Program-made: the position numbers and the translations under genes
Assembly (NCBI RefSeq): GCF_003284725.1
Contig: NZ_PGTO01000001.1
Coordinates: 248,001 to 312,000 of the forward strand
Source of the DNA: Paramagnetospirillum kuznetsovii
GTDB lineage: Bacteria > Pseudomonadota > Alphaproteobacteria > Rhodospirillales > Magnetospirillaceae
Direction of reading: 5' to 3'
DNA length: 64,000 nucleotides
Shown: positions 1 to 64,000 of the stretch, in pieces
Layout: each line of letters opens with the position of its first letter
How positions within the stretch are numbered: position 1 is the first letter of the stretch
The notes under the pieces: generated by a model
Told to the model about the DNA's origin: nothing
Databases searched by the model: none
The model's input: the letters and a program-made list of their open reading frames with translations, nothing else

Positions 1-1243
1 CGCGCAGGTAAACGGTCTCGCGCCGGGAATTGGGCAGCTCGATGCCGATCACCGAGCGGCCGGGAATGGTGGCGATGCGCACGGAGAGCGCGCTCATGGA
101 GCGCGCGATGTCGTCGGCCAGACCGATGACCCGGCTGGTCTTGGTGCCGGGCGCCGGTTCCAGCTCGTAGAGCGTCACCACCGGGCCGGGCCGCACCTTC
201 AGCACCTTGCCGTTGACTCCGAAATCCTCCAGCACCGATTCCAGCATCTTGGCGTTCTGGGCCAGGGCGTCCTGGTTGATCCGCACATTGCCCTGGTCGG
301 GGGTCGGCGCCAGCAGGGTCAGCGGCGGCAGCTCGTAGCCCAGGCCGGGCGCCGTGCCCAGATCCAGGCTGCCCTGGCGGGCGGCGCGCTCGCGCTTGCC
401 GGGCACGGCGGGCGGCCGTTTGGGCTGGACCAGGGAACCGGGGGGAGCGGGCTCGTCCTCGGCGGTCAGCGGCGGCGGAACGAAGGCGTCGTCATCGCCA
501 TCGTCATCGCTATCGTCGTGGAGGATCGCCGCCGCCGCAGGTCGCGGCCGCATGATCGGCTCGCTTCGCATGGGGCTCGGTTCCGCCTCGTCGGGGCCGT
601 GGCGGCGCAGCATGGACGCGGCATCCACGGTGGCCGTCGCTATTCTCAGCGACCGGCGCCCCAGGCTGGCCCATTCTCCGCCGGTCAGGCCAAGGGCGAA
701 GACCAAGGCGACCACACCGAGCACCGCCGCCGCCGGTCCGGCGATCCAGGCGATTTCGGGGGGCAGCGCAACTCCGATTCCCTCCACCATCAACTGGCCC
801 AGGGCGCCGCCGATTCCGGCGGGCAATGCGGGCGCTCCCGGCAGCGGCAAGGCCGCCAGGGCCAGCGCCACCAAAATCATGGCGGGCGGCAGGGCGGCCA
901 AACGCCAGGGCCACAGGCCCGGCGGCCGGATGCGGATCAGCACCAGCAAGCCCCAGGTCAGGCCCAGAAGGCCGGGCAGGACGGCGCCGCCGCCCACCGC
1001 CTGGAACAGGAAATCGGCCAGATAGGCGCCTGGCGCGCCCATGGCGTTGCCGATGGGGTCATCGGTGGCGTTGTTGAAGCTGCGGTCGTGGGAATCGGCG
1101 GTGATCAGGGCGGTCAACACCGCCAAGCCCAGCAGCAGGATCAAAAGCCCGCCCGCCTGGATCAGACGGCGGCGGACGAACTCCACCGCGCCCCGGGGCA
1201 GGAAGCCGTTGTTTATCTTGGCTTTGCGCGACGGTGCCGCCAT
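1..1243 (-). CDS. ftsK: DNA translocase FtsK, N-terminal part (cut by window edge)
   Basis: FtsK is a divisome-anchored motor that moves chromosome dimers to the septum for XerCD resolution. The visible 414 residues show about four hydrophobic segments in the first ~200 residues (for example around residues 16-36 and 50-75), then a proline- and acid-rich linker, then the start of the conserved alpha/beta part with the motif IGIELPN followed by RRETVYLR. The ATPase Walker motifs and gamma domain lie beyond the left edge. The ATG overlaps the stop of the upstream aminotransferase gene as TGATG, so the two are probably co-transcribed and translationally coupled. The family call is confident from the membrane-anchor layout plus the IELPN motif. 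Confidence 0.93.
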   Translation of the reverse strand, partial: MAAPSRKAKINNGFLPRGAVEFVRRRLIQAGGLLILLLGLAVLTALITADSHDRSFNNATDDPIGNAMGAPGAYLADFLFQAVGGGAVLPGLLGLTWGLLVLIRIRPPGLWPWRLAALPPAMILVALALAALPLPGAPALPAGIGGALGQLMVEGIGVALPPEIAWIAGPAAAVLGVVALVFALGLTGGEWASLGRRSLRIATATVDAASMLRRHGPDEAEPSPMRSEPIMRPRPAAAAILHDDSDDDGDDDAFVPPPLTAEDEPAPPGSLVQPKRPPAVPGKRERAARQGSLDLGTAPGLGYELPPLTLLAPTPDQGNVRINQDALAQNAKMLESVLEDFGVNGKVLKVRPGPVVTLYELEPAPGTKTSRVIGLADDIARSMSALSVRIATIPGRSVIGIELPNSRRETVYLR

Positions 1244-2472
1244 CAGCCCCCCAGGACCGAAACGATCGCCTTCAGGGCGGTTTCGGTGGTGGCGAGGTCA
1301 TGGACCAGGGCGACCCGGATATAGGGCTGGCCGGGATTGCCGTCCTCGGAATCCTCGGCCGCCAGATAGGCGCCGGGCAATACCCGGATATTGGCTTCGC
1401 GCCAAAGCTTGATGGCCGCCTGTTCGCCGTCGCCCACGTTCAGCCACAGGAAGAAGCCCCCGGCCGGACGGGTGAAGCCGAAACGGTCGCCCAGAAGTTT
1501 TTCCGCCATGTCCAGCTTGGCGCGATAGAGATCGCGGCTTTCCACCACATGGGTCTCGTCACCCCACAGGGCGGCGGCGGCGGCGGCGATGGGCAGCGGC
1601 GTGGCGGCGCCGCCATAGGAGCGCAAGCGGGAAAAGGCGCGGATCACCGCTTCGTCACCGATGACCACGCCGGAGCGCAGGCCGGGCACGCTGGATCGTT
1701 TCGACAGCGAGTTGAACATCAGGACATTGGCGAGGCCGTCGCCCAGGCTGGCGCAGGCGCCCAGCACGCCGGGCGGCGGCGCCTTGTCCCAGATCTCGGA
1801 ATAGCATTCGTCCGAGGCCAGCACGAAGCCGTGCTTGCGCGCCGTCCGCACTTGCCGTTCCAACAGTTCGGCATCGGCCACCATGCCCTGGGGATTGGCG
1901 GGGGTGCACAGATAGGCCAGCGCGGTGCGGTCCAGCGCCTCGGCGGGCAGGGCGGAAAAGTCGGGCTGGCTGGCCGGTCCGGCGCTTCCCGGCACGAAGA
2001 CCGGCTCGGCCCCCGCCATCACCGCCGCCCCGGCATAGACTTGGTAGAAGGGATTGGGCAGCAGCACCAGCGGGCGCTGGCCGCCACGGTCGCCGCATAC
2101 CGTCTGGGCGATGAGATAAAGCGCCTCGCGGGTGCCCGCCACCGGCAGGATGGCCTTTTCCGGGTCGATCAATCCGTCGGGAAGGTCATAGCGCCGCTTG
2201 GCCCAATCGGCCACCGCCTGGCGCAGCTCGGCCGAGCCGTTGGCGGGCGGATACTTGCCCCACAGCGGCGCATTGGCCGACAGAATGTCGGCCACCACGG
2301 CGGGCGGCGTGTGCTGCGGCTCGCCGATGGACATGACGATGGAATCCGCGTTGGGCGGCGCGCCCAACAGCTTGGCCAGCCGGGCGAAGGGATAATCGGG
2401 CAGGGTGTCGAGACGGGCGTCGAGATTGGGCGGAATGATCATGTGGGTCGCGGCGGCCATGGGACAATTCAT
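1243..2472 (-). CDS. dapC: Succinyldiaminopimelate aminotransferase (class I/II PLP enzyme)
   Basis: A 409-residue fold-type I aminotransferase, the usual length. Visible signs are the N-terminal substrate segment SIGEPQH, the cofactor-binding stretch CTPANPQG, the DECYSEIW motif and the PLP lysine in NSLSKRSSVPGLRSG (about K258). It most resembles alphaproteobacterial DapC, which makes N-succinyl-LL-diaminopimelate for lysine and peptidoglycan synthesis; this assignment is by family resemblance, and another aminotransferase specificity is possible. The start is uncertain: ATG codons at 2472, 2460 and 2442 are all in frame and none has a clear ribosome-binding site. Its stop overlaps ftsK. 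Confidence 0.82.
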   Translation of the reverse strand: MNCPMAAATHMIIPPNLDARLDTLPDYPFARLAKLLGAPPNADSIVMSIGEPQHTPPAVVADILSANAPLWGKYPPANGSAELRQAVADWAKRRYDLPDGLIDPEKAILPVAGTREALYLIAQTVCGDRGGQRPLVLLPNPFYQVYAGAAVMAGAEPVFVPGSAGPASQPDFSALPAEALDRTALAYLCTPANPQGMVADAELLERQVRTARKHGFVLASDECYSEIWDKAPPPGVLGACASLGDGLANVLMFNSLSKRSSVPGLRSGVVIGDEAVIRAFSRLRSYGGAATPLPIAAAAAALWGDETHVVESRDLYRAKLDMAEKLLGDRFGFTRPAGGFFLWLNVGDGEQAAIKLWREANIRVLPGAYLAAEDSEDGNPGQPYIRVALVHDLATTETALKAIVSVLGG

Positions 2473-2592
2473 CGGGAAACTTTTGAGTTTTACCCCATTC
2501 CCCGCTTCGGCCCCAGGGGGAAGTTGCAAATCGTCAAACGGCGCCCGAGGGACAGGGATGGGATAAGACCAGTCGACATTCCGGCGTATAGG

Positions 2593-2650
2593 CCAGGACA
2601 TGGGCCACAGATACACACAGATCCCCGCTGCGCGGGACACAGATGCAAGA
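2593..2650. repeat. CACAGAT-family dispersed repeat, copy 1
   Basis: The stretch reads GGCCACAGATACACACAGAT, then a CCCGCTGCGCGGGA palindrome, then ACACAGATG. The reverse complement of positions 8370-8412 is nearly the same sequence, and the direct core GGCCACAGAT-CACAGAT also ends the inverted-repeat unit at 21874-22311. It lies in the 392-base gap between dapC and amtB, which otherwise holds only another repeat and the amtB terminator. Confidence 0.75.
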
Positions 2651-2699
2651 GGATCTGTTCGCCTGAGGGACAAAGCAGGGAGCGCAGCGACTGGCGCAT

Positions 2700-2798
2700 T
2701 GTCTTTAGACCCGGGCGGGCAATTGCCCGCAGGGAGCGCCCGCGCCTCGTGGCGCGAAAGCCAAGCTGCCGGAGGCAGCGCCCGGCGCCTGCGGGACA
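2700..2798 (-). repeat. CGCCGGGCG REP-like repeat, minus orientation
   Basis: Read on the minus strand this carries ATGTCCCGCAGGCGCCGGGCG, split here as ATGTCCC and CGCCGGGCG, followed by a variable hairpin, then CTTGGCTTTCGCGCCA and GGCGCG. The same ordered blocks recur at 5437-5541, 29775-29861 and 57637-57745 (plus orientation). It abuts the amtB terminator. Confidence 0.65.
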
Positions 2799-2799
2799 T

Positions 2800-2830
2800 A
2801 AAAAAGGGCGCCGGGGTTTCCCCGGCGCCC
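2800..2830 (-). terminator. Rho-independent terminator of amtB
   Basis: On the minus strand a perfect 11-bp GC stem (GGGCGCCGGGG / CCCCGGCGCCC) with an AAA loop is followed by six T residues, 35 bases past the amtB stop codon. Confidence 0.93.
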
Positions 2831-2864
2831 CAATTTCGTCCCCCGCGCTGGCGGGAGAAGGCGG

Positions 2865-4217
2865 TCAGTGGACCGTTTCGCCGTGCAGGGCGAGGTCGAG
2901 ACCCTCGCGCTCTTCCTCGGCGGTGACCCGCAGACCCATGACCATGTCGATCACCTTGAGCAGGATGAAGGACACGACGGCGGTGTAGACCAGGGTGATC
3001 AGGACGCCATAGACCTGGGTCATGACCTGGCCGCTATTGCCTTCCAGCAGACCGGCGGTGCCGCCGATCTTCTCGACCGCGAAGACGCCGGTCAGGATGG
3101 CACCGGTGATGCCGCCGATGCCGTGCACGCCGAAGGCGTCCAGCGAGTCGTCATACTTGAGGGCATGCTTGAGGCCGGTGGCGCCCCAGTAGCAGACCAC
3201 GCCGGCGATCAGACCGATGATCAGGGCGCCCTTGGGATCGACGAAGCCGGAAGCCGGGGTGATCGCGACCAGACCGGCGACGGCGCCGGAGATGATGCCG
3301 AGGGCAGACGGCTTCTTGCGCAGGATCCACTCGGCCAGCATCCACGACATGGCGGCGGCGGCGGTGGCGATCTGGGTGACGGTCATGGCCATACCGGCAC
3401 GGCCGTCGGCGGCGACGGCGGAACCGGCGTTGAAGCCGAACCAACCCACCCACAGGAGCGAGGCGCCGATGATGGACAGGCTCAGGTTATGGGGAGCCAT
3501 GTTGTCGGTGCCATAGCCCTTGCGCGGGCCGAGAACCAAGCAGGCCACCAGACCGGCGACGCCTGCGTTGATGTGCACCACGGTGCCGCCGGCGAAGTCG
3601 AGAACGCCCATCTTGGCCAGGAAGCCAACGGCGCCGCCCTTCTCGTCGAGCATCCACACCCAATGGCAGATCGGCGCGTAGACGATCAGCAGCCACAGGG
3701 CCATGAACACCAGCATGGAGGAGAACTTCATGCGGTCGGCGAAGGCGCCGGTGATCAGGGCGGGGGTGATGATGGCGAAGGTCATCTGGAACATCATGAA
3801 CACCGATTCGGGAACCGGGTTCGGCAGCGCCAGGGCTTCCTTGGTCAGGCCGTTCAGCAGGAAACGATCCATGCCGCCGACGAAGGCGCCCTCGCCGGTG
3901 AAGGCGAGCGAGTAGCCGATGACGGCCCACAGAACGGTGACGAGGCAGGTGACGGCGAAGCTCTGCATCATGGTGGCCAGCAGGTTCTTCTTGCGGACCA
4001 TGCCGCCGTAGAACAAGGCCAGACCCGGAATGGTCATCATCAGAACCAGGGCGGTCGAGGTCAGCATCCAGGCGGTGGCGCCGGTGTCGAGCACGACGGG
4101 AGCCGCGGCGGCGGCGGCGGGCGCGGCGGCTTCCTCGGCCCAGGCCGCCGTGGCGGCAAGCGTAAGGCCGAGCGCCGGGCTTACGCTGGAAAGGATGGTC
4201 TTCAAACGATTGCTCAT
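2865..4217 (-). CDS. amtB: Ammonium transporter
   Basis: A 450-residue Amt/Rh channel for ammonium uptake in the inner membrane. The first ~28 residues form a cleavable signal peptide ending in AAWA before an Ala-rich stretch, as in many AmtB proteins, followed by about eleven membrane segments. Family hallmarks include the early GLALFYGGMVRKKN segment, FAGGTVVHINAGVAGLVA and the late DDSLDAFGVHGIGGITGA, which carries a pore histidine. glnK lies upstream on the same strand; GlnK plugs AmtB when nitrogen is ample. Between the two lie a tandem hairpin array and a sigma-54-like promoter specific to amtB, so the gene can be transcribed alone. Confidence 0.97.
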   Translation of the reverse strand: MSNRLKTILSSVSPALGLTLAATAAWAEEAAAPAAAAAAPVVLDTGATAWMLTSTALVLMMTIPGLALFYGGMVRKKNLLATMMQSFAVTCLVTVLWAVIGYSLAFTGEGAFVGGMDRFLLNGLTKEALALPNPVPESVFMMFQMTFAIITPALITGAFADRMKFSSMLVFMALWLLIVYAPICHWVWMLDEKGGAVGFLAKMGVLDFAGGTVVHINAGVAGLVACLVLGPRKGYGTDNMAPHNLSLSIIGASLLWVGWFGFNAGSAVAADGRAGMAMTVTQIATAAAAMSWMLAEWILRKKPSALGIISGAVAGLVAITPASGFVDPKGALIIGLIAGVVCYWGATGLKHALKYDDSLDAFGVHGIGGITGAILTGVFAVEKIGGTAGLLEGNSGQVMTQVYGVLITLVYTAVVSFILLKVIDMVMGLRVTAEEEREGLDLALHGETVH

Positions 4218-4283
4218 ATTTACCCCCGAAGCGGCTCAGCGAGAGGACGTGCCAACCAAAGTCGGTCGGCTTGGCCCTTCCAG

Positions 4284-4302
4284 TAACAAGAACCGTGCCA
4301 AC
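4284..4302 (-). promoter_or_regulatory. Sigma-54-type promoter of amtB
   Basis: Read on the minus strand: TTGGCACG-GTTC-TTGTT, against the consensus TGGCACG-N4-TTGCW. The -24 element is perfect; the -12 element has T for C. It would start transcription about 55-60 bases before the amtB ATG. A matching element with the same spacing lies ahead of glnK, as expected for NtrC-controlled nitrogen genes. Confidence 0.75.
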
Positions 4303-4443
4303 CACACGATTTCCAAGGATTCCCGAGGATTTACATCCCCAAGCCCAACCCACCGGCTCGGGGCCGCCGAGTCCATGACCTATTTTTAATCAGCCGATCC
4401 GGTGAGTGAGCAATTTTTGAGCAAATGCGAAAGCCCGCCATTC

Positions 4444-4600
4444 GGGCCCAAGGCTCAGACATGCAAGAGCCCGGATGGCATGCGCCATCCGGGCCCAAGG
4501 TTCAGATATGCAAGAGCCCGGATGGCATGCGTCTTCCGGGCCCAAGGTTCAGATATGCAAGAGCCCGGAAGACAACCGTCTTCCGGGCTCGGGGCTTGCA
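4444..4600. repeat. 47-bp tandem repeat of hairpins between glnK and amtB
   Basis: GGGCCCAAGG-TTCAGATATG-CAAGAGCCCGGA recurs at 4444, 4491 and 4538, an exact 47-base period. Each unit contains an inverted repeat: unit 1 pairs CCCGGATGG with CCATCCGGG; unit 3 pairs GAGCCCGGAAGAC with GTCTTCCGGGCTC (13 bp). Unit 2 has the left arm of unit 1 and the right arm of unit 3, so its own hairpin is imperfect. The array starts 16 bases past the glnK stop and may act as terminator or mRNA 3' stabiliser. The rest of the 398-base gap holds the amtB promoter and leader. Confidence 0.88.
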
Positions 4601-4615
4601 CCGAAGGAAAGGGTC

Positions 4616-5188
<573 letters not shown>

Positions 5189-5321
5189 CTAAGCTGGAAT
5201 CCCCCTGGTTTGCCTGTTTCCTGCGCTGGCGCCCCAGCCATGCGATAGGCGCATGGCTGCAATGCGTTGGCGTCGCCTGTCATGGAGGGGGGGTATGCCC
5301 CAAATCATCAGGAGGACGGCG

Positions 5322-5390
5322 GTGACCGCAACGGTCGCGCCGGTGGGGCGGTCTCCCCTGCCAGCCCCACGCTCCTCACGGAGCCAATAG
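5322..5390 (+). CDS. Possible 22-residue leader peptide or microprotein
   Basis: A GTG codon six bases after a perfect AGGAGG opens a 22-codon frame (MTATVAPVGRSPLPAPRSSR, then SQ and stop). Its TAG sits at the foot of a strong terminator hairpin. A short stem GTGGGGC/GCCCCAC lies inside the frame. No homologue is recognised. The unusually good ribosome-binding site directly before the terminator argues that it is translated, perhaps as a leader or attenuator; it could equally be a small RNA ending at the terminator. It lies in the 604-base gap between glnK and xth; the gap also contains the glnK promoter and one repeat. Confidence 0.4.
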   Translation: MTATVAPVGRSPLPAPRSSRSQ

Positions 5391-5425
5391 AGCGCCCGGT
5401 TACCCCCCTGACCGGGCGCTCTTTT
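5389..5425 (+). terminator. Rho-independent terminator
   Basis: A perfect 12-bp stem (AGAGCGCCCGGT / ACCGGGCGCTCT) with a 10-base loop, ending in TTTT. It points rightward, so some transcript must begin upstream in 5150-5380; the only candidate is the 22-codon frame or a small RNA. Confidence 0.85.
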
Positions 5426-5436
5426 CGTGCTTAGTA

Positions 5437-5541
5437 TGTCCCTCAATCGCCGGGCGGGCCACTTCCGTGGCCCTTGGCTCTCGCGCCACGCGGCGCGGCG
5501 GGCTTTGCCCTTGCCTCCGGGCTGGGTCGCCCGTCGGACGT
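5437..5541 (+). repeat. CGCCGGGCG REP-like repeat upstream of xth
   Basis: Begins TGTCCCTCAATCGCCGGGCG, continues with a hairpin (GGCCACTTCCGTGGCC), CTTGGCTCTCGCGCCA and GGCGCG. It is shared with 29775-29861 and 57637-57745 and, inverted, with 2700-2798. It ends just before the ribosome-binding site of xth and is open in the xth frame, which could mislead start prediction. Confidence 0.8.
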
Positions 5542-5558
5542 GTTCGGAGTCATTCCCC

Positions 5559-6350
5559 TTGCGCCTTGTCACCTGGAACATCAACTCCATCCGCCTGCGC
5601 ATGGGTCTTTTGCGCCAACTGACTTCGGTGATGGCGCCCGACATGATCTGCCTGCAAGAGATCAAGGTGGACGACCCGCTGTTTCCCCTGGCCGATTGCC
5701 AGGAACTTGGATATCCCCACGTCGCCTTCAGCGGCATGAAGGGCTATAACGGCGTCGCCATTCTGTCCAAGCTGCCCTTCGAGGACGTGACCAGCCTGTC
5801 GCGCTGCGGCCGCGATGATCGCCGCCATTTGGCGGTCAAGCTGGCGGGCGGGGTCCAGGTCCACAGCCTGTATATTCCGGCGGGCGGCGACATCCCCGAT
5901 CCCGAGCAGAACGATAAATTCGCCCACAAGCTGGATTTCCTGCGCGACATGGCGGCGTGGTGCGCGGCGACGATCGGACCCGAGGACAAGGTGATCATCG
6001 CGGGCGATTTCAATGTGGCGCCGCTGGAAAACGATGTGTGGTCGCACAAGCAGATGGTGAAGGTGGTCAGCCACACACCGGCGGAGGTGGAGCTGCTGGA
6101 GCGCTTCCAGGCCTCGGCCGATTTCGTCGACGCGATGCGCCATTTCGTGCCGCCGTCTGAAAAACTCTTCACCTGGTGGAGCTATCGCTCGCCCGACTGG
6201 CAAAAGAACGATCGCGGCCGCCGCCTGGACCATGTGTGGGTGACGCCCGCCTTGCGCGCCGGTCTGCGCTCCACCCTGGTCGCCCGCGAGGCCCGGTCGT
6301 GGACCCAGCCGTCGGATCATGTGCCGGTGATGGTGGATTTGGACCTATAA
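5559..6350 (+). CDS. xth: Exodeoxyribonuclease III (AP endonuclease)
   Basis: A 263-residue ExoIII/APE1-type nuclease that cuts DNA at abasic sites and trims 3' ends in base-excision repair. Catalytic motifs are all visible: LVTWNINSIR at the start, E34 in CLQEIKVDD, GDFNVAP, RLDHVWVT and the terminal SDHVPV with its Asp-His pair. The start chosen is TTG at 5559, nine bases after GGAG, because the fold begins at RLVTWN; an open frame continues upstream only through a repeat. The 3' end overlaps the convergent response-regulator gene by six bases. Confidence 0.93.
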   Translation: MRLVTWNINSIRLRMGLLRQLTSVMAPDMICLQEIKVDDPLFPLADCQELGYPHVAFSGMKGYNGVAILSKLPFEDVTSLSRCGRDDRRHLAVKLAGGVQVHSLYIPAGGDIPDPEQNDKFAHKLDFLRDMAAWCAATIGPEDKVIIAGDFNVAPLENDVWSHKQMVKVVSHTPAEVELLERFQASADFVDAMRHFVPPSEKLFTWWSYRSPDWQKNDRGRRLDHVWVTPALRAGLRSTLVAREARSWTQPSDHVPVMVDLDL

Positions 6351-6986
6351 GACCAACCGATAGCCGCCGTTTTCCGACAGCAGCAGGGCGGGCGCGCCCT
6401 TGGGTTCGATCTTGCGGCGCAGGCGGTAGATATGGGTTTCCAGCGTATGGGTATCCATCCCGGCACCATAGCCCCACACCTCGGCCAGCAGGGTCTCGCG
6501 CGCCACCGCTTGTCCCGCCGCCTGGGCGAGGCGGACCAGGATGGCGGTTTCCTTGTCGGTCAGGCGCAGCTTGCGCCCATCCGTCGCCACCAGGACGCGG
6601 CGACCGCAATCCACCAGCCAGGGCCCGATGCGCATTTCCTCCGGCTCGGCGCGGCGGCTCAGCAGCTCGGTGATGCGACCCGCCAGGGCCGATAGGCGCA
6701 GCGGCTTGGCCAGCACTCCATCGGCGGGGCAGCCGACGGGAAGCGAGGCCGAGGCGCTCAACAGCAGCAGCGCGGCGGCGCTGCCGTGGTCGCGCAAGGT
6801 CCGGCACATGGGCGCGAAGGCATCGTCGACCACGATCAGGTCGTGACCCTCCGCCTGGGCGATGCCGTTTTCCATGTCCTCGGCCTGGGACGCCGACATG
6901 GCGGCGGCGGTCTCCAGATGCTCGGCCATGGTCTGGCGCAGCATGGCATCGGCGACGACCAGAAGGATCCGCGAAGGGCCGGTCAT
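6345..6986 (-). CDS. OmpR-family response regulator with atypical receiver
   Basis: A 213-residue two-domain protein. The N-terminal ~115 residues are a receiver with the likely phosphoacceptor D54 (HDLIVVDDAF) and lysine in VLAKPLR, but the acidic pair normally near residue 12 is reduced to VVADAM with a single Asp. The C-terminal half is a winged helix of the OmpR/PhoB type (RLTDKETAILVRL, then THTLETHIYRLRRKIE and ENGGYRLVL). No histidine kinase is adjacent, so it is an orphan. The weak acidic pocket suggests phosphorylation-independent or altered control; this is inference. Targets are unknown. Confidence 0.88.
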   Translation of the reverse strand: MTGPSRILLVVADAMLRQTMAEHLETAAAMSASQAEDMENGIAQAEGHDLIVVDDAFAPMCRTLRDHGSAAALLLLSASASLPVGCPADGVLAKPLRLSALAGRITELLSRRAEPEEMRIGPWLVDCGRRVLVATDGRKLRLTDKETAILVRLAQAAGQAVARETLLAEVWGYGAGMDTHTLETHIYRLRRKIEPKGAPALLLSENGGYRLVL

Positions 6987-7134
6987 GGGAAGGCTTTCGG
7001 AAACAGAACCCGATCCACCATATACGAACGGCGGAATGCGGCAAAGCGATGGCGGCCCGACTGCTGCCTCTTTTGCCCCCGTGGGAAAGCCTGTATGGTT
7101 CGGCCCTCGATTTTCCAGGATTCAAGCGTAATCA

Positions 7135-8250
7135 ATGACGCGCCATCTCGACGTAACGCCAAAGCCGGAAGCACCGGCGCCCAAGCCCCTGGTGGCGGTG
7201 GACCGGGCCATCACCGAGCTGCGCCGGGGCGCGCCGGTGCTGGTGCGCTCGCCGGTCGGCCGGGTGCTGATGCTGGCGGCCGAGGCGGTGGGCGACGAGA
7301 CCCTGGCGCGCCTCAAGGCCGATGCGGGTTCCGAGCCGATGCTGGCGCTGACCGGGCGGCGCGCGGGCGTGCTTGGCCTGACCGAGTCCGAAACCGGCGT
7401 GTTCCGGGTGGCCGCGCTGGATGGTTTTGATACGGAAACGATAGCTTTCCTGGTGGATCCCTGCGCCGCGAGCCTGGGTTCGCCCGACCTGAATCGCCTT
7501 CAGGTGGCGGCCGCCTCGGGCCTCGAGCCCGCCTGCGTGGCGCTGACCAAGCTGGCGCGGCTGCTGCCCGCGGCGGTCATGGCCGAGGCCACCAGCCATG
7601 CGCCTTTCGACGTGGTTCAGGTGGAAGCCGACGATATCACCGCCTATCAGGTCACCGCCGCCCAGACCCTGCGTCAGGTCAGCGAGGCCCGGGTGCCGCT
7701 GGAAAACGCCGAGAACGCCCGCATCGTGGCGTTTCGGCCCTCCGACGGCGGTATCGAGCATCTGGCCATCATCATCGGCGAGCCCGATCCCGATCAGGCC
7801 ATCTTGACCCGGCTGCATTCGGAATGCTTCACCGGCGATCTGCTGGGTTCGCTGCGCTGCGATTGCGGCGACCAGCTGCGCGGCGCCATCGCCGAGATCG
7901 CCCAGCGCGGCAGCGGTGTCTTGCTCTATCTGGCGCAAGAAGGGCGCGGCATCGGCTTGGTCAACAAGCTGCGGGCCTATCAGTTGCAGGACGAGGGCTT
8001 CGATACCCTGGATGCCAATCTGCAATTGGGGTTCGACGACGACGAACGCATCTATCTACCGGCGGCGCAGATGCTGCGTCTGCTGGGCATCGGCCGGGTC
8101 AGGCTGCTGACCAACAATCCCGGCAAGGTGGAGTCCTTGGCCCGCCATGGCATCGAGGTGGCGGAACGGGTGCCCCATGTCTTCCCGTCCAACGACCACA
8201 ATCAGGGCTATCTGCGCACCAAGGCCACGCGGGGCGGGCATTTGTTCTAG
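7135..8250 (+). CDS. ribA: GTP cyclohydrolase II with degenerate RibB-like N-terminal domain
   Basis: Converts GTP to the pyrimidine precursor of riboflavin. Residues ~170-371 carry the full GCH2 domain: zinc cysteines in SECFTGDLLGSLRCDCGDQL, the GRGIGLVNKLRAYQLQDEG segment and the LLTNNPGKVE stretch. Residues ~20-165 look like a dihydroxybutanone-phosphate synthase domain that has lost its acidic active-site motif, an arrangement seen in alphaproteobacterial RibA proteins of ~370 residues. The gene stands alone, divergent from the response regulator; no FMN riboswitch is visible in the 148 bases upstream. Confidence 0.92.
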   Translation: MTRHLDVTPKPEAPAPKPLVAVDRAITELRRGAPVLVRSPVGRVLMLAAEAVGDETLARLKADAGSEPMLALTGRRAGVLGLTESETGVFRVAALDGFDTETIAFLVDPCAASLGSPDLNRLQVAAASGLEPACVALTKLARLLPAAVMAEATSHAPFDVVQVEADDITAYQVTAAQTLRQVSEARVPLENAENARIVAFRPSDGGIEHLAIIIGEPDPDQAILTRLHSECFTGDLLGSLRCDCGDQLRGAIAEIAQRGSGVLLYLAQEGRGIGLVNKLRAYQLQDEGFDTLDANLQLGFDDDERIYLPAAQMLRLLGIGRVRLLTNNPGKVESLARHGIEVAERVPHVFPSNDHNQGYLRTKATRGGHLF

Positions 8251-8313
8251 GCTGTATCGACAGTCAGGGAATTCGGCTGATTTTGGTTTGGAACGTCTGT
8301 CCAGCAGGAATTT

Positions 8314-8412
8314 TAGCCACAGATGAACACAGATAAGCACAGATGAAGTGAGAGATTTCCTTATCTGTGTCCCGCGCAGCGGGACTCTGTGTGCATCTGT
8401 GGCCCATGTCCC
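8314..8412. repeat. CACAGAT-family imperfect palindrome (MITE-like)
   Basis: The left arm GCCACAGATGAACACAGATA (8315-8334) faces a right arm ending GTGCATCTGTGGCC (8391-8404), with a CCCGCGCAGCGGGA palindrome set into the right half. The arms are the same sequence that bounds the GxxExxY unit at 21874-22311, but here no gene lies between. The element fills most of the 210-base gap between ribA and the ThiE-like gene. Confidence 0.8.
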
Positions 8413-8460
8413 ATCTATCCGCTTGAATGTCGATTGGCCCTGGCTTTCCGGGGCCTAATT

Positions 8461-9069
8461 TCACAGCAATCCGCCAACCGCAGCCAAGCCGCAGGCGCTG
8501 CCCTGGGGCAGGCGCATGGCCGTCTTTCCGTTCATTCCCCCCAAGGCCAGCACCGGCAGGCGTGCGCGGCGCGTCCAAAGACCAAAGCGAACCGGCCCGA
8601 TGGGCCTCGCGCCGGGATGGCTGGCGGTGGCGAAGGCGGGCGACAGCAGGGCGGCATCCGCCCCTAACGCCTTGGCGCGGCCCAGCGCCCTGGCTGAATG
8701 ACAGGCCACCGACAGCAAGACCGCCTTGCGGCGTCGCCATGCCAGGGCCGGGGCCAGGACGCCCCGGCGAGCCAGTCCCTCGGGCAGATGCAGCCCTCGC
8801 GCCCCCAGCCGGGCGGCCAGCCGCCAGTCGCCCGCCACCAGCAAGATCAAGCGCTTGCGCCGGGCCAGGGCGGCCACGGCCAGGGCCAGGGCGTCGCGGT
8901 CGGGGTGATCATAGTGACGCAGAAGAACGCCGCTTCCCGGCGCCAAGTGGGCGATGGCGGCCAGGGGATCGGGCAGCCGTTCGGAATCGGTGACCAGCAG
9001 CAGGGCTGGTCCCTTCCAGACGCGGTCGGACGTTGATTTCAGACGGCGGGCGGCCAGCGCCAGGGTCAT
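8461..9069 (-). CDS. ThiE/TenI-family protein, thiamine phosphate synthase-like
   Basis: A 202-residue TIM-barrel protein with family landmarks: LLLVTDSERL at the first strand, ARGLHLPE (in place of the usual VHLGQ), SVACHS, and ALLSPAFATASHPGARPIG before the phosphate-binding LPVLALGGM. The usual Mg2+-binding aspartates are not obvious, which points to a TenI-like or diverged function rather than true thiamine phosphate synthase. The start is the ATG at 9069, whose ATGA overlaps the stop of the upstream unknown gene; an in-frame upstream extension to 9162 would overlap that gene heavily and is rejected. Confidence 0.75.
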   Translation of the reverse strand: MTLALAARRLKSTSDRVWKGPALLLVTDSERLPDPLAAIAHLAPGSGVLLRHYDHPDRDALALAVAALARRKRLILLVAGDWRLAARLGARGLHLPEGLARRGVLAPALAWRRRKAVLLSVACHSARALGRAKALGADAALLSPAFATASHPGARPIGPVRFGLWTRRARLPVLALGGMNGKTAMRLPQGSACGLAAVGGLL

Positions 9070-10058
9070 TGCGATTCGGAAACGGATGCGGCGGAGCTTT
9101 GGCCTATTTTGGCATTGCGCTCGTATTTGCTCAATCCTTGCATCATGGCGCCGCTGAACCAATCACCCGAGGCGGCATTGGCCGCATTGGCGCTGGACTG
9201 GGCCTGGGCCATTTCCTGCACCATGGCGGGCGTGACCGGGGCGCGGTTGGGCCGGGCGCCGGTGATAGGGGTATTGGAGCGCATGCCGCCTTGCGAGATG
9301 GCGGTTCCCACCGCCGGTGGCGATTGGGTGGCGACGGGGGTGTTGCGCGACGGCACCGGCATCAGGCGCGGCTGGCGATTGCCCCATAGCGGCATGGCCT
9401 TGCCCTCGGCCGCCTCGACGGGCAGGGCGGCCACTTGTTCCGGCTTGGCAGTGGCCTGAACGGACTGGGCCACCGGGGCGGCTGGGGTCACGGGCGCCAA
9501 GGGCGCCGCCAAGGGCAGCGGCGGAGCGGCGGCGGCCAGGCTGGCGTCGTCACCCGCCATGTCGGGCAGCATCAGCGGTTTGGCGGCCGATAGCTGATCG
9601 GACAGAGGTGTCTTGGACGAATCAATCGCCTCGGCGCCGGGATTGGGCGCCTGCGCCGAGGCCAGGGCGGTGCCCGAGGACGGGGCTTCGTCATCCTTGA
9701 ACAGCGCGATCAAATGGCCGCCCGCATCCTTGCCGGTGGCTTCTTCCAAGGTGGCGTTCAGCGCCGCCCCGATCAGGCCGATGGGCCCGCCGAACAGGGC
9801 GCCGCCCGCCAGACGGGCGCCGACGCCGATCTTGTCGCCGGTCAGCTCGCGGTAGATGTCGTTGACGATGGGGATGTGCTGAAGCGGATTGATGACATCG
9901 AGAAAGTCCTCGAAGGACGGCGAGTCGTCATCCGCCCCGAACATATGAAGATGCTTGGAACCGGGAGTGGACGGCGTCGCGAGTTCCGAGGGCAGCCGCG
10001 GCACAAGGGAATCGGGCGATTCGAATTGCAAGACGTTGGATACGGCTGAGACGGACAT
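9066..10058 (-). CDS. Unknown protein with a conserved-looking N-terminal block and disordered tail
   Basis: A 330-residue protein that I do not recognise. Residues ~45-110 form an ordered block (FEDFLDVINPLQHIPIVNDI, then a Gly-rich hydrophobic stretch LAGGALFGGPIGLIGAAL) that could be membrane-associated. Residues ~115-310 are rich in Ala and Pro and probably disordered. The start at 10058 is preferred over 10082 because GAGGTGA lies five bases upstream. Its stop overlaps the start of the ThiE-like gene (ATGA), so the two are coupled. The pairing gives no clear functional hint. Confidence 0.72.
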   Translation of the reverse strand: MSVSAVSNVLQFESPDSLVPRLPSELATPSTPGSKHLHMFGADDDSPSFEDFLDVINPLQHIPIVNDIYRELTGDKIGVGARLAGGALFGGPIGLIGAALNATLEEATGKDAGGHLIALFKDDEAPSSGTALASAQAPNPGAEAIDSSKTPLSDQLSAAKPLMLPDMAGDDASLAAAAPPLPLAAPLAPVTPAAPVAQSVQATAKPEQVAALPVEAAEGKAMPLWGNRQPRLMPVPSRNTPVATQSPPAVGTAISQGGMRSNTPITGARPNRAPVTPAMVQEMAQAQSSANAANAASGDWFSGAMMQGLSKYERNAKIGQSSAASVSESQ

Positions 10059-10252
10059 TGACGTCACCTCGGGTATGGACACAAGCTCCCACGCAATCGC
10101 CGTGCCAATGGCACCTCATTGATTTTCAAATGTTTTTTGGCCAAGCGACCCGGCAGAATCCGGTCTGTCGGCACCGAACGGGGAAAATTGTGCCCATGGA
10201 CCCCGGTCATGTCTGACGATAGGCTGCCTCGGGATCAGAGTTGGAGGTCTGT

Positions 10253-12352
10253 GTGCTGCCCACCATCGACGAGGTGCTCGCCCGTCATCGCGCCGGGATG
10301 CTGCCCGAGGCGGAGCGCCTCTATCTACAATTGCTGGAGGCCGAGCCCCATAACCCGCTGCTGTTTCACCTCCTGGGCGTGGTGGCCTATCAGACCGGCC
10401 GCAAGGAACTGGCGGCCGAGCGCATCGCCCGGGCGGTGGCGTTGAAGCCGGATTTCGCCGAGGCGCACTCCAATCTCGGCAATGCCCTGAAGGATTTGGG
10501 CCGGATCGATGCGGCCATGGCCAGTTATGGCCGCGCCACGGCATTGAAGCCGGACTTTGCCGACCCCCATTTCAATCTGGGCAACGTGCTCCATGAACTG
10601 GGGCGCAAGGACGAAGCGGTGGTCTGCTACCGCGAGGCCATCCGGCTGCGTCCCGATTACGTGGATGCGATCTCGAACCTTGCCATGTGTCTGCGCGATC
10701 TTGATCACACCGACGAGGCGGTGAATCTGCTCCACCGCGCCATCGGGCTGCGCCCTGATCATGCCGACGCCTTGTCCAATCTCGGCCTGATCCTGCTCAA
10801 GCAGGAACGATTTTCCGAAGCCGTCACCATTCTCCGCCGAACGTTGGCCGCCCATCCCCGCCATGTGCGGGCAAGCGCCAATCTCGGCCTGGCGCTGGAG
10901 GGGCTGGGCGAGACCGAGGAAGCGGCCGCCTGTCACGAGCGGGCCATGGCGCTGGACCCGAATTTTGTGGAACCCTTGCCCAATCTGTCCCATTTGCGGC
11001 GCAAGATGTGCCGATGGGAGCGCTTCGCCGAGGACGACGCCAAACTGCTGGACGCGGTGAGAAGCCGCCGCTTCCGCATCGCGCCCTTCATGGTGCTGCA
11101 TGCGGCGGGGGCCACCGCCGCCGACCATCTTGGGGCGGCGCGCCGCTGGGCCTCGGAGATCGCGCCGCCGCGCGGCCAGGCCTTCCGGCACCGGCCGGGT
11201 CCGCCCAAGCCCCGGATTCATGTGGGCTATCTGTCCGCCGATCTGCACTGCCATCCGGTGGGCTTCCTGTTGGGTGAGCTGATCGAGCGCCATGACCGCG
11301 CCCGCTTCACCGTCAGCGCCTATTCCTACGGCGAGGATGATTCCAGCCCCATGCGGCGGCGCCTCGAGACCGCCTTCGACCAATTCGTCCATATCCGCGA
11401 TCTGGACAACGCGACGGCGGCGACCCGCATTCGTGACGACGGGGTCGACATCCTGGTGGATCTGACCGGCTATACCAGCGGCGCCCGCACCGCCATCCTG
11501 GCGGCGCGGCCCAGCCCGATCCAGGCCAATTACCTGGGCTTCGCCGGTTCCATGGGGGCCGACTTCGTGGATTACATCATCGCCGATCCGGCCATCGCGC
11601 CCATGGACCAACAGGGCTGCTTCCACGAGCGCATCGTCCATCTGCCCGGCAGCTATCTGCCCTTCGATACCCGCCGCGCCGTGGCGGAACGCACGCCGAG
11701 CCGGGCGGAATGCGGCCTGCCCGAGGACGGGCTGGTGTTCTGCTGCTTCCACAATTCCTTCAAGATCACACCGCCCTTCTTCGATGCCTGGATGCGTCTG
11801 CTGAAGGCATTGCCCGGCAGCGTGCTGTGGTTGCTGGATTCGGCCAAGACCACGGCGGACAATCTGCGCCGCGAGGCGGTGGCGCGTGGCGTCGATCCCG
11901 AGAGGCTGGTGTTTTCCCAGCGGCTCGAGGTCGGCGACTATCTGGTGCGCCACCGGCTTGCCGACCTTTATTTGGACGTCCTGCCCTATAACGCCCATGG
12001 CTCGGCCATGGATGCATTGTGGATGGGGCTGCCGGTGCTGACCTGTAGCGGTCCGACCTTTCCCGGTCGGGTGGCCGGGCGGTTGCTGGAATGCCTGGGG
12101 CTGGACGAGCTGGTGACCCGCTCGCTGGCGGATTACGAGGCGACGGCGCTGGATCTGGCCCGCGATCCCGCCCGGCTGGCCGGGTTGCGGCAACGGTTGG
12201 CGGCGGCTCGCGACACCTCGGCGTTGTTCGACATGAACGCCTTTACCCGCCAGTTGGAAGCCGCCTATGAGCGCATGTGGGAGACCTGGAGCCAAGGCTG
12301 CCCGCCGGAGGGCTTCGCCGTCAGCCCTTGGGGGCCTTCACCGGCACCTTAG
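10253..12352 (+). CDS. TPR-repeat O-GlcNAc transferase-like glycosyltransferase (GT41)
   Basis: A 699-residue protein. Residues ~1-245 are about seven tetratricopeptide repeats (for example FAEAHSNLGNALKDLGRIDA). Residues ~310-690 are a GT41/SPINDLY catalytic region with HVGYLSADLHCHPVGFL, NYLGFAGSMGADFVDYIIAD, FCCFHNSFKITP and LPYNAHGSAMDALWMGLPVL, which contain the UDP-sugar binding elements. GTG at 10253 is chosen because GGAGG lies five bases upstream; TTG at 10241 is in frame but overlaps that site. It heads a polysaccharide cluster; protein (for example flagellin) or glycan could be the acceptor. Confidence 0.88.
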   Translation: MLPTIDEVLARHRAGMLPEAERLYLQLLEAEPHNPLLFHLLGVVAYQTGRKELAAERIARAVALKPDFAEAHSNLGNALKDLGRIDAAMASYGRATALKPDFADPHFNLGNVLHELGRKDEAVVCYREAIRLRPDYVDAISNLAMCLRDLDHTDEAVNLLHRAIGLRPDHADALSNLGLILLKQERFSEAVTILRRTLAAHPRHVRASANLGLALEGLGETEEAAACHERAMALDPNFVEPLPNLSHLRRKMCRWERFAEDDAKLLDAVRSRRFRIAPFMVLHAAGATAADHLGAARRWASEIAPPRGQAFRHRPGPPKPRIHVGYLSADLHCHPVGFLLGELIERHDRARFTVSAYSYGEDDSSPMRRRLETAFDQFVHIRDLDNATAATRIRDDGVDILVDLTGYTSGARTAILAARPSPIQANYLGFAGSMGADFVDYIIADPAIAPMDQQGCFHERIVHLPGSYLPFDTRRAVAERTPSRAECGLPEDGLVFCCFHNSFKITPPFFDAWMRLLKALPGSVLWLLDSAKTTADNLRREAVARGVDPERLVFSQRLEVGDYLVRHRLADLYLDVLPYNAHGSAMDALWMGLPVLTCSGPTFPGRVAGRLLECLGLDELVTRSLADYEATALDLARDPARLAGLRQRLAAARDTSALFDMNAFTRQLEAAYERMWETWSQGCPPEGFAVSPWGPSPAP

Positions 12353-12476
12353 CCGGTCCCCGGAACAGGTAGCGGCTGGCCATGGCGTAGCCGTGCCCGT
12401 CTGTGGCTCTGTTGAATCAGCTCGTTGGCGCGCCACCCGCTCGACGTTCCCTCGGATTCGCGCTAAGAAGAACCCC

Positions 12477-14642
12477 ATGAAACAGGTCATTCAAAGCGCC
12501 AAGTCGGGCAAGCTTTCGCTTCGCGAAGTCCCAGAGCCCCGCGTGCGCGCCGGGCATCTGCTGGTGGAAACCCGCGCCTCGCTCATCAGCGCGGGCACCG
12601 AGCGCATGGTCATCGACTTCGCCAAGAAGAGTCTGGCGGCCAAGGCCCAGGCCCGGCCCGATCTGGTGCGCAAGGTCATCGACAAGGCACGGCGCGACGG
12701 TCTGGTCTCCACCTTCAAGGCGGTGATGGCCAGGCTCGACGAGCCGCTGCCGTTGGGCTATTCCGCCGCCGGGCGGGTGGTGGCGGTGGGGTCCGGCCTG
12801 GAAGGCCTCTACCGGGTCGGCCAGCGGGTCGCCATGGCGGGGGCCGGTCTGGCCAATCACGCCGAACTCAACGTGGTGCCGCGCAATCTGTGCGCCCCCA
12901 TTCCCGACGATGTTTCCGACGATGAAGCCGCCTTCGGCACCTGCGGCGCCATCGCCCTTGCCGGGGTGCGCACCGCCGGGGCGCAATTGGGCGACGTGGT
13001 GGCCGTGCTCGGCGTCGGATTGATCGGCCAATTGGCGGTGCAGCTGCTGTCCTTGCAGGGCGCCCGCGTCGTCGCCATCGATGTCAATGCGCAACGACTG
13101 GCCCTGGCCAAGGCCTTGGGGGCTGAATTGGTGTGGAGCCTGGGCGAGCCCGGCCTGATGGAGGCGGTCGCCGCCCTGTCCGGCGGTCTGGGCTGTGACG
13201 CGGTGGTCATCGCGGCGGCCACCGAGTCGTCGGAGCCCCTGGCGCTGGCCGCCGAGCTGGCCCGCGACCGGGCAAAGGTGGTTCTGGTGGGCAAGACCGG
13301 CACCGAATTCGACTATGCCGCCTATATGAAGAAGGAGCTGACCCTGACGGTGTCGCGCTCCTACGGGCCGGGCCGCTATGACGAGGAATTCGAGTCTCGC
13401 GGCGTCAAGTATCCGGTGGGCTGGGTCCGCTGGACCGAGACCGAGAATCTGCGCGAATGCGTCCGCCTGATGAGCCCGTCGCTGCCCCGCCGCCTCGATG
13501 TGGGGGCCTTGATCAGCCATCGTTTCGGCTTCGACCGGGCGGAGGACGCCTACCGGCTGGTGACCGAGGGCGGCGAGCCCCATCTCGGCGTGGTGCTGCG
13601 TTATGAGGGCGTCGCCCCATCCGCCGCCCCATCCGTCGCCAAGGTGTTTCCCGCCCCCAAACCCGCCACGGGAAAATGCGTGCTGGGGGTCATCGGCGCC
13701 GGAAATTTCGCCCGCACCGTGCTCTTGCCCGAACTGGCCCGCATTCCCGGCGTCGAGATGCGCACCATCTGCACCCAGCGGGGCGCCAGTGCCGAGCACG
13801 GCCAACAGACGTTCGGCTTCGCCCAAGCGGTGACCGACGCCGAAGCGGTGCTGAACGATCCCGCCATCAACGCGGTGCTGGTGGCGACCCGTCACGGCAA
13901 CCATGCCGAAATGACGGCCCGCTGCCTCGCCGCCGGCAAATCCGTGCTGGTGGAAAAGCCGCTGGCCTTGGACCGCGCCCAACTGGCGCAGGTGGAAGAC
14001 GCAAGGGCGGCGTCGGCCGGATTCTTCACCGTCGGCTTCAATCGCCGCTTCGCCCCCATGACCGTCAAGGCTTGCGCCCATCTCGCCCGCCATGCCGGGC
14101 CCAAGGTGCTGATGCTGCGCGTCAATGCAGGCGCGCTGCCCGCCGAAAGCTGGATCAATGCCGTCGAGGAAGGTGGCGGACGCATCCTGGGCGAGCTGTG
14201 CCATTTCGTCGATCTCGCCCGCGCCCTGGCCGGCGCGCCGATCCTGACCGTGCTGGCCGACGCCGCCCGCGTCACCCATGGCGGCTGCGACGATCTGTCG
14301 GTCTCGCTGACCTTCGCCGACGGCAGTCTGGCCACCATTGTCTACACCGCCCAAGGCGATACCGCCGCCAGCAAGGAGCGCTTTGAGTGTTTCGCGGGCG
14401 GAACGGTCGTTGCGCTGGACAATTTCCTTAGTCTGTCGGTCACCCAGGGCGGCAAGACCAAGGTGGAAAAGGCGCTGGGCCAGGACAAGGGCCATCGCGC
14501 CGAGTTGGAAGCCTTCGTCAAGGCGGTTGCCTCGGGAGGCCCCGCCCCCATCCATGAGGCGGAGCTGTTGGAAACCGGCCTTGCCACCGTCGCCGTGTTG
14601 GAGTCCCTGGCGGACGGGCGGCGGGTCAGCCTGAGGGACTAG
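12477..14642 (+). CDS. Two-domain oxidoreductase: zinc-type alcohol dehydrogenase fused to Gfo/Idh/MocA
   Basis: A 721-residue fusion. Residues ~1-375 are a medium-chain dehydrogenase-like domain (GHLLVETRASLISAGTERMV, GYSAAGRVVAVG, Rossmann VAVLGVGLIGQLAVQLL). Residues ~400-721 are a Gfo/Idh/MocA NAD(P)-dependent domain (VLGVIGAGNFARTVLLPEL, the EKPL motif in KSVLVEKPLAL). Such fusions occur in polysaccharide clusters and are thought to act on nucleotide sugars or uronic acids; the substrate is unknown. An ATG at 12477 begins the dehydrogenase fold. It ends one base before the next gene, in an operon running to 17953. Confidence 0.85.
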   Translation: MKQVIQSAKSGKLSLREVPEPRVRAGHLLVETRASLISAGTERMVIDFAKKSLAAKAQARPDLVRKVIDKARRDGLVSTFKAVMARLDEPLPLGYSAAGRVVAVGSGLEGLYRVGQRVAMAGAGLANHAELNVVPRNLCAPIPDDVSDDEAAFGTCGAIALAGVRTAGAQLGDVVAVLGVGLIGQLAVQLLSLQGARVVAIDVNAQRLALAKALGAELVWSLGEPGLMEAVAALSGGLGCDAVVIAAATESSEPLALAAELARDRAKVVLVGKTGTEFDYAAYMKKELTLTVSRSYGPGRYDEEFESRGVKYPVGWVRWTETENLRECVRLMSPSLPRRLDVGALISHRFGFDRAEDAYRLVTEGGEPHLGVVLRYEGVAPSAAPSVAKVFPAPKPATGKCVLGVIGAGNFARTVLLPELARIPGVEMRTICTQRGASAEHGQQTFGFAQAVTDAEAVLNDPAINAVLVATRHGNHAEMTARCLAAGKSVLVEKPLALDRAQLAQVEDARAASAGFFTVGFNRRFAPMTVKACAHLARHAGPKVLMLRVNAGALPAESWINAVEEGGGRILGELCHFVDLARALAGAPILTVLADAARVTHGGCDDLSVSLTFADGSLATIVYTAQGDTAASKERFECFAGGTVVALDNFLSLSVTQGGKTKVEKALGQDKGHRAELEAFVKAVASGGPAPIHEAELLETGLATVAVLESLADGRRVSLRD

Positions 14643-14643
14643 C

Positions 14644-15609
14644 GTGGAGATCGCCCTCGCCTTCGCCCTCGCGACCCTGATCGCCAGCGTGGCGGCCACG
14701 CGAGGGGTTCTGGCCTGGCTGCGTCATAAGCAGATACTCGACCATCCCAATGAACGGTCCAGCCACGCCCTGCCGACGCCGCGCGGCGGCGGGCTGGCGG
14801 TGACGCCGGTCATGGCCGCCGGTCTGGTGCTGGTGGCCTTCGTCGCGCCGGGCTATGTCACCGTGCTGGCGGCGGGCGCCCTGATCCTGATGGCGGTGTC
14901 CTGGCTGGACGACCGCCGGGGGCTGCCGCCGCTGCCCCGATTCCTGCTGCAAGCCGCCGTCATCGCCGCCACCCTGCTGGGGCTGGACACCCATATTCTG
15001 GCCTTTTCCGGCCTGTTGCCGCTGTGGGCCGACCGCCTGTTGGTGGGGTTGGGCTGGCTGTGGTTCGTCAATCTGTACAATTTCATGGACGGCATCGACG
15101 GTATCTCCGGGGTGGAGACCGGCGGCATCGGCATCGGCATCGCACTGGTCGCCCCCAATCTGGCGCCCCAGGCCCTGATCGTGGCCGCCGCCGGGCTGGG
15201 TTTCCTGGCCTGGAACTGGCATCCCGCCCGTATTTTCCTGGGCGATTCGGGGAGCATTCCGCTGGGCTATGTGCTGGGCGGCTTGCTGGTCATGCTGGCC
15301 GGGCAGGGGGAATTGGCCGCCGCCCTGATCCTGCCCGCTTATTACGTGGCCGATTCGACCATTACCCTGCTGTGGCGGCTGAAGGACGGCGAGAAGATCT
15401 GGCAGGCCCATCGCCGCCATTTCTACCAGCGCGCCGTCCAGGGCGGCAAAAGCCATTCCCAGGTCTCGCTGGCCATCGCCGGGGGCAATATCTTGTTGAT
15501 GGGCTGCGCACTGGTGGCCGGGTCCGGCTGGATCTGGGCGGGAGCGGTGCTGGCCGTGATAGTGGTGGCGGGAATGCTGGTCCTGTTGACGCATTGGGCG
15601 CGGCCATGA
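14644..15609 (+). CDS. Undecaprenyl-phosphate sugar-1-phosphate transferase (WecA/WbpL family)
   Basis: A 321-residue polytopic membrane enzyme that starts a polysaccharide by moving a sugar phosphate from a UDP-sugar to undecaprenyl phosphate. The hallmarks are RSSHALPTPRGGG, the Asp-Asp motif in SWLDDRRGLPPLPRF, the NLYNFMDGIDGI loop, ARIFLGDSGSIPLGY and the late basic AHRRHFYQRA. About ten membrane segments are visible. GTG at 14644 follows the previous stop by one base; its own stop overlaps the epimerase gene (ATGA). WbpL- and WecA-type donors (FucNAc, GlcNAc, QuiNAc) cannot be told apart here. Confidence 0.92.
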   Translation: MEIALAFALATLIASVAATRGVLAWLRHKQILDHPNERSSHALPTPRGGGLAVTPVMAAGLVLVAFVAPGYVTVLAAGALILMAVSWLDDRRGLPPLPRFLLQAAVIAATLLGLDTHILAFSGLLPLWADRLLVGLGWLWFVNLYNFMDGIDGISGVETGGIGIGIALVAPNLAPQALIVAAAGLGFLAWNWHPARIFLGDSGSIPLGYVLGGLLVMLAGQGELAAALILPAYYVADSTITLLWRLKDGEKIWQAHRRHFYQRAVQGGKSHSQVSLAIAGGNILLMGCALVAGSGWIWAGAVLAVIVVAGMLVLLTHWARP

Positions 15610-16562
15610 AGATCCTGGTCACCGGCGCCAATGGCTTCGTGGGCCGTCCGCTTTGCGCCCGGCTGCGGGATTTGGGCCATGGGGTGGCGGGCGCGGTGCG
15701 GCCCAACGCCGTCCTGCCCGAGGGCGTCGAGCCGCGCAATGTCGCCGGATTGACCCCTACCACGGATTGGAGCGCGGCCTTGGATGGCTGCAAGGCGGTG
15801 GTGCATCTGGCCGCCCGCGTCCATGTCATGCATGACCGCTCCCATGATCCGCTGGCTGAATTCCGCGCCGCCAATGTGGCGGGAACCCTGCGGCTGGCCG
15901 AGCAGGCGGCGCAGGCGGGGGTGGGGCATTTCGTCTTCATGAGCAGCATCAAGGCCAATGGCGAGGAGACTTTCGGCACCCCCTTCGGTCCCGACCATGC
16001 CGCTCCGGTGGATGCCTACGGCATCTCCAAGCGGGAAGCCGAGCAAGGCTTGGCGGAGATCGCCGCCCGGACGGGCATGGCGGTCACCGTGCTGCGGCCG
16101 CCGCTGGTCTACGGGCCGGGGGTGAAGGGCAATTTCCGCTCCTTGATTTCCCTGGTGGCTCGCGGCGTGCCGCTGCCGCTGGGCTTGGTGGACAATCGCC
16201 GCTCGCTGATCGGCATCGGCAATCTGGTGGACGCGGTCCGTGCCTGCCTGGATCGCCCCGCCGCCGGACAAGCGCGCGTCTTCACTCTGTGCGATATCGA
16301 AACGGTGTCGACGGCGGCGCTGGTACGGCGCTTGGCGGCAGCCCTGGGCCGTCCGGCGCGGCTGCTTCCCATTCCGGTGGGTCTGATGCGTCTGGCCGGG
16401 CACTTGGTCGGCAAGGCGGCGGCGGTGCAGCGGCTGACCGCCTCGCTGGAGGTTGATTTGACGGCCATCTCCGACACAATCGGCTGGACACCGCCCGACA
16501 GCTTGGAGTACGGCCTTGAATTGACCGCCCGGTGGTGGCGCGACAGGGAGCAGGACTTATGA
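15606..16562 (+). CDS. NAD-dependent nucleotide-sugar epimerase/dehydratase
   Basis: A 318-residue extended short-chain dehydrogenase. It begins with the Rossmann motif VTGANGFVGRPLC, has VVHLAARVHVMHD, SSIKANGEETFG and the catalytic YGISKREAEQ (YxxxK), then RPPLVYGPGVKGNF. It resembles WbpK/WbpV-type 4-reductases that feed the WbpL-type transferase encoded just upstream, making UDP-FucNAc or UDP-QuiNAc; this is inferred from family and context. Start and stop both overlap neighbours (ATGA with 14644-15609, ATGA with manC). Confidence 0.85.
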   Translation: MKILVTGANGFVGRPLCARLRDLGHGVAGAVRPNAVLPEGVEPRNVAGLTPTTDWSAALDGCKAVVHLAARVHVMHDRSHDPLAEFRAANVAGTLRLAEQAAQAGVGHFVFMSSIKANGEETFGTPFGPDHAAPVDAYGISKREAEQGLAEIAARTGMAVTVLRPPLVYGPGVKGNFRSLISLVARGVPLPLGLVDNRRSLIGIGNLVDAVRACLDRPAAGQARVFTLCDIETVSTAALVRRLAAALGRPARLLPIPVGLMRLAGHLVGKAAAVQRLTASLEVDLTAISDTIGWTPPDSLEYGLELTARWWRDREQDL

Positions 16563-17953
16563 CCCAAATCACACCGGTTATTCTATCCGGCGGCGCCGGA
16601 ACCCGGTTGTGGCCGCTGTCGCGCGAGCTGATGCCCAAGCAGTTGCTGAAGCTGACCGGCGAGCGCACCTTGTTGCAGGAAACCGCCTTGCGGGTCGCCG
16701 AGCCGTCGGTGGTGGTGTGCAATCACGAACACCGTTTCATCGTCGCCGAGCAACTGCGCGAGGTCGGCTTGGAGCCCAAGGCGGTGGTGATCGAGCCGGT
16801 GGGGCGCAACACCGCCCCGGCGGCGGCGGTGGCGGCGCTGATGCTGGCCGAAACCGATCCCGGCGCCCTGATGCTGCTGATGCCGTCCGATCACCTGATC
16901 GCCGATTCCGAGGCGTTCCGCCGTGCCGTGGCGGTGGCGACGCCGCTGGCCCAAGATGGCCGCATGGTGACCTTCGGCATCCAGCCCACCGGTCCCAATA
17001 CCGGCTATGGCTATATCAAGGCGGGTGCCGCCCTGGGCGGCGGCTTCACGGTGGAGCGCTTTGTCGAGAAGCCCGACCTTTCCACCGCCGAGACCTATGT
17101 GGCCTCGGGCGCCTACACCTGGAACAGCGGCATCTTCCTGCTGCCGGTGGGGCTGTTCCTGGCGGAACTGGACCAGCACGCGCCGGGCATGGTGGCGTCG
17201 TGTCGCGCCGCCCTGGCCAAGGGCCGCAGTGATCTGTTCTTCTTTCGGCTGGATGACGAGACTTTCGCCGGACTCAAGGGCCAGTCCATCGACTATGCCG
17301 TCATGGAGCATTCCGACAAGGTGGCGGTGGTGCCCGTCGACATGGGCTGGTCCGATATCGGCTCGTGGTCGGCGCTGTGGCAGGAATCGACTCGCGACGA
17401 ATTCGGCAATGCGGTCAAGGGCGACGTGCTGGCCATCGACACCCGCAATTGCTATCTGCGCAGCCAGGATCATCTGGTGGCCGCCGTCGGCCTGCGCGAT
17501 CTGGTGGTGATCGCCACCGACGACGCGGTGCTGGTGGCCGATAAAAGCCGCGACCAGGAGGTCAAGGCGGTGGTGGAGGCCTTGAAGCGCGACGGGCGTC
17601 CCGAGGCGACCCAGGGCACCCGTGGTTGGCGCCCCTGGGGCTGGTTCCAGACCATCGAGCAGGGCGAGCGCTTCAAGGTGAAGCAGATCCATGTCGATCC
17701 GGGGGCGAAACTATCCCTGCAAAAGCACTGGCATCGGTCCGAGCATTGGGTCGTGGTCAAGGGCACCGCATTGGTTACCCGTGGCGAGGAGTCCTTCGTG
17801 CTGCGCGAGAATGAATCCACTTTCATCCCCGCCGGGACGGCCCACCGGCTGGAAAATCCCGGCAAGGTGCCGCTGCGCCTGATCGAGGTACAGTCGGGCG
17901 AATATGTGGGCGAGGACGACATCGTCCGGCTCGAGGACGTCTACGGGCGGTGA
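16559..17953 (+). CDS. manC: Mannose-1-phosphate guanylyltransferase / mannose-6-phosphate isomerase
   Basis: A 464-residue bifunctional type II enzyme supplying GDP-mannose. The N-terminal nucleotidyltransferase has VILSGGAGTRLWPLSR and the FVEKPDLSTAETY motif; the C-terminal cupin (about residues 350-464) has RPWGWFQTIEQGERFKVK, the metal-binding QKHWHRSEHW and FIPAGTAHRLENPG. The length matches ManC/AlgA. ATG at 16559 overlaps the epimerase stop. It closes the polysaccharide operon; a palindromic repeat follows. Confidence 0.95.
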   Translation: MTQITPVILSGGAGTRLWPLSRELMPKQLLKLTGERTLLQETALRVAEPSVVVCNHEHRFIVAEQLREVGLEPKAVVIEPVGRNTAPAAAVAALMLAETDPGALMLLMPSDHLIADSEAFRRAVAVATPLAQDGRMVTFGIQPTGPNTGYGYIKAGAALGGGFTVERFVEKPDLSTAETYVASGAYTWNSGIFLLPVGLFLAELDQHAPGMVASCRAALAKGRSDLFFFRLDDETFAGLKGQSIDYAVMEHSDKVAVVPVDMGWSDIGSWSALWQESTRDEFGNAVKGDVLAIDTRNCYLRSQDHLVAAVGLRDLVVIATDDAVLVADKSRDQEVKAVVEALKRDGRPEATQGTRGWRPWGWFQTIEQGERFKVKQIHVDPGAKLSLQKHWHRSEHWVVVKGTALVTRGEESFVLRENESTFIPAGTAHRLENPGKVPLRLIEVQSGEYVGEDDIVRLEDVYGR

Positions 17954-17959
17954 ACCCCG

Positions 17960-18008
17960 TGGGAGCGCTACTCTTGGAGCGCGGCCGTCCCGGCCGCATT
18001 CCACAAGC
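17960..18008 (+). repeat. GGAGCGCGGCCGTC palindromic repeat, copy 1
   Basis: GTGGGAGCGCTACTCTTGGA is followed by GCGCGGCCGTCCCGGCCGC and TTCCACAAGCG-like sequence. Closely related copies lie at 37313-37390 and 39003-39070. All sit between converging or adjacent gene ends. Confidence 0.7.
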
Positions 18009-18031
18009 GTCTTCTCATCGGCCGAGCGGAC

Positions 18032-19519
18032 CTATTCCTTCTTGGGCCGGTTGGCCAGATAGTCGCTGAGTTCCTTCAACTTGGCCTGCCATTCGTTTTC
18101 TTCGTAGCGCTCGCGGTCCAAGATGTCGGGGTGCTCGCGCGCTTGGCGCAGATAGCGGATGGTATAGGGGATGTGCTGCTCGCGCTCGGCCTCGCTGCGT
18201 CCCAGATTGCGGGCGAAATTCTCCAAAAAGCCGGTGGTGATGCGCGGGAACACCCGGTGGCAGGCCAGCACCATGAAATCCACCCATTCCGGCGGAAATT
18301 TGGTGAAGGCGTTGAGCAGATTGTCGCGGAAGGCGCCTTCGCGGGCCTTTTGCTGGAAGATGCGGGGGTCTTTTTCCTGCTCGTAGAGATCGTGGCAGAT
18401 GCGCCAAGCCCGCTCCAGGTAGTCCCACCAGTCGTTGGTGGGATCCAGCAGCGACTTGAAGGTATCGATCTCGCGATTGGTGATCTTGGGAATGTCGTAG
18501 GCCGAAGCGCTGGACGGGGCCAGCATCTCGCGCAGCGCCTTGGTGTTGTCCTTGACCTGGAAGACCTTGAGTCCGTCCTTCTTGGTCTCCACCAGCTTCA
18601 GATCGTCCCAGCCCTGGGTCCAGCCTTGCAGGATGCAAGCCTCCAGCGGCCGAGTGACATGGGCCCAGAAGCTGTCGGTGTCCTCCTCGGCCCAGGCGAA
18701 GCTGGTGGCCAGCACCCGGATCTGGCGGCTTTCCCAGATGACCGGAACGATGAACTTGGCGATGGCCTGGTGGAATTTCTCGGCGAATTCCGGTGAAGCC
18801 AGGAAGAAGGTCGGCAGTTCCAGGTTCAGCTCGGGATTATGCCGCTGGAAGAACACCAGCACCTTGTCGACCCGGCCACAGATGGCGGCTTCGACGAATT
18901 TCTCGAAGCTCTCGAATCCCTTGGCGGGCTGTGGCAGCTGCGGCACCACGTATTCGATGCGCTTGAGCAGATGGGCCAGATTGGGCGGCAGGTCGTATTC
19001 GACGTCCTTGTTGCGCGCGTCCATGCGGGCCTTGCGCTCGGCCGCCAATTCGGCCTCGGTCGGTTGCGGCAGCCCCATCTGCAGGTCCGATCCCGCAGGC
19101 GGCGCGGGCGGCGGCGCCTTCTTGGGGATCAGCGGCTTGAACTTCATGTCCTGCTTCAAGATATGATCGATCAGCCACTCGTTCAGCACCTTGATCAGCA
19201 CCCCGCCGCAGGTCTTGCGGCCGTCGTCACTGGTGGCGGTCTTGAACTTGTCGTGCAGCAGCTTGGCCTTCATGGCCAGCGCTTCGTGATGCTTCTTATG
19301 GGCCTCGGCCTCGGGGAATTTGATGGCGGACTGCACCGCTTCCTCGCGGGCGAAATGGTCGCGCACATAGACCAGCAGGTCGGTGATCACCGCGCCGACC
19401 TGCGGCCAGCTTTCACGGCTGACCCATTCCTCGGCGAGGTTGAGCAATTCGATCAGTTTTTTATGGTCGGCGTCGAGGGCCGGGGAGCCCACCGACATGG
19501 CGTCGCGCCACGAAATCAT
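18032..19519 (-). CDS. Bacteriohemerythrin fused to a large unknown domain
   Basis: A 495-residue protein. Residues 1-~130 are a hemerythrin with every di-iron ligand visible: H19, H55 and E59 (DHFAREE), H74 and H78 (HKKHH), H119 and D124 (HILKQD), so it should bind O2 or sense redox/NO. Residues ~135-170 are a Pro-rich linker. Residues ~175-495 (one third helical by eye, rich in Trp and charged residues, for example WDYLERAWRICHDLYEQEKD) match no family I know. The ATG at 19519 has AAGGGG upstream and starts the hemerythrin fold. The gene stands alone. The C-terminal part may be an output domain. Confidence 0.85.
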   Translation of the reverse strand: MISWRDAMSVGSPALDADHKKLIELLNLAEEWVSRESWPQVGAVITDLLVYVRDHFAREEAVQSAIKFPEAEAHKKHHEALAMKAKLLHDKFKTATSDDGRKTCGGVLIKVLNEWLIDHILKQDMKFKPLIPKKAPPPAPPAGSDLQMGLPQPTEAELAAERKARMDARNKDVEYDLPPNLAHLLKRIEYVVPQLPQPAKGFESFEKFVEAAICGRVDKVLVFFQRHNPELNLELPTFFLASPEFAEKFHQAIAKFIVPVIWESRQIRVLATSFAWAEEDTDSFWAHVTRPLEACILQGWTQGWDDLKLVETKKDGLKVFQVKDNTKALREMLAPSSASAYDIPKITNREIDTFKSLLDPTNDWWDYLERAWRICHDLYEQEKDPRIFQQKAREGAFRDNLLNAFTKFPPEWVDFMVLACHRVFPRITTGFLENFARNLGRSEAEREQHIPYTIRYLRQAREHPDILDRERYEENEWQAKLKELSDYLANRPKKE

Positions 19520-19619
19520 AACCAGCCCCTTCCCGGTACGCCCCATGCCCGTTCGAAAGGCATAATCCTTCTAGATTGAGGTCTTCCCGCCCGTTGTCAA
19601 CTCCCAAACCAAGGTCATA

Positions 19620-20924
19620 TCACTGGTTATCGGCGAGTATCGTTCCGGCCAGGTACAGGCTACCGCAAACGAGGATGCGGGCAGGGCCTGAATTGGCGGC
19701 GATCAGTTGGCGTATGGCGACCTCGACGCCGGGCGTCGGCTTGGCGTCCAGGCAGAAATGCCGGGTGGCGGCGGCAGCGGCGTCTTCCGCCGACAGGCTG
19801 GCCGTCTCGCCGGGAATGGCAATGGTGCGCAAGGTGTGAAAGCGGGCCGCCAGCGGTTCGAGAAAGCCGTCCACATCCTTGGTGGACAAGATACCGAACA
19901 CCCCCATCAGCGCCTTGTCGCGCCAGCTTCGCGTGTGTTGGGCGATGGCCTCGGCGGCATGGGGGTTATGGCCGCCGTCCAGCCAAAGCTCCCAACCCTC
20001 GGGCAGCAGATCCACCAGCGGTCCCTTGCGCAGGCGTTGCAGCCGGGCGGGCCATTCCACCGAGCGAATGCCCAGGGCAAGGGCGCCATCGGGAAAGCCG
20101 GGGAAGACCGGCGGCGTCTCGATCCGCGACAGCCGTTCGACCGCCGCCAGGGCCAGGGCGGTGTTGCGGGCCTGGAAGCTGCCGACCAGATTGGGGGCGG
20201 GCAGGCTCCATTCCACCGTCTTGCCGCGATAGATCAAGCCGCCGTCGGCGGCGGTGCGAACGAAGAAGTCCTCGCCCTCCCGGATCAGCGGCACGCCCAG
20301 CTCGCCCGAGCGGGCCTCCAGCACCTTGATGACCTTGCGGCCCTGCTTGGCGGTGATGCAGGCGATTCCCCGCTTCATGATACCGGCCTTCTCGGCGGCG
20401 ATGGCCTCGATGCGACCGCCCAGGAAGTTCTGATGATCCATGGCGATGGGTGTCAGGATGGTGAGCGCCGGTCGCGCCACCACATTGGTGGCGTCCAGCC
20501 GCCCGCCCAGGCCGGTTTCCAGGATGCAGACATCGGCGGGGCTGCGGGCAAAGGCCAGCAAGGCCGCCGCCGTGGTGATCTCGAAGAAGGTGATGGGGGC
20601 GCCGCCGTTGGCCGCCTCCACCTCTTCCAGCAAGGCCAGCAGCTCGGCATCGTCGGGCAGCGCGCCGGCGATGCGGATCCGCTCTGCGAAACGCACCAGA
20701 TGGGGCGAGGTGTAGACATGCGCCCGCAGACCGGCCGCCTCGAAGATGGCGCGAAGGGTGGCGACGGTGGAGCCCTTGCCGTTGGTGCCCGCCACATGAA
20801 TGACCGGCGGCAGCTTGTCCTGGGGATTGCCCAACGCGTCCAGCAACCGCAGCACCCGATCCAGCGACAGGTCGATGACCTTGGGATGCAACCGGGTCAG
20901 GCGCTCGAGAATGGAATCGATCAA
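19620..20924 (-). CDS. folC: Folylpolyglutamate synthase / dihydrofolate synthase
   Basis: A 434-residue Mur-ligase-family enzyme that adds glutamate to dihydropteroate and folates. Visible are the P-loop HVAGTNGKGSTVATLRAIFE, YTSPHLVRFAERI, the second-site DATNVVARPALTILTPIAMDH and the LDGGHNPHA motif of the C-terminal ligase domain. Start overlaps accD (ATGA). accD-folC downstream of trpBA is the common alphaproteobacterial order. Confidence 0.95.
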   Translation of the reverse strand: MIDSILERLTRLHPKVIDLSLDRVLRLLDALGNPQDKLPPVIHVAGTNGKGSTVATLRAIFEAAGLRAHVYTSPHLVRFAERIRIAGALPDDAELLALLEEVEAANGGAPITFFEITTAAALLAFARSPADVCILETGLGGRLDATNVVARPALTILTPIAMDHQNFLGGRIEAIAAEKAGIMKRGIACITAKQGRKVIKVLEARSGELGVPLIREGEDFFVRTAADGGLIYRGKTVEWSLPAPNLVGSFQARNTALALAAVERLSRIETPPVFPGFPDGALALGIRSVEWPARLQRLRKGPLVDLLPEGWELWLDGGHNPHAAEAIAQHTRSWRDKALMGVFGILSTKDVDGFLEPLAARFHTLRTIAIPGETASLSAEDAAAAATRHFCLDAKPTPGVEVAIRQLIAANSGPARILVCGSLYLAGTILADNQ

Positions 20925-21841
20925 TCCTGGTCCACGTCGTCGGGGGTGTCGATGGGCAGGGCGACCAGCTCACCCGCCGGGGCGCGGTTGCGCAGCAGCG
21001 ACAGCACCCGGATCATGGTGGCGCGCAGGTCGCGGCGCGGCACCACCATGTCGATCATGCCGTGTTCCAGCAGGTATTCCGCCTTCTGGAAGCCTTCGGG
21101 CAGCTTCTCGCGGATGGTGCTTTCGATGACGCGGGCACCGGCAAAGCCGATCACCGCGCCCGGCTCGGCGATGGCGATGTCGCCCAGCATGGCGAAACTG
21201 GCCGAGACGCCGCCGGTGGTGGGGTCGGTCAGCAGCACGATATAGGGCAGCCGCTTGTCCTTGACCTTGTCCACCGCCACGGTGGTCCGGGCCATCTGCA
21301 TCAGCGACAGGATGCCTTCCTGCATGCGGGCGCCGCCCGAGGCGGGAATGACGATCAGCGGCGCGTCCTGCAACACCGCCAGTTCGGCGGCGGCGACGAT
21401 GCCCTCGCCCACCGCGATGCCCATGGAGCCGCCCTGGAAGTCGAAATTAAAGCAGGCGACGACGACGTTCAGCCCGCCCATGCGGCCATGGGCGACCACG
21501 ATGGCGTCGTGCTCTCCGGTCTTGGAACGGGTGTCCTTCAAGCGGTCGCTATAGCGCTTCTGATCCTTGAACTTCAGGGGGTCGTCGACGACCTTGGGCA
21601 GCTCGATTCGCTGGTAATGGCCGTCGTCGAACAGCATGCCGAGGCGCTTCTTGACCGTGAGGCGCATGTGATGGCCGCAATGCTGGCAGACGTTCAGCGC
21701 CTTATCCAGATCGCGGTGGAAGATCATGTGACCGCAGCCCGGGCATTTGTGCCACAGATTGTCGGGCACCTCCTTCTGGGTGACCAGACCCTTCAGCTTT
21801 TCCTTCAGGCTGGGACGGACGAAGTTGGAAAGCCAGTTCAT
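20921..21841 (-). CDS. accD: Acetyl-CoA carboxylase carboxyltransferase beta subunit
   Basis: A 306-residue AccD subunit for malonyl-CoA synthesis. The N-terminal four-cysteine zinc ribbon is intact (KCPGCGHMIFHRDL then NVCQHCGHHM), followed by the crotonase-like carboxyltransferase core with IPASGGARMQEGILSLMQM and LTDPTTGGVSASFA. The partner accA is not in this window. It is separated from trpA by the inverted-repeat unit that carries a GxxExxY gene; the unit lies in the same operon and direction. Confidence 0.96.
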   Translation of the reverse strand: MNWLSNFVRPSLKEKLKGLVTQKEVPDNLWHKCPGCGHMIFHRDLDKALNVCQHCGHHMRLTVKKRLGMLFDDGHYQRIELPKVVDDPLKFKDQKRYSDRLKDTRSKTGEHDAIVVAHGRMGGLNVVVACFNFDFQGGSMGIAVGEGIVAAAELAVLQDAPLIVIPASGGARMQEGILSLMQMARTTVAVDKVKDKRLPYIVLLTDPTTGGVSASFAMLGDIAIAEPGAVIGFAGARVIESTIREKLPEGFQKAEYLLEHGMIDMVVPRRDLRATMIRVLSLLRNRAPAGELVALPIDTPDDVDQD

Positions 21842-21873
21842 AGAGAGTCCCCACGATCAACGAAGAATATATT

Positions 21874-22311
21874 GGCCACAGATGAACACAGATGGGCACA
21901 GATAGCTGTCACAGAACCAACCTTTTGTATTCGATCCGGGGCTTGCCGAAATTGAGGAGCAGCCCCGTCTTGAGCCCACTGGCCCTGAGATAATTCAGGC
22001 ATTGCGCGGTATGAGCCGGATTAAGCGCTTCCACGGATTTGAGCTCAACCACAACCTGTTCGTCGACCACCATATCGGCGATATAGGTTCCGATATCGGC
22101 ACCCTTATAAATCACCTTGAACACTTTTTCACGATCGACGGTCATGCCCGCGAGGATCAATTCATGGACCAAGGCCTTCTGATAGACGACCTCAAGAAAT
22201 CCATGACCCAGGGAATTGGACACTTCGAAAGCAGCGGCCAGAATCCGGTGCGTTAGGGGATCCTTGCCGTCCATGCCGCTCATCTGTGCCCATCTGTGTT
22301 CATCTGTGGCC
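21874..22311 (-). mobile_element. 438-bp inverted-repeat unit carrying only a GxxExxY gene
   Basis: Two perfect 30-base inverted repeats bound the unit: 21874-21903 (GGCCACAGATGAACACAGAT followed by GGGCACAGAT) and 22282-22311 (its exact reverse complement). The GxxExxY gene fills the space: its stop lies five bases inside the left repeat, and its start codon straddles the inner end of the right repeat. No transposase is present. Gene-less relatives of the ends occur at 8314-8412 and 2593-2650. The unit sits within the trpA-accD interval; no flanking direct duplication is obvious. Confidence 0.75.
21909..22283 (-). CDS. GxxExxY-family protein, PD-(D/E)XK nuclease fold
   Basis: A 124-residue protein with the naming motif G28-F-L-E31-V-V-Y34 and a nuclease-like core: D70 (YIADMVVDE) and E80-L-K82 (VVVELKS), the D...ExK arrangement of PD-(D/E)XK enzymes. 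All key residues are present, so it may be active. Family members are small, often repeated in a genome, and of unknown role. The ATG at 22283 uses the final AT of the inverted repeat, so expression depends on the repeat or on read-through from trpA. Confidence 0.85.
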   Translation of the reverse strand: MSGMDGKDPLTHRILAAAFEVSNSLGHGFLEVVYQKALVHELILAGMTVDREKVFKVIYKGADIGTYIADMVVDEQVVVELKSVEALNPAHTAQCLNYLRASGLKTGLLLNFGKPRIEYKRLVL

Positions 22312-22319
22312 CAAATACC

Positions 22320-23117
22320 TTACCTCCGCGCCTCCCGAACGCCGACCGCGAGTTCCTTGACCAGGGCCAGCGGCGCTTCTGCCGACTTGGTTTCGGCCAG
22401 CACCGAGACGATGGCCGAGCCCACCACGGCGCCTTCGGCCAGCCGTGCCACCTCGGCCGCCTGATCGGGCGTCTTGATGCCGAATCCGACGCAGACCGGC
22501 AGGTCGGTATGGTGGCGGATGCGGCTCACCGCTTCCTCGATGGCCGATTTGGTGGCCGAGCCGGTGCCGGTGATTCCGGCGATGGAGACGTAATAGACGA
22601 AGCCCGATGCATTGGCGAGCACCACCGGCAGGCGGGCGTCGTCGGAGGTGGGCGTGGTCAGCACGATGAAGTCGATGGCGGCCGCGCGCAGATGGGGGAC
22701 CAGTTCCCCCGCCTCTTCCGGCGGCAGGTCGACGATGATCAGCCCATCGACCCCGGCCAGGGCGGCGTCACCGGCGAATTTCTCCGCGCCCCAGGCATAG
22801 ATGGGGTTGTAGTAGCCCATCAGGATGACGGGGGTGTCCTTGTCGGTCTTGCGGAACTCGGCCACCATCTCCAGCGTGCCCCTGAGCGAGCCGCCCGCCG
22901 CCAGGGCCCGCTGCGCCGCCAATTGAATGGCGGGGCCGTCGGCCATGGGATCGGTGAACGGCATGCCCAGCTCGATGAGATCGGCACCGGCGGCGGGCAA
23001 TCCGTTCAGAACCCGCTGGCAGGTGGCGCGGTCGGGATCATTGGCCATGATGAAGCTCACCAGACCGGCGCGGTTCTCGGCCTTCAGGGTAGCGAAGCGC
23101 TTGGCGATACGGCTCAT
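22320..23117 (-). CDS. trpA: Tryptophan synthase alpha chain
   Basis: A 265-residue TIM barrel that cleaves indole-3-glycerol phosphate and passes indole to TrpB. Catalytic Glu is in [16 protein letters not shown] and Asp in [14 protein letters not shown]; the loop [10 protein letters not shown] and [13 protein letters not shown] bind the phosphate. Its length is typical. trpB lies 151 bases upstream, unusually far for this pair because a double-hairpin repeat fills the gap. Confidence 0.97.
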
Positions 23118-23136
23118 GGCATCGGCCTCCGGACAA

Positions 23137-23251
23137 CCCCTCTCCCAGCGGGAGAGGGTGCCCGTAGGGCGGGTGAGGGAGAATGGTCGCCAAGGGCGTG
23201 GATGGCCGACATCCCCCCCTCACCCCGACCCTCTCCCTCGAGGGAGAGGGG
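23137..23251. repeat. CCCTCTCCC hairpin repeat pair between trpB and trpA
   Basis: CCCCTCTCCC-AGC-GGGAGAGGG, then GGGCGGGTGAGGG, faces CCCCTCACCCCGACCCTCTC at 23215-23234 and CCCTCGAGGGAGAGGG. The two halves are mutually complementary and each also folds alone. This sequence type is scattered in many proteobacterial genomes. Folding of the mRNA here may change the trpB:trpA expression ratio. Confidence 0.85.
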
Positions 23252-23268
23252 GAATCGCCGAATCTCGC

Positions 23269-24492
23269 TCATACCAGCCCCCCCAGATGCACATCGCCCA
23301 AGGCCTTGGCGATGGTGGACACATCCTTGTCGCCGCGACCCGACAGATTGATCACCATCAGGTGGTCCTTGGGCAGGTTGGGCGCGATCTTGCCCGCATA
23401 GGCGATGGCGTGGCTGGATTCCAGCGCCGGGATGATGCCTTCCAGGCGGGTGCACTGCTGGAAGGCTTCCACCGCCTCGTCGTCCTTGATGGAGACGTAT
23501 TCGACCCGGCCGCTCTCGTGCAGCCAGGAATGCTCCGGGCCGATGCCGGGATAGTCCAGCCCGGCCGAGATGGAATGGGCCTCGGCGATCTGGCCGTCGC
23601 CGTCCTGCAGCAGATAGGTGCGGTTGCCGTGCAGCACGCCGGGCTTGCCGCCGGTCAGCGAGGCGGCGTGCAGCTTGTCCAGCCCGTGACCGGCCGCCTC
23701 GACGCCGATGATGCGCACCGACGGCTCGTCCAGGAAGGGATGGAACAGGCCCATGGCGTTGGAGCCGCCGCCGATGCAGGCCACCAGCGAGTCGGGCAGG
23801 CGGCCTTCGGCGGCCATGATCTGGGCGCGCACTTCCTCGCCGATCACCGACTGGAAATCGCGCACCATGGCGGGATAGGGATGCGGCCCGGCGACGGTGC
23901 CGATCAGGTAATAGGTGCTGTCCACGTTGGAAACCCAATCGCGCAGCGCGTCGTTCATGGCGTCCTTCAGGGTGGCGGCGCCGCTGGTCACCGGCTTGAC
24001 CTCGGCGCCCAGCAGCTTCATGCGGTAGACATTGGGCATCTGCCGCTCGATATCGGTGGAGCCCATATAGATGACGCATTGCATGCCGAACAGGGCGCAG
24101 ACGGTGGCGGTCGCCACGCCGTGCTGCCCCGCGCCGGTCTCGGCGATGATGCGCTGCTTGCCCATGCGCCGCGCCAGCAGGATCTGGCCGATGCAGTTGT
24201 TGATCTTGTGGGCGCCGGTATGGTTGAGGTCTTCGCGCTTCAGGAAGATCTTGGCGCCACCGAACGCCTCGGTCAGGCGCCGCGCGAAATACAGCGGATT
24301 GGGACGGCCCACGTATTGGGCCAGCAGCTCGCGGAACTCGGCCTCGAAGGCAGGATCGGCCTTGGCGGCGGCATAGGCCTTCTCCACCTGGAGAATCAGC
24401 GGCATCAGGGTCTCGGCCACATAGCGGCCGCCGAAAATGCCGAAATGGCCGCGCTCGTCCGGTCCCGCGCGGTAGGTGTTCAAGCTTTGCAT
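23269..24492 (-). CDS. trpB: Tryptophan synthase beta chain
   Basis: A 407-residue PLP enzyme that joins indole and serine. The PLP lysine is in [18 protein letters not shown]; the glycine-rich phosphate loop is [27 protein letters not shown] is the COMM-domain signature. The ATG at 24492 is chosen because TrpB proteins begin shortly before GRFGxFGGxYVAETL. It is the first gene of the visible trpB-trpA-accD-folC run and is divergent from an ABC ATPase gene. Confidence 0.97.
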
Positions 24493-24604
24493 CTGAATCC
24501 GATGATCGGTGGCGCGAAAGGCGGTCAATAAAGCACGAAGGCGGCCATTAATCCATTCCCTCTTGCCGCTCGCGTCCCACCGGCCGAGGCGATAAGCTGG
24601 CGCC

Positions 24605-25423
24605 ATGGATACCGTGATCGAGCCGGGGATGGAAATCCGGGTCGAGGGCCTGTGCAAGGCGTTCGACGACCGCGCGGTGCTGCGCGGAGTCGATCTCGCC
24701 ATCCCGTCGGGCAATTTCGTCGCGGTGGTCGGAGGCTCCGGCTGCGGCAAGACGGTGCTGCTCAACCATGTGCTGGGGCTGCTGCAACCCGACCGGGGCC
24801 GCGTCCTGGTGGCGGCTCCCGATCTTCCGGGCTGTCCGCTGGTGGATCTGGCCGATCTCGGTCCCAACGATCTCGACGATCTTCATACCCATTGGGGAGT
24901 GGTGTTTCAGCGCAACGCCCTGTTCTCGGGCACGGTGCTGGACAATATCGGCCTGTGGCTGGAAGAAGTCCGCCATCTGGGCGAGGCGGCCATCGCGGAC
25001 ATCGCCGCCGAGGTGCTGGGCGCGGTGGGCCTGCCCGCCGGTCGCGACTTCCTGGACAGCCGGGTCGACAGCCTGTCGGGCGGTATGGCCAAGCGCATCG
25101 CCATCGCCCGCGCCCTGGCCATGAACCCGCGCTGCATGTTCTTCGACGAGCCCACCACCGGGCTGGACCCGGTCACCGCCGCCCAGATCCAGGATCTGCT
25201 GCTGTCCACCCATGGCGATGCCGCCTCGGGCCTGCGCACCACGGTGATCATCACCCACGACAAGGACTTGCTCAGTCGCCTGCGGCCCAGGGTGGTGATG
25301 CTGCACGACGGACAGGTGTCGTTCGACGGCCCGTTCGAGGCGTTCGAAGCCTCCGAATCCCCCATCATCCGCCCCTATTTCGAACTGATGCCGGTGTTGC
25401 ACCAGCGGGGGGCGGGGGGATAG
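24605..25423 (+). CDS. ABC transporter ATP-binding protein, MlaF-like
   Basis: A 272-residue nucleotide-binding subunit with Walker [18 protein letters not shown], signature [17 protein letters not shown], Walker [16 protein letters not shown] and H-loop IITHDK. The SGGM-x-KR form of the signature is typical of MlaF/Ttg2A lipid-transport ATPases. No permease or MCE substrate-binding gene is adjacent, so it is an orphan here and its partners must lie elsewhere. Confidence 0.85.
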
Positions 25424-25474
25424 GGGGCGAGAAGCGATCTGGGGCAAGGAAAGCGGCGGGCGAGGAGGTGTAGA

Positions 25475-25522
25475 ATGCCCACACGGAGAGTATCACACCC
25501 AAAGGCAGCCCGACGGCCATGA
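25475..25522 (+). CDS. Possible 15-residue leader peptide coupled to the next gene
   Basis: ATG six bases after GAGGAGG opens MPTRRVSHPKAARRP, whose TGA overlaps the next start codon as ATGA. The following gene has no ribosome-binding site of its own, so this short frame may drive its translation. There is no homologue to support it beyond this layout. Confidence 0.35.
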   Translation: MPTRRVSHPKAARRP

Positions 25523-25749
25523 GAACGACCATAGAGCGCATCGAAGCGGGGCGGCTGCTGCCGACAGAGGATTTGCTGCGGCTTGGGCTTGCGCCGCGCC
25601 GCGTGCTGCGGGTCATCCTCGAGACCGTCGATGACGACGACGAGATTTCGATCACGCAGATGAACGCCCAAGGCGGGGCTTTCGCGCATCTTACCGATGA
25701 GCCCGATCTCTATAGCGAGTCCGACCTGATCGAACGCAATGAAGATTGA
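25519..25749 (+). CDS. Small acidic protein, antitoxin-like
   Basis: A 76-residue protein, MRTTIERIEAGRLLPTEDLL at the start and strongly acidic at the end (DEPDLYSESDLIERNED). The layout (basic/hydrophobic N-terminal half that could bind DNA, acidic C-terminal half) and the 11-base overlap with a following reading frame resemble a type II antitoxin gene. No family is recognised with confidence. The following frame is only 20 codons, so the partner looks truncated. Confidence 0.5.
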   Translation: MRTTIERIEAGRLLPTEDLLRLGLAPRRVLRVILETVDDDDEISITQMNAQGGAFAHLTDEPDLYSESDLIERNED

Positions 25750-25801
25750 TATTACAATATCACCCACCGGGGTGGGACTGGCGTATTCGCGTCTCAAATA
25801 G
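25739..25801 (+). pseudogene. Truncated frame after the antitoxin-like gene, possible toxin remnant
   Basis: ATG at 25739 overlaps the antitoxin-like stop by 11 bases, the same overlap as in the MazF-type pair at 31098-31108. The frame (MKIDITISPTGVGLAYSRLK) ends after 20 codons, just where base composition changes to the AT-rich cassette on the other strand. It may be the 5' stub of a toxin gene cut by insertion of that cassette. It could also be chance. Confidence 0.3.
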
Positions 25802-26248
25802 GCAGAAAAGGTTCTGAGCAACACGCCAAAACATTGACATCGTAGCAACAGCCAAAAAAATCCACGAAGATACAAGATAGTTTGTTAAAGAAAATTGCTC
25901 ATAAGGCAGAGGCTTTATTATCATAAATGGGATCGTATATATTGCAAATACAAACCCGTATATTATACCATGCTTAATGTACATTAAAAATGTATCGAAT
26001 GTAGTTGAGCCACGTATTTTTTGTATGAATCCCTCCGTGATAGACTGGACTGTCCCATAAAATCCAGCCAAAAATCCTGTTGTTATTGAGCAAAACCCGA
26101 ACATTGATTCGAAGATTTTTGCAAACTCGCAAAGAACGTCGCGCCCACAATAACTGGCAAACTCGTGGCCGAACGCTAACCAACTCAGCGCTGCAGCTGA
26201 GCCGAGAACGAACGGATATGACCGTTGCCAAGTAAGTGCAAAGTCCAT
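25760..26248 (-). CDS. Small AT-rich membrane protein, second gene of a two-gene cassette
   Basis: A 162-residue protein with about four membrane segments (near residues 12-28, 45-70, 90-112 and 122-145), no enzyme motif seen. It starts six bases after the stop of the gene upstream (26255-27139) and shares its low GC content and mixed codon use, unlike the surrounding chromosome. A small membrane protein beside a soluble partner recalls several phage-defence pairs (membrane effector plus sensor), but no family match is claimed. Confidence 0.7.
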   Translation of the reverse strand: MDFALTWQRSYPFVLGSAAALSWLAFGHEFASYCGRDVLCEFAKIFESMFGFCSITTGFLAGFYGTVQSITEGFIQKIRGSTTFDTFLMYIKHGIIYGFVFAIYTIPFMIIKPLPYEQFSLTNYLVSSWIFLAVATMSMFWRVAQNLFCLFETRIRQSHPGG

Positions 26249-26254
26249 TTTAGA

Positions 26255-27139
26255 TTACATAGCAGCCTGATCGTATAGCCGTCGAAGAACATCGAGATGA
26301 TCACGATAGACTTGACGTACGAAAGCTTCGCGGATAGCAAAATTCCTATCTGGGTCATCCGGGGGAAGGTCAAGCGTTTGATTTCCCCCAAGATGGTAGC
26401 TTAGCAGATTGAGCCACCGAGCCGAACTGCCATCTTCAATAACCTTAGCCCCCAATTTCGAAATGCCGCCTCGGTCCTCGGAACGTTCCCGCCATAGCCA
26501 GCGCATAATATTTAATGCACTGCGGTTGTCCATATCATGATCTCCACGCCCCATACCGAACGTCGCCTCAACGTATGTGGTGTCTACAGCCGCTTTCATC
26601 GCCTGCAATCCATCCTTAATGGTGGTGTGACGAGGTTCTACGGCAACTAGGTTAGCGGGACTCGCGACACGTAATAGAACAGCTCTTACATTGCCTCGTT
26701 GCAATGCAGCCCAACCCTCTTCCGTTGGGATTGGGTAGCTTTGATACCCGGAAAGATTTAAAATATTAGACACGTAGAGCATGACCCTCATGGGTGTCAC
26801 GCCGTTTCGCGCAAGCTGAAGCGCAATAATCGACAAATCTGGATTGTAAGCAAATGCGGTTGAGTGGCCGATTGAGTCTACACCTAGCCTTGAAATGGGT
26901 TCGCCATGAGGAGCTCTTGAGGGCAAGTTTTGAGTCTGTCGACGTACAAACTCACCGCTGATCATTCCTCGCTCATCTCTCAACTTTTCCAGGCGAAGGA
27001 TTACTTCTGGCTCGACCTCTAACTCCCTGTTAGCGAGGTCCATGATTCCTGCAATTTGCCGCAGAGCGTCGCCGAATCTAATGGCGTTGTTTCCTGAGCG
27101 CTCAACTGTAAAAAAACGGACACAAATATTTCGATCCAT
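26255..27139 (-). CDS. Unknown AT-rich soluble protein, first gene of a two-gene cassette
   Basis: A 294-residue protein that begins MDRNICVRFFTVERSGNNAI. Landmarks are GEFVRRQTQNLP, STAFAYNPDLSIIALQLARN, a Gly/Asp-rich FGMGRGDHDMDNRS and a C-terminal helical basic region. The N-terminal layout (phenylalanine-rich strand, G-x-F-V-R, then TAFxY(N/D)P) recalls DUF6731-type proteins of accessory regions, a resemblance I judge by memory and hold loosely. No transmembrane segment. GC content is well below neighbours, indicating recent acquisition. It is co-oriented and nearly abutting with the small membrane protein. Confidence 0.65.
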   Translation of the reverse strand: MDRNICVRFFTVERSGNNAIRFGDALRQIAGIMDLANRELEVEPEVILRLEKLRDERGMISGEFVRRQTQNLPSRAPHGEPISRLGVDSIGHSTAFAYNPDLSIIALQLARNGVTPMRVMLYVSNILNLSGYQSYPIPTEEGWAALQRGNVRAVLLRVASPANLVAVEPRHTTIKDGLQAMKAAVDTTYVEATFGMGRGDHDMDNRSALNIMRWLWRERSEDRGGISKLGAKVIEDGSSARWLNLLSYHLGGNQTLDLPPDDPDRNFAIREAFVRQVYRDHLDVLRRLYDQAAM

Positions 27140-27390
27140 AATAAACCCCTCGGCAGATAAATCGCCAAAAAGTTTATGATGCTATGGTCGATTTGTCCAT
27201 GCGGACTCTTATTGCCGTAGCTTTCAACACCACGAAAATGTGAGGTCCACGAAACCGGTAGGAAAGCGGGGCGGGGTCAGGGGCTACGTAACGGCACTTG
27301 CCTATGAGCCTAGGCATCACCACCATGAACGGCATCTCCGTGAGTTTACAGTTTCGGGCGAAGGATAAAGTGCGGCGGATTTCCATCTCA

Positions 27391-27503
27391 TTCGTCATGC
27401 GCGGGCTTGTCCCGCGTATCCACGCTCATCCGCCTGAGCCAGTGTTTCCAATGACATTCATACCGATCCGCGTGGATGGCCGGGACATAGCCCGGCCATG
27501 ACG
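27391..27503. repeat. GCGGGCTTGTCCCGC inverted repeat
   Basis: TTCGTCATGCGCGGGCTTGT (27391-27410) with CCCGCGTATCCACG is mirrored by CGTGGATGGCCGGGACATAG-CCCGGCCATGACG ending at 27503. This is a dispersed element type seen in many alphaproteobacteria. It occupies the ftsY-side half of the 391-base gap 27140-27530; in the other half I see only low-GC sequence and no convincing gene. Confidence 0.75.
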
Positions 27504-27530
27504 ATTGAGTGGGAGAGATTGGGAGCCCCC

Positions 27531-28526
27531 CTAATCCATCCCCACCAGCGATTTGGCGAAGGCGTCCGCCTCGAAGGGGCGGAGGTCGCCCGCCTGTTCG
27601 CCGACGCCGATGGCGTGGACCGGCAGGCCGAATTTCTCGGCGAGCGCCACCAGCACGCCGCCCCGCGCGGTGCCGTCCAGCTTGGTCAGCACCAGACCGG
27701 TGACAGCGACCATGTCCTTGAAGATTTCCACCTGGGAATGGGCGTTCTGGCCGGTGGTGGCGTCGAGCACCAGCAGCACGTCGTGGGGCGCGGTGGGATC
27801 GATCTTCTTGATGGAGCGCACGATCTTGGCCAGTTCGGCCATCAAATCGGCCTTGTTCTGCAAGCGCCCGGCGGTGTCGATGAACAGCAGGTCGCAGCCC
27901 TGCTTCCGGGATTCGGCGATGGAATCATAGGCCAGTCCGGCGGCATCGGCGCCGTCTTCGCGCCAGATCACCGGACAGCCGGTACGCTCGCCCCAGACCT
28001 TGAGCTGCTCGACGGCGGCGGCGCGGAAGGTATCGCCGGCCGCCAGGGTGACCGACAGCCCGGCATCCTTGTTCTGCTTGGCCAGCTTGCCGATGGTGGT
28101 GGTCTTGCCCGATCCGTTGACGCCCACCACCAGCACCACATGGGGCTTGCGGCTGGGGTCGATCACCAGCGGCCTGGCCACCGGTTCCAGGATGCGGGTG
28201 ATTTCCTCGGCCAGGGTCTGCTTGATATCGGCGGAATCCACATCCTGGCCGAAGCGGGTCTTGGCCAGATGCTTGGTGACCTTGGCGGCGGTGGCGACCC
28301 CCAGATCGGCGGTGATCAGCAGGTCTTCCAGATCCTCCAGCGCCTCGTCGTCCAGCTTGCGCTTGGTGAACAGGTCGCCCAACCCTTGCGTCAGCTTGGA
28401 GGAGGATTTGGACAGGCCGGATTTGAGGCGGCCGAACCAGCCCTGCTGCTCCTCGGCCACGGGAGGGGGGGCGGGAGGGGGAGAGGGTTCGGGGGCATTC
28501 TTCTTGCCGAAACCAAAGAGGCTCAT
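27531..28526 (-). CDS. ftsY: Signal recognition particle receptor FtsY
   Basis: A 331-residue SRP GTPase that receives ribosome-nascent chain complexes at the membrane. After a short Pro-rich acidic N-terminus come the N domain (to ~residue 115) and the G domain: GVNGSGKTTTIGKLA, GDTFRAAAVEQLKVW, DTAGRLQNKADLMAEL, and TKLDGTARGG. The long acidic A domain of enteric FtsY is lacking, as is usual in alphaproteobacteria. The start overlaps the mtaB stop (ATGA). Confidence 0.96.
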   Translation of the reverse strand: MSLFGFGKKNAPEPSPPPAPPPVAEEQQGWFGRLKSGLSKSSSKLTQGLGDLFTKRKLDDEALEDLEDLLITADLGVATAAKVTKHLAKTRFGQDVDSADIKQTLAEEITRILEPVARPLVIDPSRKPHVVLVVGVNGSGKTTTIGKLAKQNKDAGLSVTLAAGDTFRAAAVEQLKVWGERTGCPVIWREDGADAAGLAYDSIAESRKQGCDLLFIDTAGRLQNKADLMAELAKIVRSIKKIDPTAPHDVLLVLDATTGQNAHSQVEIFKDMVAVTGLVLTKLDGTARGGVLVALAEKFGLPVHAIGVGEQAGDLRPFEADAFAKSLVGMD

Positions 28527-29872
28527 ATCACGTCACCCATCAACACGCCGTCCACGATCCCGGTGATGCGCACCGCCAGGATGGTCCCCGGCTCGGCGGC
28601 GCGGCCCGTGATCCGCACCGGCAGATAATGCCCGCAATGGCCCTGGCCGTCTCGCTCCATCAGCACCCTGGCATCCTTGCCGATTCGGCCGGTCATGAAG
28701 GCGGCCAGGGCGGCCTCGCCCTTGGTGCGCAGCGCGGCGGCGCGGGATTTGACCACCTCGCCGCGCACCTTGGGCATCTTGGCCGCCGGGGTACCGGGCC
28801 GGGCCGAGAAGGGGAAGACGTGGAGATGGGTGAGGCCCGCCTCGTCCACCAGATCCAGCGAGCGGGCGAACATGGCGTCATCCTCGGTGGGGAAGCCGGC
28901 GATGATGTCGGCCCCCAGGGCGGCGTCGGGCCGGAGATCGCGGATGCGATCGGCCAGTGTGATGACGTCGGCGCGCAGATGGCGGCGCTTCATGCGTTTC
29001 AGGATGGTGTCGTCGCCCGCCTGGACCGACAGGTGGAAATGGGGCATCAGCCGCTCTTCCTCGGCCATGGCGGCCAAAAGCGCGGCATCCACCTCCACCG
29101 GGTCCAACGAGGACAGCCGCAGGCGGGGCAGTTCCGGCACGGCGGCCAGCAGGCGGCGGACCAGTTGTCCCAGCCCCGGCTTGCCCGGCAGATCGGCGCC
29201 ATAGGCGGTGACATCGACGCCGGTCAGCACCACCTCGTTATAGCCCGATGCCACCAATTCCCTGATCTGGTCAACCACCCGGCCCATGGGCACCGAGCGG
29301 TTGGGGCCGCGCCCGAACGGGATGATGCAGAAGGTGCAGCGGTGGTCGCAGCCTTGTTGGACCTCGACGAAGGCCCGCGCCCTGCCCTCGAAGCCGGAGA
29401 CGAGGTGCGAGGCAACCTCGCGCACCGCCATGATGTCGCCCACCACGATCTTTTCGAGCGGCGGCGCGGCGAAGATGTCGGGGCGCATCTTTTCGGCATT
29501 GCCCAGGATCTGGTCCACCTCGGGCATGGCATCGAAGGTCTCGGGATGGGCTTGCGCCGCGCAGCCGGTGACGACGATGCGGGCGTCGGGGCGTTCGCGG
29601 CGGATCTTGCGGATGGCCTGGCGGGCCTGGCGCTCGGCCTCGGCGGTGACGGCGCAGGTATTGACGATCACCGTCTCGATTCCGGTCTCGGCAGCCTTGG
29701 CGTGTTCCTTCATCACCTCGGATTCATAGGCATTGAGCCGACAGCCGAAGGTGAGAATCTGGGTTGTATTCGTTTGTCCCTCAAGCGCCGGGCGGGGCCT
29801 CGCGGCCCCTTGGCTCCTCCGCTGAAGCTCCGGGTCGCTCAACGCTCCCGCGCTTACCTTCGGCTCGCTCAT
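28523..29872 (-). CDS. mtaB: tRNA t6A37 methylthiotransferase MtaB
   Basis: A 449-residue radical-SAM enzyme converting t6A37 to ms2t6A37 in tRNAs. The N-terminal UPF0004 domain has TFGCRLNAYESE and NTCAVT cysteines for the auxiliary cluster; the radical-SAM core has CDHRCTFCIIPFGRG; a TRAM domain closes the protein. The ATG at 29872 overlaps the dapF stop (ATGA). Residues ~2-33 precede the fold and are encoded by a dispersed REP-like repeat (29775-29861), and no later start codon lies before TFGC, except a TTG at codon 11. Confidence 0.92.
   Translation of the reverse strand: MSEPKVSAGALSDPELQRRSQGAARPRPALEGQTNTTQILTFGCRLNAYESEVMKEHAKAAETGIETVIVNTCAVTAEAERQARQAIRKIRRERPDARIVVTGCAAQAHPETFDAMPEVDQILGNAEKMRPDIFAAPPLEKIVVGDIMAVREVASHLVSGFEGRARAFVEVQQGCDHRCTFCIIPFGRGPNRSVPMGRVVDQIRELVASGYNEVVLTGVDVTAYGADLPGKPGLGQLVRRLLAAVPELPRLRLSSLDPVEVDAALLAAMAEEERLMPHFHLSVQAGDDTILKRMKRRHLRADVITLADRIRDLRPDAALGADIIAGFPTEDDAMFARSLDLVDEAGLTHLHVFPFSARPGTPAAKMPKVRGEVVKSRAAALRTKGEAALAAFMTGRIGKDARVLMERDGQGHCGHYLPVRITGRAAEPGTILAVRITGIVDGVLMGDVI
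29775..29861 (+). repeat. CGCCGGGCG REP-like repeat inside the mtaB coding region
   Basis: TGTCCCTCAAGCGCCGGGCG, a GGGGCCTCGCGGCCCC hairpin, CTTGGCTCCTCCGCTGAAGC. It is the same family as 5437-5541 and 57637-57745. On the minus strand it is read as the first ~30 codons of mtaB after the start, open in frame. Confidence 0.75.
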
Positions 29873-30726
29873 GGCAGTAGGGTCGGGTCCAGCGTCCCGG
29901 CGAAGCTGGTGGCCACCGGGCCGGTCATCAGCACATGGTTGTCGGGCAGCCATTCGATGGTCAGCGTGCCGCCGTCCAGCACGATCTCGGCCTTGCGCGG
30001 GCTTAATCCCCGCCGCGCCGCCGCCACCAATGTGGCGCAGGCGCCGGTGCCGCAGGCCATGGTGATGCCGGTGCCGCGCTCCCACACCCGCATGCGGATG
30101 CGGCCCAGGGCGGCGTCGGGGGACGACAGCATCTGCGCCACCTCGATATTGGCGCGTTCGGGGAACAGGGCATGGTGTTCCAGCACCGGCCCCACGGTGG
30201 AAAGCTCCACCGCCTCGGCGTCATTCACGAAGAACACCGCATGGGGATTGCCCATGCTGACGCCCACCGGGTCGGTCAGCGCGCCAACCTTGATGCCGAG
30301 ATGCAGGGTATCCACGGCCTGGGCCAGCGGAATCTCGCGCCAGTCCAGGCCGGGGCGGCCCATATCCACCGCCACCAGCTGCGCGCCCCGGCTCTCGGCG
30401 TCCAGCAGACCGGCGCGGGTCTCGATCACCGCCGACTCGGCGCCGGATTCCGTCATCAGCAGCCAGGCGACGCAGCGGGTCGCATTGCCGCAGGCCGCGA
30501 CTTCCGAGCCGTCGGAATTATAAATCAGCATGGTGGCGTCGCTGACCTGACCGTTGGGCGGCGCGATCACCACCAGCTGGTCGCAGCCGATGCCGGTGCG
30601 GCGGTCGGACACGGCGCGGATGCGCTCCGGCGTCAGGGTCAGGGCACGCGACCGGGCATCGAGGACGACGAAGTCGTTCCCGAGGCCATGCATCTTCACA
30701 AAGGGCCAGGCGGTGCCGTGGGTCAT
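29869..30726 (-). CDS. dapF: Diaminopimelate epimerase
   Basis: A 285-residue PLP-independent racemase making meso-diaminopimelate for lysine and peptidoglycan. Both catalytic cysteines are seen: ACGNATRCVAWL and MACGTGACATL; MHGLGNDFVVLDAR at the start and NPHAVFFV in the middle are diagnostic. It heads a dapF-mtaB-ftsY run with overlapping genes, a conserved alphaproteobacterial order. Confidence 0.97.
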   Translation of the reverse strand: MTHGTAWPFVKMHGLGNDFVVLDARSRALTLTPERIRAVSDRRTGIGCDQLVVIAPPNGQVSDATMLIYNSDGSEVAACGNATRCVAWLLMTESGAESAVIETRAGLLDAESRGAQLVAVDMGRPGLDWREIPLAQAVDTLHLGIKVGALTDPVGVSMGNPHAVFFVNDAEAVELSTVGPVLEHHALFPERANIEVAQMLSSPDAALGRIRMRVWERGTGITMACGTGACATLVAAARRGLSPRKAEIVLDGGTLTIEWLPDNHVLMTGPVATSFAGTLDPTLLP

Positions 30727-30769
30727 GATCGGGTTATATGGGCCGCCGGGGCTGGGAGTCCAGCCTGGA

Positions 30770-31108
30770 TCACGAAAACAGAATTTCCCGGATGTTCCGG
30801 CGCAGAGCCTCGGGATCAGCGGACTCCAGGCGACCGAGGGTCCGGATCACCAGTCCCTGTTCCAGGGTGGCGAAGATCGGCTTGATGACCGAGGGCTTGA
30901 GCAGTCCCGCCGACTGCCAGTCGCCGATGCCGGTTTCGCGAAAATCCGGCACGGGTCTGAGCTGACTTGTCACGGCCATCAGGACCAGATCGGGCCGCGC
31001 TAAATTGTAACTCCGCGAACTGACGACCACGGCCGGTCGCTTCTTGGAGGCCGCATGGCTGGTGAAGGGAAACGGGACGAGGACGATGTCGCCGAACTCA
31101 AAGGGCAT
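30770..31108 (-). CDS. MazF/PemK-family endoribonuclease toxin
   Basis: A 112-residue protein starting MPFEFGDIVLVPFPFTS, then KKRPAVVVSS (the family's RPAVVVS strand) and VLMAVTSQL, as in MazF/PemK mRNA interferases. The ATG at 31108 lies inside the last codons of the antitoxin gene (11-base overlap); a TTG upstream at 31183 is rejected because it would bury the antitoxin C-terminus. Expected to cleave mRNA when its antitoxin is lost. Confidence 0.85.
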   Translation of the reverse strand: MPFEFGDIVLVPFPFTSHAASKKRPAVVVSSRSYNLARPDLVLMAVTSQLRPVPDFRETGIGDWQSAGLLKPSVIKPIFATLEQGLVIRTLGRLESADPEALRRNIREILFS

Positions 31109-31298
31109 CGTAGGCATCGTCCTCGGGATTGTTCCACACGGCGGCGAAACTGGCGGCGCTGGCTGAAGCGGCAGCCCGGACAATCACTGAGTCGCTTTCC
31201 CGTTGGCGGATAAAATCGACGAAATCCTCCACCTCGGCCATCCGCTCGGCGGAAAGCGAGGTGATCTTGGCGAACAAGGCTTCGGCGTTCATCGTCAT
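31098..31298 (-). CDS. Antitoxin of the MazF-type pair
   Basis: A 66-residue protein, MTMNAEALFAKITSLSAERM and then VEDFVDFIRQRE, with an acidic C-terminus (NNPEDDAYDAL). The helical N-terminal repeat is of the kind found in DUF2281-type antitoxins, a tentative match. It precedes and overlaps the toxin gene by 11 bases; such pairs usually repress their own promoter. Confidence 0.75.
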   Translation of the reverse strand: MTMNAEALFAKITSLSAERMAEVEDFVDFIRQRESDSVIVRAAASASAASFAAVWNNPEDDAYDAL

Positions 31299-31372
31299 GA
31301 CGGGCGGCCCGGAAAAGAGCGGATCAGGGTGATCCTATCATGATCTTGGAGGTTTTGTCCCTCGGTCCCGGT

Positions 31373-32095
31373 TCAGAACAGCGCGTACTGATTGGCCGGG
31401 GTCGGCTTGGCGCGGCTGGCGGCGCTGTGGGGGGCGGCGCGGCGCGGCGGCGGCGCTTCGACCTTGGATTTTGCTTCGATTCTGGCCATGGGCTCGGGCC
31501 GGGCGATGGAATCGGGGCGCAAGGTGGGGGTGGGCAGGGGGTGAATGCGGTCGGCCATGCGCTCGTCCAGCTCCGCCTTCACGGCCGAGGCCACCAGGGT
31601 CAGGCGGCGATTTTCCGCTTCCAGCCGGTCGTTGCGGCTTTTGATCTCGCCGTATTGCTCGGTCAGCCGCTCCATGGCGGCGATGGCCTGGGTGAGGTCG
31701 GCCCGCAGCGCCAGTTCGGCCGCTTCGGCATCGGCGCGGTGACGGGCCAGGGTCTGGCGCGCCGTGTCCAACTCCACTTGCAGGCGAAGCGTCGCGGCGG
31801 CATCGGCCAGATTGGGGGCAGCGGGCGCCGCCACCGGCTGGCCCTGGCGCAGCCTCTCGTTCTCGGAGCGCAGATGGCGGATTTCGTTGCGCAGATCGAA
31901 GACGGCGTCTTCCAGATCCTCCACCCGCGACGACGAGGTCATGGGACCGGCGGCCGACATGCGCTCGGCCAGGGCGACGAAGTCCAATCCGGCATTGTCC
32001 AACAGGCGCTTGGCGGTGCGCACGGCATGCAGCGCCTCCGCCTCGTTGTCCGAGGCGGCCATGGCCAAAACTTTCGCGAGTCGTTGAACATCCAT
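31373..32095 (-). CDS. DUF2786-like domain plus coiled coil protein
   Basis: A 240-residue protein. The first ~42 residues ([20 protein letters not shown], then [16 protein letters not shown]) match the DUF2786 helical repeat pattern. Residues ~58-175 are heptad-rich coiled coil ([20 protein letters not shown] onward), and the tail is Pro-rich and basic. No catalytic motif is visible. ATG at 32095 is the start of the DUF2786 motif. It lies downstream of ctrA on the same strand with a 79-base gap; a cell-cycle or scaffolding role would be pure inference. Confidence 0.72.
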
Positions 32096-32174
32096 GCGCG
32101 ACCCCTTGGAATCGCGGGATTCTGACGCAAGCGGAGTCCGGGGGCAAACTATATTTTGTGGTAACGGATTGAAA

Positions 32175-32885
32175 TTACCCCAATTTGGCCTGTTTGCCGG
32201 ATTGGGGGGCTTCGGGGTCGCGCAGCACATAGCCGCGTCCCCACACCGTCTCGATATAGGATTCGCCGCCCGTGGCGGTGGCCAGCTTCTTGCGCAGCTT
32301 GCAGATGAAGACGTCGATGATCTTCAGTTCCGGCTCGTCGATGCCGCCGTAGAGATGATTGAGGAACTGTTCCTTGGTCAGGGTCTGGCCCTTGCGCAGG
32401 CTCAGCAGTTCCAGGATGCCGTATTCCTTGGCGGTCAGATGCAGCGGGTCGCCGGACACCGCGACGGTGCGGGCATCCAGGTTGACCGACAGCTTGCCGG
32501 TGTCGATCACCGACTGGGCGTGGCCCTTGGAGCGGCGCACGATGGCCTGGATGCGGGCCACCAATTCGCCCTTGTCGAACGGCTTGGTCAGATAATCGTC
32601 GGCGCCCGAGCCCAGGCCCTTGATCTTCTTGTCGGGCTCGGTCAGCCCGGAAAGGATCAGGACCGGCGTCTCGATGCGGGCGGCGCGCAGGCGGCGCAGC
32701 ACCTCGTAGCCGTCCATGTCGGGCAGCATCAGATCCAGCAGGATGATGTCGTAATCATACAGCTTGCCGATCTCCAGGCCGTCCTCGCCCAGCGCCGTGG
32801 TATCGACCACCATGCCCTCCGCCTTGAGCATGGTCTCGATGACCTTGGACATCATCTTGTCGTCTTCGACCACCAGCACGCGCAT
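32175..32885 (-). CDS. ctrA: Cell-cycle response regulator CtrA
   Basis: A 236-residue OmpR-family regulator with the CtrA sequence: [20 protein letters not shown], phosphoacceptor D51 ([16 protein letters not shown]), [12 protein letters not shown], and the winged helix with [18 protein letters not shown] and [16 protein letters not shown]. In Rhodospirillales CtrA is usually non-essential and controls flagellar and chemotaxis genes, in keeping with the divergent fliI-fliJ here. The intergenic region contains a TTAACCAT half-site. Confidence 0.96.
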
Positions 32886-32921
32886 GGCAAGGTTCCCAGC
32901 CCATCCCGTCTCTACGATATA

Positions 32922-32929
32922 TTAACCAT
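32922..32929 (+). promoter_or_regulatory. Possible CtrA half-site TTAACCAT
   Basis: TTAACCAT matches the CtrA half-site consensus. It lies between the divergent ctrA and fliI genes, 37 bases from ctrA and 71 from fliI; a weaker TTAATC follows at 32968. Only one perfect half-site is seen. Confidence 0.4.
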
Positions 32930-32999
32930 AAGGGGGTATTCTGACCAGTTCAAGGCGGCTAGACTCTTAATCGGTCGAAAGTCGGGGAGAGCCCTTGCG

Positions 33000-34385
33000 T
33001 TGAAATTCCTGGTCCGCAACCTGATCAATGATATCGAGCGTGTTTCCAATATCCAGGTTTACGGCCGGATTGCGGCGGTCCAAGGCATGCTGCTGGAAGC
33101 GGGCGGCATCCAGAAGACCATCTCGGTGGGCGATCGCTGCAACGTGGTGGCCCGCGACGGCCGCAAGGTAATCTGCGAGGTGGTGGGCTTCCGCCAGGGC
33201 CGCGCCCTCTTGATGCCGTTCTCCGCCATCGAGGGAATCGGGCTGGGTTGCCGCACCGAGGTTCAGGATGCCGAGCCGGTGATCTATCCCGACATGGGCT
33301 GGCTGGGCCGCTGCATCAACGGCTTCGGCGAACCGGTGGACGGGCTGGGGCCGCTTCCCAGCGGCGATACCGCCTTCCCCATCCGCAATCCGCCGCCGCC
33401 CGCCCATTCGCGCTCCCGCGTGGTGGGCAAGATCGATCTGGGGGTCCGCGCGGTCAATTCCTTCCTCACCTGTTGCCGTGGCCAGCGCATGGGCATCTTC
33501 GCCGGGTCGGGCGTCGGTAAATCCTCGCTGTTGTCCATGATGGCCAAGAACACCTCGGCCGATGTCTCGGTGATCGGGCTGATCGGCGAACGCGGCCGCG
33601 AGGCCCGCGAATTCATCGAGGACGATCTGGGCCCCGAGGGCATGAAGCGCGCCGTGGTGGTGGTGTCCACCTCGGATGAAAGCCCGCTGATGCGCCGCCA
33701 GGCAGCCTACGTGACCCTGGCGGTGGCGGAATTCTTCCGTGACCAGGGGTTGGACGTGCTGTGCATGATGGATTCGGTGACCCGCTTCGCCATGGCCCAG
33801 CGCGAGATTTCGCTGTCGGCGGGCGAGCCGCCCGCCTCCAAGGGCTATACCCCCACCGTGTTCGCCGAACTGCCGCGCCTGCTGGAACGCGCCGGTCCGG
33901 GGGTGGGCAAGGGCTCCATCACCGGCCTGTTCACTGTCTTGGTGGATGCCGACGACCACAACGAGCCCATCGCCGATGCGGTGCGCGGCATCCTGGACGG
34001 TCATATCGTGCTGGATCGCGGCATCGCCGAACGCGGCCGCTATCCCGCCATCAACATCCTGCGCAGCGTGTCGCGAACCATGCCCGCCTGCAACAACGAG
34101 CAGGAAAACGACCTGATCCGCCGCGCCCGCGCCCTGCTGTCCACCTACGAGGACATGGCCGAGCTGATCCGCCTGGGCGCCTATCGGCGCGGCACCGACC
34201 CGGCGGTGGACGAATCCATCCACTATTACCCGGAGCTTGAGGCCTTCCTGGGCCAGCGCAAGACCGAGGCCAACGATCTTGCCGCCTGCTATGCCCTGCT
34301 GGCCGAAATTCTCGGCATGCCATTCGATGGCGACGGCATGGGCCGCCCGCCGCCGCCCGCGCCGCCCGCTGAGGACGTCGCCTGA
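33000..34385 (+). CDS. fliI: Flagellar export ATPase FliI
   Basis: A 461-residue F1-like ATPase energising type III flagellar export. It contains the P-loop [55 protein letters not shown] and the [17 protein letters not shown] stretch. The start is TTG at 33000, with GGGGAGAG 10-17 bases upstream; no ATG lies near the start of the conserved region. The stop overlaps fliJ (TGATG). Divergent from ctrA. Confidence 0.94.
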
Positions 34386-34819
34386 TGGCCCAGAAAGGCC
34401 TGAAGACCCTGATCCGCCTGTCCAAATGGAATGTGGACGAGAAGCAGCGCATCCTGGTGGCGCTGCAGGGTCGCGAGGACGAGATCCTGTCCTGGATCAA
34501 ACAGTCGGAAGAGCAGTTGAAGGAGGAACAGCGCATCGCCGCCGAAGATTCCACCGGCATCGGCTTTTCCTACGGCAATTACGCCAGCGCCTGGCTGAAC
34601 CGGCGCGAGCAGTTGCTGGCCATGCTGGACATGGTGCGCGCCGAAATCGTGCGCGCCCGCGACGATCTGGCCGACGCCTTCAATGAGCTGAAGACCTACG
34701 AGATCACCCAGCGCGAACGCGATCGTCGCGCCCAGGCCGAGCGCGACAAGAAGGAACAGACCTTCCTCGACGAAATCGGTCTGAACATCCACCGCAGACG
34801 GGAAAAGCAACCCAATTAA
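34385..34819 (+). CDS. fliJ: Flagellar export chaperone FliJ
   Basis: A 144-residue, almost wholly helical coiled-coil protein (LIRLSKWNVDEKQRILVALQ at the start, many Glu/Arg heptads), the right length for FliJ. FliJ links FliI to FlhA. Identification rests on position directly after fliI with an overlapping start, plus coiled-coil character; FliJ sequences diverge strongly. Confidence 0.85.
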   Translation: MAQKGLKTLIRLSKWNVDEKQRILVALQGREDEILSWIKQSEEQLKEEQRIAAEDSTGIGFSYGNYASAWLNRREQLLAMLDMVRAEIVRARDDLADAFNELKTYEITQRERDRRAQAERDKKEQTFLDEIGLNIHRRREKQPN

Positions 34820-34823
34820 GGGC

Positions 34824-34863
34824 CGACGAGGATCCCGCCTTCTGATGGGTGGGATCCTCGTCG
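34824..34863 (+). terminator. Stem-loop after fliJ
   Basis: CGACGAGGATCCC pairs perfectly with GGGATCCTCGTCG (13 bp, 14-base loop), five bases past the fliJ stop. No T-run follows, so it may be a Rho-assisted terminator or an mRNA stabiliser. Confidence 0.6.
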
Positions 34864-35008
34864 CCCGTGGCGGCTTCGCGCTCCAAATGGGGGGAGGGGC
34901 GCGCGAAAACCGGCCTTTGCGCCGCCGTCTCCCTGAGATTGGAGGGCGGGCGATCAAGAACCGAATCGGCGGAGTGGGGGGGAGCCGAGGCGGTTGCTGA
35001 CTGCGGCC

Positions 35009-35056
35009 TAGAATAGTTCAACATCAAAAAATCAGCAAGATTTTTGAACTGTTCTA
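35009..35056. terminator. AT-rich hairpin at the 3' end of the extensin-like gene
   Basis: TAGAATAGTTCAA and TTGAACTGTTCTA form a 13-bp stem with one G-U pair around a loop rich in A and T. The stem includes the TAG stop of the extensin-like gene on the minus strand. It stands out in otherwise GC-rich sequence, and could end minus-strand transcription. Confidence 0.5.
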
Positions 35057-35728
35057 ATACCCACATAATCTATGTGGACCTATGTCCAAATGCAGGTGGT
35101 CGGCATGCAGTCGATTGTGGTTCGGAGTCAGCACCACGTTGAAATGATCGCAGGACGCCCGCGCCACCTCCTGCAGGAAGTCGCTGCGCTTGCCCGCGCC
35201 GCGCCAGTCCTTCTTGACCGAGATGACGGAGCCATCGGCCAGTTCGAAGCCGCCGATATCGATGGCTTGGCCCTTGGCATGCTCGGACAGGCGGCCTCCG
35301 GCACTACCATTTTTATTGCCATTGCCCGCCGAGGCGGTGGTGGTCTCGGTGCGGCGGGTGCGGCAGTCGAAGGTTCCCATATGGACAAGGCGCACCACCC
35401 GCTGGCCGAGAATCCTGGCGGCGGCGGGCGCCACCACTTGGGATTCGAAACGGTCCACCGTGCGCGCCATGGCGCAGGACATCACGCCAGGCCGGTTCCA
35501 GTTGGCTTGCGAATCACCCGAGACCTTGACCGGATTGGGGACGCTGCACGCGCCCGGCGGGCTGGGCGCTTGCGGCTCGAAGGCGACGTGGCGGTCGCGC
35601 AGATCCTTCAGGCAGGCGGCGTCGGGGTCGAGAATGGGCGGCGGCGCGGCAACCTTGGGCGGCGGCGGCGCGGCGCAGGCCGCCAGCAGCAACAGACCGA
35701 GCAAGGTGATGAGAGATCGAAAGGGCAC
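35054..35728 (-). CDS. Extensin-like C-terminal domain lipoprotein
   Basis: A 224-residue protein with a lipoprotein signal (LLGLLLLAAC, Cys ~18) and a Pro-rich linker, then an Extensin_2 domain: four spaced cysteines, RLSEHAKGQAIDIGGFELAD and NRLHADHLHLDIG. The SEH...DIG and H-D-H pattern resembles metal-binding D,D-peptidase/LAS enzymes (His, Asp, His), so a role in trimming peptidoglycan at the outer membrane is likely but inferred. Single gene. Confidence 0.87.
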   Translation of the reverse strand: MPFRSLITLLGLLLLAACAAPPPPKVAAPPPILDPDAACLKDLRDRHVAFEPQAPSPPGACSVPNPVKVSGDSQANWNRPGVMSCAMARTVDRFESQVVAPAAARILGQRVVRLVHMGTFDCRTRRTETTTASAGNGNKNGSAGGRLSEHAKGQAIDIGGFELADGSVISVKKDWRGAGKRSDFLQEVARASCDHFNVVLTPNHNRLHADHLHLDIGPHRLCGY

Positions 35729-35843
35729 GGCCGCGATTCCGCTGGTACAAACCTTATCTATCTAGCGGAACAACAGTCAAAAAGTCACTATTTTTCTGCG
35801 AGTTATGCGGAAATACTAAGCTTGGGAATTAAGAAATCCTTAA

Positions 35844-36167
35844 CTAGCCCAGCTTGACGGCGGTGCCATTGGCCGAGACGATCAGCATGGTCTTGTGATC
35901 GCCGCCCACCACTTCGTAATCCAGGTCGATCCCCACCACCGCGTCGGCGCCCAGTTCGGCGGCGCGGGCCTTGAGATCGGCCAGGGCGGCGTCCTTGGCC
36001 TCGGCCAGCAGCTTTTCGTAGGAGCCGCTGCGGCCGCCGACGATGTCGCGCACGCTGGCCATCATGTCGCGGAAGATGTTGGTGCCCATGACGGCGTCGC
36101 CGGAGACGATGCCCAGATAGGCGGCGATGGCGCGGCCGTCGATCGCGTCGGTGGTGGTGATGATCAT
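35844..36167 (-). CDS. YbjQ/UPF0145 family protein
   Basis: A 107-residue protein of the YbjQ fold: [40 protein letters not shown] and the C-terminal [16 protein letters not shown]. Its function is unknown; members assemble into pentamers. GGAGAG lies seven bases before ATG 36167, so a much longer upstream frame is rejected. Divergent from mogA. Confidence 0.92.
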
Positions 36168-36269
36168 CACGGGTCTCTCCAGCAATGGATCGCGCATCAT
36201 AGCCTTGACCGGAGCGGTTGGCTGTCCCCAAACTCGCGCCCCCGCGTGAAATTTTTTAGGACGCCCGCC

Positions 36270-36821
36270 ATGACCCAGTCCGTGCCCCCCAATCCCGTGC
36301 CGATCGGCATCGTCACCATTTCCGACCGCGCCAGCCAGGGCGTCTACGAGGACAAGGGCGGCCCCGCCATCCATGCCGAGCTGACCCGCTTCCTGTCGAC
36401 GCCGTGGCGGCCGGTGGCCCGCGTCATCGCCGACGAGCAGGCGGTGATCGAGGCGACCTTGACGGAACTGGCCGATGTGGAGGGCTGCGCCCTGATCGTG
36501 ACCACCGGCGGAACCGGCCCGGCGCCCCGCGACGTGACCCCCGAGGCCACCGAGGCGGTGTGCCAGAAAATGATGCCGGGCTTCGGCGAGCTGATGCGCA
36601 CCGAAAGCCTGAAGGTGGTGCCCACCGCCATCCTGTCGCGCCAGACCGCCGGGATCCGGGGCCAAAGCCTGATCGTCAATCTGCCGGGCAAGCCGTCCGC
36701 CATCGCCGATTGCCTGGTGGCGGTGATGCCCGCCATTCCCTATTGCATCGACCTGATCGGCGGGGCCTTCATCGACACCGATCCGGCGGTGTGCAAGGCC
36801 TTCCGCCCCAAGGCGAAGTAG
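36270..36821 (+). CDS. mogA: Molybdopterin adenylyltransferase
   Basis: A 183-residue MoCF-fold enzyme that adenylylates molybdopterin before Mo insertion. Motifs: [40 protein letters not shown] and [16 protein letters not shown]. The SDRAS..G..EDKSG form and single-domain length separate it from MoeA and from CinA. MoaB is the main alternative. ATG 36270. Confidence 0.9.
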
Positions 36822-36891
36822 GCTTGACGGGGCTCAAGGCGCCAGTGGGGGCGGGCGGCTTTGATGCGGGCAACCGAAGGAGCCCCGCGCC

Positions 36892-37284
36892 ATGACCATC
36901 CAGACCCCCATTCTCGCCAGGACCGAGCTGCTTGATCTGATCCATGAGGCGGTCGCCGCCCATGCCAATGTGGTGCAGGTTCGGCTGGACGCCGACAAGG
37001 CGGTGGTGGAGACCCTGGCCGCCGGGCGTGTCGCCGCCAGCCGCGACTGGTCCCTCGACCATTGCCCCCAGGCTTTGGCCTCTGCTTTCGCCCTGTGCGA
37101 CGGTCCCGACGATTATCAATACGGCAGCTCGCGCAGCGGCCGCATGACCGGCGAGAAGGCGGAACTGCCCAAGGGTGTCACCATGGTCTTCGTGCAATTC
37201 TTTCCGCCTCGCGACGGCCAGCGCCATCTGGTGGCGCGCATCACCTACGATTCCGATACCTGCTGCGGCACCTGCGGGGGGTAA
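36892..37284 (+). CDS. Unknown 130-residue protein with cysteine-rich tail
   Basis: Begins MTIQTPILARTELLDLIHEA and ends YDSDTCCGTCGG, with a CCxxC cluster at the very end that could bind metal. The middle (LPKGVTMVFVQFFPPRDGQR then HLVARITYDS) recalls the N-terminal domain of T4SS/T2SS-type ATPases such as TrbB/PilT relatives, but no Walker motif follows; this resemblance is weak. It follows mogA by 70 bases. No function is assigned. Confidence 0.7.
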   Translation: MTIQTPILARTELLDLIHEAVAAHANVVQVRLDADKAVVETLAAGRVAASRDWSLDHCPQALASAFALCDGPDDYQYGSSRSGRMTGEKAELPKGVTMVFVQFFPPRDGQRHLVARITYDSDTCCGTCGG

Positions 37285-37312
37285 TGCCGTTCGTTATTTG
37301 ACGTGACCCGTC

Positions 37313-37390
37313 CGGCGGGCGAGACGCCCGCGCTCCCAATGGTGCGCTATTTTCGGAGCGCGGCCGTCCCGGCCGCTTTCCACGCGAGTC
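37313..37390. repeat. GGAGCGCGGCCGTC palindromic repeat, copy 2
   Basis: GGCGGGCGAGACGCCCGCGC at 37313 is followed by TCCCAATGGTGCGCTATTTTC and GGAGCGCGGCCGTCCCGGCC. Two GC palindromes in opposite arrangement form one composite element between convergent genes; related to 17960-18008 and 39003-39070. Confidence 0.75.
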
Positions 37391-37414
37391 ACTTCATTGG
37401 TCAAGCGCCTTAGG

Positions 37415-38110
37415 CTACTTCTTGACCACGAAGGGGGGAACCCGGCCGAACAGGGCTTCCAGCATGACCAGTTCCTCGTCGGTATGGTTGGCCATCTGAT
37501 ATTTTTCCATCACCGGGCCGTTGGGGCCGGGACGGACGATCCTCGGCGTTTCGTGATGGTGGTTGTTCACCTCCTCGCTTAGCTGGGGGGCACCAACGGG
37601 CGTCATCACGGCGCGGCCGTAGCAGACGCACATATTCATGGAGTCCGGCCCGCTCTCCAGATAGGCGGCGGTACCCCGGATGCTCACATTGGCATGGGGG
37701 GTCTTCAGGGCGATCTCCTTCTTGCCGAAGACGGCGAGGACACGACCGCTTTCCAGGTCCATCTCGCGGGTCATGCCGCCGCCTTCCATCTCGCGCATGG
37801 CGTCGCGGATGACCACCTGGCTGTTGGGCCGCAGCAGGAAGCCGTCGTCGCCCACCACGAAGATGGCCTCGCCGTCCGTGCCGGTGGAAACCCGGTCGCC
37901 AAGCGCCACCGGCGTTCCCACTTCGGCCGCGATGCCGTTGATCATGACCAGCCCCTTGCTTTTGTGAAGCGCGCTGTCCGGCAGGCCCGGCGTGGTGGAT
38001 TGCATGGCTTGCGCCGGTCCGCCGCGCCACAGGCTTGCCGCCACGCCCGCCAGGACGAGGCGGCCCAGCCAGATCCGGCGGGCCCAATTCACCTTGGTGC
38101 GAAATGTCAT
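37415..38110 (-). CDS. FecR-domain exported protein
   Basis: A 231-residue protein with a Tat-like signal (NWARRIWLGRLVLAGVAASL, then AQA) and a FecR beta-domain (GTPVALGDRVSTGTDGEAIF, LRPNSQVVIRD, LESGRVLAVFG, NVSIRGTAAYLES). Stand-alone periplasmic FecR proteins of this kind are structural or carbohydrate-related rather than sigma regulators; no FecI or TonB receptor is adjacent. The start overlaps the stop of the EamA gene (ATGA). Confidence 0.85.
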   Translation of the reverse strand: MTFRTKVNWARRIWLGRLVLAGVAASLWRGGPAQAMQSTTPGLPDSALHKSKGLVMINGIAAEVGTPVALGDRVSTGTDGEAIFVVGDDGFLLRPNSQVVIRDAMREMEGGGMTREMDLESGRVLAVFGKKEIALKTPHANVSIRGTAAYLESGPDSMNMCVCYGRAVMTPVGAPQLSEEVNNHHHETPRIVRPGPNGPVMEKYQMANHTDEELVMLEALFGRVPPFVVKK

Positions 38111-39000
38111 GGCGATTTCCGATTCACCAGCCAGATGCCGACGCTGACCAGCAGCATGGCGAGGCCCAGCATGGGGGTTATGCGCTCGCCCAGCAAGAGC
38201 GCTCCGAACAGCATGCCGAACAGCGGCGTCAGGAACGAGAAGGCCGACAGCTTGGTGGCGGGATAGCGGGTGATCAGCCAGAACCACGCCAGATAGGAGG
38301 CGAAGGCGACGCCGATGGTCTGGAAGGCGAACAAGGCCCAGGTCAGCGGGGTGGGATCGGTGAAGCCCGTCTCGCCCAGTGCCAGCGAGGCCAGCGGCAG
38401 GGCCACGGCCGAGACCGCCAGCTGATAGAACAGCGTTTTGTTGGCGCTGATCGCGGCGAGGCGTGATTTGCGCACCAACACGGTGGTGGCGCCCCAAGCC
38501 AAGGCCGCGCCCAAAAGCATGGCATCGCCGATCCATTGGCGGCCGGTGGGTAGCGTCAGGGTCTCGCCGAAGGCGGCGATGATGCCGCAAAAGGCGGCGA
38601 CCAGCCCCAGGGTCTGGGCGCGGTTCAGCCGTTCGGCGGGAACCAGGACATGCATGCCCACGGCCACCACGAAGGGCGCGGTATAGAGGAAGACCACGGC
38701 GCGCGATGCCGGGGTATAGGTCAGCCCCCAGAAGATCAGGGCGAATTCAGCAGCGAACATGAGCCCCGCCGCCAGACCGCGCCACAAGGTGCCGTCCCGC
38801 TCGAACAGGGGAATTCCCCGCCATGCGGACCACAGCCACAGCAGCGGCGCCGCACCGGCCGAGCGTAACCCCGCCTGAAGGACCGGCGAAATCCCGGCAT
38901 TGGCCAGCTTGGCCGCCACTTGATTGAGGCCCCAGACGGCGCACAGCCCCACCATCAGGGTCATGGCCAGGGTGTCGAGATGGGTGTGGCGTTGGGTCAT
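38107..39000 (-). CDS. EamA/RhaT-family drug/metabolite transporter
   Basis: A 297-residue inner-membrane protein with about ten membrane helices in two EamA repeats (LCAVWGLNQVAAKLANAGIS at the start of repeat 1; ALAWGATTVLVRKSRLAAIS at the start of repeat 2). The substrate cannot be predicted. It is coupled to the FecR-domain gene by an ATGA overlap. Confidence 0.9.
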   Translation of the reverse strand: MTQRHTHLDTLAMTLMVGLCAVWGLNQVAAKLANAGISPVLQAGLRSAGAAPLLWLWSAWRGIPLFERDGTLWRGLAAGLMFAAEFALIFWGLTYTPASRAVVFLYTAPFVVAVGMHVLVPAERLNRAQTLGLVAAFCGIIAAFGETLTLPTGRQWIGDAMLLGAALAWGATTVLVRKSRLAAISANKTLFYQLAVSAVALPLASLALGETGFTDPTPLTWALFAFQTIGVAFASYLAWFWLITRYPATKLSAFSFLTPLFGMLFGALLLGERITPMLGLAMLLVSVGIWLVNRKSP

Positions 39001-39002
39001 GG

Positions 39003-39070
39003 GGCAGATGCGGCCGGGACGGCCGCGCTCCGGGCTGGCTTGTCTTGGAGCGCGGGCGACCTCGCCCGCA
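39003..39070. repeat. GGAGCGCGGCCGTC palindromic repeat, copy 3
   Basis: GGCCGGGACGGCCGCGCTCC and GGAGCGCGGGCGACCTCGCC form an inverted pair between the EamA gene and yejF. Same family as 17960-18008 and 37313-37390. Confidence 0.75.
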
Positions 39071-39073
39071 TGC

Positions 39074-40674
<1,601 letters not shown>

Positions 40675-40678
<4 letters not shown>

Positions 40679-41697
40679 GTGGTTTTCCTGGGGTCGAAGG
40701 CGTCGCGCACCGCCTCGCCGACGAAGACCAGCAGCGACAGCAGGGTGGCGACCACGATGAAGCCGGTCAGGCCCAGCCAGGGGGCTTGCAGGTTGTCCTT
40801 GCCCTGGCGCAGCAGGTCGCCCAGCGAGGCCGAGCCCGGCGGCAGGCCGAGCCCGAGGAAATCCAGGGCGGTCAGCGACACGATGGAGGAGTTGAGGATG
40901 AAAGGCATGAAGGTCAGGGTCGCCACCATGGCGTTGGGCAGCACATGGCGGAGCATGATGCGGGAATCGCTCATGCCCAGGGTGCGCGCCGCCCGCACAT
41001 AGTCGAAATTCCGCGCGCGCAGGAATTCGGCGCGCACCACGCCCACCAGATTGGTCCACGAGAACGCCACCAGCACCAGCAGCAGGCTCCAGAAGCCCGG
41101 CTTGATGATGGAGGCGATGATGATCAGGATCAGCAGTTCCGGCAAGCCGCCCCAGATTTCCAGGAAGCGCTGGAACAAAAGGTCGGTCTTGCCGCCGAAA
41201 TAGCCCTGCACCGCCCCGGCGGCGACGCCGATCACCGTGCTGACCAGGGTCAGCGCCAGACCGAAGGCGATGGACAGCCGCAGCCCGTAGATCAGCCGCG
41301 CCAGCACGTCGCGGCCCTGATCGTCGGTGCCCAGCCAGTTGGCGGCCGATGGCGGCGCCGGATGGGGCCGGGTGCTGTCGTAATTGATGGCCTTGTAGTC
41401 GAAGCGGATCGGTGGCCAGACGGCCCAGCCGTGCTCGGCGATCTTGCCCAGGATGTAGGGGTCGCGGTAGTCGGCATAGGTCTTGAAGTCGCCGCCGAAG
41501 GTCACTTCCGGGTAGTTCTTCACGATGGGCGAATAGAGCGCGCCGTCATAGCGGATCAGGATGGGCCGGTCGTTGGCCACCAGTTCGGCCGCCAGGGTCA
41601 GTATGAAGACGGCCAGGAAGATCCACAGCGACCAGACGCCACGGCGGTTGCGGCGAAAGGCGTCCAGACGGCGTTGGTCCAGCGGCGTCAGGCGCAT
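40675..41697 (-). CDS. yejE: Peptide ABC transporter permease YejE
   Basis: A 340-residue inner-membrane permease (DppC family) with an N-terminal membrane helix (SLWIFLAVFILTLAAELVA), a large periplasmic loop holding YADYRDPYI and FDYKAINYDS typical of YejE, and the EAA loop RAARTLGMSDSRIMLRHVLP. ATG at 41697 has GGAGGG upstream. A repeat splits it from yejB upstream. Confidence 0.94.
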
Positions 41698-41740
41698 GGA
41701 GCCCTCCATCTTTCGCCGTGCCTGCGGACTCGACGGGCTT

Positions 41741-41859
41741 GAACCACGAAGGCGCGAAGGCACGAAGGAGTCGTGAAGACGACGGAGGTGACGGCTCCGG
41801 TGGAAGCGGAATGGTCGGCGTTCCTTCCTCCCTCTTCGTGTCTTCGTGCCTTCGTGGTG
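41741..41859. repeat. ACCACGAAG inverted repeat inside the yej operon
   Basis: The left arm GAACCACGAAGGCGCGAAGG (41741) with CACGAAGG is mirrored by CCTCTTCGTGTCTTCGTGCC (41831) with TTCGTGGT, around ~60 bases of unrelated sequence. Its architecture (short stuttering CACGAAG units facing each other) parallels the CACAGAT family ends. It forms most of the 208-base yejB-yejE gap. Confidence 0.85.
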
Positions 41860-41905
41860 AAATCCATCGTCTGGACCAGCACAAGCGCGGAGGATCTTGA
41901 GAGAA

Positions 41906-43015
41906 TCATCCCCCCCTCCCTTCGAAGTCGATGCGGGGATCGACCCAGTGATAGGTGAGGTCGCTGACCAGATTGAGCACCAGGCCCAGCAGGGAAAAGG
42001 CGTAGAGGGTGCCGAACATCACCGGATAGTCGCGGTTGCTGACCGCCTCGAATCCCAGCAGGCCGATGCCGTCCAGCGAGAAGATGATCTCCACCAGCAC
42101 GGAACCGGTAAACAGGATGCCCACCAGGGCGCGGGGGAAACCGGCGACGATCAGCAGCATGGCGTTGCGGAAGATGTGACCGTAGAGCACGCGGGACTCG
42201 CTCAATCCCTTGGCCCGGGCGGTGACCACGTATTGCTTGTTGATCTCTTCCAGGAAGGAGTTCTTGGTCAGCATGGTAAGGGAAGCGAAGCCGCCCACCA
42301 CCAGGGCGGTGACCGGCAGGGCCAGATGCCAGGCGTAATCAAGCGCCCGCGCCCCCAAAGACGCGCCCTCCATGCCCGAACTGGTCAGTCCGCGCAGCGG
42401 AAACCACGCCAGATACTGGCCGCCCGCGAAGACAACGATCAGGGCGATGGCGAACAGGAAGCCGGGCACCGCATAACCGATGATCACCGCCCAGCTCGTG
42501 GCGATATCCAGCGTCGATCCGTCGTGGCGCGCCTTATGGATGCCGAGCGGGATGGAGACCAGATAGATGATCAGGGTGCTCCACAGCCCCAGCGAGATGG
42601 AGACCGGCATCTTCTCCATCACCAGACCCACCACCGAGACATCACGGTAGAAGCTCTTTCCGAAATCGAAACGAATATATTGGCCCAGCATCTGAAGGAA
42701 GCGCTCGTGGGCGGGCTTGTCGAAGCCGAACTGGCGCTCGATCTCCTTGATGAAGGTGGGGTCGAGCCCCTGGGCGCCGCGATAGGCGCCCTGATTGCCC
42801 TGGTTGGAATTGGCGCGGGCAACCTTGGGGGCGGCGGTCTCGCCGCCAGCCCCGGAAATGCGGGCGGCGGCATCCACGTTGGTGCCCTGCAGCTTGGAGA
42901 TCATCAGCTCCACCGGCCCGCCGGGGGCGAACTGCACCACGGCGAAATTGACCAGCATGATGCCCAGCAGGGTCAGCGGGATCAGCATCAGACGGCGCAG
43001 CGCATAGGCGATCAT
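41906..43015 (-). CDS. yejB: Peptide ABC transporter permease YejB
   Basis: A 369-residue DppB-type permease with an N-terminal helix (LRRLMLIPLTLLGIMLVNFA), the long periplasmic insertion seen in YejB (residues ~45-95, Gln/Asn-rich), and the EAA loop TARAKGLSESRVLYGHIFRN. Its ATG overlaps the yejA stop (ATGA). Confidence 0.94.
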   Translation of the reverse strand: MIAYALRRLMLIPLTLLGIMLVNFAVVQFAPGGPVELMISKLQGTNVDAAARISGAGGETAAPKVARANSNQGNQGAYRGAQGLDPTFIKEIERQFGFDKPAHERFLQMLGQYIRFDFGKSFYRDVSVVGLVMEKMPVSISLGLWSTLIIYLVSIPLGIHKARHDGSTLDIATSWAVIIGYAVPGFLFAIALIVVFAGGQYLAWFPLRGLTSSGMEGASLGARALDYAWHLALPVTALVVGGFASLTMLTKNSFLEEINKQYVVTARAKGLSESRVLYGHIFRNAMLLIVAGFPRALVGILFTGSVLVEIIFSLDGIGLLGFEAVSNRDYPVMFGTLYAFSLLGLVLNLVSDLTYHWVDPRIDFEGRGG

Positions 43016-44781
43016 GGCTTGACCCACCAGGTCAGGAACTGGGTGCCGTTGGACGGCGAGACCTTGGGGCGGCCGAATTTGTCCCACCAGACAAGCCGGT
43101 CGGTGCCCAGATGCCAGTGAGGAATGACGTAGTGCCCCCATAGCAGCGCCCGGTCCAGGGCGCGGGTACGCGCCACCAGGGCATCGCGGTCGGGTGCGCT
43201 GATCACCTGATCGATCAGGGCGTCGATGGCGGGTGACTTGATGCCGGCCAGATTCTGGCCGCCGGGCTGGTCGGCGGACTCGGAACCCCAGAAACTGGCC
43301 TGCTCATTGCCCGGCGACTGGGACTGGCCCCAGACATGGACAATCATATCGAAATCATAATGATCAAGCCGGTTCTTGTATTGGGCGGTGTCCACCGTGC
43401 GCACATTGGCCTCGATGCCCAGCCGCGCCAGGGCGCGGGCGAAGGGCAGGGTGATGCGTTCCCACACCGGCTGGACCAGCAGGATCTCGAAGACGAAGGG
43501 TTGGCCGTCCTTGACCAGCTTACCGTCCACCACGTCCCAACCGGCCTCTTCCAGCAGTTTCATGGCGGCGCGCAGATTGGGACGGATATTGCCCTCGCCG
43601 TCGGTCATCGGCGGCCGGTAGGCCTCGGTGAAGACCTCGGGCGGCAGTTGGGCGCGCAAGGGCTCCAGCACCGCCAATTCCAGCGGACCCGGCAGGCCCT
43701 CGGCGGCCAGTTCCGAATTGGCGAAATAGCTGGCGGTGCGCTTGTACTGGCCATAGAACAGGGTCTTGTTGGACCATTCGAAATCGAAGGCATAGGCCAA
43801 GGCGCGCCGCACCCGCACGTCCTGGAACAGCGGGCGGCGCAGATTATAGGCATAGCCCTGCATGCCCGCCGGTCGGCGGTGGGGAATGGCCTCCTGCCTG
43901 CCCCGGCCGTCCTTCAATCCCTGCCAGTCCTTGTAGCCGGTGGCCCATTTGCGGGCCTCGTTCTCCAGGCGCCAGTCGTATTCGCCCGCCTTGAACGCCT
44001 CCAGCGCCACCGTGGTGTCGCGATAGGAATCGTAACGGATACGGTCGAAATTGTTCATGCCCCGGCGCACCGGCAGATCGGCGCCCCAATAGTCCTTCAC
44101 CCGCTCATAGGTAATGCTCCGTTGGGTCTCGAACGTGGCGATCTTGTAGGGGCCGCTGCCCAGCGGCGGCTCCAGGGTGGTCAAGCCGAAGTCGCGGCCC
44201 TGCCAGTAATGTTTGGGCAGGATGGGCAGCTGGCCGATGATCAACGGCAATTCGCGGTTGTCGCCCGGCTTGAAGGAGAATTTCACCCGCCGCTCGGCCA
44301 GTTTTTCCACCTTGTCCACCGCCGCGTAATAGAAGCGGTAGCGGGGATGGCCCTTGGCCTTCAGGATCTCGAACGAGAACACCACATCGTCGGCGGTGAT
44401 GGGCTTGCGGTCATGCCAGCGGGCCTGGGGCCGCAAGGTGTAGATCACCCAGGAGCGGTCGGCGGGAGTCTCCACGGTTTCGGCGATCAGCCCGTATTCG
44501 GAAAAGGGTTCGTCGGCGGAACCGGTCAGCAGGGTCTCGAACGGCAGGTCGGACCCGGCGGCGGCCTCGCCCTTGACGATGAAGGGGTTGAGCGAGTCCC
44601 AGCCGCCGATCTCGGCGAGGCGCACCTCGCCACCCTTGGGGGCGTCGGGGTTCACATAGTCGAAATGCTTGAACCCGGCGGGATATTTCAAGGCGCCGTG
44701 CATGGCCAGCCCATGCCCGGTCTCGGCCAGGGCCGGAAGGCTGAACAGCAGGCAGAAGATGAAAAGTAGGGCATGCATCAC
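43012..44781 (-). CDS. yejA: Extracellular peptide-binding protein YejA
   Basis: A 589-residue SBP family 5 protein with a signal peptide (LLFIFCLLFSLPALA) and the YejA-type start of the mature chain HGLAMHGALKYPAGFKHFDY. Family features include the VNPDAPKGGEVRLAE stretch and the tryptophan-rich end. First gene of yejABEF. ATG codons at 44781 and 44778 are adjacent; either may be used. Divergent from a histidine kinase gene across 134 bases. Confidence 0.94.
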   Translation of the reverse strand: MMHALLFIFCLLFSLPALAETGHGLAMHGALKYPAGFKHFDYVNPDAPKGGEVRLAEIGGWDSLNPFIVKGEAAAGSDLPFETLLTGSADEPFSEYGLIAETVETPADRSWVIYTLRPQARWHDRKPITADDVVFSFEILKAKGHPRYRFYYAAVDKVEKLAERRVKFSFKPGDNRELPLIIGQLPILPKHYWQGRDFGLTTLEPPLGSGPYKIATFETQRSITYERVKDYWGADLPVRRGMNNFDRIRYDSYRDTTVALEAFKAGEYDWRLENEARKWATGYKDWQGLKDGRGRQEAIPHRRPAGMQGYAYNLRRPLFQDVRVRRALAYAFDFEWSNKTLFYGQYKRTASYFANSELAAEGLPGPLELAVLEPLRAQLPPEVFTEAYRPPMTDGEGNIRPNLRAAMKLLEEAGWDVVDGKLVKDGQPFVFEILLVQPVWERITLPFARALARLGIEANVRTVDTAQYKNRLDHYDFDMIVHVWGQSQSPGNEQASFWGSESADQPGGQNLAGIKSPAIDALIDQVISAPDRDALVARTRALDRALLWGHYVIPHWHLGTDRLVWWDKFGRPKVSPSNGTQFLTWWVKP

Positions 44782-44915
44782 GTCGGAGTGTGGCGGGAAC
44801 CGCGGCCGGGGGCAAGGGGCGGTGTTCCATCTCGCGATTCAGCGGATTTTCATTGCGCCTTGCCCGCGCTATAATGAAAAAGGGGAATGGGCTCTGGTCC
44901 GGGGAGAGGTAAAGA

Positions 44916-46598
44916 GTGCGCAAGATGGTCTCCAAGAAGATTGGGGCCTCTCGGTGGCGGCTGGTCGCCCTGCTGCTCTTCATCAACGCCGCGATCCTTG
45001 CCCTCGTTTGGCTCTCTTTGGATTCCAGCTACCGCCAATACGTCGATCGGGCAGCGGCGACGTCACGCAATACCAACCGCCTCGTCTCCCAAAGCATCGC
45101 TGGCGATATCGATCTGGTCGACATGGCCCTGCGCGCCGTGGTCGAAGAGGCCGAGCGCCTGCGTGGCGCCCGGGAGAGTCTGGACTCGCGGAGTCTGGAC
45201 CCCTTCCTGACCCGCCTTCAGGCGCGCCTGCCCATGGCCGACGGCCTGCGCTTAACCGACAGGGACGGAATAACGATCGCGGGCTCTGGCGGCGTGGCGC
45301 CGGGCATCAGCATTTCCGACCGCGACTATTTCCGCCGGTTGCGCGAGGACGCGAAATCGGGGCTGGTCATCTCCGCGCCGGTCCTGGGGCGCATCAGCGG
45401 CAAATGGGTGCTGATCTTCGCCCGCCGCCTGACTCTCGCCGACGGCGGTTTCGGTGGGGTGGCATATGCGGCGGTGACCATCGAGTGGTTCGAGCGGAAG
45501 TTCAATGATCTGGAGGTCGGCCCCAAGGGCACCGTGGTCATGCGCGGCGACGCCAGCCGGAATTTCGACCTGCTGGCCCGTTTCCCCCATGCCGGATTCG
45601 TCGGCCAGACCACGGTGTCGGACACCTTCAGGGCACGGATCACCGCCAACCCCCAGGGCGGCACCTATGAGGCCTCGGCGGGGGCCGACAATATCCACCG
45701 TACCTTCTCGTATCGGCCCATCGCCGACTATCCGCTGATCACCCTGGTGGGCATGGCCACCGAGGATTATCTCGGCGAATGGCGGCACGAAGCCATCAAG
45801 GTCGGGGCGCTGGCCGCCGCCTTTATTCTTGTCACCACCCTGGGCGGACTCGGCATGCTGAGGGCTTGGCGGGACTTGGAGAATCGCACCGAGGAGCTGG
45901 GGCGCTCCAACGCCGATCTGGAACAGTTCGCCTATGTGGCGTCCCACGATCTCCAGACCCCGCTGCGCAATATCGCGGGCTATGCCCAATTGCTGGCGCG
46001 CCGCTACAAGGGTCGTCTGGACAGCGACGCCGACGAGTTCATCGATTATATCGTCGGCGGGGCCAAGCATATGGCGGCCATGATTCCCGACCTGCTGGAT
46101 TATGCCCGCGTCTCGACCAGCCCGCCGGAACTGGGGCCGGTGGATCTCAACCGGGTGCTGGATGCCGTCCTCGCCAGGCTGGGCCCCGACATCAAGGCGG
46201 TGGAGGCGCAAATCAAGGCCGCCACCCTGCCGGTCATCCTGGGCGAGGAACGCCAGGCCGAAAGCCTGCTGCAAAACCTGATCGAGAACGCCCTGACCTA
46301 CCGCAATCCCGACCACGCCCCCCATATCGAGGTCGACGCCCAGACCGATGACGACGGCTTCTGGCGCATCACCGTCCGCGACGACGGCATCGGCATCGAG
46401 CCCAGCTATTTCGACAAGATCTTCATCATCTTCCAGCGGCTGGAACCCATGAAGTTCCCCGGTGGCACCGGCATCGGCCTCGCCTTGTGCCGCCGCATCG
46501 TCGATCGCTTCGGCGGCACCATCTGGGTGGAATCGGAACCGGGCCGGGGTGCCTCGTTCTTCTTCACCCTGCGCGCCGCTTCGGCCGTGACGACCTGA
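44916..46598 (+). CDS. Membrane sensor histidine kinase with periplasmic Cache-like domain
   Basis: A 560-residue kinase: membrane helix ~15-35, periplasmic sensor ~36-290 of the Cache kind (ISDRDYFRRLREDAKSGLVI, SAPVLGRISGKWVLIFARRL), second helix ~295-318, then HisKA with H344 (YVASHDLQTPLRNIAGYAQL), N box LLQNLIENALTYR, VRDDGIGIEPSYF and GGTGIGLALCRRI. GTG at 44916 follows GGAGAGG; ATG 44925 is the alternative. No response regulator is adjacent. Confidence 0.92.
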   Translation: MRKMVSKKIGASRWRLVALLLFINAAILALVWLSLDSSYRQYVDRAAATSRNTNRLVSQSIAGDIDLVDMALRAVVEEAERLRGARESLDSRSLDPFLTRLQARLPMADGLRLTDRDGITIAGSGGVAPGISISDRDYFRRLREDAKSGLVISAPVLGRISGKWVLIFARRLTLADGGFGGVAYAAVTIEWFERKFNDLEVGPKGTVVMRGDASRNFDLLARFPHAGFVGQTTVSDTFRARITANPQGGTYEASAGADNIHRTFSYRPIADYPLITLVGMATEDYLGEWRHEAIKVGALAAAFILVTTLGGLGMLRAWRDLENRTEELGRSNADLEQFAYVASHDLQTPLRNIAGYAQLLARRYKGRLDSDADEFIDYIVGGAKHMAAMIPDLLDYARVSTSPPELGPVDLNRVLDAVLARLGPDIKAVEAQIKAATLPVILGEERQAESLLQNLIENALTYRNPDHAPHIEVDAQTDDDGFWRITVRDDGIGIEPSYFDKIFIIFQRLEPMKFPGGTGIGLALCRRIVDRFGGTIWVESEPGRGASFFFTLRAASAVTT

Positions 46599-46606
46599 TC
46601 CCCCAC

Positions 46607-46638
46607 GAAAAAGCCCCCTCCCGTCGCCGGGAGAGGGC
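46607..46638 (-). terminator. Rho-independent terminator of ahcY
   Basis: On the minus strand GCCCTCTCCCGG-CGA-CGGGAGGGGGC is followed by TTTTTCG, 18 bases past the ahcY stop; it lies in the tail of the convergent kinase transcript as well. Confidence 0.88.
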
Positions 46639-46655
46639 TATGTCGGCTACGGATT

Positions 46656-48047
46656 TTAGTAGCGGTAGGTATCGGGCTTGAAGGGGCCTGCCACCGCCAC
46701 GCCGATATAGTCGGACTGCTTCTTGTTGAGCGTGGTCAGCTTGACGCCCAGCTTGGCGAGATGCAGCGCCGCCACCTTCTCGTCGAGATGCTTGGGCAGC
46801 ACATAGACCTTGCGCTCGTACTTGCCGGGATTGCAGAAGATGTCCAGCTGCGCCAGCACCTGATTGGTGAAGGACGCGCTCATGACGAAGCTGGGATGGC
46901 CGGTGGCGCAGCCCAGATTCACCAGACGGCCCTCGGCCAGCAGGATGATGCGCTTGCCGTCGGGGAACTCGACCTCGTCCACCTGCGGCTTGACGTTGTG
47001 CCACTTGAAGTTCTTCAGGCCCGCAACCTGTATTTCGCTATCGAAATGACCGATATTGCAGACGATGGCGCGGTCCTTCATGGCCCGCATGTGATCGACG
47101 GTGATCACGTCCACATTGCCGGTGGTGGTCACGAAGATGTCACCGCGCGGCGCGGCCTCTTCCATGGTGGTGACCTCATAGCCTTCCATGGCGGCCTGCA
47201 GGGCGCAGATGGGGTCGATCTCGGTGACGATGACGCGCACGCCCTGGGAGGCCAGCGATTCGGCCGAGCCCTTGCCCACGTCGCCGAAACCGGCGACCAC
47301 GGCGACCTTGCCGGCCATCATGACGTCGGTGGCGCGGCGGATGCCGTCCACCAGGGACTCGCGGCAGCCATACTTGTTGTCGAACTTGGACTTGGTGACC
47401 GAGTCGTTGACGTTGATGGCGGGCCACAGCAGGGTGCCCTTCTTCTCCATCTCGTAGAGACGGTGCACGCCGGTGGTGGTTTCCTCGGTCACGCCCTTAA
47501 TGGAGGTGCCATTGCGGGTGTAGAAGGTCTTGTCGGTTTCCAGCTTCTTCTTGATGGAGGCGAACAGGACTTCCTCTTCCTCGCAGGTGGGGTTGGCGAG
47601 GACCGAGAGATCCTTCTCGGCGCGCATACCCAGATGGATCAGCAGGGTGGCGTCACCGCCGTCGTCCAGGATCATGTTGGGGCAACCGCCGTCGGCCCAT
47701 TCGAAGATGCGGTGGGTGTAATCCCAATACTCCACCAGGCTCTCGCCCTTATAGGCGAAGACCGGGATACCGGCGGCGGCGATGGCGGCGGCGGCGTGGT
47801 CCTGGGTCGAATAGATGTTGCACGACGCCCAGCGGATGTCGGCGCCCAGCGCCTTCAAGGTCTCGATCAGCACGCCGGTCTGGATGGTCATGTGGAGCGA
47901 ACCGGCGATGCGCGCGCCCTTCAGCGGCTGCTTGGGGCCGAATTCCTCGCGGATGGACATCAGGCCGGGCATCTCGATCTCGGCGATGGTCAGTTCCTTG
48001 CGGCCCCAATCGGCCAGCTTGATATCGGCAACGTGAAAGTCGGTCAT
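46656..48047 (-). CDS. ahcY: Adenosylhomocysteinase
   Basis: A 463-residue NAD-dependent hydrolase that splits S-adenosylhomocysteine into adenosine and homocysteine. Signatures: the N-terminal [15 protein letters not shown], the NAD-binding [17 protein letters not shown], and the C-terminal [20 protein letters not shown] and PDTYRY. Length is as expected for bacterial enzymes with the ~40-residue insertion. A perfect 16-bp palindrome lies 75 bases upstream. The nearby hpr/PTS genes recall the rhizobial ptsH-ahcY neighbourhood, here split by ptsI and a DUF3800 gene. Confidence 0.97.
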
Positions 48048-48121
48048 GATCGCCCCTTAGGCAATGAATGGCGTTTGGCAGGGTGCTGTGTAACAGCCTG
48101 TCGCGCAAAACGCAACATGAT

Positions 48122-48137
48122 ATAAAGATATCTTTAT
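48122..48137 (-). promoter_or_regulatory. Perfect 16-bp palindrome upstream of ahcY
   Basis: ATAAAGATATCTTTAT reads the same on both strands and lies 75 bases before the ahcY ATG, within a short AT-rich promoter-like stretch. The placement and symmetry suggest an operator. An ArsR-type SahR regulator of methylation-cycle genes is a plausible binder but the motif match is not verified. Confidence 0.5.
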
Positions 48138-48208
48138 GTGGGCATGAGGTTTGCAATTTGACTTTGATAGGGCAGCGCCCCAAATTCCTCTAATGAGAGG
48201 AAGACAAG

Positions 48209-48823
48209 ATGCTTGTTTTGATCGATGAGAGTGGCTGTTCCGGATTTAAGCTCGAAACTGGATCTACAAAAATTTTTGTCGTGGCGATGGTGGTTTTCAC
48301 AGATTTTATCGAAGCGGAAAAGACAAGTGCCGCCATTGCGGAGCTGCGCAACAAGCAAAAAGTGAAGCCAGAGTTTAAATTTTCAAAATCATGTGACAAT
48401 GTAAGAGATCATTTTTTCGACGAAATAACTAGGCATAACTTTACCGTCAGAGCACTTGTCGTTAAGAAAAATATAATTCATTCTAGACGGTTAGTTACAG
48501 ACTCTGCAAGCTTCTATAATTATTTTGTAAGGTCTCTTATGAGCCACGATGGTGGGCGCCTTGAGCACGCTCGCATAAAAATTGATGGATCAGGCGACAA
48601 GGAATTTCGGCTTGCGCTTGATGCTTATCTGCGCAAGCAAATTGAACCTGGGAAAATCCACAGCATTCGTTTCGCGGATTCTCGCCGGGATAATTTGGTT
48701 CAACTCGCCGATATGTGTGCCGGAGCGATCGCACGATCCTATAACAGTGAAACCCGCGGCAACGCGGACCGCTGGCGGGCCAAGCTCAGGCCGAGAATAG
48801 AAAATATTTGGGAATTCAAATGA
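48209..48823 (+). CDS. DUF3800-family protein (RNase H-like fold)
   Basis: A 204-residue protein beginning MLVLIDESG, with D6 and E7 in the position of the family's first acidic residues; KIDGSGDKEFRLALDAYL and the late FADSRRDNLVQLADMCAGAI supply further Asp residues of an RNase H-like site. DUF3800 proteins are common in defence islands and prophages; their activity is uncharacterised or nuclease-like. The gene has a good GAGGA ribosome-binding site, and is far richer in A+T than its flanks, so it was probably acquired. It is divergent from ahcY and convergent with ptsI. Confidence 0.85.
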   Translation: MLVLIDESGCSGFKLETGSTKIFVVAMVVFTDFIEAEKTSAAIAELRNKQKVKPEFKFSKSCDNVRDHFFDEITRHNFTVRALVVKKNIIHSRRLVTDSASFYNYFVRSLMSHDGGRLEHARIKIDGSGDKEFRLALDAYLRKQIEPGKIHSIRFADSRRDNLVQLADMCAGAIARSYNSETRGNADRWRAKLRPRIENIWEFK

Positions 48824-48955
48824 AGGGCGCTCCCGCGGTCTAGTCTGGGGACCAGACAAGCACACCCTACGGAGACGATTCGATCCGCAGGAGCTATGTG
48901 GATCCAGCCTACGAATATTCCACAGCCTTGTCAAGCAACAAGAACAAACAGGGAA

Positions 48956-50764
48956 TCACCCATCGATCTTGAACCCATCCACCAGGGCGGCGATGCGGCC
49001 GCCGTCGTTTTCTTCCATGATCTGGCGGGCCAGCGCGGTGACGGCGGCGAGATCGATGCCGCGCACCTGGCTCTTGACCACGGGAACATTGGAGGTGGCC
49101 ATGGACAATTCCCGGATGCCCAGGCCCAGCAGCAAGGCGGTATAGCGGGGGTCGCCCGCCATCTCGCCGCAGACGCAGACCGGGATGCGGGCCCGCGTCG
49201 CCGCCTGGACGGAGAACTGGATCAGGCGCAGCACCGCCGGGTGCAGCGGGTTGAACAGATGGGCCACCGCTTCATCCGAGCGGTCGATGGCCAGGGTGTA
49301 CTGGGTCAGGTCATTGGTGCCGATGGCGAAGAAATCCGCGTGCCAAGCGATGGAATCCGCCGATAGGGCGGCGCCTGGGATCTCGATCATGGCGCCCAGC
49401 GGCGGCAGGGGATCGGCCAGGACGACATCTTTCTTGCGCAGCCTGCGGATGACCCGGTTCATGACCTCGCGGGTGGCGCGCAGTTCGCCCACCGTGGCGA
49501 TCATGGGAATCAGGATGCGGATCGGCCCATGGGCGGAGGCGCGCAGAATGGCGGCCAGTTGGGCTTCCAGCAGATCTTGGCGGGCCAGCCCCAGACGGAT
49601 GGCGCGCAGGCCCAGGGCCGGGTTGGGACCGATGGCGCAGCCCAGGGCCGGGGCCAGCTTGTCGCCGCCCGCATCGAAGGTGCGGATCGTGACGGTGCGG
49701 CCGCCCATGCGTTCGACCACGCCGCGCAGAATGGCGTATTGCTCGTCTTCCGACGGCATGTCGGGGCGGTTCATGAACATGAACTCCGAGCGCAGCAGGC
49801 CGATGCCCTCGGCGCCCGATTCCAGGACGGCCCCCACCTCGTTGGGCAGTTCCATATTGGCCTGCAGCGAGATGCGGGTGCCGTCGCGGGTGACGGCGGG
49901 CACCTCCTTCAGGCGGCCCAATCGCCGCCGGGTCTTGAGGAAGGCGGCCTTTTCCCGGCGATAGAAGGCCAGGGTCTCGGGCAGCGGATTGACCACCACC
50001 AGGCCGTTGGAGCCGTCGATGATGGCCGTCTCGCCGCCCTTTATGCGCCCCAGCAAATCGGCGATGCCCAGCACCGAGGGCAGGCTCAGCGAACGGGCCA
50101 TGATGGCGGTATGGCTTTCGGCGCCGCCCACCACGGTGGCGAGCCCGGCCACGGTGGTCGGGTTCAGCAAGGCGGTGTCCGCCGGGGTCATTTCCTCGGC
50201 GAAGATGACCGCGTTCCTGGGCAGGGCGGTGAAGGGCCGGTAATCGGCATTGGTGAGGTTGCGCAGCAGGCGGCGCCCGATATCGCGGATATCGGCGACG
50301 CGAGCGGCCAGATAGGCGTCGTCCATGGCCTCGAAGCCGCGCACGATGTCGTTGATTTCCTGCTGGACGGCGGCCTCGGCGTTGATGCGCTCGCCTCGGA
50401 TGCGGGCCTCGACACCCCGGATCAGGCGCGAGCCGTGCAGCATCTGGCGATAGGCATCCAGCAGATAGCCCAATTCCTCGCCAGCGGAACCGCCCAGCTC
50501 GCCCGCCTTGGCCTGCAGCAGCTCCACCTGCCGGATGGCCTCGCTCGCCGAGGCCTGGAAGCGGCTGCATTCGGCATCCAGCCCGTTGGCGGCAAGGCGA
50601 CGCTCGCGCACCACGATGGTGCCGGAATCATGGAGATAGACGGTGCCGATGGCGACGCCGCGCGAGACCCCCAACCCGTCGAGAACGATCTCTCCCCGGC
50701 TCTGCCCGGAACAGGTCCGGTGGCCGTGGGGATGGTTCTGTCTATGGCCGGCGCGGGAGGTCAA
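48956..50764 (-). CDS. ptsI: Phosphoenolpyruvate-protein phosphotransferase (PTS enzyme I)
   Basis: A 602-residue EI that takes phosphate from PEP to HPr. The active-site His is in GGAESHTAIMARSLSLPSVL; the PEP barrel has LLRSEFMFMNR, DAGGDK and FFAIGTNDLTQYTLA. There is no N-terminal GAF domain, so it is not PtsP. The start is taken as TTG 50764, six bases after GAGG; the first ~25 residues are unlike other EI proteins, so a later start is possible. It is the last gene of hprK-rapZ-EIIA-ptsH-ptsI. Confidence 0.92.
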   Translation of the reverse strand: MTSRAGHRQNHPHGHRTCSGQSRGEIVLDGLGVSRGVAIGTVYLHDSGTIVVRERRLAANGLDAECSRFQASASEAIRQVELLQAKAGELGGSAGEELGYLLDAYRQMLHGSRLIRGVEARIRGERINAEAAVQQEINDIVRGFEAMDDAYLAARVADIRDIGRRLLRNLTNADYRPFTALPRNAVIFAEEMTPADTALLNPTTVAGLATVVGGAESHTAIMARSLSLPSVLGIADLLGRIKGGETAIIDGSNGLVVVNPLPETLAFYRREKAAFLKTRRRLGRLKEVPAVTRDGTRISLQANMELPNEVGAVLESGAEGIGLLRSEFMFMNRPDMPSEDEQYAILRGVVERMGGRTVTIRTFDAGGDKLAPALGCAIGPNPALGLRAIRLGLARQDLLEAQLAAILRASAHGPIRILIPMIATVGELRATREVMNRVIRRLRKKDVVLADPLPPLGAMIEIPGAALSADSIAWHADFFAIGTNDLTQYTLAIDRSDEAVAHLFNPLHPAVLRLIQFSVQAATRARIPVCVCGEMAGDPRYTALLLGLGIRELSMATSNVPVVKSQVRGIDLAAVTALARQIMEENDGGRIAALVDGFKIDG

Positions 50765-50798
50765 TGGTCACCTCGGCATGGTCAAAACAGCGCTACGC

Positions 50799-51110
50799 TC
50801 AGTCTTCGTCGAATTTGCGGTCAACCAGATCGCATAGGGCGTCCAGCGCCTCGACCGCCTGGGTGCCGCTGGCCTTCAATTCGATGCAACAGCCGGGCGC
50901 CGCCGCCAGCATCATCAGGCCCATGATGGACAGACCCGAAACCTCGGTGCCGCGATGGCCGACCAATATCTGGGCGTCGAAGGTGGCGGCCAGCTTGACG
51001 AATTTGGCCGCGGCGCGGGCATGCAGGCCGCGGCGGTTGGCGATGGTGGCGTCACGGCGCAGGCCGCCGTCATCCATATGGTCGGGTTGGGGATGGGCGT
51101 CCGTGCTCAT
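50799..51110 (-). CDS. ptsH: Phosphocarrier protein HPr
   Basis: A 103-residue HPr with the phosphorylated H30 in ANRRGLHARAAAKFV and the regulatory-serine region VSGLSIMGLMMLAAAPG (HPr kinase target). About 18 extra residues precede the fold. The ATG overlaps the EIIA stop (ATGA). Confidence 0.94.
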   Translation of the reverse strand: MSTDAHPQPDHMDDGGLRRDATIANRRGLHARAAAKFVKLAATFDAQILVGHRGTEVSGLSIMGLMMLAAAPGCCIELKASGTQAVEALDALCDLVDRKFDED

Positions 51111-51514
51111 TTGCGGTCCTGGGTCAATAGCTTGGAGGCCACGTTGATGTATTTGCGCCCCGCCTCCTGGGCGCTGGCCACCGCGTCGGCCAGGGGCTCG
51201 GTATGGCGCACGCTGGCCAGCTTGATCAGCATGGGCAGGTTGACGCCCGCGATCACCTCGACCTTGGCCTTGTCCATGATGGAGATGGCCAGATTGGACG
51301 GCGTGCCGCCGAACATGTCGGTCAGCACCACCACGCCCGAACCGTCGTCGCATTTGGCGACGCTGGCCAGGATGTCGTTGCGCCGCTGCTCCATGTCGTC
51401 GTCCGGCCCGATACAGACGGACCCGACGCTGGGTTGCGGCCCGACCACATGTTCAAGCGCGGCGACGAGTTCATCGGCGAGCCGCCCATGGGTCACGAGA
51501 ACCAGTCCGATCAT
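51107..51514 (-). CDS. PTS EIIA component, mannose family
   Basis: A 135-residue EIIA(Man) domain: H9 in GLVLVTHGRLADELV is the phosphorylation site and VVVLTDMFGGTPSNLAI the core motif. No EIIB or membrane EIIC gene is in the window. In alphaproteobacteria such incomplete PTS sets act as regulators rather than sugar transporters. Confidence 0.92.
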   Translation of the reverse strand: MIGLVLVTHGRLADELVAALEHVVGPQPSVGSVCIGPDDDMEQRRNDILASVAKCDDGSGVVVLTDMFGGTPSNLAISIMDKAKVEVIAGVNLPMLIKLASVRHTEPLADAVASAQEAGRKYINVASKLLTQDRK

Positions 51515-51527
51515 CTCAATCCCCTCA

Positions 51528-52448
51528 TCATGATCCCCCTTCGTCGAGTTCGCGGTGGCGCAACTCGACGCGGCTGCCGTGCTCCCTCAGCCAGCCTGCG
51601 ATGCGCTCGGCGATGGCGACGGACCGGTGGCGGCCGCCGGTGCAACCGAAGGCGATGGTCAGATAGCTCTTACCCTCGGCGGCGAAACGCGGCAACAACG
51701 GTTCTAACAAATGGGTCACGGAGTCCATGAAATTCGCGAAGGCGGGATCGGCGGCCACGTAATCGGCCACCGCCTGATCCTTGCCGGTCAGCGGCTTCAG
51801 CTCGGCGACATAATGCGGATTGGCGAGAAAACGGGCGTCCAGCACCAGATCCGCCTCGCGCGGCAATCCATTACGATAAGCAAACGATGTCACGAAGACC
51901 ACCAGACCACGGTCGCCCTCCAGTCCGAAATGGCCGGTCAGCACCCGCTTGAACTCGCCCGGCGGCTGGCTGGTGGTGTCGATCAGCAGGTCGGCGCGGG
52001 CCCGCAGGGGAGAGACCAGGGTGCGTTCGTGGTGAATTCCGTCCAGCAGTGGCCGGTCGGCCGCCAGCGGGTGACGTCGCCGCGTCTCGGTGAAGCGGCG
52101 GCACAGCACGTCGTCGTCGCAATCAAGGAACAGCAGCCGCACATCCAGGCCGCGTTCCGCCATCAGCCGGTCGATGGCCGCCAAAACCGATTCGACCCCG
52201 AAATCACGGGTGCGGATATCGACGCCGATGGCGAGCGGGCGCGGCACCCCCTCGCCGGGGCGGACCAGACTGCCCACCAGCGACAGCGGCAGATTGTCCA
52301 CCGCCTCCCAGCCGAGATCCTCCAGCGCCTTCAGCGCCAGGGTCTTGCCTGCGCCCGACATCCCGGTGACGATAACCAAGCGGTTGCCGCCGCCGACGGA
52401 AGCGGCCGGAATCCGGTCAGGCCTCGAAGTGGTGCGATCAGTCTTCAC
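51528..52448 (-). CDS. rapZ: RNase adapter protein RapZ
   Basis: A 306-residue nucleotide-binding protein with Walker A VTGMSGAGKTLALKALEDL, the following GWEAVDNLP, and the C-terminal GCTGGRHRSVAIAERIA. In enterobacteria RapZ controls amino-sugar synthesis through sRNA decay; in alphaproteobacteria its role is little studied. ATGA overlap with hprK. Confidence 0.95.
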   Translation of the reverse strand: MKTDRTTSRPDRIPAASVGGGNRLVIVTGMSGAGKTLALKALEDLGWEAVDNLPLSLVGSLVRPGEGVPRPLAIGVDIRTRDFGVESVLAAIDRLMAERGLDVRLLFLDCDDDVLCRRFTETRRRHPLAADRPLLDGIHHERTLVSPLRARADLLIDTTSQPPGEFKRVLTGHFGLEGDRGLVVFVTSFAYRNGLPREADLVLDARFLANPHYVAELKPLTGKDQAVADYVAADPAFANFMDSVTHLLEPLLPRFAAEGKSYLTIAFGCTGGRHRSVAIAERIAGWLREHGSRVELRHRELDEGGS

Positions 52449-52876
52449 GAAGACATTATATCCCGCTTTGCCGAAGCCACCGCAAGGCGAACCTTCGCTG
52501 CCGCCGAGACCTGGAAGGGGGCAAGGTCGAGGCGCGGAAGCGCCACCCCGAGAAAGTGGGCATAGGCCGGTTCGGGCAGGCGTTCGATACGGCTTTCGTC
52601 CACCAGATCCACCACCAGCGCCAGCGGCGCCCAGGATCGCGGCACGACCTTGACGATCCCAAGCCCCCGGACTTCCAGCAATCCGGCGATGGTGTCGGGA
52701 GCGCGGGCGACGATCTGGTCATCTTGCAACGACAATTCGGTCTGGTCGTCGGCCACCAATTGGGCGCCGCCATCCAACAGGCGCAGTGCCAGATCGGACT
52801 TGCCGCTGCCCGAGGGGCCGCGAATCAGCACTCCCTGGCCGGTGATCTCAACCGTGGTGGCATGGACGAGAAGCAT
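52445..52876 (-). CDS. hprK: HPr kinase/phosphorylase, short alphaproteobacterial form
   Basis: A 143-residue protein consisting only of the catalytic domain: P-loop [17 protein letters not shown], then VADDQTEL and EVRGLGIV. The ~130-residue N-terminal domain of Firmicute HprK is missing, as is normal in alphaproteobacteria. It modifies the serine of HPr and heads the PTS operon. A two-component pair that often precedes it elsewhere is not present. Confidence 0.93.
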   Translation of the reverse strand: MLLVHATTVEITGQGVLIRGPSGSGKSDLALRLLDGGAQLVADDQTELSLQDDQIVARAPDTIAGLLEVRGLGIVKVVPRSWAPLALVVDLVDESRIERLPEPAYAHFLGVALPRLDLAPFQVSAAAKVRLAVASAKRDIMSS

Positions 52877-52976
52877 GGAAAAAGCGTGGCGGCGCGCGGC
52901 GCCGGTGTCAATCAGTTCCTGGGGTAGTCCAGGGCAACCGGGCTGACTTTGGACCTGACGGACTCCTTGCTCCGAC

Positions 52977-53005
52977 CATGGATCACCGCTTTCGCGGGGA
53001 TGACG
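52977..53005. repeat. CGCTTTCGCGGG repeat, single copy
   Basis: CATGGATCACCGCTTTCGCG followed by GGGATGACG. A paired form of the same element is at 60233-60340. Confidence 0.65.
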
Positions 53006-53027
53006 AGAGGAGGGGCGGCACCGTCGA

Positions 53028-54854
53028 TCAGTTCTTGCCCGACGTCTTGCCCGACTGGGGATCCTGGCCGAGATAGCGCGGCCATTCGCCCGAGGCCACC
53101 GCCTCCAGGGTATCCGAGCCTTGGCCCAGGCGGCTCTGATAGACCCAATAGCTGCTCATCACCCGCTGGACGAAGACGCGGGTTTCCCGCGACGGCAGGC
53201 TTTCGGTGAACAGCAGCGGATCGTCGCCGTGGCGGATATTTTGCAGCCAGCGTCCCAGATTGCCGGGTCCGGCGTTATAGGCGGCGGCCATCATCATGAC
53301 ATTGCCGTTGACCGGCTCGTCGGCCAGCAGCCGGGCGACATAGCGTTGCCCCAGGCCAAGATTGACTTCCGGATTGCTCAGCCTGTCGCGGGCCAGTCTG
53401 CCGCCGGCGACGGAAGCCGCGGTGGACGGCATCAACTGCATCAGGCCGACGGCGCCAGCGCCGCTGCGTGCCGTGGGATTGAACGAGGATTCCTGACGGA
53501 CCAGGGCATAGACCAGCGCCTTGTCGATCTGCCAGCCGCCCTGGGGCGTCCAGTCGGGCACCGGGAAGGCGGCGGCGTCGTGGACGCGCCCGTTCTCGCG
53601 GGGCAGCGAGCCGCCCAGCCGCACCGCCAAGGCGGGCATCCGGCCCGCATAGGCCAGCGCCAGCATGGACTGGCGCAGCGCCTTGCTGGCGTTGGGGTAG
53701 AGGCGGCGCAGCTCGTCCTCGGCGGTCTGGGCGTCGCCCAGTTGCAGCAGGGCAAGGGCGCGCCGGGCACCGGCCACCCGCATCAGCAGCTCGGTGTCGC
53801 CCTCGGTGAAGGGCGGGGTTTCCCACGAGAATTGGGTCTGATAGCCCAGCTCGGCGCGGGCCAGCATGCCGTAGAAGGTGCGCGAATAGGTCGAGGCCAC
53901 TTCCAGCCAGTGATTGACCGCTTCCGGCCGCTTGACCACCAGATTGGCGCGGGCGGCCCAGAAGGCTCCGGCGGAGGCGAGCCAGTCCTGGCCCTCGGGG
54001 GCATTGGCGGTGGCCTCGAAATGACGGCGCGCCTGTTCGGGCTTGCCCATGCGCCACAGGGCGAGGCCGCTGATCCAATGGGCGGCGGTCAGCTGATCGC
54101 CCGAGCGTTCGGCCGAGGCGGAGGCCAAGGCGGCGGCGGGCTCGTCGCGGCCGCCCGCGAAATGATCGGCCGCCACCATCAACCGCAGCCGGTCGAATTC
54201 CAGCGCCGTCATGGCCTGGGCCTCGGGGCTGGCCAACATGGCTTCGGCCCTGGCGCTCTCGTCGTCGCGCAGCGCCTGGCGCAGCTTGGCCTTGAAGGCG
54301 CGGACCCTGGTCGACGAATCCTCGGCGTTGAAGGCGACTTCTTCCCACATGGCGCCATCGGCCTCGGTGTCGATACCGGTGCCCTTGAGGGTGCCGCGCT
54401 GTGGCGCGCGCAGGCCCTTGGCCCCCTTGGCCGAGGCCGCCAGCTTGTAGACCGCTTCCGCCTGGGGCAGGTCGGAATAATCGGCCAGCCAGGCCTTCAA
54501 TTCCTGGAATTTCGCCTTGGAGCCCGAGGCCAGCAGGCGTTGCGCCAGCACATGGCCCTTCAACAGCTCGTCCTTGACCTTGCCCAGCTCGCGGTCGGCG
54601 GCGGCGGTCTGGCCCTGGGACTGAAGATGGAGAACCCGCTTGTACACTTCGAGATCGGAGGCCGACAGCGGCTTGGGAAGTGCTGCGACATGGGCCTCGC
54701 GATTGGAACCGGGCAGGAGGGCGGCGGTCATCTGACCGTCGGCGGCGGCCACTTGCACCGCGGCGCCGCGCGGCGCGTCGCCCGCCAGGGCGGGGGATGT
54801 CGTTGCCAGGACGGCCAGCAGGGCGGCCGGAAGGAGTCTGTCGCGCAAAGCCAT
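53028..54854 (-). CDS. slt: Soluble lytic murein transglycosylase
   Basis: A 608-residue periplasmic enzyme with a signal peptide (LLPAALLAVLATTSPALA), a long alpha-superhelical region (~residues 40-430) and a C-terminal Slt catalytic domain: catalytic Glu in LVRQESSFNPTARSGAGAVG, LMQLMPSTA and MMMAAAYNAGPGNLGRW. It cleaves glycan strands to anhydromuropeptides. ATG 54854 begins the signal peptide; a TTG at 54884 in frame is less likely. Confidence 0.92.
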   Translation of the reverse strand: MALRDRLLPAALLAVLATTSPALAGDAPRGAAVQVAAADGQMTAALLPGSNREAHVAALPKPLSASDLEVYKRVLHLQSQGQTAAADRELGKVKDELLKGHVLAQRLLASGSKAKFQELKAWLADYSDLPQAEAVYKLAASAKGAKGLRAPQRGTLKGTGIDTEADGAMWEEVAFNAEDSSTRVRAFKAKLRQALRDDESARAEAMLASPEAQAMTALEFDRLRLMVAADHFAGGRDEPAAALASASAERSGDQLTAAHWISGLALWRMGKPEQARRHFEATANAPEGQDWLASAGAFWAARANLVVKRPEAVNHWLEVASTYSRTFYGMLARAELGYQTQFSWETPPFTEGDTELLMRVAGARRALALLQLGDAQTAEDELRRLYPNASKALRQSMLALAYAGRMPALAVRLGGSLPRENGRVHDAAAFPVPDWTPQGGWQIDKALVYALVRQESSFNPTARSGAGAVGLMQLMPSTAASVAGGRLARDRLSNPEVNLGLGQRYVARLLADEPVNGNVMMMAAAYNAGPGNLGRWLQNIRHGDDPLLFTESLPSRETRVFVQRVMSSYWVYQSRLGQGSDTLEAVASGEWPRYLGQDPQSGKTSGKN

Positions 54855-54946
54855 TCTCCCGCCTGGGGTTATCGACAAAACCAATCACGGTCCCCGGTTT
54901 TATAAATGACCTGAGGTTCCCGGGGCAACCAAAAAACATCCCCCTG

Positions 54947-54965
54947 TTACAAAAAAGTTTTGTAA
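54947..54965. promoter_or_regulatory. Inverted repeat TTACAAAA-N3-TTTTGTAA
   Basis: Perfect 8-bp arms 75 bases before the DUF1848 gene, in a short A+T-rich stretch between divergent genes; a possible operator. The regulator is unknown. Confidence 0.4.
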
Positions 54966-55039
54966 ATACAATATAAAACAATGAGTTATGGAGAGTCATC
55001 TAAGCCAATCTGGCATCAAAACCCCGTAAGGTTCATAAT

Positions 55040-55987
55040 GTGGCAATGATCGTCTCCGCCAGTTATCGCACCGATATTCCCGCCTTCTACGGACGCTGGT
55101 TCATGAACCGGTATCGGGAGGGCTGGGCCAAGGCGGTCAATCCCTATGGCGGCCGCGTCTCCACCATCCCTTTGCGGGTGGGGGTGGACGGCTTCGTGTT
55201 CTGGACCCGCAACGTCGCTTCCTTCCTGGATGGGCTGGCGGAGATCCGGCGCGGCGGCACCCCGTTCGTCGTCCAGTACACCGTCACCGGCTATCCCCGA
55301 GTCCTCGAACCCTCGGTGGTGGAGGCCGAGCGTTCGCTGGCCATGATCCGTCATCTGGCCAAGATCTTTGGGCCGCGCGCGGTGGTGTGGCGCTATGATC
55401 CCATTCTCGCGACCTCGCTGACGCCCGCGTCCTGGCATCGGGACACTTTCGCCCGACTGGCAGAGCGGCTGGAAGGCGCGGTGGACGAGGTCTCGGTGTC
55501 CTTCGCCAATATCTACCGCAAGACCGGGCGCAATCTGGCCGCCGCCGCCCGCGCCCACGGCTTCACCTGGAGCGATCCCGACCCCGAGGAGCGCCGAAGC
55601 CTGATCCATGGTCTCAGTGAATTGGCCGCCCAACACGGTATCACGCTGACCGTCTGCGCCCAGACGGACTCCCTGGCCGGTGCCGCCCTGCCGTCGCGCT
55701 GTGTCGATGCCAGACGGCTGGAAGACGTGGCCGCCGCCTGGGGCCTGCCCCGACCGGTTGTCGCCAAGGAGAAGGGCAACCGCCCCGGCTGCCTGTGCCA
55801 CGAAAGCCGCGATATCGGCGATTACGACACCTGCCCCCATGGCTGTGTCTATTGCTATGCCGTCTCCACCCGAGGGCGGGCCAAGCGGCGTTACGCGGCC
55901 CATGACCCGGATTCGGAATTCCTCTTCGCACCGACCGGGCCTGCCGAGGAGGCGGGGCCACAGACCCAAATGTTCATGAAGAGTTGA
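55040..55987 (+). CDS. DUF1848 family protein, radical-SAM-like
   Basis: A 315-residue protein with the family start IVSASYRTDIPAFYGRWFMN, the middle VVWRYDPI and a C-terminal cysteine cluster GCLCHESRDIGDYDTCPHGC then VYCYA (CxC, CxxxCxxC spacing) that could hold an Fe-S cluster. In this family the cluster lies at the C-terminus, unlike usual radical-SAM enzymes. Function unknown, perhaps linked to DNA repair. GTG 55040 has AAGG eight bases upstream; ATG 55046 is the alternative. Confidence 0.87.
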   Translation: MAMIVSASYRTDIPAFYGRWFMNRYREGWAKAVNPYGGRVSTIPLRVGVDGFVFWTRNVASFLDGLAEIRRGGTPFVVQYTVTGYPRVLEPSVVEAERSLAMIRHLAKIFGPRAVVWRYDPILATSLTPASWHRDTFARLAERLEGAVDEVSVSFANIYRKTGRNLAAAARAHGFTWSDPDPEERRSLIHGLSELAAQHGITLTVCAQTDSLAGAALPSRCVDARRLEDVAAAWGLPRPVVAKEKGNRPGCLCHESRDIGDYDTCPHGCVYCYAVSTRGRAKRRYAAHDPDSEFLFAPTGPAEEAGPQTQMFMKS

Positions 55988-56065
55988 AGACTCTCGTGGA
56001 CTCCGGCTTGACCATCACGGGGCGGAACATCACATAACCACTTGTGAAAGGTGCGTTTTTGCGGC

Positions 56066-56081
56066 GCACAAATATTTGTGC
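56066..56081. promoter_or_regulatory. Perfect palindrome GCACAAATATTTGTGC
   Basis: A 16-bp perfect palindrome in the 223-base gap before the 81-residue gene. The rest of the gap shows only modest A+T enrichment and no gene. Function as an operator is inferred. Confidence 0.4.
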
Positions 56082-56210
56082 ATTGCAATAAAACCGAGAT
56101 GGTCAAGGGCCTGATACCAATGCAAGTCTGTCAAATCTTTCGTTTATGCTGTAGGGTGACTCTTATGACGTCATCAGGATGGGCGACATCCTCTAGACTA
56201 GGGGGGCATC

Positions 56211-56456
56211 ATGGGATCGAGCGTGGTTTCACCTACCCCTGACCGCAGCCAGTTGCGCGACGTGGCACGCCGCGCCGTCATTCATGCCGCCAATATGATG
56301 AACGTAAATCCCCGTTCGCTGTTCGCCGACAACGCGGAACCCCCCTTGGACGAGGTCATGGGAGATCCCATGGTCCGCGATCTGATGGCGCGCGACGGCG
56401 TCGCCGAGGATTCCCTGCGCGTGCTGATCGACAGCGTCCGCATCCGCCTGCGCTAA
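56211..56456 (+). CDS. Unknown 81-residue protein
   Basis: A small soluble helical protein (RSQLRDVARRAVIHAANMMN, then acidic DEVMGDPMVRDLMARDGVAE) without recognised domain. ATG follows AGGGGGGC. It has its own terminator (56473-56499) and a palindrome upstream, so it looks like a true single-gene unit. Confidence 0.7.
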   Translation: MGSSVVSPTPDRSQLRDVARRAVIHAANMMNVNPRSLFADNAEPPLDEVMGDPMVRDLMARDGVAEDSLRVLIDSVRIRLR

Positions 56457-56472
56457 GGTTTCAACACCCATG

Positions 56473-56499
56473 AAAAAGCCCCCGCGAGGGGGCTTTTTT
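56473..56499. terminator. Bidirectional terminator
   Basis: AAAAA-GCCCCC-GCGA-GGGGGC-TTTTTT lies between the convergent 81-residue gene and the lipoprotein gene and has T-runs in both directions. Confidence 0.93.
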
Positions 56500-56500
56500 G

Positions 56501-57037
56501 TTATCGGCGCGATGACGGCGGGCTGAGCGGTTCCGACCGGATGCCGCCCGACGGCGCCGAGCGCGGCATGGGCGAGGAGTCGTAGCCGCCGCCGGATGTG
56601 ATGCCGGGATCGGACTGCTTGGGGGCGACGGTGACCGAGACGGTGGTGCCGTAGACGGTGCGGCGCTCCACCTGGACGGTGGCGGCGCGGTCGCCGCGCA
56701 GATAGGTCAGCACGCTGGTCTCCGAGGTCACGCTCATCATGGGCTGCCAGCCGAAATTGGGCATCTGCGACTGGTAGAAGGCGGTGACCTCGTTGGCGGA
56801 ATTGGACAGCGTCATCACCACCCGGCCGGTCCAGCGGTCGCGGTCGGACAGGATCAGCGAGCGGTCGTTGTCCATGGTGGCGCCGGTGGGAATGGGGATA
56901 TCGGTCACCAGCTGGAAATTGGCGGGCTGGTCCGACGCCGCGCTGGAATTGGCGGGCAGCATGGTGCCGCGCGAACAGGCGGCCAGCGCCAGACCGGCGA
57001 TCACGGGAAGGGCAAACCGGAAGAGCTGCGGCATCAT
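56501..57037 (-). CDS. Unknown outer-membrane lipoprotein
   Basis: A 178-residue protein with a lipobox (VIAGLALAAC, Cys 21) and a compact domain from ~45 to 140 (PIPTGATMDNDRSLILSDRD, VTAFYQSQMPNFGWQPMMSV, a pattern found in small proteobacterial lipoproteins where FYxxxMxxxGW recurs). The Ser/Pro/Gly-rich tail is likely disordered. Function unknown. Confidence 0.85.
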   Translation of the reverse strand: MMPQLFRFALPVIAGLALAACSRGTMLPANSSAASDQPANFQLVTDIPIPTGATMDNDRSLILSDRDRWTGRVVMTLSNSANEVTAFYQSQMPNFGWQPMMSVTSETSVLTYLRGDRAATVQVERRTVYGTTVSVTVAPKQSDPGITSGGGYDSSPMPRSAPSGGIRSEPLSPPSSRR

Positions 57038-57081
57038 GGGTCAGAAAATACTGTGAAGCCGACGGGCGAACAAGGGAATGT

Positions 57082-57630
57082 TCAGATTAGGGGTGTCGGC
57101 CCCAAGGGATAGCGTTCCAGCACGTCATATTCGGGGCCGTCGCGATGGAGCACGCTGCGGAACAAGGCGAAGTCCGAGATCGGTGTTCGCGCCCGGAACA
57201 CCGGAGCCTCGGAAATGAAGGATTGCAGGCGGGCCGGATCGGCCTCCTTCAACCGCGCCAGACTCACATGGGGGGAGAAGCGGCGCGGTTCCGGCTTGCA
57301 CCCGGCCCGGACCACCGCGCCGTCGACCAGGCGGGCCAGCAGGCCCAGCGGCTCCGACGTCTCCACACCCAGCCATAGGGTATGGGCGCGGCGGCTGTCG
57401 CCGAACAGGCCCAGCCCGGTCAGGGTCAGGTCGAATCCGGGAACGTCCAACCGGGCCAATCCGTAGTGGATCTCCTCGGCGGTGTCCTCGTCCACCTCGC
57501 CGATGAAGCGGAGCGTCAGATGCAGATTGCGGGCGGGCACCCAGCGGGCGCCGGGCAGGCCGACGCCCAGCGCGGCGATGCGCTCGTCCAACGCGGGCGG
57601 CAGGTCCAGGCCGACAAACAGCCGGATCAT
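57082..57630 (-). CDS. thpR: RNA 2',3'-cyclic phosphodiesterase
   Basis: A 182-residue 2H phosphoesterase with both catalytic HxT/S motifs: HLTLRFIGEV and HVSLARLKE. It starts MIRLFVGLDLPPALDERIAA, a typical ThpR/LigT start. It opens 2',3'-cyclic ends of RNA. A REP-like repeat lies directly upstream. Confidence 0.94.
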   Translation of the reverse strand: MIRLFVGLDLPPALDERIAALGVGLPGARWVPARNLHLTLRFIGEVDEDTAEEIHYGLARLDVPGFDLTLTGLGLFGDSRRAHTLWLGVETSEPLGLLARLVDGAVVRAGCKPEPRRFSPHVSLARLKEADPARLQSFISEAPVFRARTPISDFALFRSVLHRDGPEYDVLERYPLGPTPLI

Positions 57631-57636
57631 TTATAG

Positions 57637-57745
57637 AGCCCCTCAATCGCCGGGCGGGCGCTTCCAGCGCCCTTGGCTTTCGCGCCATGTGGCGCGGCGC
57701 GCGTTGCGCTTGCCTCCGAACGCATATCTGCGTTCGTCGGATTCA
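57637..57745 (+). repeat. CGCCGGGCG REP-like repeat between thpR and the FIST gene
   Basis: CCCTCAATCGCCGGGCGGGC, hairpin GGGCGCTTCCAGCGCCC, CTTGGCTTTCGCGCCA and GGCGCG. Same family as 5437-5541, 29775-29861 and 2700-2798. It overlaps the last codon of the FIST gene. Confidence 0.8.
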
Positions 57746-58861
57746 TTCGTCCCCTCCGGGAATGACCGTCAGCACGCCGGTGAAGCCGTAGAGCCGGTCG
57801 CGGCTGATTTCGCCATTGGCGAAGAAGCCGAGCAGCGGGAACTCGCCCAAGGTCTCGCGCAGCAGGGCGGCCTCGGCGCCCTCCTCGCCGAACATGTGGG
57901 CGCCGCGCCCGGTGCACGACACATAGATGCCTGCGCGGATGGGGCGGTTGCCCAGCCGGGCCTTGATATCGGCCAGCATGCGCTTCAGATCGGCCTGGGC
58001 GGAATTGGCGTCGCGGCGCACGAAGATCAGCGGATCGCCCACATCGGGGCGGTCGCCCATGGCGATCCAGCCATGGGTGGGGTCGATGCCGATCAGGGTC
58101 CGCACCTGATAGTCGGGCGTGTCGGAATCGGTCACCGGCAGGCCCACATGGATATATCCGGCGATGCGCCGCAGGTCGCGGGCCAGCAATTCGCCCACAT
58201 CCTGCTTCAGCACCTCCAGGGCCGGGCGGTCGTCCAATCGCATCACCACGCCGTCCCAGACCTCGGTGACGGTGTGGACCGGTCCGATGGGGCTGCAGCC
58301 CTGGGTCATGCCGGTCAGCGCCGGGATGCCGGACTCCAGCAGGATGCCGCTCAATCCCCCCGCCATGACCTGATCGGCCAGTTGGGCGGGCGGACCGCTG
58401 GCCGACAGCAGGCCGCCCGCCAGGAAGCCGGCACAAGCGGCCAGATCCTCCACCGAATCCATCAGGCCGGGATCGCGGGGGTCGCCGTGGACCAGACCGA
58501 GGCTGGGAAAGTGCTCCTTGGGCCAAGTTCCCCAATCGCCGCCGAACACGTGGAAAAGTTCGGGCGGCAGATGGCCGACCATCACGCCGAGGGCGCCGCC
58601 GGTGCCGGGGAAATCGCCCCGATATTCCGATCCGTCGACGAAAATTCCGGGCGCCACGCCGCCCACCCAATGCGCGATGCGGGTGGTCTCGCGCAGGAAG
58701 GTGAGGATGGACGACAGATCGGCGGAAAAGCCCTCGTTGGCGTAAAGGAAGCCCAGATTGGCGGCGGCGGGGGCGTTCCCCAGTCCGTCGAGGCAGGCCT
58801 TGGCCGCCAGGCCCCAATGACTGGCGCGGGCGTGCGCGGTGGTGAAGGGAGCATCACTCAT
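57743..58861 (-). CDS. FIST N/C-domain protein
   Basis: A 372-residue protein with a FIST_N domain (~residues 35-225: ANLGFLYANEGFSADLSSIL, ending QGCSPIGPVHTVTE) and a FIST_C domain (IYVSCTGRGAHMFGEEGAEA, LGFFANGEISRD). FIST proteins are presumed small-ligand sensors, often amino acids, linked to signalling; no kinase is adjacent. It overlaps tesA (ATGA). Confidence 0.92.
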   Translation of the reverse strand: MSDAPFTTAHARASHWGLAAKACLDGLGNAPAAANLGFLYANEGFSADLSSILTFLRETTRIAHWVGGVAPGIFVDGSEYRGDFPGTGGALGVMVGHLPPELFHVFGGDWGTWPKEHFPSLGLVHGDPRDPGLMDSVEDLAACAGFLAGGLLSASGPPAQLADQVMAGGLSGILLESGIPALTGMTQGCSPIGPVHTVTEVWDGVVMRLDDRPALEVLKQDVGELLARDLRRIAGYIHVGLPVTDSDTPDYQVRTLIGIDPTHGWIAMGDRPDVGDPLIFVRRDANSAQADLKRMLADIKARLGNRPIRAGIYVSCTGRGAHMFGEEGAEAALLRETLGEFPLLGFFANGEISRDRLYGFTGVLTVIPGGDE

Positions 58862-59514
58862 GGCTTTTTCTCCGGCCGGGCGCGGCGGTCCAGAAGGGTG
58901 CGGACCGAGGGCAGGATGCGTTGGACGATGACGTCCACCCCCTTGGCGGCGGGATGCAGGCCGTCGGCCAGATTGAGGCGGGCATCGCCAGCGATCCCAT
59001 CCAGGAAGAAGGGGTAGAACACCACGTCGTGATCCGAGGCCAGCCGAGCGAAGGCCGTCTTGAACTCGGCCTGATAGGCGGGACCGTAATTGGCGGGCGC
59101 CAGCATGCCAGCCAGCAGGACGCCGATGCGGTCCTGCTTCAGCCGCTTGAGGATGGCGTCCAGATTGGCGCGCATCAATTGGGGGTCGAGACCGCGCAAT
59201 CCGTCATTGGCGCCCAGCTCGACGATGGCCAGATCGGGCTTTTCCGCCAAGGCCCAGCCCAGCCGCGCCAGACCGCCCGCCGTGGTATCGCCCGAAACAC
59301 CGGCATTGATGACGCGGACGTCGCGGCCCTCGGCGCGGAGCGCCGCCTCGAGGCGGGCGGGAAAGGCCTCCTCCGCCTTGAGGCCGAAACCGGCGGTCAG
59401 CGAGTCCCCCAAGGCCAGAATTCGGACCGGCGCGGCCATGGCGTCCCCTATGATGGCGTTGACAAGCAGCAGCACTGCCCCATATCGCAGAACGACCCTG
59501 AAGAGGAATTCCAT
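58858..59514 (-). CDS. tesA: Arylesterase / acyl-CoA thioesterase I
   Basis: A 218-residue SGNH hydrolase with signal peptide (RYGAVLLLVNAIIGDAMA) and the four blocks: ALGDSLTAGFG (Ser), NAGVSGDTTAGG, ELGANDGLRG and DGLHPAAKG (Asp, His). It is periplasmic. ATG 59514 overlaps the start codon of the divergent ybbA by two bases. Confidence 0.93.
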   Translation of the reverse strand: MEFLFRVVLRYGAVLLLVNAIIGDAMAAPVRILALGDSLTAGFGLKAEEAFPARLEAALRAEGRDVRVINAGVSGDTTAGGLARLGWALAEKPDLAIVELGANDGLRGLDPQLMRANLDAILKRLKQDRIGVLLAGMLAPANYGPAYQAEFKTAFARLASDHDVVFYPFFLDGIAGDARLNLADGLHPAAKGVDVIVQRILPSVRTLLDRRARPEKKP

Positions 59515-60217
59515 GCAGCCCAGCCCTCTCGTCCCCGAGCCCCTCGTCCGATTGGAGGCGCTCCATCTCAAATTGGCGAGCTTGGCGGGCGAGGTCAATG
59601 TCCTACGCGGCGTCGATTTGACCGTCGGTGTCGGCGAGACCCTCGGCGTGGTCGGTCCCTCGGGGTCGGGCAAGTCCACCTTGCTGATGATCATGGGCGG
59701 GCTGGAACGGCCCAGCTCGGGCCGCGTCGTGGTGGCCGGCCGCGATCTGGCCGGTCTCGACGAGGACGGACTGGCCCGCTTTCGCCGCGACAGCGTGGGC
59801 ATCGTCTTCCAGAGCTTTCACTTGATTCCAGCCATGACGGCGCTGGAAAACGTGGCGGTGCCGCTGGAACTGGCCGGTCGCGCCGATGCCTTCGAAGCGG
59901 CGGAAGAAGAACTGGCCGGGGTCGGTCTCGGCCACCGGCTGCACCACTATCCCGGCCAATTGTCGGGTGGCGAGCAGCAGCGGGTCGCCCTGGCGCGCGC
60001 CTTCGTGGCGCGGCCCCGGCTGTTGCTGGCCGACGAGCCCACCGGCAATCTGGACGGCGCCACCGGCCGCGCCGTGATGGATCTGCTGTTCCGCCTTCAC
60101 CGGGATTACGGCACCACCTTGGTGCTGGTCACCCATGACGACGGCCTGGCCGGTCGCTGCGGTCGGCTGGTCCGGGTGGAGGATGGGCGGGTCGGGGATG
60201 GGCGGGTGGCGACGTGA
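59513..60217 (+). CDS. ybbA: ABC transporter ATP-binding protein YbbA
   Basis: A 234-residue LolD/MacB-type ATPase with Walker [49 protein letters not shown] and VLVTHD. It pairs with the permease gene downstream (136 bases away); tesA-ybbA-ybbP neighbourhoods are widely conserved. AGAGGA lies six bases before ATG 59513. Its start region is shared with divergent tesA. Confidence 0.94.
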
Positions 60218-60232
60218 GCGACAACACATCAT

Positions 60233-60340
60233 CTCGTCACCCCCGCGAAAGCGGGGGTCCATGGTGGGACCAGTTTATGCCCAAGCCGCTGAAACTGGAT
60301 CCTCCGGACACATGGATTCCCGCTTTCGCGGGAATGACGA
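60233..60340. repeat. CGCTTTCGCGGG inverted pair between ybbA and ybbP
   Basis: TCGTCACCCCCGCGAAAGCG (60235) with GGGGTCCATGG faces CATGGATTCCCGCTTTCGCG (60311) with GGAATGACGA. A single copy occurs at 52977-53005. It fills the 135-base gap inside the transporter operon, ending at the ybbP ribosome-binding site. Confidence 0.85.
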
Positions 60341-60352
60341 TGGGAGAGAGGA

Positions 60353-62884
60353 ATGCCTAATCTCTCTCTTGCTGTCCGCCTTGCCCGGCGGGAATTGCGC
60401 GGCGGGTTGAAGGGCTTTCGCATCCTGGTGGCCTGCCTCGCCCTGGGGGTGGCGGCCATCGCCGCCTCGGGCAGTTTGCGCGCCGCCGTGGATCAGGCCC
60501 TGCACGAAGATTCCCGCGCCCTGCTGGGCGGCGATCTCGATCTGCGCCAGTCGCATCATCGGCCCGAACCGGACCAATTGGCCGCCTTGAAGGCCATGGG
60601 ACGGGTGACCGAAGGCGTCGAGATGCGGGTCATGGCCCATCTGGACGGCAATCGCGACCGTGCCCTGGTGGAACTGAAGGGAGTCGATGGCGCCTATCCG
60701 CTGGTGGGACGGCTGGAGCTGTCGCAGCCCGGGGGCGATGCCGTCTTCGCCTTCCGCGACGGCGCCTGGGGGGCGGTGGCCGAGGCCAATCTGCTGGACC
60801 GGCTGGGCCTTGGAGTGGGCGGGCGGCTGCGGGTGGGCGAGGCGGATTTTGAAATCCGCGCCGTCATCGTCAAGGAGCCCGACCGGGTCGCCACCGCGCT
60901 GTCCTTCGGTCCCCGCCTGATGACCGCCACGGAGGGCGTCGCCGCCACCGGCCTGATCGCTCCGGGCAGTCTGGTGCGCTACACCGTCCGGCTGGCGCTG
61001 GACAACGGCATGAGCGCCGCCGAGGCCAAGGCCGATCTGGCCAGGCGTTTTCCCGACGCGGCCTGGCAGATGCGCGACACCTCCGACGCCGCGCCGGGCG
61101 TTGGACGTTTCCTCGATACCCTGGCCGCCTTCCTGACCCTGGTGGGGCTGACGGCCTTGCTGGTGGGCGGCATCGGCGTCGCCAACGCGGTGAAGGCCTA
61201 TCTGGACGGCAAGATCGCCACTATCGCCACCCTGAAATGCCTGGGCGCGCCTGCGGGGCTGGTGCTGCGGGTCTATCTGCTGCTGGTGGGGTTGCTGTCG
61301 GCGGCGGGCATCGTGATCGGACTGGCGCTGGGGGCGGCGCTGGTGCCCGTGGTGATCGGGCTGGGCGGCGACGGATTGCCGCTGCCCGCCCGGTCCGGCC
61401 TGTTTCCCACCGCCTTGCTGAACGCCGCCGGGTTCGGGGCGCTGGCGGCCCTGGTCTTCACCCTGTGGCCGCTAGCCCGCGCCCGTATGACGCCGCCCTC
61501 GGCCCTGTTCCGCCATCTGACGGTGACGGCGGCGGGCAGGCCCGACGCCGCATCCCTGGCGGTGCTGGCGCTGGCGGCTTTGGGTTTGGCGGCGCTGACC
61601 ATTTTGTCCTCGGGCAATCGGCCCCTGGCCGCCTGGTTCGTCGGCGCCGCCGTGGCGACCCTGATTCTGTTCCGTGCCCTGGCCTGGGGCCTGTCGCGAT
61701 TGGCCGCCCGCTTGTCCTTGCATCACGGCCGCGCCGTCGGCCCCGCCTGGAGGCTGGCCCTGGCCAATCTCCACCGGCCCGGCACGGCGGTGGTCAGTCT
61801 GGTGCTGTCGCTGGGTCTGGGCCTGTCGGTGCTGGTGACCATCGCTTTGGTCGAGGGCAATCTGGCCGCCCAGTTCGGCGAGCGTCTGCCCGCCCAGGCG
61901 CCGTCTTTCTATTTCATCGACGTGCAGCCCGATCAGGTGGCGGCGCTGGACGAGGTGGTGCGCGCCACCGATCCGGGCGCCACCTTGGAGCGCGCCGCCA
62001 TAGTGCGCGGCCGCATTTCCTCCATCCGGGGCGTCAGGGTGGGCGAGGCCAGGATCGCCCCCGAGGCGGAATGGGCGGCGAGGGGCGACCGCGGCCTGTC
62101 GTCCGCCGCAGCCCCGCCGCCGGGCTCCAAGCTGGTGGAGGGGCAATGGTGGCCCGAGGATTACCGGGGGCCGCCGCTGGTTTCGGTGGATGCCGCCGTG
62201 GCCAGGGGGTTCGGCCTCAGGCCCGGCGACCGGCTGGGGCTCAACGTGTTGGGCCGCGAGATCGAGGTGAGCGTCGCCAATCTGCGCCAGATCGACTGGT
62301 CCAGCCTGTCCATGAATTTCGCCTTCCTGCTGTCGCCGGGCGCCCTGGACGGCGCGCCTTATACGGTGATCGCCACGGTGCGGGCCGAGCCCCGCTTCGA
62401 CGCCGCCCTGGAAAAGGCGGTCACCGACCGGCTGCCCAATGTGTCCTCCATCCGGGTCAAGGAGGCGCTGGAATCCGTGCGTGCCATCATCGCGCAGGCC
62501 GATCTGGCGGTGCGTCTGGCCGGTATGGTGACCCTGGCGGCGGGGGCGATGGTCCTGGCCGGAGCGGTCATGGCGGGGCATCGCCGCCGGGTATGGGAGG
62601 CGGTGGTTCTCAAGGTGCTGGGCGCGGTGCGCGGCCAATTGTGGCGGGCCTATCTGGCCGAGTTCGCGGTAATCGGCCTTGTGACGGGCTTTGCCGCCGC
62701 CGGGGTCGGCTCGCTGGCGGCCCGCGCCATCCTGCTTTACGTCATGAAAGCGGAGTGGGTGTTTCTCCCCGGAATCACCGCCGCCACCCTGGCCGCCTGC
62801 GTGGGGGCCAGTTTGGCCGCCGGTTTCGCCGGGACATGGCGGGCGCTGGGTGTCAAATCGGCGCCGTTATTGCGCGGCGAATAA
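60353..62884 (+). CDS. ybbP: ABC transporter permease YbbP (FtsX/MacB-type)
   Basis: An 843-residue permease with two FtsX-like domains and about ten membrane helices; the large periplasmic domains lie at ~45-250 and ~520-690. The start NLSLAVRLARRELRGGLKGF is characteristic. Together with YbbA it is a type VII-like mechanotransducing ABC system with unknown substrate, possibly lipid-related with TesA. ATG 60353 has GAGAGGA upstream. Confidence 0.92.
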   Translation: MPNLSLAVRLARRELRGGLKGFRILVACLALGVAAIAASGSLRAAVDQALHEDSRALLGGDLDLRQSHHRPEPDQLAALKAMGRVTEGVEMRVMAHLDGNRDRALVELKGVDGAYPLVGRLELSQPGGDAVFAFRDGAWGAVAEANLLDRLGLGVGGRLRVGEADFEIRAVIVKEPDRVATALSFGPRLMTATEGVAATGLIAPGSLVRYTVRLALDNGMSAAEAKADLARRFPDAAWQMRDTSDAAPGVGRFLDTLAAFLTLVGLTALLVGGIGVANAVKAYLDGKIATIATLKCLGAPAGLVLRVYLLLVGLLSAAGIVIGLALGAALVPVVIGLGGDGLPLPARSGLFPTALLNAAGFGALAALVFTLWPLARARMTPPSALFRHLTVTAAGRPDAASLAVLALAALGLAALTILSSGNRPLAAWFVGAAVATLILFRALAWGLSRLAARLSLHHGRAVGPAWRLALANLHRPGTAVVSLVLSLGLGLSVLVTIALVEGNLAAQFGERLPAQAPSFYFIDVQPDQVAALDEVVRATDPGATLERAAIVRGRISSIRGVRVGEARIAPEAEWAARGDRGLSSAAAPPPGSKLVEGQWWPEDYRGPPLVSVDAAVARGFGLRPGDRLGLNVLGREIEVSVANLRQIDWSSLSMNFAFLLSPGALDGAPYTVIATVRAEPRFDAALEKAVTDRLPNVSSIRVKEALESVRAIIAQADLAVRLAGMVTLAAGAMVLAGAVMAGHRRRVWEAVVLKVLGAVRGQLWRAYLAEFAVIGLVTGFAAAGVGSLAARAILLYVMKAEWVFLPGITAATLAACVGASLAAGFAGTWRALGVKSAPLLRGE

Positions 62885-62971
62885 CCACGCCTAAAATACG
62901 GTAACTTGATTCCTTCCAGGACTGCTCCATATTGATGTCAGTCTTCCCCTTACCGAGTCAGAGGAACCATC

Positions 62972-63694
62972 ATGGCTTTCGGATCAGACCCCAGATACAT
63001 GACCGCCGCCCAGGCCGAAGCGGCTCATATCGACGTGGGCCTGCGGCAGTACATGCTCAGCGTCTACAATTACATGGCCTCGGCCCTGGCGCTGACCGGC
63101 ATCGTCGCCTGGGTCATCGCCAGCGTTCCGGCCTTGACCGCCATCGCCGTCTATTCCCCGCTGAAATGGGTGTTCATGCTGGCTCCGCTGGGACTGGTGT
63201 TCTTCATGGGCGCCAAGATCGACAGCATGCGGGCCTCGACCGCCTCGACCCTGTTCTGGGTCTATGCCGGTCTGATGGGCGCTTCGTTGGCCTCGGTCTT
63301 CCTGGTGTTCACCGGCGCTTCGGTCGCCCGGGTGTTCTTCATCACGGCGGCGGCTTTCGCGGGCCTCAGCCTCTACGGCTACACCACCAAGAAGGATCTG
63401 TCGGGCTTCGGCAGCTTCCTGATCATGGGCGTGTGGGGCCTGATCATAGCGGGCATCGTCAACATCTTCCTCGCCAGCCCCATGCTGCATTTCGTGATGT
63501 CGGCGGCCGGCGTGCTGATCTTCGCCGGCCTGACCGCCTATGACACCCAGTCCATCAAGCAAATGTACTGGGAAGGCGACGACAGCGAAGTCGCCGCCAA
63601 GAAGGCGGTGTTCGGCGCTCTTCAGCTCTACATGGACTTCATCAACCTGTTCATGTTCCTGCTGCAGTTCATGGGCGTGCGCCGCGACGACTAA
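62972..63694 (+). CDS. Bax inhibitor-1/YccA family membrane protein
   Basis: A 240-residue protein with seven membrane helices and the family signature around FAGLTAYDTQSIKQMY, which includes the di-aspartyl region near the C-terminus. It begins MAFGSDPRYMTAAQAEAAHI, as alphaproteobacterial members do. In E. coli relatives modulate FtsH. AGAGGA upstream; own terminator downstream. Confidence 0.93.
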   Translation: MAFGSDPRYMTAAQAEAAHIDVGLRQYMLSVYNYMASALALTGIVAWVIASVPALTAIAVYSPLKWVFMLAPLGLVFFMGAKIDSMRASTASTLFWVYAGLMGASLASVFLVFTGASVARVFFITAAAFAGLSLYGYTTKKDLSGFGSFLIMGVWGLIIAGIVNIFLASPMLHFVMSAAGVLIFAGLTAYDTQSIKQMYWEGDDSEVAAKKAVFGALQLYMDFINLFMFLLQFMGVRRDD

Positions 63695-63713
63695 GCGGCT
63701 GTTGAAACGAAGA

Positions 63714-63741
63714 AGATCCCCTCGCGAGAGGGGGTCTTTTT
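63714..63741 (+). terminator. Rho-independent terminator of the Bax-inhibitor family gene
   Basis: AGATCCCCTC-GCGA-GAGGGGGTCT followed by TTTT, 20 bases after the stop codon. Confidence 0.92.
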
Positions 63742-63774
63742 GTTTGTAATACGGTGATTAATTAAGCATAGAGA

Positions 63775-64000
63775 CTATTTTAATTTCTTAGGCGGGCTTG
63801 TTATGCCTGACTTAAGGCGCCGCCCCACTTTTGCAATGTCCTCGGCCGGAGGTAAATTCTCTGGCATTGTTCCGCCCAGTTCGGCAATTGCTTTTCTTAC
63901 AGTACGTCCGACATCATAGTGGGTGGTGTTGGCGGCAATCTTTCCTTTCACGTTATCCCGGCGTAATTTTTCCTCTGTCTGAGTGGCTCGGAAAAGGTTT
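63775..64000 (-). CDS. dinD: DNA-damage-inducible protein D (DinD), C-terminal end
   Basis: The last 74 codons of a gene running off the right edge. NLFRATQTEEKLRRDNVKGK, AANTTHYDVGRTVRKAIAEL and GGTMPENLP match the DinD C-terminus (E. coli DinD has closely similar FRxTQTxxKxRR and GGTMPEDLP). DinD inhibits RecA strand exchange and is SOS-induced; it is often on mobile DNA. The segment is lower in GC than its neighbours. TAG stop at 63775-63777. Confidence 0.85.
   Translation of the reverse strand, partial: NLFRATQTEEKLRRDNVKGKIAANTTHYDVGRTVRKAIAELGGTMPENLPPAEDIAKVGRRLKSGITSPPKKLK

Follow-up and report, generated by a model that had tools for sequence, protein, structure and literature searches.

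The GxxExxY nuclease gene between trpA and accD in the window (the whole stretch of 64,000 nucleotides of Paramagnetospirillum kuznetsovii analysed here) very probably works in partnership with the short repeats around it, as do many of its relatives in other bacteria. We observe chromosomal GxxExxY nuclease genes, a single one for each unit type in a genome examined, that lie between inverted arms or next to them; the arms consist of short units in tandem. Palindromes that have matching units but lack the gene are dispersed through the same genome, and the sequence and the period of the unit both follow the lineage of the protein. When congeners are compared at one intergenic site, some have a gene unit or a gene-less element there and others do not. 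This points to a widespread mobile system made of a gene plus a repeat, of which we found no earlier description. GxxExxY proteins are widespread and we know of no function for them, nor do we know of an explanation for tandem palindromes of the CACAGAG, CACCAAG and CGCCAAG types; the link between gene and repeat gives these proteins and these orphan palindromes each a testable partner.

Table 1. Features of the window that bear on the gene-bearing unit and its gene-less relatives
Feature	Position	Strand	Remarks
Left arm	21874..21903	+	Three CACAGATG-type units, period 10, facing the gene; exact 30-nt inverted copy of 22282-22311
GxxExxY gene	21909..22283	-	124 aa, PD-(D/E)XK nuclease fold; E31, D70, E80, K82 and Q94 invariant in 75 proteins
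Right arm	22282..22311	-	Exact inverted copy of 21874-21903; shares two bases with the start codon of the gene
Gene-less CACAGATG palindrome in composite element	8247..8443, ends approximate	.	Outer ends CTAGGCTGTATCGACA... / ...GAATGTCGATTGGCC; taken to be an IS5-like MITE from the target preference that we presume
Degenerate composite	about 2530..2800	.	One CACAGATG arm only, 2606-2645; degenerate ends; G003 without element at the aligned site
Gene-less CACGAAGG-type element	41744..41857	.	Period 8; unit type of gene L031 of the same genome
CCCTCTCCC-type palindromic element	23138..23254, ends approximate	.	Between trpA and trpB; G003 without element at the aligned site; similar repeats beside part of the relatives' DUF559 genes

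The unit and its nuclease

The names trpA and accD are those that the earlier note gave to the open reading frames next to the gene, which served as our queries. The perfect 30-base inverted ends that it described around the gene are indeed there, the two arms being identical as inverted copies; the exact match is 30 nt long and can be extended only with mismatches (36 nt at 94% if these are allowed). Each arm consists of three units with a period of 10, CACAGATGAA, CACAGATGGG and CACAGAT, which point inward on both sides. The gene fills the interior as had been stated, since it starts inside one repeat and its stop codon lies five bases from the other. Over the window, CACAGATGNACACAGATG is matched eight times at no more than 3 mismatches, against 0.09 expected.

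The protein is a member of the GxxExxY family (TIGR04256 / PF13366), whose names make no mention of repeats. A search of the NCBIfam and Pfam profiles gave a full-length match to TIGR04256 (E 1.6e-42, 144.5 bits against a cut-off of 35) and a match to PF13366 (PDDEXK_3; E 2.8e-40, 137.8 bits against a cut-off of 22), and no others. We aligned it with the proteins of 74 of the 76 usable loci, three loci with an internal stop and one without a stop having been excluded earlier; all 75 proteins match TIGR04256, and the five residues listed in Table 1 do not vary among them. The structure predicted for the window protein (pLDDT 94.1, pTM 0.85) has Cas4 SSO0001 as its top Foldseek match (E 1.1e-4, TM by query 0.50); the four chains at E 0.001 or below are all from this Cas4, while lambda exonuclease, MGME1 and AddAB match more weakly. 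Alignment, structure model and fold thus uphold the assignment to the PD-(D/E)XK type that had been made from D70, E80 and K82. A sequence-profile search of solved structures with the same protein found none at E 1. The dN/dS of the gene is about 0.04-0.10 in six pairs, dS being saturated or nearly so in two further pairs. Because the catalytic residues are invariant and dN/dS is low, the nuclease appears intact and maintained by selection.

PADLOC returned weak Cas4 matches and one weak match to PDC-M36A, and PHROGs a single weak match, to a family of unknown function. With the window protein as sole query, tblastn found matches in 8 of 72,556 plasmid records and in none of 50,697 phage records, counts that are not normalised against other genes; a scan of viral contigs with one peptide pattern found one locus.

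Arms of other GxxExxY genes and their match to protein lineages

The idea that GxxExxY genes elsewhere carry these ends holds for the style of the ends, though with other unit sequences. A profile scan of named genomes gave at least 555 confirmed stretches, and the best 80 of these were taken with no selection by flanks; all 80 were scored, and the arm counts given here are for the 70 loci with full flanks, neighbouring ORFs of the same contigs being the control. Inverted arms with a gapped score of at least 17 are found at 47 of these 70 loci vs 2 of 152 control ORFs, and 23 of the 70 show none at this cut-off; ungapped scoring gives 40 of 70 vs 1 of 152. The score of at least 17 is reached at 50 of 79 loci. 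Among those 50, the upstream arm has three CRCnnAn units in 30 and none in 7, and the units point inward in 40 and outward in 2, with 8 ties. The commonest arm units are CACAGAG, CACAGAT, CGCCAAG and CACGGAG, and some arms follow another pattern (e.g., ACAGGATTAACAGGAT in L127). Arms of the same style occur, among others, in records titled Planctomycetales (L155), Opitutae (L144), Chloroflexi (L140), Cyanobacteria (L192), Spirochaetota (L188), Bacteroidota (L193), Acidobacteria (L202) and Betaproteobacteria (L150). Closer to the window, in its own genome (G000) and 22 relatives, 19 of 32 loci have an ungapped arm score of at least 18. The arms are one-sided at L033, L073, L075, L088, L086 and the second GxxExxY gene of G016, which has a CACGGATG-type repeat upstream only, as does its relative L086 (G010). 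Four-helix-bundle genes (TIGR02436) were also tried as the partner of the repeats and set aside; they were matched in 0 of 60 relatives, an uninformative result given that the control genomes are without a match as well.

The genome of the window has four GxxExxY genes with four different unit types. Three of them lie between arms, of CACAGATG (the window gene), CACGAAGG (L031) and CACGAATG (L034), whereas both arms of the fourth (L033), which form a CACCAAGG palindrome, lie upstream of the gene, with no arm on its downstream side. The four proteins share at most 61% identity, and gene-less elements of all four unit types are found in this genome. The earlier note had also pointed to such ends without a gene, and the genome-wide search confirms that they are dispersed: with up to 2 mismatches allowed, CACAGATGNACACAGATG is found at 100 places and the reversed pattern at 0, and the 14 matching loci that we inspected are gene-less palindromes.

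Protein identity and arm similarity are correlated over 69 loci (Mantel r 0.51), and still are for pairs below 60% identity (r 0.29), with 0 of 2000 permutations as high in each case. The loci are those of the named genomes and relatives whose arms score 17 or higher, so that this set is silent on armless loci, and the test is uncorrected for base composition and organism, for which the comparison within the genus is the better control. Nearest protein neighbours have the same repeat period in 41 of 63 cases (permuted mean 19.4, maximum 40). The correlation is that of a gene and arms that travel together, and common descent accounts for it equally well as selection on specificity. Within the genus, 16 proteins cluster mainly by unit type and not by genome, in a tree in which six of 13 inner branches are open and L101 and L092 are unplaced.

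The gene-less copies can be compared in the same way. Pairs of CACGAATG (one mismatch) occur in 3 of the 3 congeners with a CACGAATG-armed gene and in 0 of the 14 without one (17 congeners), the reversed-pattern control giving 0. When three types are pooled, at least two dispersed places besides the gene's own arms are found in 9 of 11 type-by-genome cells in which the gene is present vs 5 of 40 in which it is absent (Fisher test p 3e-5, for cells that are not independent across related genomes); type by type, CACGAATG alone is below 0.05. Gene types were here assigned by eye from the flanks, with the exception of a partial gene that lies at the end of a contig in G013, whose flank was left out. 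The cells that depart from this association are CACAGATG, with at least two places and no matching gene in three congeners (G009, G010, G011), CACCAAG, likewise in two (G003, G011), and G007, in which both gene types (CACAGATG and CACCAAG) are present with 1 and 0 dispersed places. The prediction that a changed gene-side unit recurs in the dispersed copies failed in G008, where the unit is CACTAAG beside the gene and CACCAAG in the dispersed copies. At L075 of that genome, a site common to four congeners, both arms have gone from CACCAAG to CACTAAG except for one outer unit.

Beyond the genus, stretches totalling about 387 kb from three genomes, gene loci included, were searched for ten unit types and contain four of them, all with a matching gene in the genome concerned: CACCAAG and CACAGAT in G035, CACAAAG in G020 and CACAGAG in G026. 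Gene-less copies in these stretches number three in G035, one in G020 and none in G026. The unit sequence tends to follow the protein lineage and not the genome, and these cognate sets provide a natural series of nuclease-motif pairs in which changes of specificity can be studied.

Intergenic sites and gene-less elements

The trpA-accD interval of 17 congeners is empty in 12, holds a GxxExxY gene in CACAGATG arms in 4 and a gene-less CACGAATG element in 1 (G008). The earlier note had named as the contrary outcome that no relative would have an empty site and that most GxxExxY genes would lack the ends; we found instead both empty sites and, as given above, arms at most of the loci counted. Occupied genomes occur here and there on the accD-trpA tree (for instance, the interval is occupied in G016 and empty in G011, its sister with good support), which implies repeated gains or numerous losses. 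Seven congeners could be read at another gap, which was located from G008. It holds a CACGAATG gene unit with a palindrome on either side in G008, a GxxExxY unit of another type (CACGGATG) in G013, a gene-less CACGAAGG element in the genome of the window and a GGGGGGAGG element in G003, while G012 has 188 bp of other sequence there and G002 and G001 only 42 bp and 28 bp. Two gene-less CACAGATG elements of G016 are likewise missing from G011 at otherwise matching sites.

The gene-less relatives that had been pointed out at 8314-8412 and 2593-2650 are real, and inspection by eye places each within a longer composite element. The CACAGATG copies of about 200 bp are bounded further out by another pair of ends (GGGCCAATCGACATTC and relatives); 19 of the 27 gene-less CACAGATG copies examined in five genomes have at least one such IS5-like outer end. 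In one site comparison, CTAG stands on both sides of a composite copy vs a single CCAG in G014. We take the target of the IS5 family to be YTAR and accordingly read the composite CACAGATG elements, tentatively, as an IS5-like MITE, from their outer ends and from the CTAG at both junctions in that one comparison. Such ends were, however, not seen on CACGAATG and CACCAAG elements, nor, by eye, on the gene-bearing unit. These composite elements are one repeat family riding within another. Since most of the CACAGATG copies examined sit in such a MITE, counting them in this genome is not by itself a measure of nuclease activity. Of the suggestion that short derivatives move in trans, the dispersal is supported, and the case for transport of the two gene-less copies of the window by this protein is weak for the same reason.

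Several details of these elements can be added. The one at 8247-8443 shares with L247, L248 and L258 the layout of a composite, roughly 200 bp long and with CTAGGGCCAATCGACATTC / GAATGTCGATACAGCCTAG as its outer ends, that carries the CACAGATG palindrome and a CCCGCGCAGCGGG-like hairpin, and by eye G003 has a different inverted element at its site. No target-site duplication was seen by eye at the stand-alone arms. The CACGAATG elements of G008 (L261-L264, L266) have arms of about 27 bp in common and, in several of them, unrelated interiors, as if the ends were set around different filler (by eye).

Possible mechanism, rival explanations and known systems

The known system that comes closest is that of REPIN and RAYT. 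According to PMC3116915, short inverted repeats form non-autonomous doublets, a gene is flanked by those repeats, and a genome has several distinctive single-copy genes, each with its own flavour of repeat. The gene of the window likewise stands between copies of a repeat whose inverted doublets occur elsewhere in the genome, and in the genome of the window, the one examined for this, each gene is distinctive and single-copy, as the divergence of the four proteins shows. The enzyme is different: a RAYT is an HUH Y1 tyrosine transposase, whereas the window protein is a PD-(D/E)XK nuclease with no HUH profile match in NCBIfam or Pfam. The repeats also differ, since a REP is a palindrome of 20-40 bp with a GTAG or CGTC tag (PMC3733652), whereas the window arms are made of short tandem units. 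With Cas4, lambda exonuclease and RecB-type enzymes the window protein shares the fold and Q94-x3-Y98, a motif that we take to be theirs. It is shorter than Cas4 (124 residues against about 203). Cas4 has a cluster of four cysteines; the window protein has a single cysteine and is hence without this cluster.

We consider it somewhat probable that the window unit belongs, as the member with the gene, to a family of repeats operating in the manner of REPIN and RAYT, in which the nuclease would cut or trim the arms and host repair would place the segment. The nuclease, with its fold like that of Cas4 and lambda exonuclease, would recognise the tandem units of its own type. It may then cut or trim DNA at the arms, perhaps while replication leaves these single-stranded or lets them extrude as a cruciform. 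Host repair or replication could finally put the segment bounded by the arms, with or without a gene, into another short intergenic gap. Several observations weigh against this reading: no target-site duplication was seen at stand-alone arms, many CACAGATG copies lie in the MITE and may have been moved by another enzyme, dispersed copies and matching genes do not always coincide, the prediction for G008 failed, and some loci have one-sided arms or none at the cut-off. On the mobilising role of the nuclease in particular, which we infer, our judgement is evenly balanced; if it does do the moving, it is a new type of enzyme among those that disperse short bacterial repeats. More tentatively, and with some doubt, one could recognise here a whole class of bacterial mobile DNA present in many phyla, which would encode nothing but a Cas4-like PD-(D/E)XK nuclease. 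This enzyme would read the three tandem units in the inverted ends of its own element and, acting in trans, disperse palindromes without the gene. In such a class the protein lineages and units would form cognate pairs, the element would need no transposase or recombinase of a known type, and DUF559 with the CCCTCTCCC-type palindromes would perhaps be a parallel second class.

The strongest rival, which we hold to be rather unlikely, is that the arms are spread by another enzyme (for CACAGATG, an IS5-family transposase working at the composite MITE's outer ends) and that the nuclease only binds, processes or regulates them, for example by resolving cruciforms. The IS5-like outer ends of the CACAGATG copies and the CTAG on both sides of one of them are what this would lead one to expect, as are the genomes with dispersed copies and no matching gene, and the fold is closest to the end-processing nucleases Cas4, lambda exonuclease and MGME1. 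However, by eye the CACGAATG elements inspected in G008 have no common flank outside the arms and the CACCAAG elements of G000 have only a few bases in common there; the pairing of gene and arms recurs in distant bacteria with changing units, and the gene unit lies at sites that are short gaps in relatives, with no IS5-like ends seen there.

A homing unit, which the earlier note had proposed as one possibility, would have the nuclease cut the empty allele and repair copy the unit in. We hold this to be very improbable, even though the nuclease fold with its intact active site and the presence or absence of the unit at one site would suit it. Taking the arm unit as the recognition site, we found no CACAGAT in any of the 12 empty trpA-accD intervals (15-55 bp), and the same gaps receive unrelated element types; homing is thus not supported at trpA-accD, because the empty alleles are without a recognisable target. 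That the arms are ordinary flanking palindromes, born of chance or composition, has next to no credit with us: bacterial intergenic regions do hold many palindromes, but arms were found at GxxExxY loci far more often than at control ORFs (47 of 70 vs 2 of 152) and the reversed-pattern controls gave 0. The REPIN/RAYT-like reading is the one that we favour.

In full-text searches of literature other than preprints, the matching text held nothing that links GxxExxY, PF13366, TIGR04256 or PDDEXK_3 genes with repeats, and such searches with the letters of the arm repeats found nothing either; for DUF559 with repeats, no DUF559 stood among the matches listed, as far as their text goes. For the TM-ECO repeats, PMC4666352 reports that no mobility genes were found nearby.

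Two further observations concern other parts of the window. Among the DUF559 (PF04480) genes of relatives, 9 of 19 have by eye inverted repeats of CCCTCTCCC/GGGAGGGG type on both sides (L222, L224, L225, L228, L230, L232, L236, L238 and L239), several of the scores being within the null range; DUF559 and the CCCTCTCCC-type palindromes are possibly a parallel pair of nuclease and repeat. The single Rfam match in the window is a DUF3800-IX RNA (RF02968) at 48826-48893 on the minus strand (46.9 bits against a gathering threshold of 36.8), away from the GxxExxY unit.
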